Assembly (NCBI GenBank): GCA_020832285.1
Contig: JAFIFB010000091.1
Coordinates: 1 to 64,000 of the forward strand
DNA length: 64,000 bases
Direction of reading: 5' to 3'
From: Balneolaceae bacterium
GTDB lineage: Bacteria > Bacteroidota > Rhodothermia > Balneolales > Balneolaceae
This document shows positions 1 through 64,000 of this stretch, piece by piece. The notes under the pieces are model-generated. The model made no database searches, was not told the origin of the DNA, and was given only the letters and a program-made list of their open reading frames with translations. Position 1 is the first letter of the stretch; each line of letters begins with the position of its first letter. Both the position numbers and the translations under genes were made by a program.

Positions 1-104
1 AACCTTGGAAGTCGCCTGTAAAGCACCAGGGGGCAGGTTGGATAAATATACCCGTTTCGATTCAAACTTGCCCAAGGTCTAAAAACCTTGCCAACTATTT
101 CTAA

Positions 105-962
105 ATCCCTATTTTATCGTTTTCTTACAGACACTATGTAGACAAGATCCTCGATATTGCGTCAGAATATCCGAATGTTATGTTCAATATCTCAAATGAG
201 AGCCGGGCACACCTGGACTGGAGCCGGTACTGGGCGGCATATATCGGTGAGCGTCTGCAAGACGATATTTTAATCGGAGAAATGCCATCAACCAATCGTC
301 GTGACGGAGGAGGGGAGTGTGAACATGAATTTAGTCCGTTAACCCTTTCAACAGAACCTGGGTATTCATATGTGGATATAGCACAAGGTGTTTCGGGTCA
401 TGAGTTCGGCGCAGCCCGTGAACAGGCCATTGGCGGTGGGCAGCGCATGCAGGAGTATCGCCGTGCGATGAGTGATGCCGGAACCGAGCGTCCCCTGATT
501 GTCTCAAAAGATTATACCAGGGGGCCGGATGGCGGAGATATTGTTTTGTGGAGCCGGTTCATCGGTGGAGCGGCAGCTGCACGATTTCACCGGCTCGGGG
601 AGAATCATGGCCCGGAGATCAGCGATTTTCAGCACGATGCTGTAAGACGACTGGGGAAATTTATTGCCCGGGTTCCATTCTGGGAAATGCATCCTGCACC
701 GAATCTTTTGGTAGAGCTGTCCGAAGCGGCTGATGCAAATGTTCTGGCATCAGATAGTGGACATATTATAATTCAATTACTCGATGGATCCCGGGATGAG
801 AGCCTGTCGGTATATCTTGAACCCGGAAATTGGTCTGTAGAATGGATTGACCCATCGCGTGGAGATGTGATTGACGAATATGAAGTTACAGTAAATACCA
901 AGCCCTATAAGATTGAGATTCCCATAGAGATGGATCACCTGGTTATTAATATCAAGCCATAA
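105..962 (+). pseudogene. C-terminal remnant of a glycoside-hydrolase-like protein
   Basis: The open frame begins right after a stop codon at 102-104 and reads without interruption to 962. The first in-frame ATG at 180 falls inside what looks like the middle of a (beta/alpha)8-barrel: residues upstream of it (RHYVDKILDIASEYPNVMF) already read as protein. The remainder has barrel-like segments (FNISNES, a possible acid residue after a strand) and a C-terminal beta-rich stretch (VYLEPGNWSVEWIDPSRGDV) like the small C-terminal domain of collagen-binding or cellulase-like hydrolases. The N-terminal half and any signal peptide are missing, replaced by unrelated sequence holding a CAAGGT/ACCTTG hairpin at 73-90. 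I infer a truncated, probably dead, secreted hydrolase. The exact family is uncertain. Confidence 0.55.
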
Positions 963-1009
963 ACCTGCCTGTCGAGATTTATAAAAAAATACAAGTTTGG
1001 CATCGGACG

Positions 1010-1852
1010 CTATTTGAGAGAATATACTCTGAAGTTGCGATAATCACCCTGATAAAGATTGTTCTGTTGCCGGAACCCCATTTTCCCGCCCGTATCAATC
1101 ATTGGTCCGCCTACAGTGCCGTCATCAAAATATCTGAAAGATTCCTTTCCATTAAATAAAAGCCTGATTGCGCCCTGATTTTGCTCCAATCGAATAACAT
1201 TCCATTCTCCGGGTTGACTGACTGAAGAAAGGTCATGGCCCTCTGTCAGCAAATTCATGCCATAGTTTTTTCTAAGATTCGCTGTTTGCCGGCCCCGTGC
1301 TATATAAGATGTATGATAGCAATTGAGGGCGCCGGTTGTGAAATCAGTCATTATTTCGCCTTTTCTTTGAGGAAGGCTGGGGTCAAATATGTCTTCTCCA
1401 TTTCGACCTTTTGCAGCCCAAATAATGATAGCCAGTCCCAGTTCACCAGGTTCAGCGTAACGAAACTCCCACTCAAATGCCACATTTGCAGGAAAATCAC
1501 GATTTAGCCAGAAATTGAAATGTCCGTCACTATCTCGTGGAACAGTGAATATTTCAGAGCGAAGACTAAGGTATCCATTGCCACATTCTGCGATTCCTTT
1601 TCCTTCCATGACCCAGTCTTCAGACATTTCTACTTCCCATTCCTCCTGTTGTTGACAACTAAAAGAATTTTCATAAATCAGCGTTTCGATTGGCTTATTT
1701 GCGTCTTTCTCTGTTCCGTCAAACATTATTTGAAATTGGTCCGAGAGGTCCGACTTCTCATAGCCGGGGATATCGCTACTTAGTTGTTCATAGGTCCAAA
1801 ACATTGCACTCAGAATGGCAAAAAAAATGAATGTGGAAAAATACAATTTCAT
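1010..1852 (-). CDS. DUF1961 family secreted beta-sandwich protein
   Basis: The 280-residue product starts with a hydrophobic segment (LYFSTFIFFAILSAMFW) that is a signal peptide or membrane anchor, followed by an all-beta domain. The stretch YHTSYIARGR, then ANLRKNYGMNLLTEGHD and a closing FRVYSL strand, is the pattern I know from DUF1961 proteins, which have a concanavalin-like jelly-roll fold and occur in polysaccharide-degradation loci. No catalytic residues can be assigned. It is convergent with the truncated hydrolase gene, 47 bases away, so both may be leftovers of one carbohydrate locus. The family call rests on motif memory, without a search. Confidence 0.6.
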   Translation of the reverse strand: MKLYFSTFIFFAILSAMFWTYEQLSSDIPGYEKSDLSDQFQIMFDGTEKDANKPIETLIYENSFSCQQQEEWEVEMSEDWVMEGKGIAECGNGYLSLRSEIFTVPRDSDGHFNFWLNRDFPANVAFEWEFRYAEPGELGLAIIIWAAKGRNGEDIFDPSLPQRKGEIMTDFTTGALNCYHTSYIARGRQTANLRKNYGMNLLTEGHDLSSVSQPGEWNVIRLEQNQGAIRLLFNGKESFRYFDDGTVGGPMIDTGGKMGFRQQNNLYQGDYRNFRVYSLK

Positions 1853-2633
1853 TATCCAACCTCAGTCTGCTGTAAAATGGTTATCCATACAGGCAATGGC
1901 ATAATTTCAATTATTGATAGATACATAAAATCAGCATTAATCTGTAGTGTCTTTTTTTAGGTAAATAATTAGATAGCCCTTTAAAAAGGCAAAATAGCAA
2001 AAGGTATTAAAAACAGACTTAACCAGAAATGGTCTCGTGATTTCTCGGCTTGTTTTAATTTAGATTTATAATGAAGTAGTATTTTTAACACCTAAAAGTC
2101 CCAAGTAAGTACAGAGAAAAAAGAATAAGTTCACCCCAATTACTCCTGAATTTACCGATTCCTGTCTGACCAATTATACGGGACTGATCCCGTTGTTAGA
2201 TATTCTGTTGGATAAACTGGTCTTCGGGTGAACACTGGCGCAGCATCTGGGCCTGGACGGGCCAATTGATGAGAACACGCTGGCCTGCCGGCTTATAGAG
2301 GCGGGCTATAAACAGTCCGATCAACTCGGACGGGTGACCAGGCAGTTGGCCGGGCGGGTACACCCCAGCTTATGGCTACCTGGTTAAGGTCAAACTGAAG
2401 AGCTTAAATAAGCTGCGGGTTTTCTCCGGTAATGGTTTCATAATTTAGAACCTTGAACCTTTCGCTTCAAGGTGCTCCCAGGGTGCACTCGGTAAAGATC
2501 CTAACCTTCCCTCCTTCTCCTGGTCTGCGTGTAAAAAATACGTGCACACACTCATGACTTGCTCAAAATGTGCAGTTATACTGAAAATGAGGTGAATCAT
2601 CAGAAAGAAACTTCAACATAGATAAACAACACG
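1853..2633. other. Gene-free stretch with transposase debris
   Basis: No intact gene is visible. The first 250 bases are AT-rich and without clear structure. A broken transposase occupies about 2122-2447. A dyad ACCTTGA...TCAAGGT lies at about 2453-2476, echoing the ACCTTG/CAAGGT hairpin at the start of the window. The last 100 bases may hold the promoter of the acetyltransferase gene. Confidence 0.5.
2122..2447 (+). pseudogene. Degenerate transposase fragment, IS1380-like
   Basis: One frame reads NKFTPITPEFTDSCL..., then LTNYTGLIPLLDILLDKLVF, an in-frame TGA, then LAQHLGLDGPIDENTLAC and QLAGRVHPSLWLPG followed by TAA. Moving one base gives GYLVKVKLKSLNKLRVF, a lysine-rich strand typical of the C-terminal core of IS1380-type transposases. 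The piece is far shorter than the usual 400 or more residues, so large internal deletions plus a nonsense change and a frameshift must have occurred. No terminal inverted repeats were identified. The family assignment is tentative; that it is a dead transposase is more likely than not. Confidence 0.45.
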
Positions 2634-3245
2634 ATGAATAAGACCCAAATCAAACAACCAATAGTCAAAACCAATGTGCATCGGGCCGGGCCCGATGATG
2701 CCGGTGAAGCGATCGATACGATTGTGCTGGCGTTTTCTGTTGACCCACAGCTGAGATGGCTCTGGCCGGAAGCCGATGCATATCTTGCATACTCACCACA
2801 ATTTTTTGAAACGTTTGGCGGTAACGCATTTAAAAGCGACACGGCTTTTTATACACGGGATTTTTCAGGTGTAAGTCTTTGGCATCCACCGGGAGTCCAT
2901 CCCAATGAAGAGAGCCTTCTGTCACTTCTTGAAACTGCCGTTCCAACCTCCAAACTACCAATCGTATTGGAGGTACTTGAGCTGATGAACCACTATCAGC
3001 CGGATGAACCTCACTGGCACTTGCCACTTATCGGTGTTGATCCACCAAAGCAGGGATCCGGTTATGGTTCACAATTGCTGCAACATACATTGGAAAAGAT
3101 CGATCGCCTGGGAGAAACCGCCTATCTGGAGAATACAAATCCCGTCAATACACCACTCTACGAACGCTACGGTTTTGAGATGATTGGAATGATTCAAGTC
3201 GATGGGGCACCTCCTCTTTTCCCGATGATTAGATATTCAGACTAA
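2634..3245 (+). CDS. GNAT family N-acetyltransferase
   Basis: The 203-residue protein has the GNAT layout: an N-terminal strand-helix (VHRAGPDDAGEAIDTIVLAF), a central region, then the acetyl-CoA binding motif A with strand HWHLPLIGVDPPKQGSGYGS (residues about 127-146), where Q/R-x-x-G-x-G/A appears as KQGSGYGS, and the C-terminal motif B with YLENTNPVNTPLYERYGFEMIG, typical of the subgroup related to bacterial and fungal drug or amine acetyltransferases. It would transfer an acetyl group from acetyl-CoA to a small amine; the substrate cannot be read from sequence. It is cytoplasmic, with no signal peptide. It precedes two SnoaL-like genes on the same strand, 43 bases away, and may be cotranscribed with them. 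Confidence 0.85.
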   Translation: MNKTQIKQPIVKTNVHRAGPDDAGEAIDTIVLAFSVDPQLRWLWPEADAYLAYSPQFFETFGGNAFKSDTAFYTRDFSGVSLWHPPGVHPNEESLLSLLETAVPTSKLPIVLEVLELMNHYQPDEPHWHLPLIGVDPPKQGSGYGSQLLQHTLEKIDRLGETAYLENTNPVNTPLYERYGFEMIGMIQVDGAPPLFPMIRYSD

Positions 3246-3288
3246 AATTTCTAAATCGAACTCATTTTAAATCAATAAGGAGAAAACA

Positions 3289-3792
3289 ATGAACCAAGAA
3301 ATGAGCGAACAGATTGATAAAAAAAAGATTTCAACTGCGGATATACAAAAACTACTGGATAAAGTCGCCATCAAAGAGCTTTGGTACAACAATTGTTATC
3401 TCATAGACCAGGGTGAAGTGGATAGTGTCATGGAAACATTTACGGAGGATGCGGTGATGAACACCGGTGCTTTTGGTAATGCCGAAGGCCGTGATGCAAT
3501 CCGGGAGATGCTGGAGGAGTTACTTGCCGAAGAACTACACTTTACCAGGCATATGGTCCACATGCCTCTTATTGAAATTGATGGTGATAAAGCTATCGGC
3601 AAATGGTACCTGGATTGCCCGTCGATAGCCGGCAATGGTGAAGCGGTATGGACACAGGGAACGTATAAGCATACGTTTCGCCGGAAGAATGGAGAGTGGA
3701 AGATTGACAAATTTACGTTTGAAGCCAGCTACGTCACACCGTACGACAAGGGATGGGCAAAAGAAAGATTCATAGTCGAAAACAACGGATAA
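3289..3792 (+). CDS. SnoaL-like / NTF2-fold protein, copy 1
   Basis: A 167-residue protein with the alpha+beta cone fold of the NTF2/SnoaL superfamily: helix IQKLLDKVAIKELWYNNCYLID, acidic loop VDSVMETFTEDAVM, then strands ending in GTYKHTFRRKNGEWKIDKFTFE, where W-K-I-x-K is the usual last-strand signature. Members include polyketide cyclases, dehydratases and small-molecule isomerases, but many have no known activity. A good ribosome site (AAGGAG) precedes the ATG. The next gene is a paralogue, so this is a tandem duplication. Neighbouring methyltransferase and haloperoxidase-like genes suggest secondary metabolism or detoxification, which is an inference from context only. Confidence 0.8.
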   Translation: MNQEMSEQIDKKKISTADIQKLLDKVAIKELWYNNCYLIDQGEVDSVMETFTEDAVMNTGAFGNAEGRDAIREMLEELLAEELHFTRHMVHMPLIEIDGDKAIGKWYLDCPSIAGNGEAVWTQGTYKHTFRRKNGEWKIDKFTFEASYVTPYDKGWAKERFIVENNG

Positions 3793-3831
3793 ATCAAAAG
3801 ACAAAAACGATCTAAGATAAAGGAGAACATT

Positions 3832-4344
3832 ATGAGAAATATAAATCAAACAGACATACAAACGTTGTTGGACAAAAATGCAATTGAGGAGCTTGTGTAT
3901 CAATGGGATTATCTCACAGATGAACGGATCGGGTCGGATGAATTGATCGATTCCTTTTGCACCAATGATGTTATTTATGATGCCGGCCCCCTCGGCCGAA
4001 CTGAAGGTAAAGAAGCGTTTATAGAGGCCGCCCGGGAGATTTTCGACAAGGAGCTGCTCTTTACACGACACATGCGCCACAACCCGATTATTGATGTGGA
4101 TGGTGATGAGGCAACCGGAAAGTGGTATGCCGACATCCCTTCGATTACAGGTAATGGCAAAGCCGTCTGGATACAGGGCACCTACGAACTGGGGTTCCGG
4201 CGTGTAAATGGCAATTGGAAGATCTCGAAATACACCTTTGAGTTTTCCTACATGACCGACTTCGCCAAGGGATGGGTCAAGGAGCCTTTCATTGAAGGTG
4301 TGCCCGGTGAGCTTAACTGGCAGCCTGAAAGTATCGAACAGTGA
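3832..4344 (+). CDS. SnoaL-like / NTF2-fold protein, copy 2
   Basis: This 170-residue protein aligns with the preceding gene along its full length. Shared blocks include DIQ-LLDK-AI-EL, FTRHM-H-P-I--DGD-A-GKWY, PSI-GNG-AVW-QGTY and the C-terminal KGW-KE-FI; by eye roughly half of the residues match. The start is preceded by AAAGGAGAAC. The two copies differ mainly in the N-terminal acidic loop, which lines the cavity in this fold, so they may bind different ligands or form a heterodimer. It precedes a methyltransferase gene by 67 bases on the same strand. The biochemical function is unknown. Confidence 0.8.
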   Translation: MRNINQTDIQTLLDKNAIEELVYQWDYLTDERIGSDELIDSFCTNDVIYDAGPLGRTEGKEAFIEAAREIFDKELLFTRHMRHNPIIDVDGDEATGKWYADIPSITGNGKAVWIQGTYELGFRRVNGNWKISKYTFEFSYMTDFAKGWVKEPFIEGVPGELNWQPESIEQ

Positions 4345-4411
4345 GCATCTTGAAAATTTAGATTTGAAATAGTAAACAAGATTTAAAATCAAATAAGTCA
4401 GAGGTATAACC

Positions 4412-5215
4412 ATGTTAGAATTAAGTCTGGATGAATTGAAGAATACCGCAACCAATTATGAAAAACTGATGGTACCCGCACTATTTGTAAGCTGGGCAGA
4501 GCGCGTTCTGGATGAAGCCGGTGTAGAACCGGGAGACCGGATTCTGGATGTGGCATGCGGAACCGGAATTGTTGCCCGAATCGCAATAAAACGCACAGGA
4601 AGCAATGGCACGTCCGTGACGGGACTTGACCCCAATCCCGGAATGCTGGCAGTTGCTGAAAGTAAAATGTCTACAACCGAATGGAAGGAAGGAGTAGCCG
4701 AAGAGATCCCATTCGAAGATGAATCGTTCGATGTTGTAGTCAGTCAATTCGGACTTATGTTTTTCCAGGATAAGTCTGAAGCTCTTCGTGAAATGGTTCG
4801 TGTCTTGGCTCCCGGTGGTCGGCTTGTCGTGGCAGTATTTGATTCCCTTGACAACAACCCCGGATACCGAGCGATGACAGAGATCTTTGCACAAGTCGCC
4901 GGTGAAGAGGTGGCAGATGCCCTAAGGGGACCGTTTTCACTTGGGGATACCGAAAAGCTGAAAGAATTGTGCTCTAAAAGCGGATTATCATCGGCCAAAG
5001 TTACTACTCACAGCGGTAAAGCAAGCTTTCCCGATGTCCTCACGATGGTACTTGCCGATGTGAAGGGCTGGTTTCCCCTGGCTGGGATTCACCTTACGGA
5101 TGAACAGATAGAGGAGATTGTTCAACAGCTTGAATCGGACCTTCAAGAATATATTTCATCAGACGAACGACTGGAATTCCCGATGCCGGCTCATTTTATC
5201 AAAGCATCAAAATAA
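4412..5215 (+). CDS. Class I SAM-dependent methyltransferase (UbiE/Methyltransf_11 type)
   Basis: The 267-residue protein carries the Rossmann SAM-binding motif I RILDVACGTGIVARIA, the acidic post-I residue in VTGLDPNPGML (D binds the SAM ribose), motif II-like DESFDVVVSQFGLMFF and motif III VRVLAPGGRLVVAVF. The C-terminal 100 residues form a helical cap (LTMVLADVKGWFPLAG) seen in small-molecule methyltransferases of this group. It is cytoplasmic. A GAGG ribosome site stands 8 bases before ATG 4412 within AGAGGTATAACCATG, nearly the same leader as the lipoprotein gene at 6715. The substrate is unknown; the neighbouring SnoaL-like pair suggests action on a secondary metabolite. Confidence 0.85.
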   Translation: MLELSLDELKNTATNYEKLMVPALFVSWAERVLDEAGVEPGDRILDVACGTGIVARIAIKRTGSNGTSVTGLDPNPGMLAVAESKMSTTEWKEGVAEEIPFEDESFDVVVSQFGLMFFQDKSEALREMVRVLAPGGRLVVAVFDSLDNNPGYRAMTEIFAQVAGEEVADALRGPFSLGDTEKLKELCSKSGLSSAKVTTHSGKASFPDVLTMVLADVKGWFPLAGIHLTDEQIEEIVQQLESDLQEYISSDERLEFPMPAHFIKASK

Positions 5216-5291
5216 ACAGATTTGTTTCTGATCACTTGATAAACTTTTCAAGTTTTCATCAAAAAATTAATCCTAAATCAAAAAGAGAACA

Positions 5292-6539
5292 ATGAACATT
5301 CATCAAGAAAAATTTATCAGAAAAAAAACGAAATTATCATTAATGATTATGGCTGTTGTCTTAATCATGCTCGGGTCATTAGCCTTCAGTGAAGAACGAA
5401 ACCAAGACCCACCCGGGGTATCTGAATGGAATCTTATTGCCGATCAGATCGTAATTAAGGGTGGATATGGTCCTGCACCTGCATACTGGGCAATGGCCAT
5501 CGTTCAGACCTCGGTGTACGAGGCGGTCAATTCGATTTCAGGAAACGATTCTGAGCCGGATGCATCGGTCGAAGCGGCAATCGCGGCGGCTAATCATACT
5601 GCCCTCTCAGCACTTGTACCTGCAATGGAGGAGATGATTGAAAGTCTCTACCAGAAAGTATTGGCAAAGATCGGATCTGGCCCGGATAAGAATGCCGGTA
5701 TTAAAGCGGGGCAAAAAGCCGCGGAGGAGATTCTCGCTGAGAGAGCTGATTTGGGTGAAGCCGCTGAAGAGGCCTATCGACCATACACCTCTCCTGGAAA
5801 TTATGTTCCAACAACTATTCCGGCAGGCCCACAATGGTTCAAGCGTGATCTCTGGCTGATGGATGATCCAGACCAATTCAGGCCTGATGGACCGCCTGAA
5901 CTCTCCAGTGAAGAGTGGGCAAGTAATCTTAACGAAGTGAAAGCGTATGGCGGCAAGAATAGTGATCAGCGAAACTCAGAACAGACAGAGATTGCCCGCT
6001 TCTGGGAAAAAACTCACCCTTTCATCTATCACGGCCTGGTTCGTTCTTTTACCGGTCAGTCCGGACGTAATGTGTTGCAAGATGCCCGTCTCTTTGCGGC
6101 AGCAACACAGGCCATGGACGATGCGCTAACCGCCATCATGGATGCCAAGTATGAATATCATTTCTGGCGGCCTATAACGGCAATTCGCAATGCGGATCAA
6201 GATGGTAATGAAGCAACGGATCGCGATCCGGAATGGACTTCGTTGATTGAAGCACCGATGCACCCCGAATATCCTTGCGCACACTGTGTACTTGCAGGCG
6301 CTCTCGGGACGGTGCTCGAAGCGGAGATAGGAACCGATGATGTCACCCTTAAAACATCCAGTAAAACTGCCGATGGTGAAGATAGAAGTTATGAAACGGT
6401 TCAGGAGTTTATGGAGGAGGTTGAGCAAGCTCGTATTTATGGTGGCGTGCACTATCGCATCTCAAATGAAACCGGAACTGAAATGGGCATTGAGGTAGGA
6501 GAGCTGGCTGTATTGAAAATTCTAAAGGAATCAGAGTGA
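5292..6539 (+). CDS. Vanadium-dependent haloperoxidase-like protein (PAP2 superfamily)
   Basis: A 415-residue exported protein with an N-terminal signal segment (LSLMIMAVVLIMLGSLAFS). The C-terminal half has the three anion-binding motifs of the haloperoxidase/acid phosphatase fold: KYEYHFWRP (K-x6-R-P), HPEYPCAHC (in place of P-S-G-H) and ARIYGGVHYRIS (R-x5-H, with Ser where the Asp of R-x5-H-x3-D is expected). These residues bind vanadate or phosphate. The S-to-C and G-to-A changes in the second motif mark a divergent subgroup with unproven halide oxidation. It stands alone, 76 bases after the methyltransferase. A short piece of a second copy lies at 7887-7979. Confidence 0.82.
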   Translation: MNIHQEKFIRKKTKLSLMIMAVVLIMLGSLAFSEERNQDPPGVSEWNLIADQIVIKGGYGPAPAYWAMAIVQTSVYEAVNSISGNDSEPDASVEAAIAAANHTALSALVPAMEEMIESLYQKVLAKIGSGPDKNAGIKAGQKAAEEILAERADLGEAAEEAYRPYTSPGNYVPTTIPAGPQWFKRDLWLMDDPDQFRPDGPPELSSEEWASNLNEVKAYGGKNSDQRNSEQTEIARFWEKTHPFIYHGLVRSFTGQSGRNVLQDARLFAAATQAMDDALTAIMDAKYEYHFWRPITAIRNADQDGNEATDRDPEWTSLIEAPMHPEYPCAHCVLAGALGTVLEAEIGTDDVTLKTSSKTADGEDRSYETVQEFMEEVEQARIYGGVHYRISNETGTEMGIEVGELAVLKILKESE

Positions 6540-6714
6540 CATTCAGATCCCGGATAACGGACCAAAATTGATAGAAATCATTTATTTTTTTAGTTTTACG
6601 AAGTGGGTACATCCCCAAAAGATCTATTCACAATTGGACAGTAAACTGAATCTGTGAACACGAAAAACCAATCCGACAAACAGACATCAAACCAATTTAA
6701 AAGGAGGTATAACC

Positions 6715-7533
6715 ATGAGTAAAACAATCAAATTTCAAGAACGTTGGAAATCGGACTTTCCTGACGCCCGAATTGAAGAGTCGACACCTATACACAAGCC
6801 AGATAGGATTGTCAATCGAAGCAGCTGTAGGTTAAGACGAGGAGTTACCTGCCGCATTTCGCAGATTCTTGTTTTGATAATGGTAACTGTTCTGGTATCT
6901 GCGTGCAACGACGAGGGTATACTGGATCCAGTGAGCGAGGAGGTACAGGAAACTGATACACAAAGCATCACACCAACATTTATTCAGAATAATGCAGGCA
7001 GCTCAGCGCTTGCCGATGAACTGAATGATGTGCGCAAAGCGACACAAAAGTATAAGGACGTTACAAAAGCCCTTGACGACGGCTACGAACCGGTCAACTA
7101 CGTTCCAGGGATGGGCTTTCATTTTGTTAATCAAGCTTTGTTCGCAGAGGACCATGAAGCCGATCCTGTAGATGGAATTGAGAAGCCCCCCTTTCTCGTC
7201 TATTACACCACCGGAAACTTCAACCCGGGTGACGTTACAGATGAGGATGGCAATGTCACAGAAGAGTCTACTGATTGGCTCGAATACCTTCGTCTTGGGG
7301 CCGTCGAATATGCCCATGCAGGAGACGCGGGCGAACCTTTTCCTGCCGGTGCTAATCCCGCAAACTACTTTTCCGATGAAGAATCACCTCGTAACCTGAA
7401 AGTTACCGAAGAAGAGGGGTGGGACCCGATCCCCGATGCTGAAGGCAATATAGCTTTTACCGCTCTCCATGTCTGGGTGCACCGCGGCAATCCGAATGGT
7501 GTGTTCGCTCCATTTAACCCCACTATAGACTAA
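6715..7533 (+). CDS. Predicted lipoprotein of unknown function
   Basis: ATG 6715 has a near-perfect ribosome site (AAAGGAGG, 7 bases away), so the start is secure although it gives an unusually long 45-residue lead before the hydrophobic segment ILVLIMVTVLVSAC. Cys64 is the likely lipidated residue. The mature part has a helix (DVRKATQKYKDVTKALDDGY), the motif YVPGMGFHFVNQ and a C-terminal block ALHVWVHRGNPNGVFAPFNP. His and Trp in these blocks look conserved-type, possibly metal or ligand binding. I have seen similar blocks in uncharacterised secreted bacterial and haloarchaeal proteins but know no function. It may be outer-membrane or periplasmic. Confidence 0.7.
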   Translation: MSKTIKFQERWKSDFPDARIEESTPIHKPDRIVNRSSCRLRRGVTCRISQILVLIMVTVLVSACNDEGILDPVSEEVQETDTQSITPTFIQNNAGSSALADELNDVRKATQKYKDVTKALDDGYEPVNYVPGMGFHFVNQALFAEDHEADPVDGIEKPPFLVYYTTGNFNPGDVTDEDGNVTEESTDWLEYLRLGAVEYAHAGDAGEPFPAGANPANYFSDEESPRNLKVTEEEGWDPIPDAEGNIAFTALHVWVHRGNPNGVFAPFNPTID

Positions 7534-7766
7534 ATCCATCATTATTTAGCTGTAAGACATCGCTCGGCACACCATCGGGTGATGCTTTGCAGATGGTAAA
7601 AATCGTAATAAGAGTTGAACTCACTTGAATGCGGGAGGAGCATTCAGGTTTCGACGGCATTTAAAAAGCTGTTGGATCTGATCCCTGGTCACGTTTTTTT
7701 ATCCGATCAGCATGGATTGCAATTCAAGCTTTCTTTACCTGTAATTCTGAAACCAAAATAATTACG

Positions 7767-7847
7767 ATGAAATTACCACCCGGCCATGATGCCTGGGTTG
7801 AGGGCGATGAGCCTGTTCTCGCAATTGACATCCAGGTAAAAAGATGA
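7767..7847 (+). pseudogene. Cupin C-terminal remnant
   Basis: The 26-codon frame encodes LPPGHDAWVEGDEPVLAID after MK. This matches the end of a common cupin-domain protein in which P-G-H-D-A-W-V-x-G-D-E-P precedes the last beta strand. The frame extends upstream to about 7722 (AFFTCNSETKIIT) without a start codon, and nothing further upstream restores the rest of the ~130-residue cupin. I read it as debris of a deleted gene. Confidence 0.5.
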
Positions 7848-7886
7848 TGAACTAACCATGGTCTTTTTTTACGCTTAAGGAGGTTT

Positions 7887-7979
7887 ATGAATAGACACAC
7901 TTATGGAGTCGTTCATGATCGCACCTCTAAAGAATTGGGAAATAAAATCGGCATTGCGATGAGTGAGCTGGCTATATAA
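7887..7979 (+). pseudogene. Haloperoxidase C-terminal remnant
   Basis: This 30-codon frame (HTYGVVHDRTSKELGNKIG... then IAMSELAI) aligns with the last 30 residues of the haloperoxidase-like gene at 5292, which reads IYGGVHYRISNETGTEMG then IEVGELAV. It preserves the R/H-x5-H-x3-S/T pattern around the vanadate-proximal histidine. An AAGGAGG stretch precedes its ATG, which could be chance. It is either debris of a duplicated haloperoxidase or, less likely, a translated micro-peptide. Confidence 0.5.
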
Positions 7980-8385
7980 TAATATCTGAAATATTATGAT
8001 ATAAACTTCAGGGTTATTGCCGGTTCGTTATATGATAAAGAGATCCCATCTTTTCGGCTTATTATTATACAGAGAGCATGAAAAATTTTCAAGAGGTACA
8101 AATGACAGCTCGGTTCGGTTGTATATCTGCAGGTAATCAAACCATTTACTCTAAATATATTTATTACCGTTTTTGGATGAAGCAGCTGAAACAGATTAAT
8201 AAGATTTAGAAGGAATGAATTAGAATCACATTTTGAAAGCCTCTTGAAAGTAGAATACCTGCAGACCATTCTATACCTGAACAACGCTTGTCAAAATGAT
8301 AAAAGAAAACTGGAATTTCAGCTATTGTAAATAAACAGAGGTTTTCCTTTATCAGAACAATAACTTGTAAAAAGAGAAGAGAACT

Positions 8386-9552
8386 ATGAGTAACTCCAAA
8401 AACGACAACGAGTCCCGGCGAGGTCATCGTCGCGAACGTGAGCGAACACGGGTTCCGGCCCGCAGAGGAGGTGAGGACCAAAACAGGCCGGGAAGAACCA
8501 TTATTCGTGACCACCGGAACCGGGAACCCTCCCCGAGGGTCGCTGACATCGACTGGCAGCCAACTGTACTTACCCCGGTTTTTTACGGAGTTGCCGAATT
8601 TGCGAATGAACCTCATTTACCTGGCGAACTTCACGTTTTCTATCCAAGTCTTGACGGAGCGGTTGCCGGAGCGAAACTTCTCACTGCACCTGAACGATAT
8701 CCATTAATCATATTCCTTCATGGAAATTGCAATGAGCCTGCCCACTATAAACGCTGGTACCGACTACCTGCTGCGCTCGCCCGGTCCGGCTACATTGTAG
8801 CCGTCCCCGATCTGCCGAACATTCGGGAAGGCAATCCTCCCTGGGACGAAGATAACAATGATCATCAACTTGTAATCTTAACCCTTAGCTGGCTTCGTAA
8901 TCGTTCTGAGTTCAGTGATTCGCTGACTTCGCGGGAAATCGGAATTATAGGGCACTCCTTTGGCGCACTTCTGGGTGGCGATATGGTGCGCCGGATCCGG
9001 GGAAGCCGAGTGACTCACCGATACCCGTACATGTCGCTCAGTGGGGTCTGGCGCCAATGGCGGGAGTTTCCGTTCGATGAACTGCTCACACCCTCATTAT
9101 TCGCATGGGGCACTGCAGCTGACCCGGGATCCGAAATCTATGCCCAGTTGATCACACCGGAGGGGAATGATGTTCTTTGGAATCAGATCCCGGCACCAAA
9201 ACACTATCTAGAGTTCAATGGCACACATCACTGGGACTGGCTTCCGGCAGGAACCGAAAGTTCCTGTGGCTTGACGGATGAGAGAGGGCCTTGTGATCTG
9301 GCCATGCCTCTGGCAGCAGACTTCGCCTGCACCTTCTTCAATCGCTATTTACCGCCCCCCGGGACTGACGTTGCGGAAAAGATAGGAGACAACCTGGTTG
9401 CCCCTCCGCTTGATCTCAACAAGGAGCAGGAATTTTTCGCGGGTGGTCATCTCGTGGGAATGACAAGCGTCAATGATCGTGCCGGGTGCGCGGTATCACA
9501 TAACTGGGAACTGTCCCGGGGCGGTTCGGACAAAATCAGGCTTGGTCCGTAA
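8386..9552 (+). CDS. Alpha/beta hydrolase with basic RDHR-containing N-terminal tail
   Basis: The 388-residue protein has a 50-residue arginine-rich, low-complexity N-terminus (RRGHRRERERTRVPARRGG) ending in RTIIRDHRNREPSPRV, then an alpha/beta hydrolase fold of the chlorophyllase/PET-hydrolase-like class: oxyanion strand PLIIFLHGNCNEPAHY (residues about 106-121), nucleophile elbow GHSFG with Ser191, a late acid near WGTAADPGS, and His in NGTHHWDWLP. It probably cleaves an ester. There is no signal peptide, so it is likely cytoplasmic unless the tail directs export. The RDHRN peptide is shared with the papain-like protein at 12332, which carries five RDHR copies. The substrate is unknown. Confidence 0.8.
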   Translation: MSNSKNDNESRRGHRRERERTRVPARRGGEDQNRPGRTIIRDHRNREPSPRVADIDWQPTVLTPVFYGVAEFANEPHLPGELHVFYPSLDGAVAGAKLLTAPERYPLIIFLHGNCNEPAHYKRWYRLPAALARSGYIVAVPDLPNIREGNPPWDEDNNDHQLVILTLSWLRNRSEFSDSLTSREIGIIGHSFGALLGGDMVRRIRGSRVTHRYPYMSLSGVWRQWREFPFDELLTPSLFAWGTAADPGSEIYAQLITPEGNDVLWNQIPAPKHYLEFNGTHHWDWLPAGTESSCGLTDERGPCDLAMPLAADFACTFFNRYLPPPGTDVAEKIGDNLVAPPLDLNKEQEFFAGGHLVGMTSVNDRAGCAVSHNWELSRGGSDKIRLGP

Positions 9553-9683
9553 ACCATATGCAGGATCAGCAGATTATGGGCCCCTTCAGTGTTCAATGTA
9601 ACCGTATTAAGAACCCTTTTTGGTCTGATAAAGGTAGATTATACGCCAAAATCACAGAAAACAAACAACCTTTTGTTAATTGC

Positions 9684-10508
9684 ATGAAAGAACTGAAAGA
9701 ACGCAACGCACTTTTAACCGGAGCATCGAGAGGCCTGGGTGTTCACATAGCCCGCGCACTTGCAAAGGAAGGTGTGAATCTGGCGCTCACCGCCCGATCC
9801 GTTGATGCACTTGAACAGTTACGGGAAGAGGTCATTTCACACAACATAAAAGCAGTTGCCATTCCGGCTGACCTGTCTGATACAGAGCAGGTTACGACCC
9901 TTGAAGATAAGGTTGAGGACAAACTTGGCCCGATAGATATCCTTATCAATAATGCGGGGATTGAATGGGCCACACCATTCAGGAATTATTCACCTCAGGA
10001 ACTTCAAAAAATGATACAGGTGAATTTTACAGCACCGATGCTTCTCACTCGTTTCGTTCTCCCGGGAATGCTTGATCGCGGCCGTGGACATATCGTAAAT
10101 ATGTCGTCTCTCGCCGGGAAAGCCGGTTTCCCATACCAAACTCCTTACGCCTCAACTAAGGCGGGTTTGGTCATGTTCACAAACTCGCTTCGAATGGAGC
10201 TTGATGACACGCCGGTTGGGGTGTCGGTGATCTGCCCCGGATTTGTTGCTGAGGACGGGATGTATGCCGAGATGGAGAAAAGAGCCGGCCCCGCACCCCG
10301 GCTTCTGAAACCAACAACTCCAGATAAAGTAGCCTCTGCCGTAATTAAAGCGATCAAAAAGGATAAGGCCGAGATCCTCGTGAGCGCACTTCCAGTACGG
10401 CCGGCATTTATTATTCAGGAAATCTTTCCCGGAATTAAAAACACTCTCAATAAAGTATTAGGAGCTACCGCTTATGCAGAGAAAATCTCTGATCGGCAAT
10501 CGGAGTGA
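9684..10508 (+). CDS. Short-chain dehydrogenase/reductase
   Basis: A classical SDR of about 274 residues from ATG 9684. The frame is open back to ATG 9558, but the added 42 residues do not resemble the family and the glycine motif should lie close to the N-terminus. NAD(P) binding motif TGASRGLG, structural NNAG, and the catalytic Ser-Tyr-Lys set in SSLAGKAGFPYQTPYASTKAG are all present. A basic residue in SRG suggests NADPH preference. It oxidises or reduces a carbonyl/alcohol of unknown identity. The gene follows the hydrolase on the same strand by about 130 bases, so cotranscription is possible. Confidence 0.88.
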   Translation: MKELKERNALLTGASRGLGVHIARALAKEGVNLALTARSVDALEQLREEVISHNIKAVAIPADLSDTEQVTTLEDKVEDKLGPIDILINNAGIEWATPFRNYSPQELQKMIQVNFTAPMLLTRFVLPGMLDRGRGHIVNMSSLAGKAGFPYQTPYASTKAGLVMFTNSLRMELDDTPVGVSVICPGFVAEDGMYAEMEKRAGPAPRLLKPTTPDKVASAVIKAIKKDKAEILVSALPVRPAFIIQEIFPGIKNTLNKVLGATAYAEKISDRQSE

Positions 10509-10683
10509 GATCGTTCATAAACACTACTCTGAACTTGAAACAGAGAGTTCATTTTTCATTCTCAGCAGGTGGCCTAATGATCTGAAATTCGCAATATTTC
10601 ACAGACATTGATGCGATAAGTACACTTTTTCGGCTTTTTACTATATAACCGCATAATACAGAATCAGCCCAAAGAAAAAACCT

Positions 10684-11247
10684 ATGGCAGACTCAAAAAA
10701 ACTCAAAATATCCCACGAACGGGTTAAAAAACTGTTAACGATCAAGCCGGAAAAAGGGCAGTACACTACCACAACCAAAGTGCGGGTGCGCGACGGAACT
10801 ACCTGTGATGTGAAACACAAACACTGGACATTTACCGCTGATGTTGGTGAGATGGATGGCGGTAACGATGCCGGTCCGGGTCCAAGTGTTTTACAGCGTG
10901 GTGCGCTTGGAAGTTGTCTGGCCATCGGGTACGTGAAATGGGCTGCGGTTTTGGATGTACCTATTGATAGCATTGAAGTAGATGTGGAAGCCGATGTCGA
11001 CGCCCGCGGTACCTATGGCCTGGATGAAGTTGAGCCGGGATATAAGGGACTGAGTTATAAAGTTTACATTAACAGCCCGGCTTCAGAAGAGGAGGTCATG
11101 AAGGTGATTGAAGAAGCCGACAAACACAGCCCATTGCTTGCGGATTTTTTGAATCCGGTAAAGGTGGATAGGGAGGTAAAAATAGTTAATAGGCAGAAGG
11201 CAAAAGTGAAAAATCCCTCATATGCTAAAGCTTCGGAGGGCAAGTAA
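10684..11247 (+). CDS. OsmC family protein
   Basis: The 187-residue protein has the OsmC/Ohr fold: an N-terminal strand region, then GPSVLQRGALGSCLAIGYVKWA with the helix-borne redox Cys, VDVEADVDARGTYG, and the C-terminal strand-helix VMKVIEEADKHSPLLADF. Members reduce organic hydroperoxides, but the second active Cys of Ohr/OsmC (usually in a CP motif on the long helix) is replaced here, as the helix reads ADKHSPLLADF, so this belongs to the single-cysteine OsmC-like group. The final residues KNPSYAKASEGK are encoded by an interspersed DNA repeat that overlaps the gene end. Confidence 0.83.
   Translation: MADSKKLKISHERVKKLLTIKPEKGQYTTTTKVRVRDGTTCDVKHKHWTFTADVGEMDGGNDAGPGPSVLQRGALGSCLAIGYVKWAAVLDVPIDSIEVDVEADVDARGTYGLDEVEPGYKGLSYKVYINSPASEEEVMKVIEEADKHSPLLADFLNPVKVDREVKIVNRQKAKVKNPSYAKASEGK
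11214..11245 (+). repeat. Interspersed repeat fused to the osmC-like gene end
   Basis: The bases encoding NPSYAKASEGK contain CCCTC...GAGGG arms around GCTAAAGCTTC. I recognise the peptide SYAKASEGK (and its antisense LPSEALA) as the translation of a short repeat found at gene ends in unrelated bacteria. It replaces the natural C-terminus. Only one copy was noticed in this window. Confidence 0.5.
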
Positions 11248-11249
11248 GC

Positions 11250-11305
11250 TGTAGACCTGTCAGCGTTCGGAAGATCCTGACAGTGTCTGGTTTTAACGGG
11301 CAAAT
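11250..11305 (+). repeat. CTGACAG-type interspersed repeat, copy near 11.25 kb
   Basis: The stretch from GACCTGTCAGCGTT through GATCCTGACAGTG to GGTTTTAAC resembles the block at 54,246-54,387, which has ACCTGACAGC, AACGCTGTCAGATCC and TGCTGACAGGTTTTAACC. The copies are degenerate. No coding capacity is evident. Confidence 0.45.
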
Positions 11306-11432
11306 TTTAAATCAACGGCATTCTTGAAACCGGACTTTGGCAGGATTCACTCCCAAAAAGCATGGGAGCGAAACTCGGCCAGGTCCTGTATAATCTCACG
11401 ACTCTATACTCATGACTAAAATCTAAGACAAA

Positions 11433-12251
11433 ATGGAACCAAGATTACAACGACGTGTACAGCGCTACGGCTGGGATAAAGCCGCTAAATATTATGATGA
11501 TTCCTGGAAACAACAATTAAAACCTGCTCAGGATAAACTTCTGGAAATGGCCGCTCTTAAACCTGGAGAAAAAGTATTGGAAACTTCCTGCGGGACCGGA
11601 CTTATTACTATCCGTGCGGCAAAACAGATCCAACCCGATGGACAGCTGATTGCTACAGATATTTCTGACAAGATGGTTGAAATATCAGAAGAACTGGCAA
11701 AACAATACCAGCTATCTAATATAACCCTCAAACGTATGGATGCTGAGAACCTTGACCTTGAGGACGACCAGTTTGATGCCGCAATCTGTGGACTTGGATT
11801 GATGTATTTTCCAAATCCCGTGCAGGGACTGAAAGAGATGTACCGGGTTCTAAAACCCGGAGGAAGAGCAGCGGTTGTAATTTGGGGAGAACGAAAAAAT
11901 TGCGGCTGGGCTGATATTTTTTCGATTGTGGATAAACGGGTAGCTTCTGAAGTATGCCCAATGTTCTTTCAGCAAGGAACCGGTGATACTCTCGAATCAT
12001 CAATGAAAACCTCTGGATTTGAGCAGATCCAAACACACCGATTTAGTAGAAAAATAACCTTTTCATCACCTGAAATGGCTGTTACAGCTGCATTTGCCGG
12101 TGGCCCTGTAGCTCTTGCCTATCGGAAGTTTGATGAGGAAACAAAAGAATCAGCACATAAAGAGTATCTGGATTCCATTTCAGAATTCAGACAAAACGGC
12201 GAATATGATATACCGGGGGAGTTTGTAGTCACCCTGGGTTTAAAACACTGA
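11433..12251 (+). CDS. Class I SAM-dependent methyltransferase
   Basis: A 272-residue cytoplasmic methyltransferase: N-terminal helix RYGWDKAAKYYDDSW, motif I KVLETSCGTGLITIRAA, post-I acidic residue in LIATDISDKMVEISEE, motif II DDQFDAAICGLGLMYF and motif III YRVLKPGGRAAVVIW. The Asp to Ser change in motif I (LETSCGTG rather than LDxGCGTG) is mild. The domain layout is the same as the protein at 4412, but the two are too divergent for a recent duplication. No operon partner is obvious, with gaps of 185 bases before and 80 after. The substrate is unknown. Confidence 0.83.
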   Translation: MEPRLQRRVQRYGWDKAAKYYDDSWKQQLKPAQDKLLEMAALKPGEKVLETSCGTGLITIRAAKQIQPDGQLIATDISDKMVEISEELAKQYQLSNITLKRMDAENLDLEDDQFDAAICGLGLMYFPNPVQGLKEMYRVLKPGGRAAVVIWGERKNCGWADIFSIVDKRVASEVCPMFFQQGTGDTLESSMKTSGFEQIQTHRFSRKITFSSPEMAVTAAFAGGPVALAYRKFDEETKESAHKEYLDSISEFRQNGEYDIPGEFVVTLGLKH

Positions 12252-12331
12252 TTATCATTCCCTTTTATGAAAGATGAGCAGGAAATCCGTCATTAATATT
12301 TAATTATTTTTAATATAGTCAAGGAGATAAT

Positions 12332-13297
12332 ATGAAAAGAACAAACTTTGAACCCGCAAAACACGCATTCAGATTTGAAAATACGTTTGAAAACCAGGTG
12401 AAAGTATTCGGGCTTAGCAGTATTCCGTGGATAGGCAGCGCTTTTGAAATGGAAACAAATGGACTCTGCGGAGGAATGGCGTTTTCTGCCCTCGATTACT
12501 ACCACTCGAACCGTCCAACACCTGATGTTACTTCACCCAACTCAATGCTGAGAGAATATCTGCTGAAACGTCAGTTAGATAGTTTCAAATACAGAGATAG
12601 CTGGAGGTTTTACAGATGGACCCGAAGAAGTAACAGCACTATTGTTCCCAAAACACTGGAGAATGAAATTCCAAAAGCCAAGAAGTCCATAGACAGTGGA
12701 AACCCGGTAGTACTTGGCCTGGTAGGAGCAACCAGAGTCAGAGATATTGGCGATGACAATCACCAGGTAGTCTGTTACGGATATAGTGAAGACTCGTCTG
12801 GAAAAACAACACTCTACGTATATGACCCCAACTGTCCGCCAAGCGGAAATTTTTCTGGTGAGCTGGAACTCATTCCATTTACTCACGAAAGTTCCGGCGG
12901 TGGTGGTGGATCAGACAATCCTGGAGATCCATCCGGGCCTGTCCAGAACCTTTCAGTTACCTCAGACTCACCGGAATATAACCGGTTCAGGATTAAACGT
13001 TCCGATGCAGGAAAAAACGACTCCATCTGGAGGGGCTTTTTTGTACAACGCTACAGTAAGAGATCGAATCCACCTGTCATCAGGAGTTCAGATCGTGATG
13101 ACCAGCGCAGAACGGTCCGGGATCACCGAAATGAGAAAAGAAGAGATCATCGCGACCGGGACAGCGGACCGCGGGTCCGGGATCATCGTAAAGAAGGTTC
13201 CGAAAATAGTGGAACTGTCAGGCGGGACCACAGAAATCAAAATACCGGCAGCGTGAATCCAAATCCAAATACCAGAGATCACCGTCAGAAAAATTAA
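12332..13297 (+). CDS. Papain-like cysteine-protease-fold protein with RDHR repeat tail
   Basis: The 321-residue protein starts at an ATG preceded by AAGGAGATAAT. Residues 40-170 look like a papain/C39-type fold: NGLCGGMAF with candidate nucleophile Cys46, DDNHQVVCYGY with His144, and VYDPNCP with Asp165 as third residue. A glycine-rich linker (188-194) leads to a small domain ending SIWRGFFVQRYSKR. The last 70 residues are arginine/histidine-rich with RDHR at 263-266, 271-274, 283-286, 298-301 and 315-318. No signal peptide is seen. The same RDHRN motif occurs in the alpha/beta hydrolase at 8386. The protease activity is inferred; the tail function is unknown. Confidence 0.65.
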   Translation: MKRTNFEPAKHAFRFENTFENQVKVFGLSSIPWIGSAFEMETNGLCGGMAFSALDYYHSNRPTPDVTSPNSMLREYLLKRQLDSFKYRDSWRFYRWTRRSNSTIVPKTLENEIPKAKKSIDSGNPVVLGLVGATRVRDIGDDNHQVVCYGYSEDSSGKTTLYVYDPNCPPSGNFSGELELIPFTHESSGGGGGSDNPGDPSGPVQNLSVTSDSPEYNRFRIKRSDAGKNDSIWRGFFVQRYSKRSNPPVIRSSDRDDQRRTVRDHRNEKRRDHRDRDSGPRVRDHRKEGSENSGTVRRDHRNQNTGSVNPNPNTRDHRQKN

Positions 13298-13320
13298 AGC
13301 CTGATATTTCCTGTTGCCGT

Positions 13321-13395
13321 GTCATCGGATGAGTCGATCCGGGATCATCCCAATCATTTAAATGATATCATTATTTGATAAGCTCGTCCGATGAC
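13321..13395. repeat. 75-base inverted-repeat element (MITE/REP-like), copy 1
   Basis: The element begins GTCATCGGATGA and ends TCGTCCGATGAC, 12-base arms that pair with one mismatch. Inside it GTCGATCCGGGATCATCC follows the left arm. A second copy in opposite orientation lies at 54,434-54,506. It sits between the papain-like gene and the end of gyrA. Confidence 0.75.
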
Positions 13396-13540
13396 TTGCC
13401 CGTCATTTTATCTTAGACACTACACTATCGTAAGAATCTGGTGACTTATAATCGTTATGGATTGCTGAGAAAAAAATATCTTGGTGATCTATCCTGGACA
13501 GTAGAATAAAACAGAACTGATCACCTGCTTTCAACCCACT

Positions 13541-16006
13541 TTATACCTTCGGGGCTTCATCTTCATCATCTTCATTCACAACACGAGTAATCGCTGCAAT
13601 TTTACCATCATCATCGAGACGCATAATCCGAACACCCTGCGTATTCCGGCCCATTGTCCGGATTCCTTTGCACTGCATACGGATTACTTTTCCACGTTCG
13701 GTAATCACCATCAGATCATCAGCGTCAGACACTTCTTTCAGGGCAATAAGGTTGCCGGTTTTTGGCGTCACCTTCAGCGTAATAACTCCTTTACCGCCCC
13801 GGCTCTGCTCTCTGTAATCATCCACAAGAGAGCGTTTGCCATATCCGTTTTCAGATATGGCCAAGACAGTAGCTTCGTGTGTATTTTTAATGACGACCAT
13901 GTCCACAAGCTCATCACCTTTGCCAAGATTCATTCCCCTGACGCCTGATGTATTTCGACCCATGTCGCGAACATCACTTTCGTGGAAGCGAATGGCACGG
14001 CCTTTTTTATTAGCCAAAATAATATTGCTTTCGCCATCGGTTAATGCAGCACCCAGCAGGCTGTCGTCATCACGGATGTTGATTGCAATAATTCCATCAC
14101 GGCGCGGACGGCTGTAAGCTTCGAGTGTGGTTTTTTTCACCTGTCCCTGCTTAGTTGCCATAATAATGGAATGACTGTTGATATACTCCTCATCTTCCAG
14201 AGTTTTTACAGGTACAAATGTCTTGATACTGTCATCTTTTTGAATGTCAATCATGTTGACAATTGCACGGCCTCTCGACAGTCGTGAACCTTCCGGAATC
14301 TCATAAACCTTCAGCCAGTAACAGTTTCCTTTTTCGGTAAAAAAGAGAATATAATTGTGGTTTGTTGCTACGAACAGATGTTCCACATACTCATCATCGC
14401 GGGTGGTGGTGCCTTTCATGCCCTTGCCTCCTCTTCGCTGGCGTCGATATCCGCTCACCGGCATTCGTTTGATGAATCCTTTATTCGAAATCGTAACCAC
14501 AACATCCTCATCAGCGATCATATCTTCGATACTGAAATCTTCTGCTGAATATACAATCTGTGTTCGCCTTTCATCACCGTATCGGCCTTTCAGTTCCAGA
14601 AGTTCCTCTTTGATGATTTCGTTTTGCCTTTCACGATTCGATAATATTTTTCTGTACTCAGCAATTTTATCTACTATATCGCGGTACTCCTGATCTACTT
14701 TTTCCCTTTCAAGACCGGTAAGTTTTTGAAGACGCATATCCAGAATGGCTTTGGCCTGGATGTCGGTCAGAGCAAACTTTCTTCGAAGTTCATTATTTGC
14801 TTCCTGAGGGTTACTTGAAGCACGAATGGTTTTAATCACTTCATCGAGGTTATCGAGAGCTATTTTCAGTCCCTCTAAAATATGTGCCCGTGACTCGGCC
14901 TGATCCAGGTCATAAATAGTCCGGCGAATTATAACCTCTACCCTGTGTTCAATAAACCGTTCAATCAGCTCTTTAAGTGCCATTACCTTTGGCCGCCCTT
15001 TCACCAGGGCAAGGTTTATAACACCAAATGTTTGCTGCATTTGAGTGTACTTGTATAGCTGGTTCAGCACTATCCCGGCATTGGCAGATCTCTTCAGAAT
15101 AATTACAATTCGCATACCGTCACGATCCGATTCATCCCGAATCTCCGATATCTCGGTAATCTTCTCATTATTTACCAGGTCCGCAATTTTTTCGATCAGT
15201 GTTGCTTTGTTTACCTGGTATGGTATTTCAGTTACAACAATTTGCTCACGGTTATTTCGCAGTTCTTCAACATTAGCCCTGGCACGCATGGTAATTTTTC
15301 CGCGGCCGGTGGCATAAGCTTCCTTCACCCCTTCATATCCATAAATAATACCGCCTGTTGGAAAATCCGGAGCGGTGATATGCTTCATCAGTTCCTTAAC
15401 TTCTATTTCAGGATTTTCAATATAGGCGATGGTTCCATCAACTACTTCCGTTAAGTTATGAGGCGGCATGTTTGTTGCCATTCCCACGGCAATCCCGGAT
15501 GCTCCGTTCAGTAGCAAATTTGGGAGCATGGATGGCAAAACGGTTGGCTCGGTAAGCGTGTCATCAAAGTTGTACTGGTAATCTACTGTCTCCTTGTTGA
15601 TATCTGTAAGAAGTTCCTCGGCAATGCGCTGCATCCGAACCTCCGTATAACGCATAGCCGCTGCGGAGTCACCATCAACTGAACCAAAGTTACCCTGTCC
15701 GTCTACCAGCGGATATCTCAGCGAGAATTCCTGTACCATCCGAACAATAGCATCATACACAGAACTGTCACCATGCGGGTGATACTTACCTAAGACTTCA
15801 CCGACTATACGTGCACTTTTTTTGTAATTACGGTTATGAAGCATTCCCAGGTCACTCATTCCGTAAAGCACTCTTCTGTGAACCGGCTTCAGGCCATCAC
15901 GAACATCAGGAAGAGCACGTGATACAATAACCGACATCGAATAATCGATGTAAGATGATTGCATCTCGTCTTCAATAGTAATAGGAATAATTTTTTCTCT
16001 GGCCAT
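13541..16006 (-). CDS. gyrA: DNA gyrase subunit A
   Basis: GyrA of 821 residues. The DNA breakage-reunion domain begins [20 protein letters not shown]; the quinolone-resistance region reads [16 protein letters not shown] (about residues 74-88) with the usual serines and the catalytic Tyr is Tyr120 in [10 protein letters not shown]. The GyrA box QRRGGKG that wraps DNA occurs near residue 530, followed by six beta-pinwheel blades and an acidic tail (DEDDEDEAP-like). It works as A2B2 with GyrB to supercoil DNA using ATP. It lies 142 bases downstream of gyrB on the same strand, so the two probably form one transcription unit. Confidence 0.98.
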
Positions 16007-16148
16007 ATCAAATAGTATTGAGCAGTAAGTCTTGTGTTATGATATTAAAATGAATGTCTGTGTGATACATAGATAGAAGGCAAATAGAGAAACTGTGGCA
16101 ATCACTGATTTCACTTTTGCTCCTGATCATGCTTTTCACTTCTAACTT

Positions 16149-18690
<2,542 letters not shown>

Positions 18691-20031
18691 ATGTTTGAAG
18701 ATTTGTCTTCTAAAATAGAATCAGCTGTACAGTCCCTGAAAGGGCAATCCCGTATCACCGATGTGAATATCGCTGAAACCGTTCGCGAAATTCGCCGCGC
18801 TCTCCTTGATGCAGATGTGAACCTCGAAGTAGCCCGTAAGTTCACCAACGATATCAAAGAAACTGTAATGGGTTCTGATGTTCTGACCAGCGTAAACCCC
18901 GGTCAGCAATTCACCAAAATCGTTTATGACGAAATGGTGAAAATTCTCGGTGAGGAACGATCGGATCTTTCTGTTGCGCACACCCCTCCCACTGTTATTT
19001 TAATTGCTGGTTTGCAGGGTTCGGGAAAAACAACCTTTGCAGCCAAACTTGCTCGATACCTTAAAAAAGAAAATAACCGCAATCCCATTCTTGCTGCGGC
19101 TGATGTATACCGCCCGGCTGCTATCAATCAGTTAAAAACACTTGCCGGTGAAATTGAAGTCCCGGTCTACTCTATAGAGCAAAAAGATGCAGTACGTGTT
19201 GCCAAAGAAGCTGTTTCGATGGCTAAAAGTCTGGCGCTCGATACCGTTATAATTGATACAGCCGGCCGCATGCACGTTGATGAAAAGATGATGGATGAAG
19301 TTGCGGAAATCAAAAAGGCGGTAAACCCCGACGAAATTCTTTTTGTGGTGGATGCCATGACCGGCCAGGATGCCGTTAATACTGCAAAAGCATTCAACGA
19401 AACGATCAATTTCGATGGAGTAGTGCTCTCTAAAATGGATGGCGATACCCGCGGTGGTGCAGCTCTTTCGATTCGATCGGTTGTTCAAAAGCCAATTAAA
19501 TTTATGAGCACCGGTGAGAAACTGGATGCTCTTTCCCCCTTCTACCCCGATCGCCTTGCCCAGCGGATTCTTGGAATGGGCGATGTTGTTTCCCTGGTTG
19601 AAAAAGCCCAAAAAGAATTTGATGAAAAACAGGCTGAACAACTGCAGAAAAAGATCCGCTCTGACAAGTTTGACCTTGAGGATTTTTACGAGCAGATTCA
19701 GAAAATTAAAAAAATGGGCAGTATCTCAGACTTGGTAGGGATGATTCCCGGTGCCAATAAGGCTGTACAAGATGCCGATCTGAGTGAAGATACATTTAAA
19801 CCGATTGAAGCCATTATCAGCTCGATGACTCCGGAGGAGCGGCAAAACCCTGACCTTTTAAATGGAAGCCGACGCCGCAGAATTGCGAAAGGATCCGGAA
19901 CAACTGTAAGGGAAATTAACGAACTCATCAAACAATTTACCCAGATGAAAAAGATGATGAAGACAATGGGTAAAATGAACCAGATGGGCCGGGCTATGGA
20001 AGGGCTTAAAAATTTACCCTTTGGAAAATAG
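18691..20031 (+). CDS. ffh: Signal recognition particle protein Ffh (SRP54)
   Basis: A 446-residue SRP GTPase. The N domain (residues 1-95) leads to the G domain with P-loop GLQGSGKTT (107-115), AADVYRPAAINQL, DTAGRMH and SKMDGDTRGGAALS. The M domain is methionine-rich and carries the 4.5S RNA-binding helices MTPEERQNPDLLNGSRRRRIAKGSG followed by QMKKMMKTMGKMNQMGRAM, which binds signal sequences. It targets nascent membrane and secreted proteins to FtsY at the membrane. It leads the ffh-rpsP-rimM-trmD-rplS block, an order conserved widely among bacteria. Confidence 0.98.
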   Translation: MFEDLSSKIESAVQSLKGQSRITDVNIAETVREIRRALLDADVNLEVARKFTNDIKETVMGSDVLTSVNPGQQFTKIVYDEMVKILGEERSDLSVAHTPPTVILIAGLQGSGKTTFAAKLARYLKKENNRNPILAAADVYRPAAINQLKTLAGEIEVPVYSIEQKDAVRVAKEAVSMAKSLALDTVIIDTAGRMHVDEKMMDEVAEIKKAVNPDEILFVVDAMTGQDAVNTAKAFNETINFDGVVLSKMDGDTRGGAALSIRSVVQKPIKFMSTGEKLDALSPFYPDRLAQRILGMGDVVSLVEKAQKEFDEKQAEQLQKKIRSDKFDLEDFYEQIQKIKKMGSISDLVGMIPGANKAVQDADLSEDTFKPIEAIISSMTPEERQNPDLLNGSRRRRIAKGSGTTVREINELIKQFTQMKKMMKTMGKMNQMGRAMEGLKNLPFGK

Positions 20032-20042
20032 CCCATTGATTG

Positions 20043-20070
20043 TTTGAAATTTTAATACAGGTATTTCAAA
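20043..20070 (+). repeat. Inverted repeat in the ffh-rpsP gap
   Basis: TTTGAAAT at 20,043-20,050 pairs with ATTTCAAA at 20,063-20,070 around a 12-base loop. It has no T-run after it, so it is a weak or attenuating terminator at best, or an S16 autoregulatory element; neither can be decided from sequence. Confidence 0.35.
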
Positions 20071-20155
20071 TAGCCAGTTTTTAAAATTTTTCTATTTCAA
20101 TTAATACTGAAACTTAAAGAACATAAAAAACCTAAAATAACACAGGACTAAACAA

Positions 20156-21142
20156 TTGATTAAATTACGATTACAAAGAAGAGGAAGAAAGAAGAGGCCG
20201 TATTATCATATAGTAGTAGCCGACAGCCGCTCCCCTCGTGACGGCCGCATTATTGAAAGACTGGGACGTTTTGACAACGTAAGTGAAAGTAAAGAGCTTA
20301 CCTACGATGAAGAACGTGTGATTCACTGGCTAAAAATTGGTGCACAACCCAGCAATACGGTTCGCAATATTCTCCAGAAAGAGGGAGTTCTTTACAAAAT
20401 GCACCTGATGAGATGGGGAAAAACTGATGAAGAAATTGAAGCTGCACTGAACGAGTGGAAAACAGAACGAGAAGCAAAAGACGGTGAAAAAGTTATTAGC
20501 CGTAAAGTTCAGCAAAAAGAGCAGCTGAAATCAGAAGAGAAAGAATTTAAGAAGCAAGTAGAAGAAAAAGCTGCTGCCGCTGCTAAAGAACTCGAAAAGA
20601 AAAAAGCAGAAGAAGCCAAAGCCAAAGAGGAGGCTGAAGCCAAAGCAGCTGCAGAAAAGAAGGAAGCTGCTCAGCAAGCTGCTGATGAAACAAAAGCCAA
20701 GGCAGAGCCAGAAGCTGAAGAAAAGAAAGAAGTGAAAGCCGAAGAGCCCGCAGCAAAAACCGAGGCTCCTGCTGAAGAAAAAGCGGAACCGAAAAAAGAG
20801 AAATCTGCCGAGATAAAATCTGAAAAGGAAAAAGCAGAAAAGCAGGAAGAACCCGAAGCAAAAGAAGAAGTCAAAGCTGAGGAAGCTCCCGCTGAAGAAG
20901 TAAAGGAAGAGTCAAAAGCTGAAGTAAAGAAAGAAGAAGAAAAAGAAGAGCCAAAGGCCGAAGTAAAGAAAGAAGAAGAAAAAACTGAGGCTGCCGCCTC
21001 TGCTCTTTCGACAGATATGAATGCAAACGAGGCTATCGAACACATCAAAAACACACCGATTGCAGAACTGAAAGGTTTTGTACCTGAAGGTGAAGACCGT
21101 GTTACCGTTCAGCGAGCCTGGGAAGCTAAACAAGAAGAATAA
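20156..21142 (+). CDS. rpsP: 30S ribosomal protein S16 with long charged C-terminal extension
   Basis: The first ~85 residues are a normal S16: IKLRLQRRGRKKRPYYHIVVADSRSPRDGR, IERLGRFD, and VIHWLKIGAQPSNTVRNIL. The frame starts at TTG 20,156 (no nearby ATG), with AGGA about 10 bases upstream. The protein continues to 328 residues, against 80-110 in most bacteria, with a long Lys/Glu/Ala-rich stretch of coiled or disordered type, and closes with a compact segment (NANEAIEHIKNTPIAELKGF, then VPEGEDRVTVQRAWEAKQ). Extended S16 is known in Bacteroidota relatives, though this one is long. It is essential for small-subunit assembly. RimM, an S16-dependent assembly factor, is encoded next, 18 bases on. 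Confidence 0.95.
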   Translation: MIKLRLQRRGRKKRPYYHIVVADSRSPRDGRIIERLGRFDNVSESKELTYDEERVIHWLKIGAQPSNTVRNILQKEGVLYKMHLMRWGKTDEEIEAALNEWKTEREAKDGEKVISRKVQQKEQLKSEEKEFKKQVEEKAAAAAKELEKKKAEEAKAKEEAEAKAAAEKKEAAQQAADETKAKAEPEAEEKKEVKAEEPAAKTEAPAEEKAEPKKEKSAEIKSEKEKAEKQEEPEAKEEVKAEEAPAEEVKEESKAEVKKEEEKEEPKAEVKKEEEKTEAAASALSTDMNANEAIEHIKNTPIAELKGFVPEGEDRVTVQRAWEAKQEE

Positions 21143-21160
21143 TCTGATAAACGGCCGGTT

Positions 21161-21697
21161 ATGGTACAATCCGTTGAAAACCGGTTTGTTGAAATTGGCC
21201 GAATCGGCAGGCCGCGCGGACTTGAAGGCGTTGTCCGCTTTATGCCGAATGAACATTTTACTGATGGTTTATTCGACCGGGTTGATTTTTTTTATATGAA
21301 AAACAACCGTTCGGATCTTGTACCCGCACGGATTGAAAATATCCACGTGGAGAACAAACGAAACCAGCAGTCGTTCTTTGTAAAATTTGATATGATTGCC
21401 AACCGTACCGATGCGGAATCTGCAATGAACCGTGCACTTTTTATGGATCGGAGATTTCTTGAAGATACAAGCCCTAAACCTGAAGATTTTACCGATCTGT
21501 TTGGTTACACCCTCTGGTTTAATGAAAAAGTGTTTGGTACTGTGCTCGGGATGATGGAAAATCCCGCTCATCCTATCCTTGAAGTGAAACACGGAAAGGG
21601 TGCCATACTTGTTCCGGTTGCAGAGGAGTTCGTGGAACAAATTGATCACGAAAATCAGGTTCTCTATTGTAAAAATCTGGACCAGTTAACAGAGTAA
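21161..21697 (+). CDS. rimM: Ribosome maturation factor RimM
   Basis: The 178-residue protein begins VEIGRIGRPRGLEGVVRFMP, the RimM N-terminal beta-barrel signature, and continues into a PRC-barrel with DLFGYTLWFNEKVFGTVLGM and ILEVKHGKGAILVPVAEEFV. RimM assists maturation of the 30S head and binds S19, with genetic links to S16. Its position between rpsP and trmD is the standard order, and only 5 bases separate it from trmD, so translation is likely coupled. The RimM motif normally continues to a G-x-x-G-E near residue 20; here GLEGVV is close. Confidence 0.95.
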   Translation: MVQSVENRFVEIGRIGRPRGLEGVVRFMPNEHFTDGLFDRVDFFYMKNNRSDLVPARIENIHVENKRNQQSFFVKFDMIANRTDAESAMNRALFMDRRFLEDTSPKPEDFTDLFGYTLWFNEKVFGTVLGMMENPAHPILEVKHGKGAILVPVAEEFVEQIDHENQVLYCKNLDQLTE

Positions 21698-21702
21698 TAT
21701 CT

Positions 21703-22398
21703 ATGCTGAGAATTGATTTTATTTCTGGCGTACCGGATTTATTAAAAAGTCCGCTTGATCACAGTATTGTAGCCCGTGCCCGTGAGAAAAAAAGGGTTGA
21801 TATTCACATTCACGATTTGCGTGAATATTCTACGGACAAACATCGCAAAATTGATGACTATCCGTACGGTGGCGGAGCCGGAATGGTACTTTCCCCACAG
21901 CCTGTTTTTGATTGTATCTTAAAACTGACAACCGAACGGGATTATGATGAAATCATCTTTACTGCGGCCGATGGAGTACTCTTTGAACAGAAGTATGCCA
22001 ATGAACTTTCCATCAAAAAGAATATTATCTTTTTATGCGGCCATTATAAAGGTGTGGATCAGCGGGTTCGGGATGAACTAATCACCAGGGAGTTTTCTAT
22101 CGGTGATTATGTGCTTTCCGGCGGTGAACTTCCCGCGATGGTTATGGCAGATGCCATCATAAGGCTGCTCCCCGGTGTTTTGGGGGATGCCGAAAGTGCG
22201 TTGACCGATTCCTTTCAGGATGATTTACTGGAAGCACCGGTATATACGCGACCATCTGAGTTTAAAGGATTGAAAGTACCCGATGTGTTGCTTTCCGGCA
22301 ATCATAAAAAAGTAAAAAAATGGCGTTCTGATGCGGCACTGGAACGAACCAGACAAAGAAGACCCGATTTATACGAAAAATTTAAAAAGAAAAACTAA
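21703..22398 (+). CDS. trmD: tRNA (guanine-37-N1)-methyltransferase TrmD
   Basis: A 231-residue SPOUT-class enzyme. Family motifs are [13 protein letters not shown] (SAM and tRNA contact), [13 protein letters not shown], the knot region [19 protein letters not shown] with the deep trefoil, and the C-terminal [17 protein letters not shown]. It uses SAM to methylate G37 next to the anticodon, preventing +1 frameshifts. The catalytic Asp in the inter-domain linker is plausible in [13 protein letters not shown]. It is encoded right after rimM and before rplS in the conserved block. Confidence 0.97.
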
Positions 22399-22421
22399 AG
22401 CCCAGTAACGAGGATACGATC

Positions 22422-22787
22422 ATGGATAAAATGAAATTAGTAGAGCAAACTGTTGTAAGGGACGATATCCCGGAATTTAAGGCCGGAGATACTGTGAACG
22501 TACACTACAGGGTGCGTGAAGGGGAAAAAGAACGAATTCAGCAATATGAAGGTGTTGTGATTAACGAACGCGGAAGCGGATCTAACAAAACATTTATTGT
22601 AAGAAAGATGTCAGGAAGTATAGGCGTTGAGCGAATTTTTCCTCTCTATTCACCATCCATAGCAAAAATTGAAGTGAAAAAACGCGGTAAAGTACGTCGT
22701 TCTAAACTCTTTTACCTGCGTGAACTGCGCGGTAAAGCAGCTCGTATTAAAGAGAAGACCACAGTCAATAAGAATAATAAAAAATAG
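22422..22787 (+). CDS. rplS: 50S ribosomal protein L19
   Basis: 121 residues with the L19 signature [24 protein letters not shown], the strand [21 protein letters not shown] and the C-terminal [24 protein letters not shown]19 sits at the 30S-50S interface. It is the last gene of the rpsP-rimM-trmD-rplS unit and is followed directly by a strong intrinsic terminator. Confidence 0.97.
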
Positions 22788-22803
22788 AAATTTATTCTTT
22801 CAG

Positions 22804-22835
22804 GGCGATGTAATCGAAAAACATCGCCTTTTTTT
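22804..22835 (+). terminator. Intrinsic terminator after rplS
   Basis: GGCGATGT (22,804-22,811) pairs perfectly with ACATCGCC (22,821-22,828) around a 9-base loop and is followed by seven T. This ends the ribosomal protein operon. Confidence 0.92.
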
Positions 22836-22916
22836 GTAAACTGAAGAAAATTTCCTGGCTCGATAAGAGTCTTTACACCGTATTAATTAAACCCTAATCG
22901 AGAATTACATTTTCAA

Positions 22917-23471
22917 ATGAACATCATTTTATTTGGCCCCCCAGGTGCGGGCAAAGGAACACAGGCGGAAAAGATCGTCAATCATTTCACCATTCCCCAT
23001 CTTTCTACCGGTGATATTTTTAGGGCTAACATCAAGAATGAAACTCCTCTTGGGAAAAAAGTAAAAGCAATTCTCGACAGTGGTAAACTTGTATCCGACG
23101 AAACTGTAGTTGAATTGGTTGCCGATGAACTGTCGAAAGAAAATTACGATGATGGTGTGGTACTCGACGGATTTCCGCGAACTGTTGGCCAGGCAGAAGC
23201 ACTGGATCAGTTTTTATCAGAGAATGGCAGAAAAATCGATGCGTTCATAACTCTTGATGTCCCCGAAGAGGAGTTGATCAATCGTATTTTAAGCAGAGGC
23301 GAAGGGAGATCAGACGATACACCAGAGAAAATTAAAACGCGGCTGAAGGTCTATCGAGATGAAACCGAACCGGTTCTTAGCCATTATGAAAAACAGGGTG
23401 TTGTGAAAATAATTGACGGCGTAGGAAATATCGAAGAGATTTTCAATCGTATCATAACCGCTTTGAACTAA
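22917..23471 (+). CDS. adk: Adenylate kinase
   Basis: 184 residues with P-loop GPPGAGKGTQ (7-16), the AMP site STGDIFRANI and DGFPRTVGQAEALD, and the LID region SRGEGRSDDTPEKIKTRL. The LID is the short form without a zinc finger, giving a protein about 30 residues shorter than the E. coli enzyme. It interconverts ATP + AMP and 2 ADP in the cytoplasm. It is a single gene after the rplS terminator, with its own leader of 80 bases. Confidence 0.96.
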   Translation: MNIILFGPPGAGKGTQAEKIVNHFTIPHLSTGDIFRANIKNETPLGKKVKAILDSGKLVSDETVVELVADELSKENYDDGVVLDGFPRTVGQAEALDQFLSENGRKIDAFITLDVPEEELINRILSRGEGRSDDTPEKIKTRLKVYRDETEPVLSHYEKQGVVKIIDGVGNIEEIFNRIITALN

Positions 23472-23485
23472 CTTTTGATTTTCAT

Positions 23486-23530
23486 TAACTGTAGTTTTGT
23501 TTCAGCCATTCCGAAGAAAAGCTACAGTTA
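23486..23530. terminator. Hairpin between adk and a convergent gene, possible bidirectional terminator
   Basis: TAACTGTAG (23,486-23,494) pairs with CTACAGTTA (23,522-23,530). Further imperfect pairing of T- and A-rich strands continues inside the arms. It lies between the adk stop and the convergent minus-strand gene ending at 23,641, where a shared terminator would be expected. The loop is long, which lowers confidence. Confidence 0.45.
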
Positions 23531-23640
23531 AATTTTGCAGCATTACAATATGTTGAATTAAACTTTTAACCATTGTTTGTTATTTTTACTGGTGGATATT
23601 ACAATAAACCCAATCAATTCATATTAGTGAATAATGCAGG

Positions 23641-24549
23641 TTAGCACTTTTCTTTCTCTTGATTAAATAGGTTTATGATTGCCGGTGTTATACCCAAAAT
23701 GCTTTTCACCTTTTTAAATTGCTCCGTACTACCTTTCACCAATAATGGAACCGGATTTCTCGTGTGTGTTTTTATCGACAGATCTTCCACATTTCCGTGA
23801 TCACTTGTGATAATGAGCGTATCTTTTTCCTTTATTTCCCGGATTATTTTCATCAAAAAACGGTCCAGCACTTCCAAAACCTTGTCTGCCATCATTCGGT
23901 CCTGTGCATGGCCCGCTTTATCTGTGAGGTAGTATTCATACAGAACCAGATCGAACTGATCTATCGCTTTCAATGCGCGAAGTGCAGCTTCTTCAGGCTC
24001 AATATTAGGAACATTCAGGTTCAGCATTTCCCGCCATGCATTCTGTGTTATTTCGGCCGTGATCGCTTTTCCGCTCTGAACATCTTCAAGACGGTTTAAA
24101 CGGACTCCGGCTGATTTTGTCATGAGTGTTGTACAGCTCCATCTATTCCGTTTCTCTGATTTTTCGAAAAAAATATCTGGATAGGCATTGAGAAAGTGTG
24201 GAGTTAAACCTATTTCTTTAACTTTATGAAACAGACTTCTCTTCCGCAGAAGTGGTTTGATTTTAGAGTGAGGAAATGGTCCAAAATGTTTGCCAATTTT
24301 TTTTGATGCATTTTCTCCGCTAAAGAGGCTGGTTTGTCCCGTGCCGCTTTGTGGCAGCCCCTCCACACCCAGGTTTGCATCTATTTTTTTAAAAAGAGAT
24401 CCATCAATTGAAATATCATCACAATCCTGGTGAATGCCATTACTTCTTGTAAAATGTGAAAAAGCATTTAGTTTTTCTGATGCAACCGGATTTTCAGAGC
24501 TGTTTAGGCCAACTCCCACACCATCCACAAAAACGAACAGTACAGCCAT
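23641..24549 (-). CDS. Phosphoglycerate-mutase-like metalloenzyme (alkaline phosphatase superfamily)
   Basis: A 302-residue protein of the metalloenzyme superfamily that includes iPGM and phosphopentomutase. The first metal site is LFVFVDGVGVG (Asp9), with a Thr/Ser-bearing nucleophile segment GLPQSGTGQTSLFSG and the second metal site in TDKAGHAQD and ITSDHGNVED, followed by THTRNPVPLLV. It should bind two divalent metals and act on a phosphate ester; the substrate is not defined. Its ATG overlaps the TAA of the upstream dtd gene (TAATG), so the two are translationally coupled. It is shorter than iPGM (about 510) because the iPGM insert domain is absent. Confidence 0.78.
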   Translation of the reverse strand: MAVLFVFVDGVGVGLNSSENPVASEKLNAFSHFTRSNGIHQDCDDISIDGSLFKKIDANLGVEGLPQSGTGQTSLFSGENASKKIGKHFGPFPHSKIKPLLRKRSLFHKVKEIGLTPHFLNAYPDIFFEKSEKRNRWSCTTLMTKSAGVRLNRLEDVQSGKAITAEITQNAWREMLNLNVPNIEPEEAALRALKAIDQFDLVLYEYYLTDKAGHAQDRMMADKVLEVLDRFLMKIIREIKEKDTLIITSDHGNVEDLSIKTHTRNPVPLLVKGSTEQFKKVKSILGITPAIINLFNQEKEKC

Positions 24550-24989
24550 TATTTCTCCAGGATCAAGGTAACCGGTCCGCTGTTGATAAGCTCTACATCC
24601 ATCATAGCTCCGAATTCTCCTGATTCAATTTTCAGGCCGCTCTCCTTCTTCAGTTTTTCAATCATGTAGTTATATAATGGTTCTGCTTTATCGGGCCGCG
24701 CCGCCTCTATGAAGCTGGGACGTGTTCCTTTTTTTGTATTTCCATAAAGCGTAAACTGGGAAACCACCAGAATTCCTCCATCCACATCTTTCACGGAACG
24801 GTTCATTTTACCTTCATCATCCTCAAAAATCCTGAGTTTTGGTATTTTTCGACAGCACCAATCAGCCTCTTTTTTTGTATCATCTTCGTGGATGCCTACA
24901 AGAAGTAAAAGCCCGTTTTCAATTTCACCTGTAACACTTCCGTCCACTGTAACCGTGGCATGTTTTACTCGCTGAATTACAATTCTCAT
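24549..24989 (-). CDS. dtd: D-aminoacyl-tRNA deacylase
   Basis: A 146-residue Dtd. It has the start MRIVIQRVKHATVTVDG, the catalytic SQFTLYG motif and the cross-subunit NSGPVTLIL motif near the C-terminus, which carries the Gly-Pro that reads chirality. The homodimer hydrolyses D-aminoacyl-tRNA and also Gly-tRNA(Ala), a proofreading role in translation. It overlaps the downstream metalloenzyme gene by one base. Upstream lies the DnaA-box-rich region, so dtd points away from the candidate origin. Confidence 0.96.
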   Translation of the reverse strand: MRIVIQRVKHATVTVDGSVTGEIENGLLLLVGIHEDDTKKEADWCCRKIPKLRIFEDDEGKMNRSVKDVDGGILVVSQFTLYGNTKKGTRPSFIEAARPDKAEPLYNYMIEKLKKESGLKIESGEFGAMMDVELINSGPVTLILEK

Positions 24990-25592
24990 CTGTGGGTAAT
25001 TGTGTGGATAACCTTCCGTTTACTTGTGAACAATGACTGACTGAATAAATCACCATAATCTATCCACATCTATAAACATTTAAAAACGATTATCCACAGA
25101 CTGAAAGAATAACTTTTGACGTGAAAAACTAAATCTGAAAGTATAGGTGCGATTTTTGTGTAATGTGCAAAACTAAAATTATGATCTCTTAAGTAATTGA
25201 AAATTAACAAAAAATTATTCACAAAGTTATTCACAATTCGATCAAAGTTATACAATGGTGAGGTATAAAAAAGTTATTCACATCTCCACAGCCTCTACTA
25301 CTATATAACAAAAATTAATAATTTCATTTTATTCGTATTCCCCTGTGGAAAACTCCGGTTTAACCTTAAATAATACTTTTAACCATATGTATTGTAATCA
25401 TCAGTATAGTTTCACATTTTAAATAATGTGATTTAAGTGTATCTGATGGAAAAATGAAGTTAAAAAAAATTCAAAGCTTGTTTTTCCATCACAGATTCAT
25501 ATCAGTAGCATAATGTTTGCGTAACAAATCAGGGATATTTTGCTTTATCATTAGATTGCATAAATAAAAGCAAAATTATTAAAACAGTATTG
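24990..25592. other. Candidate replication origin (oriC): DnaA-box cluster and AT-rich flank
   Basis: At least eight DnaA-box-like 9-mers lie in about 350 bases. Perfect TTATCCACA: 25,003-25,011 (minus) and 25,090-25,098 (plus). TTATTCACA: 25,215-25,223, 25,227-25,235 (12 bases apart) and 25,274-25,282, all plus. Variants: TTGTTCACA 25,025-25,033 (minus), CTATCCACA 25,060-25,068 (plus), TTTTCCACA 25,344-25,352 (minus). From about 25,285 to 25,340 the sequence is almost only A and T, suiting a DNA-unwinding element. Hairpins TCACAT...ATGTGA (25,412-25,431) and TGATGGAAAAA...TTTTTCCATCA (25,444-25,491) follow. gyrB-gyrA lie 7 kb away. dnaA and dnaN are not in view, so the call remains a candidate. 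Confidence 0.65.
25444..25491. repeat. Inverted repeat upstream of the ECF sigma gene
   Basis: The 11-base arms TGATGGAAAAA (25,444-25,454) and TTTTTCCATCA (25,481-25,491) match perfectly with a 26-base A/T-rich loop. It lies 100 bases before the sigma factor start and could be an operator, a terminator for transcription from the origin side, or part of the origin itself. Confidence 0.5.
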
Positions 25593-26231
25593 ATGCAGAG
25601 TCATTCGCTTAAAAAAGATGTGATGGTAAATCACAAAAAAAACTTCTTTCCGGATCAAATTGTAGAAAAAGTTCAGCAAGGAGATAAATGTGCTTTTGCT
25701 GAAATTTATCAGGCACATTTTTACGGATTGTGTGATTTTTCATACCGTTATATAAAATCCCAGGCTGTCTGCGAGGAACTTGTTCAGGATCTTTTTCTTT
25801 ATATTTGGCAAAACAGAAGAGAATGGAACCCGTCTGGAACGGTAAAATCATATCTCTACAAATCGATTAAAAACCGTTCCCTTGATTACCTCAAACATAA
25901 GAGGGTTCAGAATGAGTTTGCAAATCAACAGAGAGAAGAGATCGAATACACAACAGTAACCCAGGATAATCTAAGACTCCATAAAAGCGAGGATCAGTTA
26001 ATAAAATCCATTCATCTTGCAATTGAGTCGCTGCCGGATCAAAGAAAAATGATTTTTAAAATGAGTCGAGAGGATGGACTTACCTACCGCGAAATTGCAG
26101 AAGTTATGGAGATTTCGGTAAAAACTGTAGAAACTCAGATGGGGCGATCATTAAAAACTCTTCGTGAACATTTATCAAAGTATATTCCGGGACTTGCTTT
26201 TCTTTACTCACATTTTCAGAATCTGATCTGA
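25593..26231 (+). CDS. ECF RNA polymerase sigma factor, FecI type
   Basis: 212 residues from ATG 25,593 (a TTG precedes it). Sigma region 2 spans FAEIYQAHFYGLCDFSYRYI, then CEELVQDLFLYIWQNR, the -10 recognition helix of ECF factors. Region 4 has SLPDQRKMIFKMSREDGLTY, then REIAEVMEISVKTVETQMGR as the helix-turn-helix for -35 recognition. It is held inactive by the FecR-like protein encoded next. Together with the STN domain in the SusC it should form a surface-signal relay: substrate at SusC, then FecR, then sigma. Its natural target is the locus downstream. Confidence 0.93.
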   Translation: MQSHSLKKDVMVNHKKNFFPDQIVEKVQQGDKCAFAEIYQAHFYGLCDFSYRYIKSQAVCEELVQDLFLYIWQNRREWNPSGTVKSYLYKSIKNRSLDYLKHKRVQNEFANQQREEIEYTTVTQDNLRLHKSEDQLIKSIHLAIESLPDQRKMIFKMSREDGLTYREIAEVMEISVKTVETQMGRSLKTLREHLSKYIPGLAFLYSHFQNLI

Positions 26232-26385
26232 GAGAAATCAGACGTTGGTAGATTCACCTTTTTTCAAAAATCTTTTCCTGAAAAATAATAAAAAACTGTA
26301 GGGGTGGCCTTTTTGTCAGTCGTAGTAGTAGTAAACGTAGTGCGCTTAATCGGACAAGAATAGTACAAGTAATAAATACAAATTA

Positions 26386-27429
26386 ATGCATAATAATAAT
26401 TTAGACTATAACCAAATTGCAAGATATTTGGCAGGGGAATGTTCACCGGAAGAGGTAAGGAAAATTGAAACAAAAATGAAAACTGATAGCGGGTTTTCAA
26501 GAATAGTGAAAGAATTTGAAAAAATTTGGATCACTAAAAATTTGGATCACGGTATTGATTGGGATATGGAAGGTGTGTGGTGTAATATCCGAGAAGAGAT
26601 CGATGAAGAGAGCAGGATTACACATATCAAAAAATTAAAACCCCGTTATACAAATGATAATAGAAGAGGGAGTACGGGAATGAAATGGATGATTCGCTTT
26701 GCTGCTGTTTTCCTGATTGCTGCACTTACTTCATTGTTTACGATCCTTTATATGGTTGAACCAGAGCAAGAAGAAATGAAAATCTTCAGCGAAGTTGTAA
26801 CTGAAAGAGGTCAAAGGGCAACGATTAATCTTGATGATGGTTCACGTATCCGGCTGAATTCGGGCAGTAAGCTTCTTTACCCAGAAGAATTTGATAGCGA
26901 GCAGCGCTATGTGCAACTGTATGGTGAGGCTTATTTCGAAATTGCCGGAGATGAAAGGCCTTTTATCGTAAAGGCAGATGAAGCAGTGATAGAAATTTTA
27001 GGTACGGAATTTAACGTGTACGCCTACGAAGATCGTGAAGATATCAAAGTAGTCGTTGCTGAGGGAATGGTATCAGTCAGATCGGACCGGGCATCTTATG
27101 AACATTCTGCATCTCTTGGAAAGGGTGATATGGCCACACTGAAAAGGGGTAGTGAAGGGGATCTGAATGTTACACAAAATGTAAATCTCCGTCGTCATCT
27201 TGGGTGGATGCAGTATCGACTCAATTTTGACAACATCCCACTCAGCCAGGTTGCTTCAACACTACAAAGATGGTATGGAGTGGATATTGAGTTTGAAAAC
27301 GACCAGCTCAGGGATAAAACATTAACAGCAGATTTTGAAGATGCAACTATCCATGAGGTAATTAGAGTTATCGAAATAGCGATTAATGTTGAGCATGAGA
27401 TGAAAGGAAGAAAAATTACACTGAAATAA
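26386..27429 (+). CDS. FecR family anti-sigma factor
   Basis: 347 residues. A cytoplasmic N-terminal DUF4880-like part (IARYLAGECSPEEVRKIETKMK) binds the sigma factor; one membrane helix is MKWMIRFAAVFLIAALTSLF (about residues 99-118); the periplasmic FecR domain reads TERGQRATINLDDGSRIRLN, then YGEAYFEIAGDERPFIV and ILGTEFNVYAYED, and a DUF4974 C-terminus YRLNFDNIPLSQVASTLQRW contacts the STN domain of the transporter. The gene is 155 bases after the sigma gene and 59 before susC. The layout matches trans-envelope regulators of polysaccharide or glycoconjugate loci in Bacteroidota. Confidence 0.95.
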   Translation: MHNNNLDYNQIARYLAGECSPEEVRKIETKMKTDSGFSRIVKEFEKIWITKNLDHGIDWDMEGVWCNIREEIDEESRITHIKKLKPRYTNDNRRGSTGMKWMIRFAAVFLIAALTSLFTILYMVEPEQEEMKIFSEVVTERGQRATINLDDGSRIRLNSGSKLLYPEEFDSEQRYVQLYGEAYFEIAGDERPFIVKADEAVIEILGTEFNVYAYEDREDIKVVVAEGMVSVRSDRASYEHSASLGKGDMATLKRGSEGDLNVTQNVNLRRHLGWMQYRLNFDNIPLSQVASTLQRWYGVDIEFENDQLRDKTLTADFEDATIHEVIRVIEIAINVEHEMKGRKITLK

Positions 27430-27487
27430 AAATTATAAAGAACACCAAAATCATAACTAAAAAAACAACACCACAAACGGAGAAACC

Positions 27488-30400
27488 ATGAGTAAACCAC
27501 TACAATTTTCCGAATATCGGAGTATTGCGGTATTGGCATTTGCCTTTTGTATTCTATTTACCGGATACACAAATGCCCAGGATAAAAACCTGGCTGCTGC
27601 TGAATCGATTGCCCAGGAATGGGTGAATGGAAAAAGTGCACTCCTGTACTTTGCACCAGATGAAGTAGATGATAAAAACCGAGCATCTTTAAATAAAATT
27701 ATATCTCTGGACCTTCAGGATGTAACTATGGAAGAAGCTCTAAATCATATTTCTGAACTGGCAGATATTAATCTTGCTTACAGTAAAAGTATAGGAGAAG
27801 AATACTGGAATCGTTCAGTTTCAGTGAAATTTGAGCGTGCCACAGTACTTGGTGCTTTATATGCTGCTCTTGATGGTACTGATCTTTTACTCACACTCTC
27901 TCATACATCTGGTAATGGACAGCTTGTAGTTGAAAGAGATATATATGCAGAAAAAGAGAATAGTATAGCTAACGAATTAGATTTTTTTGACAGAACAATA
28001 ACAGGTGTTGTTGTTGATCAGGAAACTGGTGAATCTCTTCCGGGAGTGAATGTGGTGGTACGCGGTTCTGCTGATGTAACAGGTTCAACAATCGGAACTA
28101 CAACGGATGCAACAGGAAATTTTTCCGTACGCCTGCCTGATGAACTCGATACAATAGTTTTCTCATATATTGGCTACCAGACAAAAGTGGTAACAATAGG
28201 AGAAGAAACTGAATTATCGATAGAATTAATGTCAGATGTTCAAATGTTAGATGACATTGTTGTTGTTGGTTATGGAAGGCAAGAGAGAATTAATCTTACC
28301 GGAGCTGTAGATCAAGTTACCTCTCAATCACTTGAAAACCGGCCTATTCAAAACCTTACACAAGGCCTTCAGGGTGTGCTTCCGAATGTTAACATCAACA
28401 TGATTGAGGGCAAGCCTATTCATTCACCGGAGATCAATATTCGAGGAGCCACATCGATTGGCCAGGGTGGGAGTGCTTTGGTTTTGATTGATGGAGTGGA
28501 AGGAGATCTCAGCATGCTCAATCCTAATGATATTGAGTCGATATCCGTGTTAAAAGATGCATCAGCATCAGCGGTTTATGGAGCAAGAGGTGCTTTTGGG
28601 GTGGTTCTTATCACAACAAAAAGACCAGAACAAGATCAGCTTTCCGTAACCTATTCAGGTAGTATGAGTGTGAATCAGCCTACAGTAAATCAAAGTCAAT
28701 ATGTAATTGACGGACTGGAATGGGCAAATATGTTTGTAGAATCATTTATGAACTGGGAAGGTACTTTTCCACAGGGTTCAAATAAATCTCTGCCTTTTTC
28801 CCAGGATTATCTGGCCGAGCTTGAAAGGCGTTCTGCAGATCCAAGCCTTCCAAGAACAGTCATCAATGATGATGGCAGCTATTCCTATTATCACAGTACA
28901 GATTGGTTTGGTGAGCTTTTTAAATCAAGTACATTATCGAATGACCATAATTTATCAGTTTCAGGAAGTTCTGAAAGTGTGAATTATTTAATCTCCGGTC
29001 GTGTAAGAAATCAGGAAGGATTGATTCGGTTAAGCCCTGATGATTATCAGATTTTAAATTTACGGGCAAGAGGTTCGGTTGATTTGAACGACTGGCTGCA
29101 GGTAAATAATAATTTCGAGATTTCTAACAGAACCTACTTTAACCCAATGAACTGTTGTGATGCTCAGTATGCCCAGCTGGATATTGCTCTTGAAGGATTT
29201 CCTTTATCACCATTATACAATCCCGATGGTACACTTAGCCACTCTGGTGCTTATGCTTTAGGCGGATATGCAGAAGGTCATAATGGAATCAGTTTTGAAA
29301 GAAGTGTCATTAGGAACACGGTTGGAGCAGAAGCTAATTTACTGGAAGACAGGTTAGGCATCGTTGCAGACTTTACATTCCAGCAAAGGTTAGATGAAAG
29401 AGAACAGAAGCGTGTACCAGTTCCATATAGCCGTGCTGAGGGAGTTATTGAAGAGATCGGATCTGCTACAAATTGGCTTCGGATTGATAATGGTAAAAAC
29501 AATTACCTGGCTACCAATTTCTATGTAGAGTTTCAGGAGAATTTTGCTGAACGGCATAATCTCAGAACGATGGTTGGATTTAACTATGAAGAATCAGTTT
29601 CTACCAATTTAGCTGCAAGGCGAGATGGGTTGATTTTTCCGGGAGCAAGAAACATAAACCTGGCATTGGGCGATGATGTAGACACATCCGGAAGTTACCA
29701 GAAATGGGCAATCATGGGTGGTTTTTACCGTCTGAATTATATTTTTGATGACAGATACTTGTTCGAGTTTACTGGACGATATGACGGATCTTCAAAATTC
29801 CCCGAAAATGAGCAATTTGCATTTTTCCCGTCTGCTTCGATTGGTTGGAGGATTTCTCAAGAGCCATTCTGGAATGTATCAAACAATTTTATTAACCATT
29901 TACAGCTGAGAGCATCTTATGGCTCTATGGGTAATGGTAATATTAACGCTTATGTGTTTAATGAAACCTTTGGTATTAACCGATCAGGCAGAATTCTGGA
30001 TGGAACCCGGCCGCGAATGACAAGCAGCCCAACTGTTTTACCCGATGGACTTACATGGGAAACGGCAACCACTATGAATCTGGGAATCAATATTGAGTTC
30101 CTGAATGGACAACTCGAGTTTACCGGTGATATTTACCAGCGGGAAACAACGGATATGTTCACGATAGCTTTAACACCACCCGCAATATTTGGTGCATCAG
30201 CTCCCAGGGGGAACTATGCAGATTTAAAAACAAATGGATGGGAAATGATCCTGAGATGGAGAGATACATTCAGACTTGCCAACAGGCCGCTGAATTATAA
30301 TGTACAGTTTTCACTTGCGGACCATACAGCTGAAATAACCCGGTATAACAACCCCGATAAATTTCTGAATGATTATTATGAAGGAATGATTGTGGGAGAA

Positions 30401-31159
30401 ATCTGGGGATACGAAACAGAAGGTTTTTTCAGGGATCAGGCAGATATCAATAACCATGCCGATCAAAGCAGATTCAGGTCTACATCTGGAGGGGTAAACC
30501 ACCCTGGTGATATCAAATTCAGAGACCTTAATGGTGATGGTGTAATCAGCCCCGGAGACAATACTCTGAATAATCCCGGCGACAGAAGAGTGATCGGAAA
30601 CACCACTCCAAGATATACTTTTGGTGTAAACCTCGGCGCTGAATACAGCAGCTTTTTCTTCTCAGCATTCTTCCAGGGTGTAGGAAAAAGAGATTGGTAT
30701 CCATCCAATGAAGCCAACTTTTGGGGACAGTACAACCGTCCATACAATCACATCCCAAATTGGCATATGAATGATGGAATTATCTGGTCAGAAGAAAATC
30801 CCGACTCATTTTTTCCAAGATACGTATCCAGGCTTGCATCTGCCGGAGATGGTACGCTTCGCCAGGCACAAACTGGTTATTTGATGAATGCAGCCTATGT
30901 CAGGTTAAAAAACTTTCAATTGGGATATAACTTACCTCCAAATGTAGTTTCAAATCTTGGTATGAGAGCAGCCAGAGTTTATTTCTCAGGTGAAAACCTT
31001 TGGTCATGGTCTCCAATGTACCGAACAGCTGATCATCTTGATATTGAAAATCAAATTGCTCAATCAGATGAAATTGCACGGCCAAACGAAACCGTAAGGC
31101 AAGGATATAACTACCCGATTATGAGAAGTCTCACTGTTGGTGTATCCATTACATTTTAA
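27488..31159 (+). CDS. SusC/RagA TonB-dependent outer-membrane transporter with STN domain
   Basis: 1223 residues. A signal peptide (AVLAFAFCILFTGYTNAQ) is followed by an STN signalling domain (about 75-150, LDLQDVTMEEALNHISELAD), a carboxypeptidase-regulatory-like domain (GVVVDQETGESLPGVNVVV), the linker with TonB-box-like DDIVVVGYGRQ, the plug (INIRGATSIGQGGSALVLID, SISVLKDASASAVYGARGA) and a 22-strand barrel ending in an aromatic residue (SLTVGVSITF). It imports a large substrate across the outer membrane using TonB energy, with SusD as lid. The STN domain ties it to the FecR/FecI pair. The adjacent enzymes suggest a phospho- or sulfo-ester cargo. Confidence 0.96.
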   Translation: MSKPLQFSEYRSIAVLAFAFCILFTGYTNAQDKNLAAAESIAQEWVNGKSALLYFAPDEVDDKNRASLNKIISLDLQDVTMEEALNHISELADINLAYSKSIGEEYWNRSVSVKFERATVLGALYAALDGTDLLLTLSHTSGNGQLVVERDIYAEKENSIANELDFFDRTITGVVVDQETGESLPGVNVVVRGSADVTGSTIGTTTDATGNFSVRLPDELDTIVFSYIGYQTKVVTIGEETELSIELMSDVQMLDDIVVVGYGRQERINLTGAVDQVTSQSLENRPIQNLTQGLQGVLPNVNINMIEGKPIHSPEINIRGATSIGQGGSALVLIDGVEGDLSMLNPNDIESISVLKDASASAVYGARGAFGVVLITTKRPEQDQLSVTYSGSMSVNQPTVNQSQYVIDGLEWANMFVESFMNWEGTFPQGSNKSLPFSQDYLAELERRSADPSLPRTVINDDGSYSYYHSTDWFGELFKSSTLSNDHNLSVSGSSESVNYLISGRVRNQEGLIRLSPDDYQILNLRARGSVDLNDWLQVNNNFEISNRTYFNPMNCCDAQYAQLDIALEGFPLSPLYNPDGTLSHSGAYALGGYAEGHNGISFERSVIRNTVGAEANLLEDRLGIVADFTFQQRLDEREQKRVPVPYSRAEGVIEEIGSATNWLRIDNGKNNYLATNFYVEFQENFAERHNLRTMVGFNYEESVSTNLAARRDGLIFPGARNINLALGDDVDTSGSYQKWAIMGGFYRLNYIFDDRYLFEFTGRYDGSSKFPENEQFAFFPSASIGWRISQEPFWNVSNNFINHLQLRASYGSMGNGNINAYVFNETFGINRSGRILDGTRPRMTSSPTVLPDGLTWETATTMNLGINIEFLNGQLEFTGDIYQRETTDMFTIALTPPAIFGASAPRGNYADLKTNGWEMILRWRDTFRLANRPLNYNVQFSLADHTAEITRYNNPDKFLNDYYEGMIVGEIWGYETEGFFRDQADINNHADQSRFRSTSGGVNHPGDIKFRDLNGDGVISPGDNTLNNPGDRRVIGNTTPRYTFGVNLGAEYSSFFFSAFFQGVGKRDWYPSNEANFWGQYNRPYNHIPNWHMNDGIIWSEENPDSFFPRYVSRLASAGDGTLRQAQTGYLMNAAYVRLKNFQLGYNLPPNVVSNLGMRAARVYFSGENLWSWSPMYRTADHLDIENQIAQSDEIARPNETVRQGYNYPIMRSLTVGVSITF

Positions 31160-31173
31160 AGGAAATTATAAAA

Positions 31174-32961
31174 ATGACAACTATGAAAAGTTTGAAGATT
31201 TCAAAATATTTAATTTTGTCTGTTCTTGTGGTTGGATTTACTATCGCTTGTGATTTGGTAGAACAACCTCAGGATGTGGCATCTTATGGGGATGTCTTTA
31301 ATGATGAAGCAGGACTGAGATTGTATACAAACTCACTATACAATATACTGCCAAGTGCAAATAACATCACACAAGGTGATGCCATGTCAGATTATGGTGC
31401 CCGGCGTGATGTTCCTCTTTTTCTCAGAGAAGGTGCTTATGGTCCGGGAACAACCAGTGGATGGAGCTGGGGGCAATTAAGGAATGTGAATTATTTCCTT
31501 GATAATAATACAAATACGGATATACCCGCATCTGTAAGAAATCACCATAATGGGATTGCCCGTTTTTTCAGGGCAATGTTTTACTTTGATAAAGTACAAC
31601 GTTATGGAGATGTACCCTGGATTGATACCGCATTGGATATTGACGATCCAAAGCTGTTTGACGGCAGAGATTCCCGTGAATTGGTTATGGATAATGTTCT
31701 GGCTGACCTCAATTTTGCAATTGAAAATCTAAACCCTGGTGTAAATCAGTCCAGAACTCTTATTACAAGGGATGTAGCTCTTGCTTTGAAGTCGCGAATT
31801 GCCCTGTTCGAAGGTACATTCAGAAAATATCATGCAGATGGACCTGCCCAAGGCTTGGGGAATACAGCCAATGACTGGTTAAATGAGGCGGTAAGTGCTT
31901 CACAGGAATTGATTCAGAGCGGCCGATACAGTGTATATACAGGATCCGGAGAAAACTCCTACCAGCAATTATTTAAGACGGATTCACCAAATTCGGCTGA
32001 GGATATTCTTGTAGTTGAGCATGATATTGATTTAGATGTACTGCACTCTGCAAACTGGTGGTATACCAGTTCTACATTTGGAGTACGGCTTAGTTTTATC
32101 CGGCCATTTATCAATACCTACTTGAATATTGATGGAACTCCTTTTACTAACAGGCCAGGGTACGAAACCATGGTATTTACCGAAGAGGTTAAAGACAGGG
32201 ATCTGCGATTGCAGCAAACCATCAGAACTCCCGGATACACCCGAATTGATGGAGGGCAGATTGTTCAAACTCCTCCTGCATTTTCATATGTATATACAGG
32301 CTATCATCCGCATAAATGGACACTGGATGATGTCTTCTTTGATGGTTGGACCAATAACACAAACTCTGTGGTTATTTTCAGATATGCCGAAATTCTGCTG
32401 AATTATGCTGAAGCTAAAGCTGAACTTGGCACTTTAACCAATTCAGACTGGCAGCAAACCATCGGAGCATTGAGAAGCCGTGCTGGTATAACAGGCGGAA
32501 CAGACACTCTCCCTACAACAGTAGATCCGTATCTTCAGACAACCTACTTTCCGGACATTTCAGATCCTGTGATTCTTGAAGTTCGAAGAGAAAGAGGAAT
32601 TGAACTTGCACTTGAAGGCCATCGGTTTTCCGATATTCTGAGATGGAAAAAAGGTGAATTGATGGAAATGGATTGGACAGGAATGTACTTGCCAGGAATT
32701 AACCAATACTATGATTTAAACGAAGATGGTACTCCAGATGTATATTTTTATGATGTGGCACCACCATCGGATCAACGTACGTCAGGTGTTATTTACATTG
32801 ATGTAACTGGTTCTGACTTCAGGGTTACCGGCGGCACAAGCGGAGAGCTTCTCTGGCGGCAGGATATTCCAAAAGACTGGGAAGAGAAAAAGTACCTCTA
32901 CCCTATTCCGGAATCAGACATACAGACGAATCCAAACCTCGGGCAGAATCCGGGTTGGTAA
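31174..32961 (+). CDS. SusD/RagB nutrient-binding outer-membrane lipoprotein
   Basis: 595 residues with a lipoprotein signal (ILSVLVVGFTIAC, Cys26). SusD-like TPR helices appear: RFFRAMFYFDKVQRYGDVPW, ALALKSRIALFEGTFRKYH, and the C-terminal RagB signature YAEILLNYAEAKAELG with RRERGIELALEGHRFSDILRW. It caps the SusC barrel and captures substrate. It starts 14 bases after susC, so the two are co-translated, and an intrinsic terminator follows. Its ligand cannot be read from sequence. Confidence 0.96.
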   Translation: MTTMKSLKISKYLILSVLVVGFTIACDLVEQPQDVASYGDVFNDEAGLRLYTNSLYNILPSANNITQGDAMSDYGARRDVPLFLREGAYGPGTTSGWSWGQLRNVNYFLDNNTNTDIPASVRNHHNGIARFFRAMFYFDKVQRYGDVPWIDTALDIDDPKLFDGRDSRELVMDNVLADLNFAIENLNPGVNQSRTLITRDVALALKSRIALFEGTFRKYHADGPAQGLGNTANDWLNEAVSASQELIQSGRYSVYTGSGENSYQQLFKTDSPNSAEDILVVEHDIDLDVLHSANWWYTSSTFGVRLSFIRPFINTYLNIDGTPFTNRPGYETMVFTEEVKDRDLRLQQTIRTPGYTRIDGGQIVQTPPAFSYVYTGYHPHKWTLDDVFFDGWTNNTNSVVIFRYAEILLNYAEAKAELGTLTNSDWQQTIGALRSRAGITGGTDTLPTTVDPYLQTTYFPDISDPVILEVRRERGIELALEGHRFSDILRWKKGELMEMDWTGMYLPGINQYYDLNEDGTPDVYFYDVAPPSDQRTSGVIYIDVTGSDFRVTGGTSGELLWRQDIPKDWEEKKYLYPIPESDIQTNPNLGQNPGW

Positions 32962-32996
32962 AGAATAAATGAGGCTAAATTACTCAAATCTTTTAA

Positions 32997-33030
32997 ACAA
33001 GGGGCTCTATGTATAGCCCCTTGTTTTTTA
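32997..33030 (+). terminator. Intrinsic terminator after susD
   Basis: ACAAGGGGCT (32,997-33,006) pairs perfectly with AGCCCCTTGT (33,015-33,024) around an 8-base loop and is followed by six T. It separates the susCD transcript from the downstream hydrolase genes, which therefore need either read-through or their own promoter. Confidence 0.93.
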
Positions 33031-33095
33031 TTAAATATGCAATCATTCTCTATATTTTTTTTGGGAATGTTCTCAATTAAGAAAATTCTTGAAAT

Positions 33096-34466
33096 ATGAA
33101 ATTTATAAGAATACTCATTTGTACCTCATTATTTATATATGCAGGTTTTCTGAACGCAGAAAATTCAGAAACCACGGATAATGAAAATTACGTCATCATT
33201 ATCAGTATTGACGGTTTTCCTGCTGATGCACTCTGGGATGAGCGTGTACCTATTCCCACTATTCGCGATCTGGCGGAAAACGGATCCTGGTCAACTGCCA
33301 TGATACCTTCTACACCAACCGTTACCTGGCCAAATCACCAATCACTGGTTACCGGAGTTCACCCTGGAAAACATGGAGTGCTTACCAACGGAATTTTTGT
33401 TAGACCTGGTCCCGGCGAACCTATCTGGCGCGATAACGACGTGGACCGTGATCAGCTTTCCGACTATCCAACTCTCTACGATGTAGCTTACCATGCAGGC
33501 CTTCGCACGGCCGAAGTAAACTGGCCGGTAACCCGAAGCACAGATACCTTTCATGATACGTTTCCTGATGCCGTAGACCCGGTTACTCACACCAACCCGC
33601 AGCTTCGTTCGGAAATGGTTCAAATGGGACTGCTTGCCGATGAGACCGAATCAGCTTTTCAGGTTGGCGGGGTATCCCGTGACTTTGTACGCACAAAAGT
33701 TGCCACTCATCTGATCCGTTCACGAACTCCCAATCTGCTTCTGTTCCACCTGCTCAATGTAGACAGTTCCCACCATCAGCATGGCAAACAATCTAACCCG
33801 GGCAATACCGCCCTGGCCTATGCCGATGCCAATGTACGCATGATTGTGGATGCGCTTAATGAGACGGGTGTATTGGATCAAACCACCATTTTTATTGTGT
33901 CTGATCACGGATTTATGAATGTAAACCGTAGAATTCAGCCCAATGTTCTTTTAAAACAACACGGACTGCTGCAAACGGATGGTAACGGTACTATTGAAAG
34001 TGGAAGAGTTCAAGTACTTTCTAACGGCGGTACTGCTATGGTCTTTTCTGCCAATCCTGAAACCAGAGAAGAGGACATTCAAAAAGCCCGCTCTTTATTC
34101 GAAGAAATGGAAGGCGTTGATCGAATCCTTGATCCTTCTCAATATGCAGAATTTGGTCTGCCAGATCCGAATGATAATCCAAATATGGGAGATTTGGTTT
34201 TAAATGCTGCTGATGGCTATTCATTCACCAATGGAGCCGGAGGAGATCAGGTAATTGTAGAACTGGACCGAACTGCCGGAACACATGGTTACTTGAATGA
34301 TATTGAAAAGATGAAAACGGTATTTGTGGCTTCCGGCCGTGGTATTCAATCAGGTGTGGAACTTGAGTTAGTGGATAACCGATCCGTTGCTCCCACTGCT
34401 GCACGGCTGCTTAACGTTGAACTGGATCAGGCTGATGGGGAGATTCTGGAAATGATTCTTTACTGA
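33096..34466 (+). CDS. Ectonucleotide pyrophosphatase/phosphodiesterase (NPP) family enzyme
   Basis: 456 residues with a short signal peptide (ILICTSLFIYAGFLNAEN). The alkaline-phosphatase fold shows metal site 1 IISIDGFPADAL (Asp39), then the NPP nucleophile segment PTVTWPNHQSLVTGVHPGKHG with Thr77, and site 2 residues in LLNVDSSHHQHG and FIVSDHGFMNV plus the late AGTHGYLND. NPPs cleave phosphodiesters or pyrophosphates of nucleotides or phospholipid heads, releasing nucleoside or choline phosphates. It should be periplasmic. Three superfamily members in a row (this one, an alkaline phosphatase, a sulfatase) make stepwise ester removal plausible. Confidence 0.9.
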   Translation: MKFIRILICTSLFIYAGFLNAENSETTDNENYVIIISIDGFPADALWDERVPIPTIRDLAENGSWSTAMIPSTPTVTWPNHQSLVTGVHPGKHGVLTNGIFVRPGPGEPIWRDNDVDRDQLSDYPTLYDVAYHAGLRTAEVNWPVTRSTDTFHDTFPDAVDPVTHTNPQLRSEMVQMGLLADETESAFQVGGVSRDFVRTKVATHLIRSRTPNLLLFHLLNVDSSHHQHGKQSNPGNTALAYADANVRMIVDALNETGVLDQTTIFIVSDHGFMNVNRRIQPNVLLKQHGLLQTDGNGTIESGRVQVLSNGGTAMVFSANPETREEDIQKARSLFEEMEGVDRILDPSQYAEFGLPDPNDNPNMGDLVLNAADGYSFTNGAGGDQVIVELDRTAGTHGYLNDIEKMKTVFVASGRGIQSGVELELVDNRSVAPTAARLLNVELDQADGEILEMILY

Positions 34467-34583
34467 TCTAAATTAACCTGTATTATTTACCAGGAAATTT
34501 GGTCGTGGATAGAGCGATAATACCAATTAACTATTTATTGTGAATAATGCAGAGTAAATCTAAATCAATCAATAATAATACCT

Positions 34584-36044
34584 ATGTCTAAACAATCCCG
34601 AAGAGATTTCATCAAAAAAAGTGCATTATCCACCTTTGCCCTGGGCGGGGGTCTGCTTGGCGGGCGCAAAGGAGGTGCATCTTCAAAAACACGGGAAGGA
34701 GAAGCCAAGAACGTCATTTTTCTCGTTTCTGACGGAATGAGTACCGGAACCATGACCATTGCCGACCTGATGAAACAGAGCCAATATGGTCAAAAAACAC
34801 ACTGGATGAACCTCTACGAAAATCCCGACAGGGAATTTCACCGGGGACTCATGGATATGGCAGCACTCGATTCTACTGTAACCGATTCTGCATCGGCAGC
34901 TTCCTCCTGGGGCTGCGGTCACAGAATAAATAATGGGGCAGTAAATGTAGGTCCAGATGGCGAAAATTACCGAACCATTCTGGAAATTTTCAGAGATGCC
35001 GGAAAAGCGACCGGACTTGTAACCACGACACGTATTACCCATGCAACACCTGCTGGTTTCGGTACCAATGCGGCTGCCCGCGGAATGGAAGATGAAATCG
35101 CAGAGCAATACTCAGACCGTGACTACGATCTTTTGATGGGAGGCGGTAATCGTCATTTTGACCCTGATATGCGAGAAGATGGTCAGGACCTCTACCGAAA
35201 AATGGCTGACAAAGGATATTCAATTGCACGTAACAAAACAGAAATGCAGCAGGCTGCCCGTAATAATAAATTACTGGGTATCTACTATGATTCTCACCTG
35301 CCCTATACCGTAGATCATGAAAATATTCCTGAGCTGCGGGAAAATATTCCCACTCTGGCAGAGATGACCAGTGAAGCCTTGGGCCGGCTCGAAAGCAATG
35401 AAAATGGATTTATCCTGCAAATCGAAGGTGGCCGTGTGGATCATGCAGCACATGGCAACTGCCCGTCCGGCCTGGTTTTTGACCAAATTGCTTTTGATGA
35501 TGCAGCAAAAGTAGTAATGGACTACACAGAAAACCGGGATGATACACTGGTGATTCTTACCACCGATCACGGCAATGCCAATCCCGGCCTGAGTGCTCAC
35601 GGTCCCGGTTACAGGGAATCTCCCGGAATGATGGAAACCTTGATGGATTATCGGCGGAGTTTTGAGTGGATGTACAATGAATTGAATTTTGAATGGTCGG
35701 AAGAATCACCCCATAATAATGTTTCTGTCGACCGTGTCCGGGAGGTGATTGAATACGCTGCTCAAACAGAGATCACCCAAAATCAGGCTGAAAAAATTCA
35801 TACCGCCTTCCGGGGCGAGTTCAGGGCACCGTATGGACAACGAGCAGGAACTGGTGCCGTCATGTCTGGCGTACAGGCCAACTACAATGGTATTTATTTT
35901 ATCAGTACAAGCCATACGGCCGACTATGTGGAGATCGCGGCATGGGGTCCGGGCAGCGACCAGATCCCTCCATTGGTGCGAAACACCGCTTTGTTTGATC
36001 TCATGGTCGATACAGCCGGTGTACGGGCATACGCAGAAGGGTAG
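34584..36044 (+). CDS. Alkaline phosphatase (PhoA family), Tat-exported
   Basis: 486 residues. The N-terminus SRRDFIKKSALSTFALGGG is a twin-arginine signal. Catalytic features are NVIFLVSDGMS (Asp50, metal), DSTVTDSASAAS (Ser102 nucleophile after Asp101), EGGRVDHAAHGN and TTDHGNANPG for zinc, and a late HTADYVEIAAWGPGSDQIP with a His ligand. It should hydrolyse phosphomonoesters in the periplasm. Tat export implies cofactor loading and folding in the cytoplasm. It follows the NPP gene by 117 bases on the same strand. Confidence 0.93.
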   Translation: MSKQSRRDFIKKSALSTFALGGGLLGGRKGGASSKTREGEAKNVIFLVSDGMSTGTMTIADLMKQSQYGQKTHWMNLYENPDREFHRGLMDMAALDSTVTDSASAASSWGCGHRINNGAVNVGPDGENYRTILEIFRDAGKATGLVTTTRITHATPAGFGTNAAARGMEDEIAEQYSDRDYDLLMGGGNRHFDPDMREDGQDLYRKMADKGYSIARNKTEMQQAARNNKLLGIYYDSHLPYTVDHENIPELRENIPTLAEMTSEALGRLESNENGFILQIEGGRVDHAAHGNCPSGLVFDQIAFDDAAKVVMDYTENRDDTLVILTTDHGNANPGLSAHGPGYRESPGMMETLMDYRRSFEWMYNELNFEWSEESPHNNVSVDRVREVIEYAAQTEITQNQAEKIHTAFRGEFRAPYGQRAGTGAVMSGVQANYNGIYFISTSHTADYVEIAAWGPGSDQIPPLVRNTALFDLMVDTAGVRAYAEG

Positions 36045-36208
36045 CCAGCAGATTCCATCAGAAACAGCAATTATGTCAATCTGAACTCATTACTTTATCA
36101 CTTGAATGGGTTCAGGTTTTTAATTTTATTTTCGATTGATTTGCTTCTAACCCGTAAATCATCTTTTTTGCTGTCTGAACATCACAAAAGCAGCCGAAAT
36201 GGTACTAC

Positions 36209-37783
36209 ATGGAACATAAAAAAAATGAGAGAATCTTTATTTATCGGGCTTTTCTGAACAAAATTATAGCAGGATTGGCAATTTTAGTTTTCGTCAGCGG
36301 ATGCAACGCAGAAACCGAAACCAACACCGATGTAATATCCTGCCAGGATGGACAGATGAACATTGTTCTCTACGTGAGTGATGATCACAGCCAGGATACC
36401 GGCGCGTATGGAAATCCTGTAATTCAGACTCCCAGCCTCGATGCACTTGCCAACGAGGGGGTGCTGTTTACCCATGCATTTGCCACAACGGCGAGCTGCA
36501 GCGCCAGCCGCTCTGTTATATTGTCCGGCTTGCAAAACCACCGGACTGGGCAGTATGGCCATGAACATGACTACTCACATTTCTACTCATTTGATCACAT
36601 CAGAAGTGTATCCAATCTGCTTTCCGAAGTTGGATACCGAACCGCCCGATCAGGGAAATATCATGTTGCTCCCGAAGAAGTTTACCTGTTTGACGAAGCT
36701 CTGCCGGGGAGCCAGCGGAATCCGGTTGAGCTGGCTGAAGGAGCCAGGGATTTTATATCGGCCGGAAGCGATCAGCCCTTCTTTCTGTTGATGGCCACAT
36801 CCGATCCGCACCGGGGCGGCGGACGAGCAGAGGAACTGCCCTATGAGCCGGACCGATTCGGCAATACTCCCGGCGGCCATGAAGGTGTGGATGAAGTTGA
36901 GTACAATCCGGCGGATGTGATTGTGCCGGAATGGCTGCCCGATAACGAAGCCACCCGTCAGGAATTAGCCCAGTACTATCAGTCGGTTTCGAGGCTGGAC
37001 CAGGGTTTTGGGAGGCTCATTGATATTCTGAAAGCGTCCGGCCAATACGATAACACGGTTATTATTTACATGTCCGATCACGGAATGGCTTTTCCCGGAG
37101 CAAAAACCACTGTGTATGAACCTGGTTTGTTATCTCCGCTTATTGTACGCGATCCATGTATCGAAGCGCAGGGACATGAAAACAATGCACTGGTAAGCTG
37201 GACAGACATTACCCCTACTATTCTCGACTATGCCGGAGCGGAAGAACCCACCTACTCCCGTCATATCGGGCAGGCTGTTATTCGCGATCAGTTTCCCGAA
37301 ACGCACGGACTGCACGGCCGTTCATTCAGACCCATACTGGAAGAGACCCACCCGGAAGGATGGGATCGGGTCTACGCATCCCACACATTTCACGAAATTC
37401 ACATGTACTATCCAATGCGTGTCGTTCGGGACCGGGATTATAAACTGATCTGGAATAAAGCTTACGGCCTTCCCTATCCGAATGCTTCGGATTTGCAGAC
37501 CTCATTCACCTGGCAGTATATGCTCGAACAGGGTCCTGATTCGATGTTCGGAGTCCGTACCGTTCGCGATTATATCCATCGCCCCGAGTTTGAACTTTTC
37601 GATATGAGGGAAGATCCCTTCGAATCCAACAACCTTGCCGAAGATCCTGACTATGAAGAGGTACTGGAGGAGTATATCTCTGAACTCAGGGAGTTTCAGC
37701 GGAAAACATCAGACCCCTGGTACATCCACTGGGTATATCGGGACGAAACTCCGGTGGTGTACGAAGATGTGGAAGAGTTTTAA
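36209..37783 (+). CDS. Sulfatase (type I, formylglycine), lipoprotein
   Basis: 524 residues with lipoprotein signal AGLAILVFVSGC (Cys32). Sulfatase domain: IVLYVSDDHSQDTGAYG (metal Asp residues), the maturation motif CSASR (97-101) within ASCSASRSVILSG, where Cys97 would become formylglycine, SGKYHVAPEE, and MSDHGMAFPGAKTTVYE for the second metal site. The C-terminal subdomain includes ELFDMREDPFESNNLAEDP, common to the arylsulfatase/heparan sulfatase type. It would remove sulfate from a glycan or small ester, at the periplasmic face of a membrane. The anaerobic or FGE maturase is not encoded in the window. Confidence 0.92.
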   Translation: MEHKKNERIFIYRAFLNKIIAGLAILVFVSGCNAETETNTDVISCQDGQMNIVLYVSDDHSQDTGAYGNPVIQTPSLDALANEGVLFTHAFATTASCSASRSVILSGLQNHRTGQYGHEHDYSHFYSFDHIRSVSNLLSEVGYRTARSGKYHVAPEEVYLFDEALPGSQRNPVELAEGARDFISAGSDQPFFLLMATSDPHRGGGRAEELPYEPDRFGNTPGGHEGVDEVEYNPADVIVPEWLPDNEATRQELAQYYQSVSRLDQGFGRLIDILKASGQYDNTVIIYMSDHGMAFPGAKTTVYEPGLLSPLIVRDPCIEAQGHENNALVSWTDITPTILDYAGAEEPTYSRHIGQAVIRDQFPETHGLHGRSFRPILEETHPEGWDRVYASHTFHEIHMYYPMRVVRDRDYKLIWNKAYGLPYPNASDLQTSFTWQYMLEQGPDSMFGVRTVRDYIHRPEFELFDMREDPFESNNLAEDPDYEEVLEEYISELREFQRKTSDPWYIHWVYRDETPVVYEDVEEF

Positions 37784-37901
37784 ACAGTGTCTAAATGAAC
37801 TTCTTGTCACGTTGAGCGCATCGAAATGTAGTCGTAATGTTACTCGATAATTTTAACAGTTAATCAGATTAAATAACCTTTTAAATCATTTAAAAACGAT
37901 C

Positions 37902-38735
37902 ATGACTTCACACATGCAAATTACATTACATAATTTTATTATCGGCCTGCTTTTTTTCTTTCTGGTCTCTTGCGGAAATAATGAACAAGCTCAGCCGGAA
38001 ATGGAGCGGGAAGATCAGACAACACTAACCGTAATGAGTTACAATATTCAGCACGGGCGTGGAATGGACGGGGAGATTGATCTGGAGCGGATTGCACAGG
38101 TTATTCTGGATGAAGGTGCCGATATCGTGGCCTTGCAGGAGGTGGACATGGGTGTGGAGCGTTCGGGCCGGATCGATATCGCCACAGAACTGGCGGAACT
38201 GACCGGGCTTGAGCACTATGTTTTTGGAAAAAATATCGATCATCAGGGTGGTGATTATGGAAATGCCACTTTATCCAGATTTCCAATCACTGAGTATGAG
38301 AATGTTCATTTTGAACAGATGAGTCCGGAACAGCGAGGTATTTTAACAACGCTGATAGATGTGGACGGGTTTTCATTGCTGATGATGAATACGCATCTCG
38401 CCCACAGAAGCCAGGACGAGCCCGAGCGGGTGATTTTTATTGAGGGAGCCAGGGATGAAATCATCCCGCGCTACCAGAGTGATGCTATTATTTTTATCGG
38501 TGACTTTAACGACGTACCGGGCAGTGCCACGCATGAAGCGGTGAAAGAGTATCTGACCGATGTATGGGAAGTAGTGGGTGATGGCGACGGTTTCACCATT
38601 CCGCCGGATAACCCAAACCGCCGGATCGATTATATTTTTTATGATGACGGATTAGAGCCGCTCAACGCCTGGGTGCCCGTTACAATGGCATCGGACCATC
38701 TTCCATTGGTGGCCGATTTTGTCTTAAGGAATTAA
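37902..38735 (+). CDS. Endonuclease/exonuclease/phosphatase (EEP) family lipoprotein
   Basis: 277 residues. Lipoprotein signal FIIGLLFFFLVSC (Cys24). EEP fold motifs: VMSYNIQHGRGMDGEID, DIVALQEVDMGVERSG (metal-binding Glu), the catalytic IFIGDFNDVPGSATHE (Asp/Asn) and the closing MASDHLPLVADF (Asp-His). Members include sphingomyelinases, inositol phosphatases and nucleases; the variant residues here fit a secreted phosphodiesterase rather than DNA repair. It ends the locus that starts at 25,593 and adds a fourth ester-cleaving enzyme. Confidence 0.88.
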   Translation: MTSHMQITLHNFIIGLLFFFLVSCGNNEQAQPEMEREDQTTLTVMSYNIQHGRGMDGEIDLERIAQVILDEGADIVALQEVDMGVERSGRIDIATELAELTGLEHYVFGKNIDHQGGDYGNATLSRFPITEYENVHFEQMSPEQRGILTTLIDVDGFSLLMMNTHLAHRSQDEPERVIFIEGARDEIIPRYQSDAIIFIGDFNDVPGSATHEAVKEYLTDVWEVVGDGDGFTIPPDNPNRRIDYIFYDDGLEPLNAWVPVTMASDHLPLVADFVLRN

Positions 38736-38913
38736 CAGCAGCAATTTGTCTATCTTAAAATGTTGACTGAGACCTGGCAGGTTTTGCCCGGTATTTTAAG
38801 CATCATCAGCATAGTATGTTGAAACATGTCAGATCTTTATCCGACAATTGAGAGTTGACTTAACACTCTGTTCGTTACAGGCCGGAGTAGCGACTCATTG
38901 CACTTGATAATAT

Positions 38914-38931
38914 GTACGGGAAGACGTACGT
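38914..38931. promoter_or_regulatory. Candidate toxin-antitoxin operator
   Basis: GTACG at 38,914-38,918 pairs with CGTAC at 38,925-38,929, and ACGTACGT at 38,924-38,931 is itself palindromic. It lies 37 bases before the antitoxin ATG, where YefM/Phd proteins usually bind dyads to repress their own operon. Confidence 0.4.
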
Positions 38932-38967
38932 TAAGTATATAACGAATGAACTTAATGATGTCTCATA

Positions 38968-39210
38968 ATGAAAACACTTACAGCAACGAAAGCCCGAAAA
39001 GAGATTTATCGCCTGATTGATGAGGCTGCTGAAACTCATGAACCCATTCAAATTACCGGTAAAAGAGCCAATGCCATTCTTATCAGTGAGGATGACTGGC
39101 GTTCTATTCAGGAAACACTGTATTTGACTTCGATATCCGGGATGGCTGATTCTATCAAAGAAGGAATGAATACTCCTCTTGAGGAAACTGATGACGAGTT
39201 GGATTGGTGA
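38968..39210 (+). CDS. YefM/Phd-type antitoxin
   Basis: An 80-residue Phd/YefM-fold protein: KTLTATKARKEIYRLIDEAA (DNA-binding dimer), the HEPIQITGKRANAILISEDDW core shared by the family, then a helix and an acidic C-terminus (EETDDELDW) that would thread into the toxin. It neutralises the YoeB-like toxin encoded next, with which it overlaps by a GTGA junction, and represses the operon. Confidence 0.93.
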   Translation: MKTLTATKARKEIYRLIDEAAETHEPIQITGKRANAILISEDDWRSIQETLYLTSISGMADSIKEGMNTPLEETDDELDW

Positions 39211-39473
39211 GCAATTATAGACTCGTATATACTAAGCAGGCGAAAAAAGATGCAAAGAAAGTTGCTTCTGCGGGGTTAAAGTCCAAAACCGAAGAGTTGC
39301 TTGAACTGCTTCGGGAAGACCCATTTCAAAAATATCCCCCTTTTGAAAAAATTGTTGGTGATCTGGAAGGCGCTTGCTCGAGGAGAATAAATATTCAGCA
39401 TCGATTGGTTTATCAAGTCTACCGGGAAGAAAATATTGTAAAAGTAATTCGAATGTGGACTCATTATGATTAA
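39207..39473 (+). CDS. YoeB/Txe-type toxin (ribosome-dependent mRNA endonuclease)
   Basis: 88 residues from GTG 39,207, overlapping the antitoxin stop by GTGA; a TTG codon earlier is also possible. The RelE-fold core reads YRLVYTKQAKKDAKKVASAG, then DPFQKYPPFEKIVGDLEGACSRRINIQHRLVYQV and ends RMWTHYD. The segment SRRINIQHRLVYQV matches the YoeB active site (Arg and His of the family). YoeB toxins cut mRNA in the ribosomal A site. The last residues WTHYD replace the usual YHY-type end, so activity is likely but not certain. Confidence 0.92.
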   Translation: MSNYRLVYTKQAKKDAKKVASAGLKSKTEELLELLREDPFQKYPPFEKIVGDLEGACSRRINIQHRLVYQVYREENIVKVIRMWTHYD

Positions 39474-39618
39474 CCCGGTTTTCTCACAGTAAATATATTA
39501 AACGAAGTTAAAGTTATTGATATATAGTGCTTTGCGATCCAATTTTGGGAGCTACAAATGAATCACCCTGTTCTCCATTTTTCTGTCTGTTGAGAGTAAC
39601 GTAACTTTGAGAAAAAGA

Positions 39619-40365
39619 ATGCCGGCCATGTCATCGAAAACTATTATCAGCCTTGTTCCTTCATTAACCGAACTTCTGTTCGTTCTCGGTTTGGGAGATC
39701 GGGTCATCGGGCGAACCCGTTTTTGCACTCATCCAAAAGAGAAGATTGAAAAAATACCGGTCATCGGGGGCACCAAAAATCCCAATCTGGAGAAAATAAG
39801 AGGGCTGAATCCGGAAGTCATCATTGCCAACAAAGAGGAAAACCGTCGTGAAGATGTGGAGGAACTGCAGAGAGATTTCGAGGTGATGGTGACCGAAATC
39901 GATACCATCGAAGAAGCTCTTTTTACCATTCATGATATCGGGTGGACCTTCGGCGTACAGGAGAAAGCAAAAAAATGGATCAAATCAATTCAGAAGGAAA
40001 TGGACCGTGTACCCGATGAGCCGCCCTTGACCGCCGCCTATTTTATATGGCGAGACCCCTGGATGAGCGTGGGCAATGATACATACATTCACTCGGTCAT
40101 GAAACACTGGAAACTGGAAAATGTGTATTCCGATAAAGTGCGCTATCCCAAAACCACACTGTACGAACTTTCCCTCAAAAAGCCGGAACTGATTCTGCTC
40201 AGCAGTGAACCCTATCCGTTCAAGGAAAAGCACATCAAAGAAGTGAGAAGTATCTGCCGCGGTTCAAACATCGTACTGGTAAACGGAGAGTGGTTTAGCT
40301 GGTACGGATCACGCATGCAGAAGGGATTCAGAAATCTGAATATTCTCCGAAGAGCGATTTCCTGA
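39619..40365 (+). CDS. BtuF-like helical-backbone metal/cofactor-binding protein
   Basis: 248 residues from ATG 39,619 (ATG 39,628 and a TTG at 39,607 are alternatives; no clear ribosome site decides). Two alpha/beta lobes joined by a long helix: TIISLVPSLTELLFVLGLGDRVIG, NLEKIRGLNPEVIIANKEENRRE, then TAAYFIWRDPWMSVGNDTYI and ELSLKKPELILLSSEPYPFK. This is the cobalamin/siderophore-binding fold of BtuF. No signal peptide or lipobox is seen, so it may be cytosolic or bind a corrinoid inside the cell. No permease or ATPase gene adjoins it. Confidence 0.85.
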   Translation: MPAMSSKTIISLVPSLTELLFVLGLGDRVIGRTRFCTHPKEKIEKIPVIGGTKNPNLEKIRGLNPEVIIANKEENRREDVEELQRDFEVMVTEIDTIEEALFTIHDIGWTFGVQEKAKKWIKSIQKEMDRVPDEPPLTAAYFIWRDPWMSVGNDTYIHSVMKHWKLENVYSDKVRYPKTTLYELSLKKPELILLSSEPYPFKEKHIKEVRSICRGSNIVLVNGEWFSWYGSRMQKGFRNLNILRRAIS

Positions 40366-40401
40366 GGTGGTGCAATCGAAAAACAAGAGCAGAAATACCC
40401 G

Positions 40402-40731
40402 TCATGCACACTTCACGCATCGTGTCGTCCAGGGCATAATTTTCAGCCGTCCGAATGGAATTTCATCACCACATCGCAAACACGTACCCAGCTCTCTTTT
40501 TTCAGAGCGTTCCGTAGCACGTTCCAGTTTTTGAAGGTTTCTTTTTTTATCGCGCAACGCTTTTTCGTTTATCGCCTTGTTGTTGATGGCATCCATCCGC
40601 GATAATCGTCCGATAGAGTTGTCCAGGGTAATCGGCTTAGTGAGTTCCTTCAGCTCCTCAATCTCCACTTTGGTGGAATGTATTTGACTGTCGATAATCT
40701 CTTTGAGTTCGTTTTTTTCAGCTTCAGTCAT
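40402..40731 (-). CDS. DksA/TraR-type C4 zinc-finger protein
   Basis: 109 residues from the ATG at 40,731; the longer frame from 40,785 overlaps the upstream gene and adds atypical sequence. A coiled-coil N-terminus (TEAEKNELKEIIDSQIHSTK) and a C-terminal finger GTCLRCGDEIPFGRLKIMPW then TRCVKC (C-x2-C...C-x2-C) match the DksA/TraR family, which modulates RNA polymerase through its secondary channel with ppGpp. Of the acidic coiled-coil tip (DxxDxA in DksA), MDAINNKA is the nearest equivalent. It lies 25 bases after the antiporter gene and may be cotranscribed with it. Confidence 0.85.
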   Translation of the reverse strand: MTEAEKNELKEIIDSQIHSTKVEIEELKELTKPITLDNSIGRLSRMDAINNKAINEKALRDKKRNLQKLERATERSEKRELGTCLRCGDEIPFGRLKIMPWTTRCVKCA

Positions 40732-40756
40732 AATCTTGAGATGTTCATGGAAATCT

Positions 40757-42319
40757 TTACACAAACAAAATAACCAAAAGTGCATAACTGATCATCGCCA
40801 GAATTCCGGCTGCGATTGCAAGCGGTAGCTGGGTGGTTACGTGGTCCATCAGGTCGCACCCGGTGGCTAGCGAGCTGAGGATGGTGGTATCGGAGATGGG
40901 TGAGCACTGATCTCCCATCACACTGCCGCCAATTACTGCCGCAAAACAGAGCTGAAGGAAGAACACCTCCGGCACCACTGCCCATGCAAGTGGCATGGCG
41001 ATGGGGAAAACCACCGCATACGTTCCCCAGGAGGTTCCTGTAGAGAAAGCGATAATCATGCAGAGCACCATCAGTACACCGGGCAGGAATGCGGGCCAGA
41101 TCAGGTCACCGATCATCATCACCACGTAATCGGCCGTACCAACCGCATCGGCTACCTCTTTCAGGGTAACGGCGAGTGCGAGGATGATTGCGCCGATAGT
41201 CACACCTTTACATCCGTCGATAAATCCGTTGATAGCAACTTGCAGGCTCATTCCTTTTGCCAAAGCAATGCCAATGCCAATCAGCACTGAGAGCACAAAC
41301 GCTTCAGCAATAAGCAAAGTGGGACTTTCCGAACCGAGGATAAAGTAGGTGTAGGCGTATGGGATGATGGCTACACCGAGCAGTCCGCCAATAGGCCCGA
41401 AGAAATCGATCAGACCTGGATTATAGTTTTTAGGAACCTTGCTTTGAGTGAGTTCATCGGCAGCCATCGGGGTGGCCCCTTTTCGATCCAGCAAGCCTTT
41501 GGTGCGGGATCGCTCAATGGCTTTTCTCATTTTTTTCCCCGGAACCCATGGAAGCAGTTCCAAGGCGAAAAGCAGGGTGATCAAAATCGCGAAAATAGCA
41601 TAAAAGTTGTATGGAAGAGAAGAGAAGAAAAAGTTGATACCATCTGCGGGAGTTTCAAAAATGGCAACAGTTCCGATCACCAGCCCACTCACATATATAG
41701 GCCAAACATTGAAGGGAATAAGCGTGGCCGCAGGTGATGCGGTGCTATCCACCATGTAGGAGAGTTCTTCGTGAGAAACGTTGTGTTTATCGGATACCGG
41801 GCGGACAGTGGCGCCTGTCAGAACCGTACTTATGGTACCTCCCTGGTGAAAAATCAATCCCATCATCCAGGTAAAAAATTTGGCAGAACGGGGCCCTCGT
41901 ACCATCAGATTACTTGCCCATACTGCGAACCTTTCAGCACCGCCGGTTCGGGTCCAGATACCGATCAATCCGCCCAATGCCCACAGATATACCAGTAAAA
42001 TCAGCGCAAAACTCTCGGTGCCGATGGAAGGAATCAAAAAATGTTCCACCACGTTAACTTCACCGGCAATAACACCACCCAGACAGATACCGATAAATAG
42101 AGCACTCACCACTTCGCGGGTCCAGAAGGCCAGAAGTATCGCTACAAGCGGAGGCATAATGGACCAGAATCCATAATGGCCGTCATATTCGGGAAATAAT
42201 TCATTCAGACCTGTGTAAACACCTGCAATAATCAGTGCGATGAAAGCACCCACATAAATTCTGCGGCGATTTGCCGGATCACCGAAACGGGTTTGAATGT
42301 AACCGGATTGATTGTTCAT
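40757..42319 (-). CDS. NhaC-family Na+/H+ antiporter
   Basis: 520 residues from ATG 42,319 (the frame is open to 42,376, with no hydrophobic start there). It has about 12 membrane helices, for example YVGAFIALIIAGVYTGLNELF, GFWSIMPPLVAILLAFWTRE, and the conserved TGSSWGT-like segment FSTGTSWGTYAVVFPIAMPLA with GGSVMGDQCSPISDTTILSS, a hallmark of NhaC and related ion transporters. It exchanges Na+ for H+ at the inner membrane, useful in saline settings. The DksA-like gene follows it. Confidence 0.93.
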   Translation of the reverse strand: MNNQSGYIQTRFGDPANRRRIYVGAFIALIIAGVYTGLNELFPEYDGHYGFWSIMPPLVAILLAFWTREVVSALFIGICLGGVIAGEVNVVEHFLIPSIGTESFALILLVYLWALGGLIGIWTRTGGAERFAVWASNLMVRGPRSAKFFTWMMGLIFHQGGTISTVLTGATVRPVSDKHNVSHEELSYMVDSTASPAATLIPFNVWPIYVSGLVIGTVAIFETPADGINFFFSSLPYNFYAIFAILITLLFALELLPWVPGKKMRKAIERSRTKGLLDRKGATPMAADELTQSKVPKNYNPGLIDFFGPIGGLLGVAIIPYAYTYFILGSESPTLLIAEAFVLSVLIGIGIALAKGMSLQVAINGFIDGCKGVTIGAIILALAVTLKEVADAVGTADYVVMMIGDLIWPAFLPGVLMVLCMIIAFSTGTSWGTYAVVFPIAMPLAWAVVPEVFFLQLCFAAVIGGSVMGDQCSPISDTTILSSLATGCDLMDHVTTQLPLAIAAGILAMISYALLVILFV

Positions 42320-42905
42320 AAAAAAGTTGGTTAATCGGTTCCGGCATAAAAGACGGGATTCAGCGGAGATTGTCAACTTTTTTTCAGACAGCTATTTTTT
42401 TGAAGTGTTATAACAAATGAATTACTGCCATTAAATGAGAGGTGTCACGAAGACTCAAAGAATCACGAATATTTTAAAATATAAACCCAGCTTTATTCTC
42501 GTCTGCACAGTGCTTTCCTGGCCTGACAAATTAGAATCGAATAGCTACTTAAGCAATAAGAAGAGAAATCGATAGCTGAAAAGAGCATTCAGCAGTCGAA
42601 GAGGTAAAAAAATAAGAACAATTCACTTCAACGGGATAAGTTTGCAACGAGATTAAAAATTTCAAAGTAATATGAATGATTGCTATGTCAAACATATTCC
42701 AATGTTTTGAACAGGTGTAGATGTGAATATTCGTGGAACCGCTATCCCGCATTTCGTTTCTTGGTGAGAAATTCAGGCTATAGATTTATGATAGTAAAGA
42801 GGCAGGATAATGATTATTATTGGTGCTTGATTCAAGACGCTTCGGGAGTATTCATTTATTGAATATTCTGCAAAAACAAATTCATTCTATACCTCTTTAT
42901 TTTCT
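42320..42905. other. 586-base intergenic region
   Basis: No gene is supported. Positions 42,746-42,760 (CCCGCATTTCGTTTC) match the start of the repeat at 43,770, and 42,757-42,772 carry the TTTCTTGGTGAGAAAT repeat. The rest is AT-rich and holds the upstream regions of the divergent nhaC and uppP-like genes. Confidence 0.5.
42757..42772 (+). repeat. TTTCTTGGTGAGAAAT repeat, copy 1
   Basis: One of four copies found by eye: plus strand here and at 44,020-44,035; minus strand at 48,594-48,606 and 59,496-59,509. Flanks CGG/CCCG also recur. The core ATTTCTTGGTGAGAAAT is itself nearly palindromic at its ends (ATTTCT/AGAAAT). Confidence 0.6.
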
Positions 42906-43769
42906 ATGGCCATTTGGGTAGCAATTTTATTAGGTATCATCCAGGGAATTTTCATGTTTTTTCCTGTGAGTTCCACCAGTCACCTTGCCCTGATGCAGCA
43001 CTTTTTGATCAGTCGCGGAATTGAGCTGCCCGACCCCGATTCTCCTGAGATGATTCTGTTTGACCTGATTGTCCACGTGGGAACACTGGTCTCTATTGCT
43101 TGGGTATTCAAAGAGAGCCTTTCAGTTTACCTGAGAAATACGATTGCTGGTTTTCTGGAATGGTTTGGCGGTGAACAAACTCCGCGGGGAGCACTTTACC
43201 GAAAACTGACATTCCTTGGCCTCTTTTCCGTATTTGTAACGGGTGCCATCGGGTTTCCCCTCAAGTCGATGTTTGAAGCTGTATTTGCAGAGCCGCTGTT
43301 TATGAGCGGCACGCTGATTATTACTGGAATTATATTGTGGTGGACCGATTTTCTGACTCCCCGGAAAGTGGGCCTGCGGGAAATTACCATCTGGATTGCC
43401 ATTGTGATCGGAGCTGCTCAGGCGCTGGCACTTCTGCCGGGGCTGAGCCGAAGCGGCATGACCATCGCTTTTGCTCTCTTTGTCGGAGTAAAGCGCCGGT
43501 GGGCTGCCGAGTACAGTTTCTTCATCGCCTTCCCTACTATCCTGGGAGCCACTCTGCTCCAGACCATTGAGGTGTTTGGATATGGAGGAACTATCACCAT
43601 CGGATTTCCGGCGCTGACGGTTGGTTTTATAGTTTCTGCGATTGTGGGAATCTTTGCCCTCAAACTGGTCATTCATCTCCTCTACCGCGCACAGTTCCGT
43701 GTGTTTTCTTATTACGTTTGGGCCCTTGCTGTGGTTGTGGCCATCTCTTCATTTGCGGGTGTACTTTAG
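42906..43769 (+). CDS. UppP/BacA-type undecaprenyl-diphosphate phosphatase homologue, active-site variant
   Basis: 287 residues with about eight membrane helices. The family start is LGIIQGIFMFFPVSSTSHLA and the second motif is LLPGLSRSGMTIAF (PGLSRSG at 178-184, Arg182). In E. coli UppP the first motif is E-G-L-T-E-F-L-P-V-S-S-T-G-H, where the second Glu (E21) is essential; here that position is Met17 while the first Glu is Gln13. Ser, His26 and Arg182 remain. It could still act on prenyl diphosphates or another lipid phosphate, but classical UppP activity is doubtful. The protein is the only occupant of its operon. Confidence 0.85.
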   Translation: MAIWVAILLGIIQGIFMFFPVSSTSHLALMQHFLISRGIELPDPDSPEMILFDLIVHVGTLVSIAWVFKESLSVYLRNTIAGFLEWFGGEQTPRGALYRKLTFLGLFSVFVTGAIGFPLKSMFEAVFAEPLFMSGTLIITGIILWWTDFLTPRKVGLREITIWIAIVIGAAQALALLPGLSRSGMTIAFALFVGVKRRWAAEYSFFIAFPTILGATLLQTIEVFGYGGTITIGFPALTVGFIVSAIVGIFALKLVIHLLYRAQFRVFSYYVWALAVVVAISSFAGVL

Positions 43770-43774
43770 CCCGC

Positions 43775-43815
43775 ATTTCGTTTCACGGGAATCGCTTCGC
43801 TCGGTGCTCACAGAA
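43775..43815 (+). repeat. 41-base interspersed repeat, copy 1
   Basis: The sequence ATTTCGTTTCACGGGAATCG, then CTTCGCTCGGTGCTCACAGAA, matches the reverse complement of 48,743-48,783 with a single mismatch. It begins directly after the uppP-like stop. Confidence 0.85.
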
Positions 43816-44019
43816 AAAATTATGAATAAATCTATCAATTTGATTATAAATGCCTTAGCCTACAATTTCGGTGATTGTCCCAAAAACACCCTGTCAGATG
43901 CTACGAAATTTACCCGTGGGCTGTGTTGTCTCTGAAATGCTTGCTCAACGTCCGACAGCGGTCGGACTGTTTCCGTCACCATTTTCTCCCGACTGCCGTC
44001 GGGATTGCCCACAACCAAA

Positions 44020-44035
44020 TTTCTTGGTGAGAAAT
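44020..44035 (+). repeat. TTTCTTGGTGAGAAAT repeat, copy 2
   Basis: Same 16-base core as 42,757-42,772, followed by GCGG. It lies within the repeat-rich gap before the 1012-residue orphan. Confidence 0.6.
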
Positions 44036-44187
44036 GCGGTTTAGAGAAGTATGGAGTACGGAGTATTGATTAATGACATGGTTTTGTATAGATCCATAAA
44101 TAACCCACACATTCGAAATTTGCGGGAACCGTTCTGTTTCAGTAACCTTAGGCAAAATTAACCTGGTGAAATCAAATCCGATCGCCA

Positions 44188-47100
44188 ATGCCTTTCAAAA
44201 AAGATATCACAGAATTTATCCTGTCTGAAATGGATAATTCGGATTCATCCGGCGTGTATGTAACCCGGATTCTTTCAAAAGGACAAAAACAGGGATTTCA
44301 CCGAAAAGAAATCTGGACTGAGGTGGTGAGTCTGTTCAGCGATAAAGGTGCTCAAAAAAGCTGGGGCAACTGGGCATCGCTTAGTGACCGCGAGGAGATC
44401 CGTCTACGCTTGAAAGTGCTGAACGAAACCAGCACACTCGATGAAAGCCTGACCGATTTTATCCTCTTCTTTTTCCGGGCATCCGATCCGGTGCTCTACC
44501 AGCTCTCCTCTATCGTTCTGGGCCGCGAGATGGAAAACAATTCCCGGCTTAATACATATTTTGAACAGTATTGTAAAAAAAGGAATATACCTGCCGACAC
44601 ATCCGTCCGGCTCAACAATCAGCGGAGCCGCCGGAGAGCCCTGCTTGTTCGAGCTTCATGGCTGATAAATCGTTCAAACGGGAGTGATCCTTTCCCCCTG
44701 GATATAGAAGAAGTAAGCGGTCTGTCCGATTCCGACATCAGCATCACATTTCTTTCATGCAGCCTGTTACTGGAAGGCGGGCAGCCACGTTGCAGAGAGT
44801 ACGCCGTGAAGTTGCTCAAACACCGTTTTAGCGATCAGAAACCCATCCGCGACCGGAATTTAGTAAGAAATGCCGGGATTCTGATCGTAAGACTTAAAGC
44901 ACACGGGGAATTAGCCGGTGAACTGTTTCACCACTGCTTTGACTGCGCACTAAACCAGTATAACCAGGCAGACCAGCTTGCCACCAAACTTCAGTCTCTT
45001 TTTCTGCTCGATGAATTGATGGAAACATCCATTCACCTGGGGCTGGAGTTTACCGGTTTAGATGGGGGTCAAACCAGGCAGGGACGATTCAACCGGTTTT
45101 TGCAATCCCGGCTGAGCCACTGGGCGAGGGTAAATCAAAAAAAGTATGAGCCGCAAGACGATACGCAACCGGCTTACTCGATCTCTATTGTTGACCAGCT
45201 CTATCGTTCCAACATCCACGAAGAACCTGAAGAAGAATACCGCATCTTTGCCGAAAGCGTGCACAGCTTTTCTGATGCGTCGAGATGGAGAACCTTTACA
45301 GTGGAAGAGCGAACATATCGTGCCTTCTATTTGATCGACTTCTGCATCCACTCCGAATGGACGGAGCCGGAGGAGCTGCTGCTGCTTTTCATAAGCAACG
45401 GCCTCTTTAATAAACTGAAACCGATAGAATTACCAGAAAGTGATCAGCTCAAGACGGCACTCTCTACTATCATTAAACGTCTGATGGAACTGGAACCATC
45501 CCTTTCGCGCACACTGTTCGATCCACAATTGATTCATCGCCTGGCCGATCATGAACTGCTTCCCGCGCTGATTCCGACCGGATTTGATCCCGATTTTCTT
45601 CCCATCCTTGCAGATGCCGTTGAGCACCAGGTTCGCTTTCTGCTTGCCACAGATGCTGATTTTAAGCCCGATCATTACATCTACCTGCTTACCATCCGCC
45701 GTCCCGGTGCCTCCTTTTACCGCTACATGCTTGAACTTTGCAGCGATCGCGAATATAAATGCACAAACGGTGAGCTATACCCGCTTCAGCAGGTATTGAA
45801 ATATCTGAACCGGGATAACACTGATAAAACGCAAAACCCAACACCGTTCTGGACTGCACTGGAGCAGCTCAGGAAAAAGCTGAAGTTGCTCAGGGATGAA
45901 ACCGATCCGGTACAGCTGCTGCAAGGAATTGAGGGCGAACTGCGGGGTACAGGTGCCGAACAGCTTCGCGTAGGAATCACTCTGCACGACCTGCTCGAAA
46001 TGGTTCAGCCGTCAGACCGGGCTTGGTACCGGGCCGGTTTGCCACCATTTACCACTCAAAAAGGGAATGAGATTGTGGCACGGGATCAAATACTTGCCGA
46101 TGCACTGAAAACAAAAACTGCACTTCTTGATCCCAAAAACCTCAATTCCGGTTTTGAGATAGGCGAAACTGCACAGGCAATCAATAAGCAGTTGGATCAA
46201 ATTCGTCAGCACATTTTACCGCTTTTGGGCCTGGCTGAGGCCGGCATGTTTGGCGGACTGCTTGACGAAAGCACGGATAAAGTACAGGAATGGGAGCAGG
46301 TCTTCAGCCAGGCATTAATAATATGGAATGAGCGGGAGCTGAAAGGATCAGATGATGTACATAATCAACTGGTAGATCTGTTACTGGAAACAGATAATTC
46401 CTCCATTCGAGAAAAACTTTTTTTTGTGATCCGCGATACACTTACTGAGGAGGCGAGTGATAAAAAGGATAGCTGGCTTCACCAATATGAGCTAACAAAA
46501 TGGGCAGCCGGAGCTGCAAACAAAGTTAAAGCAGACAAGATCATTTCACCGCTTTGGGGTCAGGCACTCCAAACATTCTGGAAACAGCTTGCCGATGAAG
46601 CAATGGATCAAAATGCAGAAGCCCGCGTGGTTCAGCTTATGAAAGCTCCGGAACTTGCATCGATTCGAAAAAGGGAAGATGCCCGGCAGGTGCTTGATGA
46701 AATTAAGGTGTGGTGTCTGAACCGTTACGATGCCTATCACGCCCTTCAATGCAACCGGGAGATGAATCCGTCGTGGAATCCAGGCGCGGGAATTTTCAAA
46801 ACAGCGAGGGAATACACATCACACTTTGCCCGCGTTTGGCTGGCCTTGCTGATTGGTGTGATTTTTATGTTCGATTTTGGTGATCCCTGGACTGAACTGG
46901 CCGAAATAGGCGATGTTGGAGGTGTAATTTTTGCGTTTGTATTCGGGGTGGCGGGAACATTTTTATATGTGTGGATCGATCTTCGGAAACGTACCGTTTA
47001 CCTGAAGAACGATCCTTTCGGATGGATCTCAACCTTCGGACGGTTATTTCTTTTTTTGGGAGTTACCTTCATCTACACCGGTTTAATGGTGTGCCTTTTC

Positions 47101-47226
47101 TGGTATATGTTCTCCAGCACCGACCAGGTAGTTCACGGGGAATATGCTCCGCTACACCTCCTGTCCTGGACCGGCTTTGCTCTGTTCGTGGGTGTGTTTC
47201 TCGGATTGATTGGCAGGAATGATTAA
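44188..47226 (+). CDS. Large protein of unknown function with C-terminal membrane domain
   Basis: 1012 residues, not recognised. The first ~850 residues look like a helical repeat scaffold: alternating amphipathic helices such as ITEFILSEMDNSDSSGVYV, CALNQYNQADQLATKLQSL, HQLVDLLLETDNSSIREKL, with no enzymatic motif seen. The last ~130 residues hold four membrane helices (FARVWLALLIGVIFMFDFG, VGGVIFAFVFGVAGTFLYVW, FGRLFLFLGVTFIYTGLMVC, LSWTGFALFVGVFLGLIG). No signal peptide is present, so the scaffold is predicted to face the cytoplasm, tethered at its C-terminus. Base use is like that of its neighbours. It is monocistronic, flanked by repeat-rich gaps. A role in membrane-anchored protein assembly is possible but unsupported. 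Confidence 0.7.
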   Translation: MPFKKDITEFILSEMDNSDSSGVYVTRILSKGQKQGFHRKEIWTEVVSLFSDKGAQKSWGNWASLSDREEIRLRLKVLNETSTLDESLTDFILFFFRASDPVLYQLSSIVLGREMENNSRLNTYFEQYCKKRNIPADTSVRLNNQRSRRRALLVRASWLINRSNGSDPFPLDIEEVSGLSDSDISITFLSCSLLLEGGQPRCREYAVKLLKHRFSDQKPIRDRNLVRNAGILIVRLKAHGELAGELFHHCFDCALNQYNQADQLATKLQSLFLLDELMETSIHLGLEFTGLDGGQTRQGRFNRFLQSRLSHWARVNQKKYEPQDDTQPAYSISIVDQLYRSNIHEEPEEEYRIFAESVHSFSDASRWRTFTVEERTYRAFYLIDFCIHSEWTEPEELLLLFISNGLFNKLKPIELPESDQLKTALSTIIKRLMELEPSLSRTLFDPQLIHRLADHELLPALIPTGFDPDFLPILADAVEHQVRFLLATDADFKPDHYIYLLTIRRPGASFYRYMLELCSDREYKCTNGELYPLQQVLKYLNRDNTDKTQNPTPFWTALEQLRKKLKLLRDETDPVQLLQGIEGELRGTGAEQLRVGITLHDLLEMVQPSDRAWYRAGLPPFTTQKGNEIVARDQILADALKTKTALLDPKNLNSGFEIGETAQAINKQLDQIRQHILPLLGLAEAGMFGGLLDESTDKVQEWEQVFSQALIIWNERELKGSDDVHNQLVDLLLETDNSSIREKLFFVIRDTLTEEASDKKDSWLHQYELTKWAAGAANKVKADKIISPLWGQALQTFWKQLADEAMDQNAEARVVQLMKAPELASIRKREDARQVLDEIKVWCLNRYDAYHALQCNREMNPSWNPGAGIFKTAREYTSHFARVWLALLIGVIFMFDFGDPWTELAEIGDVGGVIFAFVFGVAGTFLYVWIDLRKRTVYLKNDPFGWISTFGRLFLFLGVTFIYTGLMVCLFWYMFSSTDQVVHGEYAPLHLLSWTGFALFVGVFLGLIGRND

Positions 47227-47251
47227 CCGATTGCTTAAGCTGATTTCAGTT

Positions 47252-48535
47252 TCACCATGAGTTAACTTCCTCAACCAGCCTCTTCACTCCTTCAAGTACA
47301 TCGGGGCATGCATGTTTCAGAAACTTTTTTTCGTTTTTGTCAGATGGTTTATGTTCATCGTACAGACGAAGTGCGCTTGCTCCGTCGAAATCAACAAATG
47401 CCATGCGGAGGGATAAATCAGAGGCCGGACAGCCAAAAGCAGAACCGTAAAGAGATGCAATTCCGGTTCTATCCAGAAGATATTCACAAAGGCTTTTGTT
47501 ATCTGTGATCGATTTTTTAGCAAGCTGTTCTCTGAATCTTCCGAAATCGGGAAACAGATAGAACCCTCCTTCCGGTTCGGGAACGCTGATTCCTGCCGAG
47601 CGCATGTTCGATGAACAGTAACGGCCCAGCATTTTCAGGATATGGCGGCATTTGTACAGGTATTCATCAATCTCGGGATTTTTTCGATAGGCTGTAACGG
47701 CTGCATATTGTACCGGAGCACATGTGGATGTGAACGTTTCGCTGGCAACAACAGACATTGATTTCAGCAGTCGATTCTGAGACTCTGGAAAAACAAAAGC
47801 ACCCAGCCGCCATCCACCTGCACCGCACCACTTGCTCAGTCCGCCGCTGATAATGGTTCCTTCAGGATAATAGCGGGCTATGGAGAGATGATTATCTTCA
47901 TAGTGAAGCTCACTGTAAATTTCGTCGGAAAGAAGTACAACATCATATTTTCTTGCCACTTCGGCCACCTCTTTAAGATGATTTTCGTCGAGTGTGGTTC
48001 CCGTTGGATTAGACGGATAATTGATGATTACGATGCGCGGCCGTGCATGATCTTCATGGCAATGTTTATCCAGCATTTCCGCTGAGAGCATCCAGTTGTT
48101 TTCAGCTATTGTTGGAAGCCACTGTACCTGCCTGCCCAAAATACGTGCCTGGGGTGCGTAAGACACCCAGCTTGGGATTGGGATGACCAGATCGCCGTAA
48201 TAGACAAGCTGAAGCAGAAACATCAGTTCTTTGGAGCCAGGGCCGATAAGTACCTGATTATAGCTGTAGGAGCTGCCGTTTCTTTTACTGTAGTAATCGG
48301 CAATAGCCTGACGAAGCTCCGGGAGTCCTTCAACCGCGAGATAGTCTTTTTGGTGCGCGTTATCGGAGAGGGCTTTGCGAACAGGCTCTGGTACAGGAAA
48401 CGGAGACTGCCCCAGCCCAAAATTATAAATCTTTTTTCCATTTTTTCGCATTTCCCGACACCTCTCATTAATGGCCAGGGTCGCAGATTTGGAAAGATTG
48501 CTTACGTTTAAGTTAAGTGAGTTGATGGATGGCAT
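47252..48535 (-). CDS. Class I/II pyridoxal-phosphate aminotransferase
   Basis: 427 residues, fold type I: VLIGPGSKELMFLL (PLP phosphate pocket), INYPSNPTGTTL (ring Asn), LLSDEIYSEL (Asp pairs with pyridine N), SGGLSKWCGAGGWRLGAF with Lys235 forming the Schiff base, and the substrate Arg in SLRMAFVDF. It resembles aspartate/aromatic/methionine aminotransferases. The substrate is not determinable. There is a short gap to the 1012-residue gene (convergent, 26 bases), and a repeat-rich region lies upstream. Confidence 0.93.
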   Translation of the reverse strand: MPSINSLNLNVSNLSKSATLAINERCREMRKNGKKIYNFGLGQSPFPVPEPVRKALSDNAHQKDYLAVEGLPELRQAIADYYSKRNGSSYSYNQVLIGPGSKELMFLLQLVYYGDLVIPIPSWVSYAPQARILGRQVQWLPTIAENNWMLSAEMLDKHCHEDHARPRIVIINYPSNPTGTTLDENHLKEVAEVARKYDVVLLSDEIYSELHYEDNHLSIARYYPEGTIISGGLSKWCGAGGWRLGAFVFPESQNRLLKSMSVVASETFTSTCAPVQYAAVTAYRKNPEIDEYLYKCRHILKMLGRYCSSNMRSAGISVPEPEGGFYLFPDFGRFREQLAKKSITDNKSLCEYLLDRTGIASLYGSAFGCPASDLSLRMAFVDFDGASALRLYDEHKPSDKNEKKFLKHACPDVLEGVKRLVEEVNSW

Positions 48536-48593
48536 GGCTGTCTGGATGTACGTTCAGTGATGATGTCTGTCCTATGCAATTCAGTTTACTCGG

Positions 48594-48606
48594 ATTTCTC
48601 ACCAAG
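48594..48606 (-). repeat. TTTCTTGGTGAGAAAT repeat, copy 3 (partial, minus)
   Basis: ATTTCTCACCAAG is the reverse complement of the left 13 bases of the core; the right end (CTATTTT) has diverged. It is preceded by CGG as in the other copies. Confidence 0.5.
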
Positions 48607-48742
48607 CTATTTTAGATTTAAAGAAGCTGAGGGGAAAATGTCGCAGAAAAACAGTCCCGACCGCTTGTTGGGATCATTTGAAAAAACCAAATTTATATCA
48701 TAAAGTACTATATATCTTTATTTTAAACTTCGTATGTATATT

Positions 48743-48783
48743 TTCTGTGAGCACCTAGCGAAGCGATTCCCGTGAAACGAAAT
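48743..48783 (-). repeat. 41-base interspersed repeat, copy 2 (minus)
   Basis: TTCTGTGAGCACCTAGCGAA, then GCGATTCCCGTGAAACGAAAT, is the reverse complement of 43,775-43,815 with one mismatch. The two copies face one another across the genes at 44,188 and 47,252. Confidence 0.85.
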
Positions 48784-48930
48784 CTGGGTTTACCTTTTAT
48801 ATCGGTTATTGCAACTCTGTTTATGAATAACCAATTTGTAATGAATTATTATTCATAAACGTAATTTATTAATCATCCTCTTTCAACTAACAAAGAAAGT
48901 TTCTTGCAACTGTAAAAGAAAAGACCCCCG

Positions 48931-50934
48931 ATGATGAAGAAACAAACCATTACCGAAGGTACTCTGCTTTGGGAACCTACGCAGAAACAGATCGAACAGG
49001 CCAACCTCACCATGTTCAAAAAATGGCTGGCGAAAGAGAAGGGAAAACATTTTAGATCGTTTGATGAGCTCTGGCAATGGTCGGCCGATGAGATCGAGGA
49101 GTTCTGGGAAATCATCTGGGAATATTTTGATATCAAAGCAGCAAAACCGTACAGATCGGTGCTTAAAAACAGAGAAATGCCGGGAGCCGAATGGTTTGAA
49201 GGAGCTGAGCTGAATTTTGTGGAGCAGGTGTTCAGGCACCGCGATTTTTCTTTTCCCGCCATTATCTCTTCTGATGAATCTCTGGAGCTGAGGGAAATTG
49301 GCTGGGAGGAACTCCATCAGAAAACGGCGGCTGTTGCTTCGGCGCTTCAAAAGCTTGGGGTGAAAAAAGGGGACCGTGTTGCAGCCTACATCAACAATAT
49401 ACCTGAAGCAGTCATCGCCATGCTGGCTGCCGCATCCATCGGAGCTGTCTGGTCGTGCTGTTCACCCGATTTTGGGGCCGACAGTGTCATCGACCGGTTC
49501 GGGCAGATCAAACCGAAGGTGCTCATAGCTGTTGACGGTTATCGTTACGGCGGTAAAACGTTTGACCGAATGGATCGGGTCGCCCGGCTTCAGCGTGAAC
49601 TTCCCGGGCTGGAATATACGGTTTTACTTTCGGTGCTTTACAAAGAGGCGGATCTCTCCAGACTTCACAATCCGGCCGATACGGTTCTCTGGAACCATCT
49701 TGAACTCAGCGATCCCGGTGATTTCAGCATTGAACCGGTTCCGTTCAGTCACCCGCTCTGGGTGTTGTACTCATCGGGCACGACCGGCCTTCCAAAGCCA
49801 ATTGTTCACGGTCATGGCGGTATGTTGCTGGAACATCTTAAATACAGGGAATTTCATGCAGATCTGAAAGAGGGAGACCGCTTTTTCTGGTTCAGCACCA
49901 CCGGCTGGATGATGTGGAATGTTGTGGTAGCTTCTCTGTTAAAAAACTCAACCGCACTGCTGTATGACGGCAGTCCCGGTCATCCCGATCCCGGAGTGCT
50001 CTGGAAATTTTGCGAAAAAACCGAAGCTTCCTCTTTTGGTTCCAGCGCTGCATACCTGATCAATTGCATGAAGCAGGGACTGGAACCGGGAAAAAACTAC
50101 AATCTGGAAAAGCTGAAAAGTATGGGCTCTACCGGCTCTCCCCTGCCACCTGAAGCCTTTCAGTGGGTGTATAAGCATGTAGGCAGAAACATTTGGCTTT
50201 ATTCAACAAGCGGGGGAACGGATATCTGCAGCAGTTTTGTGAGCGGGAACCCGCTGCTGCCGGTTCACGCCGGGGAGATTCAGTGCCGCACTCTCGGTGC
50301 TAATGTACAGGCATTTGATGAAGATGGAGAACCATTGACGGATGAGGTCGGTGAAATGGTGATCACCGAACCGATGCCGTGCATGCCGCTCTATTTTTGG
50401 GGGGATGAGGATGGCAATCGATACCGTGAAAGCTATTTTGAGATGTTTCCCGGGATATGGCGTCACGGCGATTGGCTTAAAATTACTTCCCGCGGTTCGT
50501 GTGTCATTTACGGCCGCTCTGACGCCACGCTGAACCGGATGGGGGTTCGAATCGGTACCAGCGAGATTTACCGGGCTGTTGATCTGGAAACCCGTGTGAA
50601 AGACAGCCTGGTGGTAAGTCTGGAACAGGAAGATAATACCTGGTACATGCCGCTGTTTGTAAAGCTTGACGAGGGAGATGAAGTGAATGAGGAGCTTGAA
50701 AGGTCGATTGCTGAGAATATCCGGGAACGGATTTCACCGCGGTTTGTACCGGATGAAGTCGTGCATGTGGAGCAGATTCCGTACACTCTGAGCGGAAAGA
50801 AAATGGAAAAACCGGTTCAGCGAATCCTTCAAGGTGAACCTGCCGATAAAGCCGCCAGCCGCGATTCGATGAAAAATCCCGATGCATTGGATTTTTTTGT
50901 CACATTCGCAAAAGAGCGGCTGAAGGCCCGGTAG
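48931..50934 (+). CDS. Acetoacetyl-CoA synthetase (acetoacetate-CoA ligase)
   Basis: 667 residues of the ANL adenylate-forming superfamily. N-terminal ACS-type cap FRSFDELWQWSADEIEEFW, P-loop-like LYSSGTTGLPKPIVHGHGG, GSTGSPLPPEAFQWV, YSTSGGTDICSSFV and the hinge GDWLKITSRG with the C-terminal TLSGKKMEKPVQRI carrying the catalytic Lys. The length and FWFSTTGWMMWNVVVASLL segment, together with GGTDICSSF in place of WQTE, indicate acetoacetate rather than acetate. It activates acetoacetate to acetoacetyl-CoA with ATP, linking ketone or polyhydroxybutyrate turnover to central metabolism. It begins with two ATG codons; the first is taken. Confidence 0.92.
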   Translation: MMKKQTITEGTLLWEPTQKQIEQANLTMFKKWLAKEKGKHFRSFDELWQWSADEIEEFWEIIWEYFDIKAAKPYRSVLKNREMPGAEWFEGAELNFVEQVFRHRDFSFPAIISSDESLELREIGWEELHQKTAAVASALQKLGVKKGDRVAAYINNIPEAVIAMLAAASIGAVWSCCSPDFGADSVIDRFGQIKPKVLIAVDGYRYGGKTFDRMDRVARLQRELPGLEYTVLLSVLYKEADLSRLHNPADTVLWNHLELSDPGDFSIEPVPFSHPLWVLYSSGTTGLPKPIVHGHGGMLLEHLKYREFHADLKEGDRFFWFSTTGWMMWNVVVASLLKNSTALLYDGSPGHPDPGVLWKFCEKTEASSFGSSAAYLINCMKQGLEPGKNYNLEKLKSMGSTGSPLPPEAFQWVYKHVGRNIWLYSTSGGTDICSSFVSGNPLLPVHAGEIQCRTLGANVQAFDEDGEPLTDEVGEMVITEPMPCMPLYFWGDEDGNRYRESYFEMFPGIWRHGDWLKITSRGSCVIYGRSDATLNRMGVRIGTSEIYRAVDLETRVKDSLVVSLEQEDNTWYMPLFVKLDEGDEVNEELERSIAENIRERISPRFVPDEVVHVEQIPYTLSGKKMEKPVQRILQGEPADKAASRDSMKNPDALDFFVTFAKERLKAR

Positions 50935-51202
50935 ATTTAAAAGATCTGTGGCAATAGCTGCCTATTCTGTTTGACGTTTTTTCATTTCAAGACTGACAAA
51001 ATGAAAAACGTATTCGTAATTTTTGTCAGATCACGGTTGATTCAGACATCATTAAATAAGGTTTTGATGGTTTTGGCACGCTGTTTGTTTTATAAATTAC
51101 AGGTATCTGAAGCAGTAAAACCTTACTGATATTACTGATCAGAACCATTCAATGTTCTTGTAATCTTATTAACTAAAATCATTGATTAAGGAGGTTATAA
51201 TT

Positions 51203-51649
51203 ATGTTGATGAGAAGAGAAAATGTCCCAACTCTTGCACGTCCCAGAATAAATACACCGCTCAGCCTTTCTACCTGGCTGGATGATATTTTTGAGGATGC
51301 TTTTCACTGGACTGAAGGTTCGTTCACTCCTGAACTGAACGTTTATGAAACAGCAAAAATGTTCGAAGTTACTGTTGAACTACCAGGTATGGACAAAAAC
51401 GATTTCGACATCAGCCTGAATGACAATGTTCTGACCATCAGCGGTGAGCGAAGAGCCTACAGAAATGGTGAGGAAAACGGACGCCGTTACCACAGGGTAG
51501 AAAGCCGTTTTGGCCGCTTCAGCCGTTCACTGCCGCTGCCAAATGTGGTACATACCGACAAGATCAAAGCTCAAAATGAAAACGGTGTTCTTGTAATAAC
51601 TCTGCCTAAATTAAAAGAAAAAGCAGGACGAAGAATTGAAATTTCATAG
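51203..51649 (+). CDS. Small heat shock protein, Hsp20/alpha-crystallin family
   Basis: 148 residues from ATG 51,203, which follows AAGGAGG by 8 bases; the longer frame from 51,182 would translate the ribosome site itself. The alpha-crystallin domain runs about 40-148: FTPELNVYETAKMFEVTVEL, PGMDKNDFDISLNDNVLTIS, then FGRFSRSLPLPNVV and AQNENGVLVITLPKLKE (the G-V-L motif). It is an ATP-independent holdase. The C-terminal I-x-I appears as RIEIS. An intrinsic terminator follows. No CIRCE-type operator was seen upstream. Confidence 0.96.
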   Translation: MLMRRENVPTLARPRINTPLSLSTWLDDIFEDAFHWTEGSFTPELNVYETAKMFEVTVELPGMDKNDFDISLNDNVLTISGERRAYRNGEENGRRYHRVESRFGRFSRSLPLPNVVHTDKIKAQNENGVLVITLPKLKEKAGRRIEIS

Positions 51650-51675
51650 TGATTAATTGACGAAATAAATAGCAT

Positions 51676-51711
51676 AAGCCGCCTGGGTGAGAATTCCCGG
51701 CGGCTTTTTTG
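51676..51711 (+). terminator. Intrinsic terminator after hsp20
   Basis: AAGCCGCC (51,676-51,683) pairs with GGCGGCTT (51,699-51,706), with GGG/CCC continuing the stem, followed by six T in all. This is a strong rho-independent terminator. Confidence 0.93.
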
Positions 51712-52173
51712 CATTTACAAGCTTTTAATTAATCAAGTTCATTTAAAAAATTACAAATATATACTTGTTTAGCAGTTCGAATTAAACAACCTGAGCTCCT
51801 ACCGGATCTGACAGCGTTGTGCACCACAAGTTAGATCCTTTGACGCTGATCCTGATCCATCGGAAGAAAGGCGCCTCGGGTTCAGAACCAGGAAAACACT
51901 GCCACCAGGCGCGCAGTAAGGTCGCTAAACAGATAGGCAAAATTTTTTGTCTTAGATTAAAAAAACTGATGTGAGCAAAGAAAAGCCATTTCTAATCTTT
52001 CATATCTTCCCGAAACTGTTATTCGTTGCAATTTATCGGCAGGTTCACTTTGCCTGAAACACAGCGCCTGAATCAGTGGTTTGACCTAAAATAATGCAAC
52101 TGCCAAACCGCATTGAAATTGAATCTGTGCATGCTCCTTCTGATATTATGAAAGACTTATTCTATTTCCAATT
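51712..52173. other. Intergenic region with one repeat arm
   Basis: No gene is supported. ACCGGATCTGACAGCGTT at 51,801-51,818 is the exact reverse complement of 54,351-54,368. The stretch 51,850-51,940 is GC-richer than its surroundings and may be debris of an element, but no frame in it is convincing. Confidence 0.5.
51801..51818 (-). repeat. CTGACAG-type repeat, partial copy (minus)
   Basis: Eighteen bases ACCGGATCTGACAGCGTT match perfectly the reverse complement of AACGCTGTCAGATCCGGT at 54,351-54,368; nearby bases diverge. Confidence 0.6.
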
Positions 52174-53022
52174 ATGAACCGAATCGTTTCAATAGTAACC
52201 TCGAGCCGGCCTTTTATGTTGTTGATCACAACGATCTTGCTGGCTCAAATGAAAAGTTGTCCTTCGTCTGCGGAAGAACACACCTTTGCCGAGATTATCG
52301 GCTGGGAGGTTGTCGGGGAATATCCGCACGATCCGCAGGCGTTTACCCAGGGCCTCATTTTTCGTGATGGATACTTTTATGAGAGTACGGGGCGGCGCGG
52401 TGAGTCGGATCTGCGAAAAGTGGATCCGGAGACGGGTGAGGTGATCCGGTTACACGCACTGGATGATGCCTACTTCGGGGAAGGACTTACCGAATGGAAT
52501 GGACGGCTCATACAGCTTACTCTAAGCTCGGAAATCGGTTTTGTATACGATATGGAATCATTTGAAACTATTGAAACTTTTCATGTAGAAGGTGAAGCGT
52601 GGGGTCTCACAAACAATCATGAACACCTGATTATGAGTGACGGCTCTTCCTATCTACGGTACCTGGACCCCGAAACATTTCAGGAGGTACAGAAGATCAG
52701 AGTTATGGAAAACGGACAGCCCCTGCCGCGCCTCAACGAACTGGAAATGATAGACGGGTATATCTTCGCTAACGTTTTATCCGGCGACCATATCGCTATT
52801 ATTGATCCTGAAACCGGAATAGTTGTTGGCCGTCTTGATCTTAAGAAACTTGCAGACCAGGTGAGAAAGGAACACACTGTAAATGTTACCAATGGCATTG
52901 CCTATGACTCAATTAACGGGCGGATTTTTGTGACCGGTAAATTATGGCCCGTCTTGTACGAAATAGCGATCGATTCTCTTCCGCCACGTCCGGTTGTTGA
53001 TCATGAAAATTCCGGTGCATAG
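52174..53022 (+). CDS. Glutaminyl-peptide cyclotransferase (beta-propeller type)
   Basis: 282 residues. An N-terminal hydrophobic segment (FMLLITTILLAQMKSC) is a signal peptide, with a Cys that could be lipidated though the lipobox is poor. The rest is the plant/bacterial-type glutaminyl cyclase: YPHDPQAFTQGLIFRDGYFY, ESTGRRGESDLRKVD, GEGLTEWNGRLIQLTL, EAWGLTNNHEHLIMSDGSSY and NELEMIDGYIFANVLSGD, then VTNGIAYDSINGRIFVTGK. It is a five-bladed propeller that turns N-terminal Gln of peptides into pyroglutamate. It is likely periplasmic. The gene is convergent with the LLM gene. Confidence 0.93.
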   Translation: MNRIVSIVTSSRPFMLLITTILLAQMKSCPSSAEEHTFAEIIGWEVVGEYPHDPQAFTQGLIFRDGYFYESTGRRGESDLRKVDPETGEVIRLHALDDAYFGEGLTEWNGRLIQLTLSSEIGFVYDMESFETIETFHVEGEAWGLTNNHEHLIMSDGSSYLRYLDPETFQEVQKIRVMENGQPLPRLNELEMIDGYIFANVLSGDHIAIIDPETGIVVGRLDLKKLADQVRKEHTVNVTNGIAYDSINGRIFVTGKLWPVLYEIAIDSLPPRPVVDHENSGA

Positions 53023-53038
53023 ATTCATTCTGGCAGGA

Positions 53039-54043
53039 TTATACCGTTTCGGGAATCTCTTCCATAACTTCGGCAAAGAGCTGGTGCGATTTCAGGCGCT
53101 GTTTATAGTCATAAATATAAGATGCCATCATCAATTCGTCTGCTTCAGTCTGATCGAGAAAGCTTTCAAGCTTATTTTTTAAAGTCTCTTTACCACCGAT
53201 AAACGTACAGGCCAGCATCTGCTGAACGGCCATTTTCTGATGAGAGGTCCAAACACGATCCATATCATCCACGGGCGGGGGCATCGGTTTGCGATCGCCT
53301 GTAACCACTCCTGTAAACATCTGCATCATAGAAGTGGCCAGGTATTCAGCTTGTTCATCTGTATCCGCAGCGATAATATTTATAGACGGCATTATGCAGG
53401 GCTCTTTTTGTTGGGATGATGGTTTAAATCTTTCCCGGTAGATTTGGAGTGCGGACATCAATTGCTGAGGGGCAAAATGGCTGGCAAATGCGTAGGGAAG
53501 GCCGAGTTCGGCAGCAAGATATGCACTATCGGTACTGGAACCCAGAATCCAGATAGGGATTTCGGTTCCTTCACCCGGAATAGCCCTAACCTTACTGTTT
53601 CTGTTTTCCGCTGAAAGATACTGCTGAAGGAGTCTTACATTTTCGGGGAATCGATGTACTTCCCGCATACGGTCAGGCCGGATGGCGTTCGCCGTTACCT
53701 GATCTGTTCCGGGCGCGCGGCCCAATCCGAGATCAATCCGCCCGGGATAGATCGTGGCCAGGGTTCCAAAATGTTCGGCAATTACAAGCGGTGAATGATT
53801 TGGCAGCATAATTCCGCCTGAACCAACACGGATGGTTTTGGTTGCTTCCGCAACATGTCCCAGCAGCACAGAGGTTGCCGAACTGGCAATATTCTCCATG
53901 TTGTGGTGTTCAGCCATCCAGAAGCGCCTGTAACCAGATTTCTCTGTAAAAACAGCCAGCTCACGGCTCTTTTCAATGGCACTCCGGATTGTATCTCCTT
54001 CGGTAACGATGGCGAGGTCTAATACGGAAAATGGGATCTTCAT
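53039..54043 (-). CDS. LLM-class flavin-dependent oxidoreductase
   Basis: 334 residues of the bacterial luciferase-like family. The start IPFSVLDLAIVTEGDT is the common group-1 opening; RRFWMAEHHNMENIASSATS, RVGSGGIMLPNHSPLVIAEH, and LGLGRAPGTD fit the flavin/NADPH-dependent YhbW/MsnO8-like subgroup. It has a TIM-barrel fold and probably uses FMN. The physiological substrate is unknown. It is a single gene with no partner flavin reductase nearby. Confidence 0.9.
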   Translation of the reverse strand: MKIPFSVLDLAIVTEGDTIRSAIEKSRELAVFTEKSGYRRFWMAEHHNMENIASSATSVLLGHVAEATKTIRVGSGGIMLPNHSPLVIAEHFGTLATIYPGRIDLGLGRAPGTDQVTANAIRPDRMREVHRFPENVRLLQQYLSAENRNSKVRAIPGEGTEIPIWILGSSTDSAYLAAELGLPYAFASHFAPQQLMSALQIYRERFKPSSQQKEPCIMPSINIIAADTDEQAEYLATSMMQMFTGVVTGDRKPMPPPVDDMDRVWTSHQKMAVQQMLACTFIGGKETLKNKLESFLDQTEADELMMASYIYDYKQRLKSHQLFAEVMEEIPETV

Positions 54044-54245
54044 ATATAAGTTTATCTACTCGAATAATACAGGCACAGAGAATTTCCTTCCTAGAAAATA
54101 AAATTTATGGAAATACTCAATGAAATTAGAAGTTACCACAAATTATTTACTCTTGTTTTACAAGTATATATAAATCATATAGTTTTGTAATATTATTTAT
54201 TTTCAGTGCTGTGCCTAATGTAGTGTCAATCTCAAAGTGACGGCT

Positions 54246-54387
54246 CAGACCTGACAGCATTCCCGGTGCTTTTCCGTCCCGACAGGCGTCGGGATGTCAG
54301 CGTCGGTAACTTAGGAAAAAGCAGATATAAGGTGTTTTCGCACATAATCCAACGCTGTCAGATCCGGTGGGTGCTGACAGGTTTTAA
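54246..54387 (+). repeat. CTGACAG-type composite repeat
   Basis: The block opens AGACCTGACAGCATTCCCGG, contains the TCCCGACAGGCGTCGGGA hairpin and ends AACGCTGTCAGATCCGGTGG, GTGCTGACAGGTTTTAACC. The outer ACCTGACAGC and GCTGACAGG elements and inner GCTGTCAG form inverted pairs. Related pieces lie at 11,250-11,305 and 51,801-51,818. Confidence 0.6.
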
Positions 54388-54433
54388 CCAATGGTTCGTA
54401 TTTGACTTAACACTAACATAAAACAACGTGTAA

Positions 54434-54506
54434 GTCATCGGACGAGTTTTTCGAAAAAAACCAATGAAGTTGATTGGAGTGATCCCGGATCGATTCGTCC
54501 AATGAC
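54434..54506. repeat. 73-base inverted-repeat element (MITE/REP-like), copy 2
   Basis: Arms GTCATCGGACGA and TCGTCCAATGAC pair with one mismatch. The reverse complement aligns along its whole length with 13,321-13,395, sharing TCGATCCGGGATCA and CCAATCA blocks, while the centre (T-rich in one, A/T mixed in the other) has diverged. The two copies are 41 kb apart in opposite orientation. Confidence 0.75.
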
Positions 54507-54856
54507 TCTCCCATACTTTTACAGATGATAGAAAAGTAGCGGATTAGGCTGTCGTTCACATCAGTGGAAATCGTTTTATCTGTTTCTTACTGATGTTTAA
54601 TGAAATTGCGTGAAAATCTCAGATAAGCCACAAAGGGATCGCTATTCGACGAGAACCATTTTGATATGTGTTTTCCGTTTACAATATCATATAAATGATA
54701 GATTTCATTTTACTTAAATGAATAATAAATGAAATTTTTAAGATCCGGCCATTGACTATTTAATTTTCTGTTTGGATTGTACGGGATTGGTTGAAATATT
54801 CTAACTATAGACATAAACAGGTTCTGATTGTCTGCAGATTGGCCTTTATAAATAAT

Positions 54857-56359
54857 ATGCCTAAAAAGAGATACAGATTCCCGCCCCGAGAAATGCGCCC
54901 GGTAACCAATGTATTGAGCGATGAAGAGGCTGTGAATACACAGATCGGGAAGGAGATCCACGAACGACTGCTCAAACATCCCGGGGAGAGTGGTGTGCAC
55001 CCGCTTCAGAATGCCCATGATGCGTTTGCGGCCAGGGCCCTGCTTGCGCAAACCGCCGAAAAAACACTGGATGTTCAATACTACATCTGGAAAAATGATC
55101 TCACCGGAACACTTCTTTTTAAAGCCCTGCTCGATGCCGCTGATCGTGGTGTGCGGGTTCGCCTGCTGCTGGATGATAACGGCATCAGTGGCATGGATAA
55201 AGACCTGGCCTCATTAAATCTTCATGCCAATATCGAGGTAAGGCTTTTCAATCCGTTTTCACTGCGCACCCCGAAGTGGCTGGGATTTCTTACCAACTTT
55301 TCACTGCTCAACCGGCGCATGCACAACAAATCGTTTATTGCCGACAACCAGGCGGCCATCGTTGGCGGACGAAATATTGGTGATGAATATTTTGGAGCAG
55401 GTTCCGGCCATCTTTTTACAGACCTGGATGTATTGCTGATCGGCCCGGTAGTAAAAAAGATTTCTGATGATTTTGACAAATACTGGAACAGTTCGCCTTC
55501 CATACCGGTGGATCAAATCGTGCGAAAACCAGGAAAGCGCGGCTATGAAATTCTTATAGAGAAAACATCCCGGATTGAAAAAGATCCGGCATCATCGGGA
55601 TATGTTGATGCAATCAGGAAGTCCAGTTTTGTTCAGGATCTTTTCAGCGGGGAGTTGAGGATGGAGTGGGCTGTAGCACGGCTGGTAAGCGACGATCCCG
55701 CCAAAGTACTGGGCAAATCAAGAACAGATCAAATGCTTACTCATCAGGTAAGACGAATTATCGGTTGGCCGAAACAGGAAGTGGTTTTGGTTTCTCCCTA
55801 TTTTGTGCCCACGGAGGCTGGAGTGGAAGTATTCAAAGCTATGGCAGAAAGTGGTGTTGATGTTCGGATTCTGACCAACTCGCTGGATGCAACCGACGTA
55901 AAAATCGTGCACGCCGGTTATGAAAAACGCCGGGTGGCTCTGCTGAAGGCCGGTATCAAACTTTATGAAATGAAAAGGGTTGTAACAGACAGTGAGTTTC
56001 AGAAGCTTGCCGGGCCTCTGGGTACATCCGGCTCAAGCCTTCACGCCAAAACCTTTTCTGCAGACCGCCGCCGGGTTTTTGTGGGATCTTTCAATTTTGA
56101 TCCACGGTCTGTAAATCTGAACACCGAAATGGGTGTTGTGGTTGAAAGCTCAGCACTTGCCAACGACATCAGCGATATATTCGGCAGCCGTGTGCCAGCT
56201 AATGCCTACGAAGTAAGGCTGAACAAAAAAGGAAAACTGACCTGGATTGAGCAGAACGAAGGCCGCAAAATCATTCACAAAAAAGAACCGGAGACAAGCT
56301 TCCTTAAACTCATTTTTATTCGCTTTCTTTCGCGGCTGCCGATCGAGTGGCTGTTGTGA
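54857..56359 (+). CDS. Phospholipase D family protein (cardiolipin-synthase-like)
   Basis: 500 residues from ATG 54,857 (a TTG at 54,791 would add 22 poorly fitting residues). Two HKD motifs are present: RRMHNKSFIADNQAAIVGG (first H-x-K-x4-D) and SSLHAKTFSADRRRVFVGS (second), each followed by the usual GSxNxD-like stretch (GGRNIGDEYF; GSFNFDPRSVNLNTEMG). The N-terminal ARALLAQTAEKTLDVQYYIW is the standard opening strand. It could make or cleave phospholipids or hydrolyse another phosphodiester. Neither membrane helices nor a signal peptide are seen, unlike classical cardiolipin synthase. Confidence 0.9.
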   Translation: MPKKRYRFPPREMRPVTNVLSDEEAVNTQIGKEIHERLLKHPGESGVHPLQNAHDAFAARALLAQTAEKTLDVQYYIWKNDLTGTLLFKALLDAADRGVRVRLLLDDNGISGMDKDLASLNLHANIEVRLFNPFSLRTPKWLGFLTNFSLLNRRMHNKSFIADNQAAIVGGRNIGDEYFGAGSGHLFTDLDVLLIGPVVKKISDDFDKYWNSSPSIPVDQIVRKPGKRGYEILIEKTSRIEKDPASSGYVDAIRKSSFVQDLFSGELRMEWAVARLVSDDPAKVLGKSRTDQMLTHQVRRIIGWPKQEVVLVSPYFVPTEAGVEVFKAMAESGVDVRILTNSLDATDVKIVHAGYEKRRVALLKAGIKLYEMKRVVTDSEFQKLAGPLGTSGSSLHAKTFSADRRRVFVGSFNFDPRSVNLNTEMGVVVESSALANDISDIFGSRVPANAYEVRLNKKGKLTWIEQNEGRKIIHKKEPETSFLKLIFIRFLSRLPIEWLL

Positions 56360-56529
56360 AATGAGCTTGAATACCTCTTCAATTACAGTCGATCGCCAAA
56401 AATAGTGAGCAGCGGAAAGGCGATCCACCAGCCAATTGGTATCTTGACAGATGTACTGCTTGTTGCCAAATGTAAGAATCATAACCAGGTCGTTATGCTC
56501 GAGAGCTGAGTTATAATATTCCAAAGCGG

Positions 56530-56727
56530 TCAGACAGGCTCATTTCTGTTGCATTTCTTGCAATTCAGCTCCAGTCCCAGTTTTGACCGGCGCCCCTCTT
56601 CCGTACTCACCCACGGGCGCAGCTGCCAGGGCGGGTTATGACGCACGTGTTGCGTATGGCCGCATTTGAGGTCGGCTACCCAGTCATCGTGTTCGTCTTT
56701 GTGGAATCCGATGATGGGTTGTTTCAT
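56530..56727 (-). CDS. DUF3565 family protein
   Basis: 65 residues with the DUF3565 pattern: GFHKDEHDDWVADLKCGHTQ, HVRHNPPWQLRPWV and GLELNCKKCN. One Cys-Gly-His near the middle and a C-terminal Cys-x2-Cys pair may bind a metal. The family is found near truncated globin genes in several bacteria. The start overlaps the end of the preceding small gene by 4 bases (ATGA), so translation is likely coupled. The function is unknown. Confidence 0.85.
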   Translation of the reverse strand: MKQPIIGFHKDEHDDWVADLKCGHTQHVRHNPPWQLRPWVSTEEGRRSKLGLELNCKKCNRNEPV

Positions 56728-56912
56728 GTTCCGGACTGTTTCTTCACAATCTTTTCCACGTCCAGTTTCTGGATTGCACTGATCGCCGCCTCAATCGCTC
56801 CATCTGTGCACAGCCCGCTCACTGAGGCGTCACGAAAGCCATTCCTGGCAGCTTCGATACAGGCGTTTTTTACCATTTCGGCTACATCCAGTTTTGACCT
56901 TATCATACTCAT
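56724..56912 (-). CDS. Small protein of unknown function (62 residues)
   Basis: A 62-residue acidic/helical protein: SKLDVAEMVKNACIEAARNG, then FRDASVSGLCTDGAIEAAIS and AIQKLDVEKIV. It resembles short proteins encoded next to DUF3565 genes in other bacteria, for which no function is known to me. It overlaps the DUF3565 start by ATGA and follows the globin gene by 16 bases, so the three form a unit. Confidence 0.75.
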   Translation of the reverse strand: MSMIRSKLDVAEMVKNACIEAARNGFRDASVSGLCTDGAIEAAISAIQKLDVEKIVKKQSGT

Positions 56913-56928
56913 TAGTGGTGTATTTTAA

Positions 56929-57312
56929 TTAAAATTTATCTTCCATCTCCATTCTCAGCGTAAAGGATGCAGCGATTTTTCCGGCAATCTCCTTTGCGTA
57001 TTCAGCACGCTCCCCTTCAAAACAGCAATCTACAGTTTCAACAAAGAGATTGTACCAGCGATGAAAATCCTCTCTTTCAATAGGTAACGGCAGATGTTGA
57101 CGAAATGGTTTGCCATCGTAGCGCCCGGTTCGAAACAGCAGGTTCGACCAAAAGTCCACCATTCTTGGCAGGTGGTGATCCCATTCTACTCCCGCAAAAT
57201 CGTTGAAGATATATCCGAGACGTTCATCATCCTGAACTTTTCCGTAAAAAGTGTGGACCAGGAGTTTTATATCTTCGTCGTTTCGAATGTCGGTTTTTTT
57301 CTGATCTGTCAT
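56929..57312 (-). CDS. Group III truncated haemoglobin
   Basis: 127 residues. The 2-on-2 globin pattern is seen: DIKLLVHTFYGKVQDDERLG, YIFNDFAGVEWDHHLPRMVD, FWSNLLFRTGRYDGKPFRQH and the proximal His region EREDFHRWYNLFVETVD. The group III mark is the aromatic-rich FW-N-LLF and the LPL-I--EDF-RW block. It binds O2 or NO at a b-type heme in the cytoplasm, with group III members often linked to NO or microaerobic stress. It leads the small operon (globin, 62-aa protein, DUF3565) on the minus strand. Confidence 0.93.
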   Translation of the reverse strand: MTDQKKTDIRNDEDIKLLVHTFYGKVQDDERLGYIFNDFAGVEWDHHLPRMVDFWSNLLFRTGRYDGKPFRQHLPLPIEREDFHRWYNLFVETVDCCFEGERAEYAKEIAGKIAASFTLRMEMEDKF

Positions 57313-57416
57313 CGAAATAATTGGTCTATTCCTTCAATTAATTGAAAAATACCTCTCCCGCCGGACACAACTGACCACCAAACCAAGGCCGGCAGAAGAG
57401 GCTGCGCGGATGCTTA

Positions 57417-57569
57417 CTATTCTTTTCCATTCCAGGATTCAATTAGATGCTCACGCTTCTCTTCCACTTTTGCCCATTCATCTGCTTCAGGAAGTGCATC
57501 AAACGTATTATTAATAATTCTGTCCTGCCACGCTTCGGCAAGATGCTCATTAAGTAATTGATCAAAAAG
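57417..57569 (-). pseudogene. 50-codon C-terminal remnant, unrecognised
   Basis: The minus frame from the TAA at 57,570-57,572 to TAG at 57,417 reads LLNEHLAEAWQDRIINNTFD, then ALPEADEWAKVEEKREHLIE and SWNGKE, with strong protein character. There is no ATG, GTG or TTG in the frame, so the N-terminus is missing. It lies 100 bases upstream of the globin start on the same strand. I do not recognise the family. It is probably debris of a gene that once headed the globin operon. Confidence 0.45.
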
Positions 57570-57600
57570 TTATCAGTTTTAAAAACCACTTACAACTATT

Positions 57601-57620
57601 AAAACGGAATAAACCGTTTT
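57601..57620. promoter_or_regulatory. Inverted repeat upstream of the RIC-like operon
   Basis: AAAACGG (57,601-57,607) and CCGTTTT (57,614-57,620) form a perfect dyad with a 6-base spacer, 67 bases before the ATG at 57,688. It may be an operator for the SufR-like or Rrf2-like regulator nearby, or a weak terminator for minus-strand transcription. Confidence 0.4.
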
Positions 57621-57687
57621 TATTGATTTTTGTTCATTCTGTCCGTATCCTGTAAACAGTTTGAAAGCACAATTAAAATAACTGACA

Positions 57688-58020
57688 ATGACGAAACGAA
57701 CCTATATATATCTTATCGTAATTTTGGTATTTACGGTACTGGCTGCCGTGGGAATCAAAGCGATGACGACAGATCAGGCAGAACCGGGATCATCGAACGA
57801 TTCAATGAGTCTGATTACAGAGACTCCTGAAGAAGGATTTCAGGTGGCTATATCACTGGCACGGAAAGGCGTAACAGAGACCCAGTCTGACAGGGAGGTT
57901 CTGTTTGAGTTGAGAGAGATCTATACCAGGGATCCGGATGCATTAATCGCTTCATCCCATGTTATTGCCGTTCATTTTCAAACGGTTGCAGCCGCAAACA
58001 ACTACTGGAAAGGCAAATAA
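57688..58020 (+). CDS. Small membrane-anchored protein of unknown function
   Basis: 110 residues with one N-terminal membrane helix (YIYLIVILVFTVLAAVGIKAM) and a ~85-residue soluble part (ETPEEGFQVAISLARKGVTE, then VLFELREIYTRDPDALIASS). No known domain was recognised. It is 15 bases before the RIC-like gene and probably cotranscribed with it. The topology is likely periplasmic C-terminus. The context suggests a part in NO or Fe-S stress, an inference only. Confidence 0.65.
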   Translation: MTKRTYIYLIVILVFTVLAAVGIKAMTTDQAEPGSSNDSMSLITETPEEGFQVAISLARKGVTETQSDREVLFELREIYTRDPDALIASSHVIAVHFQTVAAANNYWKGK

Positions 58021-58035
58021 TTCAAATATAAAATT

Positions 58036-58782
58036 ATGAATACAGTAAAAACAGTTTATCAGCTTAATGCGCAGGCAACTATTGGGCAGATTGTGTCGGT
58101 GTGCAATTCTGCTGAAGGCCTGCTCCACTCAATAGGATTAAAACCCGAAAATCATCTGGATAAAACTCTTCGGCAGGTTTGTACGGAGTTGAAATGGAAT
58201 GAAGAAGAAGTGCTTAAGTGGATAAAAAAGAAAAACCATGTTCTGGATGATAAATTTGAAAATGGAACTAAATTACCGGAACAAATAAAAGATTTCGGTC
58301 TTGCAGAAAAATGTGCTCATTTCTATGCCACTTACCATGATACTACTTTTGAACTACTAAATGATGTAAAGGAAATATTGCCGCGCGTTTATAAAGTGCA
58401 CGGTATTCAGGATCACATGTTGAAAATTTTGGACCAGGAGTTTAAGCCCTTTAGCAATCGGCTAACACTGCATTTGAAATTTCAGCGAAACAGATTTTTC
58501 AGACAGATCCAAAAATTTGATTCTGCAAAAAATGAGGTGTCGGATGGAGTAATTCAGGGCTTAAAAAAATCGATCGATATCATCCGGGAAGATCAAACAG
58601 AACTGAACAAGAGAATGGGCAAAATAGAAACTGTCACTCACCATTTTGAGCTTCCAGAGCACGCATGCAGTACCTATCGAATTATGATGAAGAGTCTGGA
58701 ATCATTGGTTAAAGAAGTAAAGGAGTTGAACCGGGACATTGAAGAGGAACTGATTCAACCGATTTCGGAAAAATTGAACTAA
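58036..58782 (+). CDS. RIC/ScdA-like iron-sulfur cluster repair protein with eroded diiron ligands
   Basis: 248 residues. The N-terminal ScdA_N/DUF542 domain is clear (ATIGQIVSVCNSAEGLLHSI, GLKPENHLDKTLRQVC). The rest aligns with the hemerythrin-like part of YtfE/RIC: AHFYATYHDTTFE, VHGIQDHMLKIL, LTLHLKFQRNRFFRQI and a last helix VKELNRDIEEELIQPI. In YtfE the last helix holds H-x-x-x-E (DHISLENNVLFP) and the earlier one H-x2-x-E-E; here R replaces His and N/R replace the Glu residues, so the diiron site may be lost or altered. It is cotranscribed with a SufR-like regulator, 13 bases on. Confidence 0.78.
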   Translation: MNTVKTVYQLNAQATIGQIVSVCNSAEGLLHSIGLKPENHLDKTLRQVCTELKWNEEEVLKWIKKKNHVLDDKFENGTKLPEQIKDFGLAEKCAHFYATYHDTTFELLNDVKEILPRVYKVHGIQDHMLKILDQEFKPFSNRLTLHLKFQRNRFFRQIQKFDSAKNEVSDGVIQGLKKSIDIIREDQTELNKRMGKIETVTHHFELPEHACSTYRIMMKSLESLVKEVKELNRDIEEELIQPISEKLN

Positions 58783-58795
58783 AAAGGGCACCCCT

Positions 58796-59419
58796 ATGAG
58801 TGATGTAAAAAAAGAGCTTCTGGAACTGATCAAAAGAAATGGAACACTATCTGTGGATGAAGCTGTGGAGAAGACAGATCTTGCCAAAACAACACTCAGG
58901 GAGCATTTTCTGCAGATGGAGAGAGATGGAACCATACAGCGCAGCTATGTGCGGTCTGGACCGGGGCGGCCGAGTCTGCAATATAAGCTCACCGGAGATG
59001 GGCACGATCACTTTCCTTCCTACGAATCGAAAATGATGGGAGAGCTTTTAAAATTCTTGAAAAATAATGGGGAAAACGCATTGATGGAAGAGTTCTTCGA
59101 GCAGTTTTGGGAGAAAAGATTCCAAAAAGCCAAACGCCTGATGGCGGAGGCCGAACAGGAAGAGGAAGATTCATCGGTCGAAGCTTTAATGAAAATGTTG
59201 AAAGAAGAGGGATTTATGCCAGAGTATAATGAAAATAAAGTAGATGGGATCCTGTGCGTAAAGGAGTGTAACTGTCCATTTCGTGAGGTAGTGAAAGAAA
59301 CTACACTTCCATGCAGGCTGGAGGCAGAATTCTATCAAAAATTGTTTGATAGAAATGTAGAACGGACGAAGTATATCGCTGAAGGAGATCACGCCTGTAC
59401 GTATGAAATATCTGTGTGA
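58796..59419 (+). CDS. SufR-like transcriptional regulator with C-terminal cysteine cluster
   Basis: 207 residues. The N-terminal winged helix (SVDEAVEKTDLAKTTLREHF, LQMERDGTIQRSYVRSGPGR, wing PSLQYKLT) is DeoR/ArsR-like. The C-terminal domain has CVKECNCPFREVV, LPCRLEAEFYQKLF and HACTYEI. The C...C-x-C...C pattern matches SufR-type repressors, which bind a [4Fe-4S] or [2Fe-2S] cluster and control Fe-S biogenesis or stress genes. It directly follows the RIC-like gene, so it probably regulates that operon in response to Fe-S or NO. Confidence 0.82.
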   Translation: MSDVKKELLELIKRNGTLSVDEAVEKTDLAKTTLREHFLQMERDGTIQRSYVRSGPGRPSLQYKLTGDGHDHFPSYESKMMGELLKFLKNNGENALMEEFFEQFWEKRFQKAKRLMAEAEQEEEDSSVEALMKMLKEEGFMPEYNENKVDGILCVKECNCPFREVVKETTLPCRLEAEFYQKLFDRNVERTKYIAEGDHACTYEISV

Positions 59420-59495
59420 ACTTTTATTTATTAAAGGACTTTGAAGGACTATCTGTTTGAACTCCCCAAACTACTCTTTCATATAGGTAGCCCGG

Positions 59496-59509
59496 ATTTC
59501 TCACCAAGA
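59496..59509 (-). repeat. TTTCTTGGTGAGAAAT repeat, copy 4 (minus)
   Basis: CCCGGATTTCTCACCAAGAG matches the reverse complement of the copy at 44,020 over ATTTCTCACCAAGA. It lies in the 211-base gap between the SufR-like and Rrf2 genes, the fourth position of this short repeat in the window. Confidence 0.55.
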
Positions 59510-59630
59510 GATTTTGTTGGAAAATTTTTCGCAGAACATCACTCCTTCCCTATCCCTATGCCGTGCATTTGCGGCATATGGAAGAGTCCGAGTAGATAGG
59601 GCCAACTGTTGCCCACAGGTGGTTCTGTTC

Positions 59631-60077
59631 TTACCGGCCGGAAGTAAGATTAAACCTTTCCTCTGAAACAAGCCGGTTTTCCCTTCGAACATCTTCCAGC
59701 GTCGTGTTGAATGCCCAATCATTAAAACTCTCTTTCAGCCGTTTCCAGACAGGGTGAAGCGGACACGGATTGCAATCGCTGCACTGATCCCAGCCAAACA
59801 CACAGGGCTGATCTTCCATGTCAAATCCCGTTGCATGTAAAACATCAATGATCCGAATCTGTTTGAGTGGTTTTTTCAGCAGAAAACCTCCCCCATGTCC
59901 TTTCTTCGACTCTATAAATCCAGCCTCTACCATTTTTCGCATAATTTTTGAGAGATAATGAGAGGGGATCTCCGTCTTTTTTGCCAGCTCTTTGGATTTA
60001 AGTGGGCCAGTCTGATCCGCAACAATAAGCCCTGCCATAGCCCTCAAAGCATATTGCGAAGTTTGATTTAAAAACAT
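59631..60077 (-). CDS. Rrf2 family regulator, NsrR-like
   Basis: 148 residues. Winged helix: SQYALRAMAGLIVADQTGPL, SKELAKKTEIPSHYLSKIMR, with wing KKGHGGGFLLKKP, the Rrf2 signature. The cluster-binding loop DQPCVFGWDQCSDCNPCPLH holds four Cys (C-x6-C-x2-C-x2-C), consistent with a Fe-S-cluster sensor such as NsrR (NO) or IscR (cluster status). It is divergent from the oxidase operon. The 139-base gap holds two matching dyads (60,131-60,150 and 60,164-60,183) that are its likely binding sites. Confidence 0.92.
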   Translation of the reverse strand: MFLNQTSQYALRAMAGLIVADQTGPLKSKELAKKTEIPSHYLSKIMRKMVEAGFIESKKGHGGGFLLKKPLKQIRIIDVLHATGFDMEDQPCVFGWDQCSDCNPCPLHPVWKRLKESFNDWAFNTTLEDVRRENRLVSEERFNLTSGR

Positions 60078-60130
60078 AGGTGTTGATTTTTTTGATGAAA
60101 ATAATCGCTCAGAAGATAAAAAAATTATTC

Positions 60131-60183
60131 AATAGACTTGTAAATCCATTGAAATAATTCTATAATAGACTTCAGTATCTATT
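60131..60183. promoter_or_regulatory. Tandem dyads, candidate Rrf2 operators
   Basis: AATAGACTTGTAAATCCATT (60,131-60,150) and AATAGACTTCAGTATCTATT (60,164-60,183) share AATAGACTT and the closing TC-ATT. The second is a perfect AATAGA-N8-TCTATT dyad; the first has one mismatch. Their starts are 33 bases apart, about three helical turns, so both face the same side. They lie between the Rrf2 gene and the divergent operon at 60,217, as expected for an operator controlling either or both. Confidence 0.65.
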
Positions 60184-60216
60184 GATATCTCCAGATTAAC
60201 ATCACCGGATGAGGCC

Positions 60217-61638
60217 ATGTTTCTCCTGCTGAGAAAAGCTGCAAAATTACCTCTTGAACTGCTCGCTATCCCGCTCGAAATGGCGCAACGGGATTATTCG
60301 CGTCAGTGGCTGAAGGTTGGCCTGTTCAGTTTGCTTCTTTCCGGCCTCTTTTCCCTGATCATTGTACTGGCCCGCACTCCGGGTATTGCAGGCCTCATAA
60401 ACGATCCAATTTTTGCCCGGAAATCTCTCGTCCTGCATGTGGATTTTGCACTGGTTGTCTGGTTTTATGCATTTCTGGCTGCACTCTATTTCTCACTCAC
60501 CCGAAGAATAAATATCTACCTTTTTTCGGCCGGGCTGAAACTGGCTTTGTTCGGGGTCTTTTTAATGATGGTTCCGGTTTTTATCCCTGGTGCTGAACCT
60601 ATTCTGGCAAACTACATTCCGGTTTTGGATCACCCGCTTTTTCTTGCGGGATTGATGATTTTAGGAGCAGGATTTGTTCTCACATTCCTGAATAGTGTGG
60701 CACAAAACTCAGGCCCCATCGAGCGGGTCATGCCTTCCTATTATTCCGAACGTGCATCAGAAACGGTCCGGGCTGCCGGAATGATCGTGATGATTGCAAC
60801 GGGAACCATTGTTACTTCAGCAATCATCACTCCGGAGGTATCCGGTAGAATCTTCTTTTATGAGCTGACAATGTGGGGCGGCGGCCATATTCTACAGTTT
60901 GCCAATGTTTTGGGAATGATTACTGTATGGCTGATTCTTGCAAAAAAAATTACAGGTGAAGAGGCTGTTTCGGCGAGTATAAACAGAGGGCTGATCTGGA
61001 TTCTTGCCCTTCCCGCTGCTCTCTCTCCCTTGCTGATGATCCAGGGAACCACTTCACAGCTCTATTACGCCGGTTTCACCCAGCTGATGCGCTGGTTCAT
61101 CTTTCCCGTGGTTACTGTTTATCTGATTCTGGTGATCCGCGCAATCTGGAAAAACAAGCGCTCGGAAAACCGATCAGGCTCGCTCTTTACCAGCCTCTGT
61201 TTCAACGGTTTTTTCGTGAGTGCACTGCTGACCGTTACCGGATTTATTCTCGGAGCAATGATCCGGGGCTCCAGCACCCTGATTCCCGCCCATTACCACG
61301 CATCCCTTGGCGGAGTTACAGTGGCTTACATGACTATGGTGTTCATTATGATGAGGGAATACGGTTATTCGGTCAAAAAGCCGAAAAACATTCGCTGGAT
61401 GAACATGCAGCCCCTCCTGTTCGGGCTTGGGCAGACCATCTTTGTGGTCGGTTTTGCTTATGCCGGCCTGATGGGTATGGGACGCAAAATGTTCGGGCAG
61501 GATCAGAATATCCACACCATCGAAGCGGTCATTGGCCTGGGACTGATGAGTATCGGCGGAATACTGGCGATGGCTGGCGGCATCCTTTTCATTTATATCG
61601 TGATAAAATCATACAAAAACCGACAACAAACTGACTGA
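60217..61638 (+). CDS. Heme-copper-oxidase-like membrane protein lacking CuB His-His pair
   Basis: 473 residues with about 12 membrane helices; ATG is preceded by GAGG. Heme-type histidines are His74 in SLVLHVDFALVVWF and the pair His359/His361 in AHYHASLGGVTV. One CuB-type His is His224 in TMWGGGHILQFANVLGM, which aligns with WWGLGHHSQQINVAAM of the true subunit I at 62,354. The next CuB His-His (AAHHLLVDPG in that subunit) has no counterpart; the segment here reads QLYYAGFTQLMRWFIF. So two CuB ligands are missing. Function is unknown: NO binding, assembly or a heme carrier are all possible. It is first in the oxidase operon. Confidence 0.8.
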   Translation: MFLLLRKAAKLPLELLAIPLEMAQRDYSRQWLKVGLFSLLLSGLFSLIIVLARTPGIAGLINDPIFARKSLVLHVDFALVVWFYAFLAALYFSLTRRINIYLFSAGLKLALFGVFLMMVPVFIPGAEPILANYIPVLDHPLFLAGLMILGAGFVLTFLNSVAQNSGPIERVMPSYYSERASETVRAAGMIVMIATGTIVTSAIITPEVSGRIFFYELTMWGGGHILQFANVLGMITVWLILAKKITGEEAVSASINRGLIWILALPAALSPLLMIQGTTSQLYYAGFTQLMRWFIFPVVTVYLILVIRAIWKNKRSENRSGSLFTSLCFNGFFVSALLTVTGFILGAMIRGSSTLIPAHYHASLGGVTVAYMTMVFIMMREYGYSVKKPKNIRWMNMQPLLFGLGQTIFVVGFAYAGLMGMGRKMFGQDQNIHTIEAVIGLGLMSIGGILAMAGGILFIYIVIKSYKNRQQTD

Positions 61639-61640
61639 TC

Positions 61641-61787
61641 ATGGAAAAAGAAAAAATACATCCAATTCAGAAATTAATGGATAACATATGGCTGTTGTTG
61701 GCTCTCGGGCTGGCGATACCGATACTTTCCTACACCATGTGGGGACTCATCGAACTGATGAACATTCCACAAGGAACCTTACCGTAA
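61641..61787 (+). CDS. 48-residue single-helix membrane peptide of the oxidase operon
   Basis: The frame MEKEKIHPIQKLMDNIWLLL, then ALGLAIPILSYTMWGLIELM and NIPQGTLP, has a single membrane helix with a charged N-terminus. It starts two bases after the preceding stop and precedes subunit II by 22 bases. By size and place it could be the small third subunit (like subunit IIa of Thermus ba3 oxidase) or a helix that completes subunit II. This is inference from context. Confidence 0.7.
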   Translation: MEKEKIHPIQKLMDNIWLLLALGLAIPILSYTMWGLIELMNIPQGTLP

Positions 61788-61809
61788 CTAAAAATTAATC
61801 CAAAGAAAA

Positions 61810-62340
61810 ATGAGCATATTTCATCCCAAAGGAAACTGGTACCGTCCGCCAACAGGAGCTGAGCGGTTATGGGTTGGCCTGGCATTGGCCTGGTGCCTGG
61901 TCATGTCGATCACCATGCCCTGGTGGCATTTTCAGGGAAAACAAAATGCACCGCAGACTACTTATGAGGTCGATCCCAGCGCTTTTATACAGCGCGTGAA
62001 TCAATTTGTTGAAACCAACCGTGTTGGTGAAATAAATAATGTTCCCATTGTCGAACCTGAACCAGGTGGTGATGCCTATCTCCTCGGCCAGATGTGGCAG
62101 TGGTATCCGGTGCTCAAACTAAAAAAAAACCAAACCTACCGGATTCATGTCTCCTCGGCCGATCTCCAGCACGGCCTGTCCATTCTGCCGATCAACATGA
62201 ATATTCACGTATTACCCGGATACGACTATGTGATGGAGATTACTCCTACAACAGCGGGTGAGTTCAGCCTTATCTGCAACGAATTCTGTGGAATAGGACA
62301 CCACCGGATGACCGGTAAAATTATTGTCGAAGAAACTTAA
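61810..62340 (+). CDS. ba3-type cytochrome c oxidase subunit II (CuA)
   Basis: 176 residues. One N-terminal membrane helix (LWVGLALAWCLVMSITMPWW) and a cupredoxin domain with the CuA ligands: His in ADLQHGLSI, Cys-x-Glu-x-Cys in CNEFC, then His and Met in GIGHHRMTG. The aromatic-rich QMWQWYPVLKLKK strand fits electron entry. The short form without a second helix is typical of type B (ba3) oxidases. It takes electrons from a cytochrome c or blue copper protein and passes them to subunit I, encoded 13 bases on. Confidence 0.93.
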   Translation: MSIFHPKGNWYRPPTGAERLWVGLALAWCLVMSITMPWWHFQGKQNAPQTTYEVDPSAFIQRVNQFVETNRVGEINNVPIVEPEPGGDAYLLGQMWQWYPVLKLKKNQTYRIHVSSADLQHGLSILPINMNIHVLPGYDYVMEITPTTAGEFSLICNEFCGIGHHRMTGKIIVEET

Positions 62341-62353
62341 AACCTACTGAACT

Positions 62354-64000
62354 ATGAGTACTGAAACAGTTAAAGCGGCAGCCCACCGTGTGTGCGAAAC
62401 CACCGGCTTGTCGATCTTCCTGAAAGCCCAGTTTTTTGTAAAAATTAATGCGGTATTGGCGGTGATTTTCCTGCTGGTGGGAGGGATTGCGGCCCTTCTG
62501 CTGGCTCTGACACGCTGGTCGAACGTGATGCTTCTGAACGACATCTGGTATTACCGGATGATTACCCTGCATGGAGTTAATATGCTGGTGTTCTGGATCA
62601 TCTTTTTTGAGATGGCCATTCTCTATTTTGCAAGTACTACGCTTCTGAATACGAAGATGTTCTCGAAAAAGCTGGCCCATGTATCGCTTGCGCTAATGGT
62701 GGCCGGTGCGGTTGTAACAAACTACATTATCCTGAAAGGCCAGGCCGATGTGATGCTGACATCCTATCCTCCGCTCGAAGCACATCCTCTTTTCTACCTG
62801 GGAATTATCCTGTTTGCAGTCGGTGCACTGCTGGTTGCTTTTAACTTTTTTGCCACCCTTTATATTGCGAAAAAGAATAAAACCTACGAAGGGTCAATGC
62901 CATTGGTGACATTCGGTGCAGCAACGGCAGCTATTATAGCAGTTGTGGCACTTCTGCACGGTGCCGCTGCACTGGTACCTACTTTCTTTTGGTCGATGGG
63001 CTGGATGGAGATGATGGATCCCGGCGTATACCGCCTGCTCTGGTGGGGTCTTGGCCATCACTCTCAGCAAATTAATGTAGCAGCGATGGTATCGGTTTGG
63101 TATTTCGTGGCAACGATAAGTACCGGTGCCAAACCGCTGAATGAAACGGTATGCCGCGGTGCGTTTATTCTTTATATCCTGTTCATCAACCTGGCGGCTG
63201 CACATCACCTTCTGGTTGATCCGGGGCTCAGCTCCGAGTGGAAAATCTGGAACACATCTTACGCGATGTACCTTGCCGTGCTCGCTTCGATGATTCACGG
63301 ATACACCGTGCCCGCTTCGATGGAGGTAGCCATGCGGCGAAAAGGCTACAATAAGGGAATTTTCGGTTGGTTCGCCAAACTTCCATGGAAAGATCCGGGC
63401 TTTTCGGCCGTAGCACTATCTGCCATCATCTTTGGATTTATCGGCGGAATTACCGGTGTAACCCTTGGCACAGAGCAGATCAATATCATGGCTCATAACA
63501 CACTCCGGATTCCTGGCCATTTCCATGCTACGGTAGTCGGTGGAACCACTCTTGCATTTATGGGACTCTGCTATTACCTGGTGCCGCTGATTTTCCAGAA
63601 AGATTTCTATATGAAAAAACTGGCAAGAATTCAGCCCTGGCTTTTCGGGGGCGGTATTGTGTTGATGTCGTTTGGAATGTCGTTCGCCGGAACCTATGGA
63701 GTACCACGCAGAACCTACGACAGTGATTTCGGCGGGGCAATCCTCGAAACCGGTTTTGATCCCATTGCCCATATATTCCTCGGTTTACTTGGAGTGGGCG
63801 GTGTAATCGCATTTGTCGGCCTGCTGCTGTTCCTTGTACTGATAGTGACAGCCGTCTTCTTTGGCCCGTCCATCAAAGGGCAAAAGATGCCAACCTGGCA
63901 AAGTGCCAGAGAGCAAAAAATGACAGATGACCTCATTAGTATAGGATATGAGGAAGAAGGGAAGGATTACCACATAAAAACACCCGGCACGATTGTGCTG
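62354..64000 (+). CDS. ba3-type cytochrome c oxidase subunit I (partial, runs off the window)
   Basis: The frame from ATG 62,354 is open to the end (549 codons) with no stop. Ligands: low-spin heme His in RMITLHGVNMLVFW, CuB His in LWWGLGHHSQQINVAAM, the CuB His-His pair in AAHHLLVDPG, and the heme a3/b histidines in RIPGHFHATVVGG. There is no cross-linked His-Tyr of type A position, as the pattern GHHSQQ is that of type B oxidases. About 12 helices are visible so far. It reduces O2 and pumps protons, serving low-oxygen respiration. The expected length is near 560, so only the C-terminal end is cut off. Confidence 0.95.
   Translation, partial: MSTETVKAAAHRVCETTGLSIFLKAQFFVKINAVLAVIFLLVGGIAALLLALTRWSNVMLLNDIWYYRMITLHGVNMLVFWIIFFEMAILYFASTTLLNTKMFSKKLAHVSLALMVAGAVVTNYIILKGQADVMLTSYPPLEAHPLFYLGIILFAVGALLVAFNFFATLYIAKKNKTYEGSMPLVTFGAATAAIIAVVALLHGAAALVPTFFWSMGWMEMMDPGVYRLLWWGLGHHSQQINVAAMVSVWYFVATISTGAKPLNETVCRGAFILYILFINLAAAHHLLVDPGLSSEWKIWNTSYAMYLAVLASMIHGYTVPASMEVAMRRKGYNKGIFGWFAKLPWKDPGFSAVALSAIIFGFIGGITGVTLGTEQINIMAHNTLRIPGHFHATVVGGTTLAFMGLCYYLVPLIFQKDFYMKKLARIQPWLFGGGIVLMSFGMSFAGTYGVPRRTYDSDFGGAILETGFDPIAHIFLGLLGVGGVIAFVGLLLFLVLIVTAVFFGPSIKGQKMPTWQSAREQKMTDDLISIGYEEEGKDYHIKTPGTIVL

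What the first reader, a model, noticed from the sequence alone, without database searches (positions are those of the whole stretch)
8386..13297. Shared RDHR peptide motif in two unrelated proteins, five copies in one tail
The papain-like protein (12,332) ends in five RDHR copies at residues 263, 271, 283, 298 and 315, spaced 8, 12, 15 and 17 residues. The alpha/beta hydrolase (8386) has RTIIRDHRNREPSPRV in an arginine-rich N-terminal tail. The flanking residues also agree (RTVRDHRN / RTIIRDHRN; GPRV / SPRV). A short basic motif reused in two folds 3 kb apart looks like a targeting, recognition or nucleic-acid-binding tag. One inference is that the papain-like enzyme processes tagged partners or that both dock on the same surface.
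Basis: partly seen in the sequence, partly recalled or inferred. Interest (0 to 1): 0.75.

Follow-up and report, generated by a model that had tools for sequence, protein, structure and literature searches.

The report
Shared basic repeat in disordered tails
Two unrelated enzymes encoded 3 kb apart in a Balneolaceae bacterium carry the same short positively charged motif in floppy tails, and a third unrelated protein at the same chromosomal spot in a sister species carries it too, which hints at a local docking tag whose function is untested and which may partly be chance similarity between arginine-rich tails.

Summary
The papain-like protein (12332-13297) has RDHR at residues 263, 271, 283, 298 and 315; the alpha/beta hydrolase (8386-9552) has one at residue 41. 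Five copies are far beyond composition (none of 200,000 tail shuffles gave three). The tail is predicted disordered; its 87%-identical orthologue keeps 19 of 20 RDHR residues. The hydrolase copy alone is weaker (about 1% by shuffling), though only four other RDHR proteins were found in a near-complete census of the 5.3 Mb genome. Among 245 genomes of the class, the only convincing genes with closely spaced RDHR repeats were this papain (two genomes) and an unrelated ~690-aa protein of a congener at the same OsmC-linked locus, whose linker repeats DRDSNPRVRDHR (papain: DRDSGPRVRDHR). Against a deep function: distant papain homologues lack the tail, and the ~690-aa protein's orthologue in the window's own genome has an RS/RD-rich linker without RDHR. 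Best reading: a clade-restricted, multivalent basic motif in disordered tails of effector-like enzymes, probably docking on a shared anionic or protein partner. 'Targeting tag' is plausible but unproven; plain convergence is nearly as likely; papain processing of tagged partners has no support.

The parts
12332..13297 (+). papain-like (staphopain/C39-like) cysteine peptidase gene, 321 aa; Cys46 (GLCGGM), His144 (NHQVV), Asp165 (YDPN) invariant in four homologues
   Evidence: Pfam PF13529 Peptidase_C39_2 just above threshold; alignment A3; weak AF2 model with Foldseek top hits staphopains
13100..13294 (+). disordered basic C-terminal tail (residues 257-321) carrying five RDHR
   Evidence: pLDDT about 30 and all coil over residues 246-321; shuffles
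13118..13129 (+). RDHR copy 1 (residue 263)
13142..13153 (+). RDHR copy 2 (residue 271)
13178..13189 (+). RDHR copy 3 (residue 283), within DRDSGPRVRDHR shared with the ~690-aa protein of G013
13223..13234 (+). RDHR copy 4 (residue 298)
13274..13285 (+). RDHR copy 5 (residue 315); RDHQ in the G008 orthologue
8386..9552 (+). alpha/beta hydrolase gene, 388 aa, esterase/PAF-AH/PHA-depolymerase-like; found in only one other genome (G017, 91% identical) of about 240 in the class, apart from one marginal partial hit
   Evidence: Pfam, PHROG and NCBIfam hits; distribution
8386..8547 (+). arginine-rich N-terminal tail of the hydrolase (residues 1-54)
8506..8517 (+). single RDHR of the hydrolase (residue 41)
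10684..11247 (+). OsmC-like protein, conserved anchor of the variable locus in most genomes of the genus
11433..12251 (+). methyltransferase, second conserved anchor next to OsmC

Best explanation
RDHR is the core of a short basic linear motif (fullest form about DRDSxPRVRDHR) that has multiplied inside disordered tails or linkers of otherwise unrelated proteins encoded at one variable chromosomal locus (OsmC-methyltransferase neighbourhood) of one Balneolaceae genus. Shown: the repeats, predicted disorder of the papain tail, purifying selection in close orthologues, and presence in three protein families at this locus across sister species. Inferred: the copies act multivalently, as an adhesive tail that docks effector-like enzymes without obvious signal peptides (papain-like protease, esterase; in the sister species a linker protein beside a GH19 endolysin-like enzyme) onto the same anionic polymer or protein partner. 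The most specific form of this idea, loading onto a delivery device, is possible but has no direct evidence here.
For: Five copies against 0 of 200,000 shuffles with three. Orthologue G008 keeps 19 of 20 RDHR residues; pN/pS 0.12 in RDHR codons against 0.22 in the rest of the tail and 0.13 in the core. Hydrolase tail residues 15-51 conserved in G017 (pN/pS 0.08, core 0.18). Multi-RDHR search of 245 genomes: the only convincing genes are this papain (G000, G008) and an unrelated ~690-aa protein in G013 at the same OsmC locus. The G013 unit DRDSNPRVRDHR matches the papain tail at 11 of 12 residues, 0 of 20,000 shuffles as good, with most shared residues in different codons (sequences), so it is not recent DNA exchange. 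Only four other RDHR proteins found in the own genome. Tail predicted disordered.
Against: Papain homologues at 42-53% identity lack the tail (G011 has one RDHR in a loop; the Gemmatimonadetes homologue has none). The ~690-aa orthologue in the window's own genome has an RS/RD-rich linker without RDHR, and in G067 the linker is not arginine-rich. With RDHR masked, the papain tail and the G013 linker still resemble each other (4 of 3,000 shuffles) but the hydrolase and papain tails do not. Each selection test rests on one pair of species and few changes. No binding partner is identified.
Confidence: 0.42

Rival explanations
1. Ordinary convergence between arginine-rich disordered tails: the papain tail has an internally expanded repeat, and the hydrolase and G013 matches are coincidences favoured by R/D/H/S/N-rich composition. 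No shared function.
For: Hydrolase match only 1% (presence) and 3.4% (ungapped alignment) against composition-matched shuffles; RDHR not conserved in distant orthologues of papain or of the ~690-aa protein; the three G013 copies are one recent tandem repeat with near-identical 51-bp units.
Against: The 11 of 12 match between the G013 unit and the papain tail exceeds 20,000 shuffles; all multi-RDHR genes judged genuine in 245 genomes lie at one locus; rough 0.006 chance of adjacency in the own genome.
Confidence: 0.35
2. The tails are loading or delivery tags for a contractile injection device or T6SS-like system, like the RIX domain or eCIS leader peptides; papain, esterase, GH19/CHAP lysins and lectin-fused relatives are its cargo.
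For: The proteins show no signal peptide by eye and have effector-like activities: cysteine protease, esterase, GH19-SH3 endolysin-like, CHAP plus PG-binding; relatives of the papain domain are fused to lectin-type repeats; arginine-rich delivery domains on polymorphic effectors are known (RIX, PMC10435454).
Against: The motif sits at the C-terminus, the N-terminus or mid-protein, unlike known N-terminal leaders; no injection machinery was seen in the loci read and none was searched for; no immunity genes identified.
Confidence: 0.1
3. Segment shuffling: a disordered module moved between neighbouring genes at this locus and then drifted, without a selected common function.
For: Shared unit in papain and G013 proteins at the same syntenic locus; other short look-alikes such as RTRVxA[KR]RG in hydrolase, G011 papain and the ~690-aa protein.
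Against: Most shared residues use different codons, so transfer would have to be old, yet the amino acids were kept; the look-alikes are weak individually (1-3% of shuffles).
Confidence: 0.08
4. The papain-like enzyme recognises or processes RDHR-tagged partners.
For: Catalytic Cys, His and Asp are conserved; the hydrolase gene 3 kb away carries the motif.
Against: The tag is mainly on the peptidase itself; G008 has the papain without a detectable hydrolase homologue; papain homologues without tagged neighbours are common.
Confidence: 0.03

Closest known systems
[quoted passage not shown]
   Same: arginine-rich short region shared by otherwise unrelated effector-type proteins of one bacterial group
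   Different: RIX is a fixed N-terminal domain (residues 1-55 of Tme1) found in 692 strains; here a tetrapeptide repeated at either end or in the middle, restricted to a few sister species, with no secretion evidence
eCIS N-terminal signal peptides (e.g. PVC payloads, PMC11495950)
   Same: signal-like terminal segments on diverse enzymes
   Different: not N-terminal in papain; eCIS machinery not tested
CsoS2 repeats of alpha-carboxysomes (PMC10484944)
   Same: repeated short motifs in a disordered chain, used for multivalent docking (basic nature of the Rubisco-binding repeats recalled, not checked here)
   Different: CsoS2 is a scaffold binding Rubisco and shell; here the motif is on enzymes and no scaffold is known
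RS/RD-type low-complexity basic segments
   Same: alternating Arg with Asp/Ser/His; the ~690-aa protein of the own genome has an RS/RD linker
   Different: RDHR is a discrete, near-exact tetrapeptide rather than a continuous dipeptide repeat
Peptidase_C39_2 / staphopain-like papain-fold peptidases
   Same: Cys-His-Asp arrangement and predicted order of helices and strands
   Different: no lectin repeats here, unlike the Haloferax and Paraburkholderia relatives; has the RDHR tail

Membership tests
Papain-fold cysteine peptidase (C39-like) | Cys at start of helix, His before a strand, Asp/Asn after the next strand | tested here: met
   C46, H144, D165/N167 invariant in four homologues; predicted helix 47-59 and strands 144-153, 159-164
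Papain-fold cysteine peptidase (C39-like) | match to a curated family above its cut-off | tested here: met
   PF13529 24.3 bits against a cut-off of 24, only just
Papain-fold cysteine peptidase (C39-like) | confident structural match to solved papain-fold enzymes | tested here: inconclusive
   top hits are staphopains but E 0.008 and TM-score at most about 0.4, from a low-confidence model
Alpha/beta hydrolase | nucleophile elbow GxSxG and family match | tested here: met
   GHSFG in sequence; PF00561 and PF12697 above cut-off
RIX-type / injection-system delivery tag | conserved N-terminal position on unrelated effectors | tested here: not met
   C-terminal in papain, N-terminal in hydrolase, internal in the G013 protein
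RIX-type / injection-system delivery tag | T6SS or eCIS genes in the same genome | not tested
RIX-type / injection-system delivery tag | secretion depends on the tag | not testable with these tools
   needs an experiment
Conserved linear motif of the papain family | retained in orthologues | tested here: inconclusive
   kept in G008 (87% identical) but the repeat tail is absent at 42-53% identity
Linear motif shared by neighbouring genes | more than composition would give | tested here: met
   papain tail 0 of 200,000; papain-G013 unit 0 of 20,000; hydrolase only marginal

The most novel reading that the evidence does not exclude
RDHR repeats are a new, clade-specific sorting or docking code written into disordered tails of unrelated cargo enzymes encoded at one variable locus, read by a common receptor (surface polymer, scaffold or delivery device) not yet identified.
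Probability: 0.15. Interest if true: 0.75.

Novelty: new variant of a known kind. Interest (0 to 1): 0.38.

Why it matters
If real, it would be a short, repeat-based address label shared by a protease, an esterase and a linker protein, evolving within one genus, and would give a handle on how bacteria of this group place or deliver enzymes that lack obvious signal peptides. If not, it is a useful example of how far arginine-rich tails come to resemble each other.

Tried and rejected
DNA-level duplication as the cause of the papain repeats: rejected, codons differ between copies. A genome-wide RDHR tag: rejected for the own genome, only four other RDHR proteins found and none with repeats. Phage or plasmid origin: no relatives of papain, hydrolase or the 548/690 pair in viral contigs; no hydrolase or ~690-aa relatives on plasmids, two distant papain ones. 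Known defence system: no PADLOC hit. Literature for RDHR: nothing relevant among 12 papers. Other multi-RDHR hits were judged by eye to be short, GC-rich antisense or out-of-frame readings. Tail-only protein search returned nothing significant beyond the two papains. Apparent hits in G007 and on one G013 contig come from AGY (Ser) codons admitted by the pattern, not RDHR. A viral-contig scan with a short PRVRDHR pattern was too degenerate for the tool and not pursued.

Full report
The window comes from a 5.3 Mb genome whose nearest named relatives are Balneolaceae MAGs. The two genes lie in a run of five same-strand genes: alpha/beta hydrolase (8386-9552), SDR (9558-10508), OsmC-like (10684-11247), methyltransferase (11433-12251), papain-like (12332-13297), followed by convergent gyrA.

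Observation. All coordinates and spacings in the finding are right. The papain tail has R 16, D 8, N 8, H 5 in 65 residues; even so none of 200,000 shuffles gives three RDHR, so five copies are not a composition effect. Each copy is written with its own codons. In the hydrolase a single RDHR in its arginine-rich 60-aa N-tail arises in about 1% of shuffles; the best ungapped match between the tails, RDHRDRDSGPRVRD / RDHRNREPSPRVAD, is reached by 3.4% of shuffles, and a gapped alignment by 14 of 5,000. With RDHR masked, nothing is left. So the papain repeat is certain and the hydrolase link is suggestive.

Genome context. The degenerate RDHR DNA pattern occurs 124 times in the genome (reversed control 72). 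Reading the sites in context (the 100 listed, plus the remaining CG-started ones; some AG-started sites on the last contigs unseen) gives only six proteins with RDHR in the coding frame: papain, hydrolase and four others, each of those with one copy. The chance that one of the four lies within 4 kb of the papain gene is roughly 0.006; this is a post hoc figure.

Relatives. The papain orthologue in G008 is 87% identical and keeps copies 1-4; copy 5 reads RDHQ. RDHR codons have pN/pS 0.12, other tail codons 0.22, the core 0.13: the tail is under purifying selection, the motif more than its surroundings, but the counts are small. The G011 orthologue (about 43%) has no C-tail repeat, one RDHR in a loop, and a basic N-tail; the Gemmatimonadetes one (about 50%) has a glycine-rich tail without RDHR. 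The more distant class homologues that I read lack it as well. The hydrolase occurs only in G017 besides this genome, 91% identical, with its RDHR stretch intact.

A third carrier. A search of 245 genomes of the class for two RDHR 4-14 residues apart gave hits in 27 genomes; read in frame, the only ones I judge to be real genes are the papain in G000 and G008 and an unrelated ~690-aa protein in G013. That protein has three tandem units of DRDSNPRVRDHR / DRDSNPRRRDHR in a basic linker. G013 carries it between a haloperoxidase-like gene homologous to window 5292-6539 and the OsmC/methyltransferase pair, that is, at the same locus, next to a 548-aa partner and a GH19-SH3 endolysin-like gene. A single unit matches the papain tail at 11 of 12 residues, better than any of 20,000 shuffles, while most shared residues use different codons (sequences).

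The counter-evidence came from the same family: the own genome holds the 548/690 pair elsewhere (contig C12), with an RS/RD-rich linker but no RDHR, and G067 has it with a linker that is not arginine-rich. Linkers diverge faster than the domains (53% against 76% and 63% identity). RDHR is therefore a clade-level novelty in these families, not an old feature of either.

What the proteins are. The papain-like protein has the Cys-His-Asp arrangement; AlphaFold2 with four sequences gives a weak core and a disordered tail (pLDDT about 30), with staphopains the top, non-significant structural neighbours. Relatives of its domain are fused to H-type lectin or other lectin-like repeats (Haloferax, G074, Paraburkholderia). 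By eye none of the tagged proteins has a signal peptide. The company kept at this locus (protease, esterase, GH19 lysin; CHAP lysin beside the pair in G067) looks like released or injected enzymes, which makes a delivery tag thinkable, in the manner of RIX (PMC10435454); but position is not conserved and machinery was not searched.

Verdict. The pattern is real and better than chance for papain and the G013 protein, marginal for the hydrolase. The most likely account is a young, multivalent basic motif in disordered tails that docks locus-encoded enzymes to a common partner (0.42); plain convergence of arginine-rich tails is nearly as likely (0.35).

Noticed in passing
L131 11035-14989 (G013:C205); L184 11376-15268 (G000:C12); L185 7540-11307 (G067): An unannotated two-gene pair (about 548 and 690 aa, distantly homologous to each other, no significant Pfam match in any copy, no PHROG or NCBIfam match for the G013 copy) in three of 245 genomes, next to GH19-SH3 or CHAP/PG-binding lysin genes in two of them.
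   Followed up: partly
hydrolase residues 18-31 (window 8437-8478); L027 papain N-terminus; L184 ~690-aa linker: Second look-alike motif RTRVPARRGG / RTRVKAKRGK / RHEVKARRGR in three unrelated proteins of the genus; 1-3% of shuffles reach each pairwise score.
   Followed up: partly
L026 (SLDT01000033.1, Gemmatimonadetes MAG): Papain homologue directly upstream of a 936-aa protein with no significant Pfam, PHROG or NCBIfam match.
   Followed up: no
L087, L133, L088: The same papain-like domain is C-terminal to long H-type lectin repeat arrays in Haloferax and a Balneolaceae genome, and lies in an 1132-aa protein with other lectin-like repeats in Paraburkholderia.
   Followed up: partly
window 10684-12251 and loci L164-L177: The OsmC-methyltransferase pair is a conserved anchor beside a variable region in most genomes of the genus, suggesting an insertion hotspot.
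   Followed up: partly
window 5292-6539: Vanadium-chloroperoxidase-like protein (weak PF22778 match) with a homologue at the same locus in G013.
   Followed up: no
window 44188-47226: 1012-aa ORF with no Pfam match at E 0.001.
   Followed up: no
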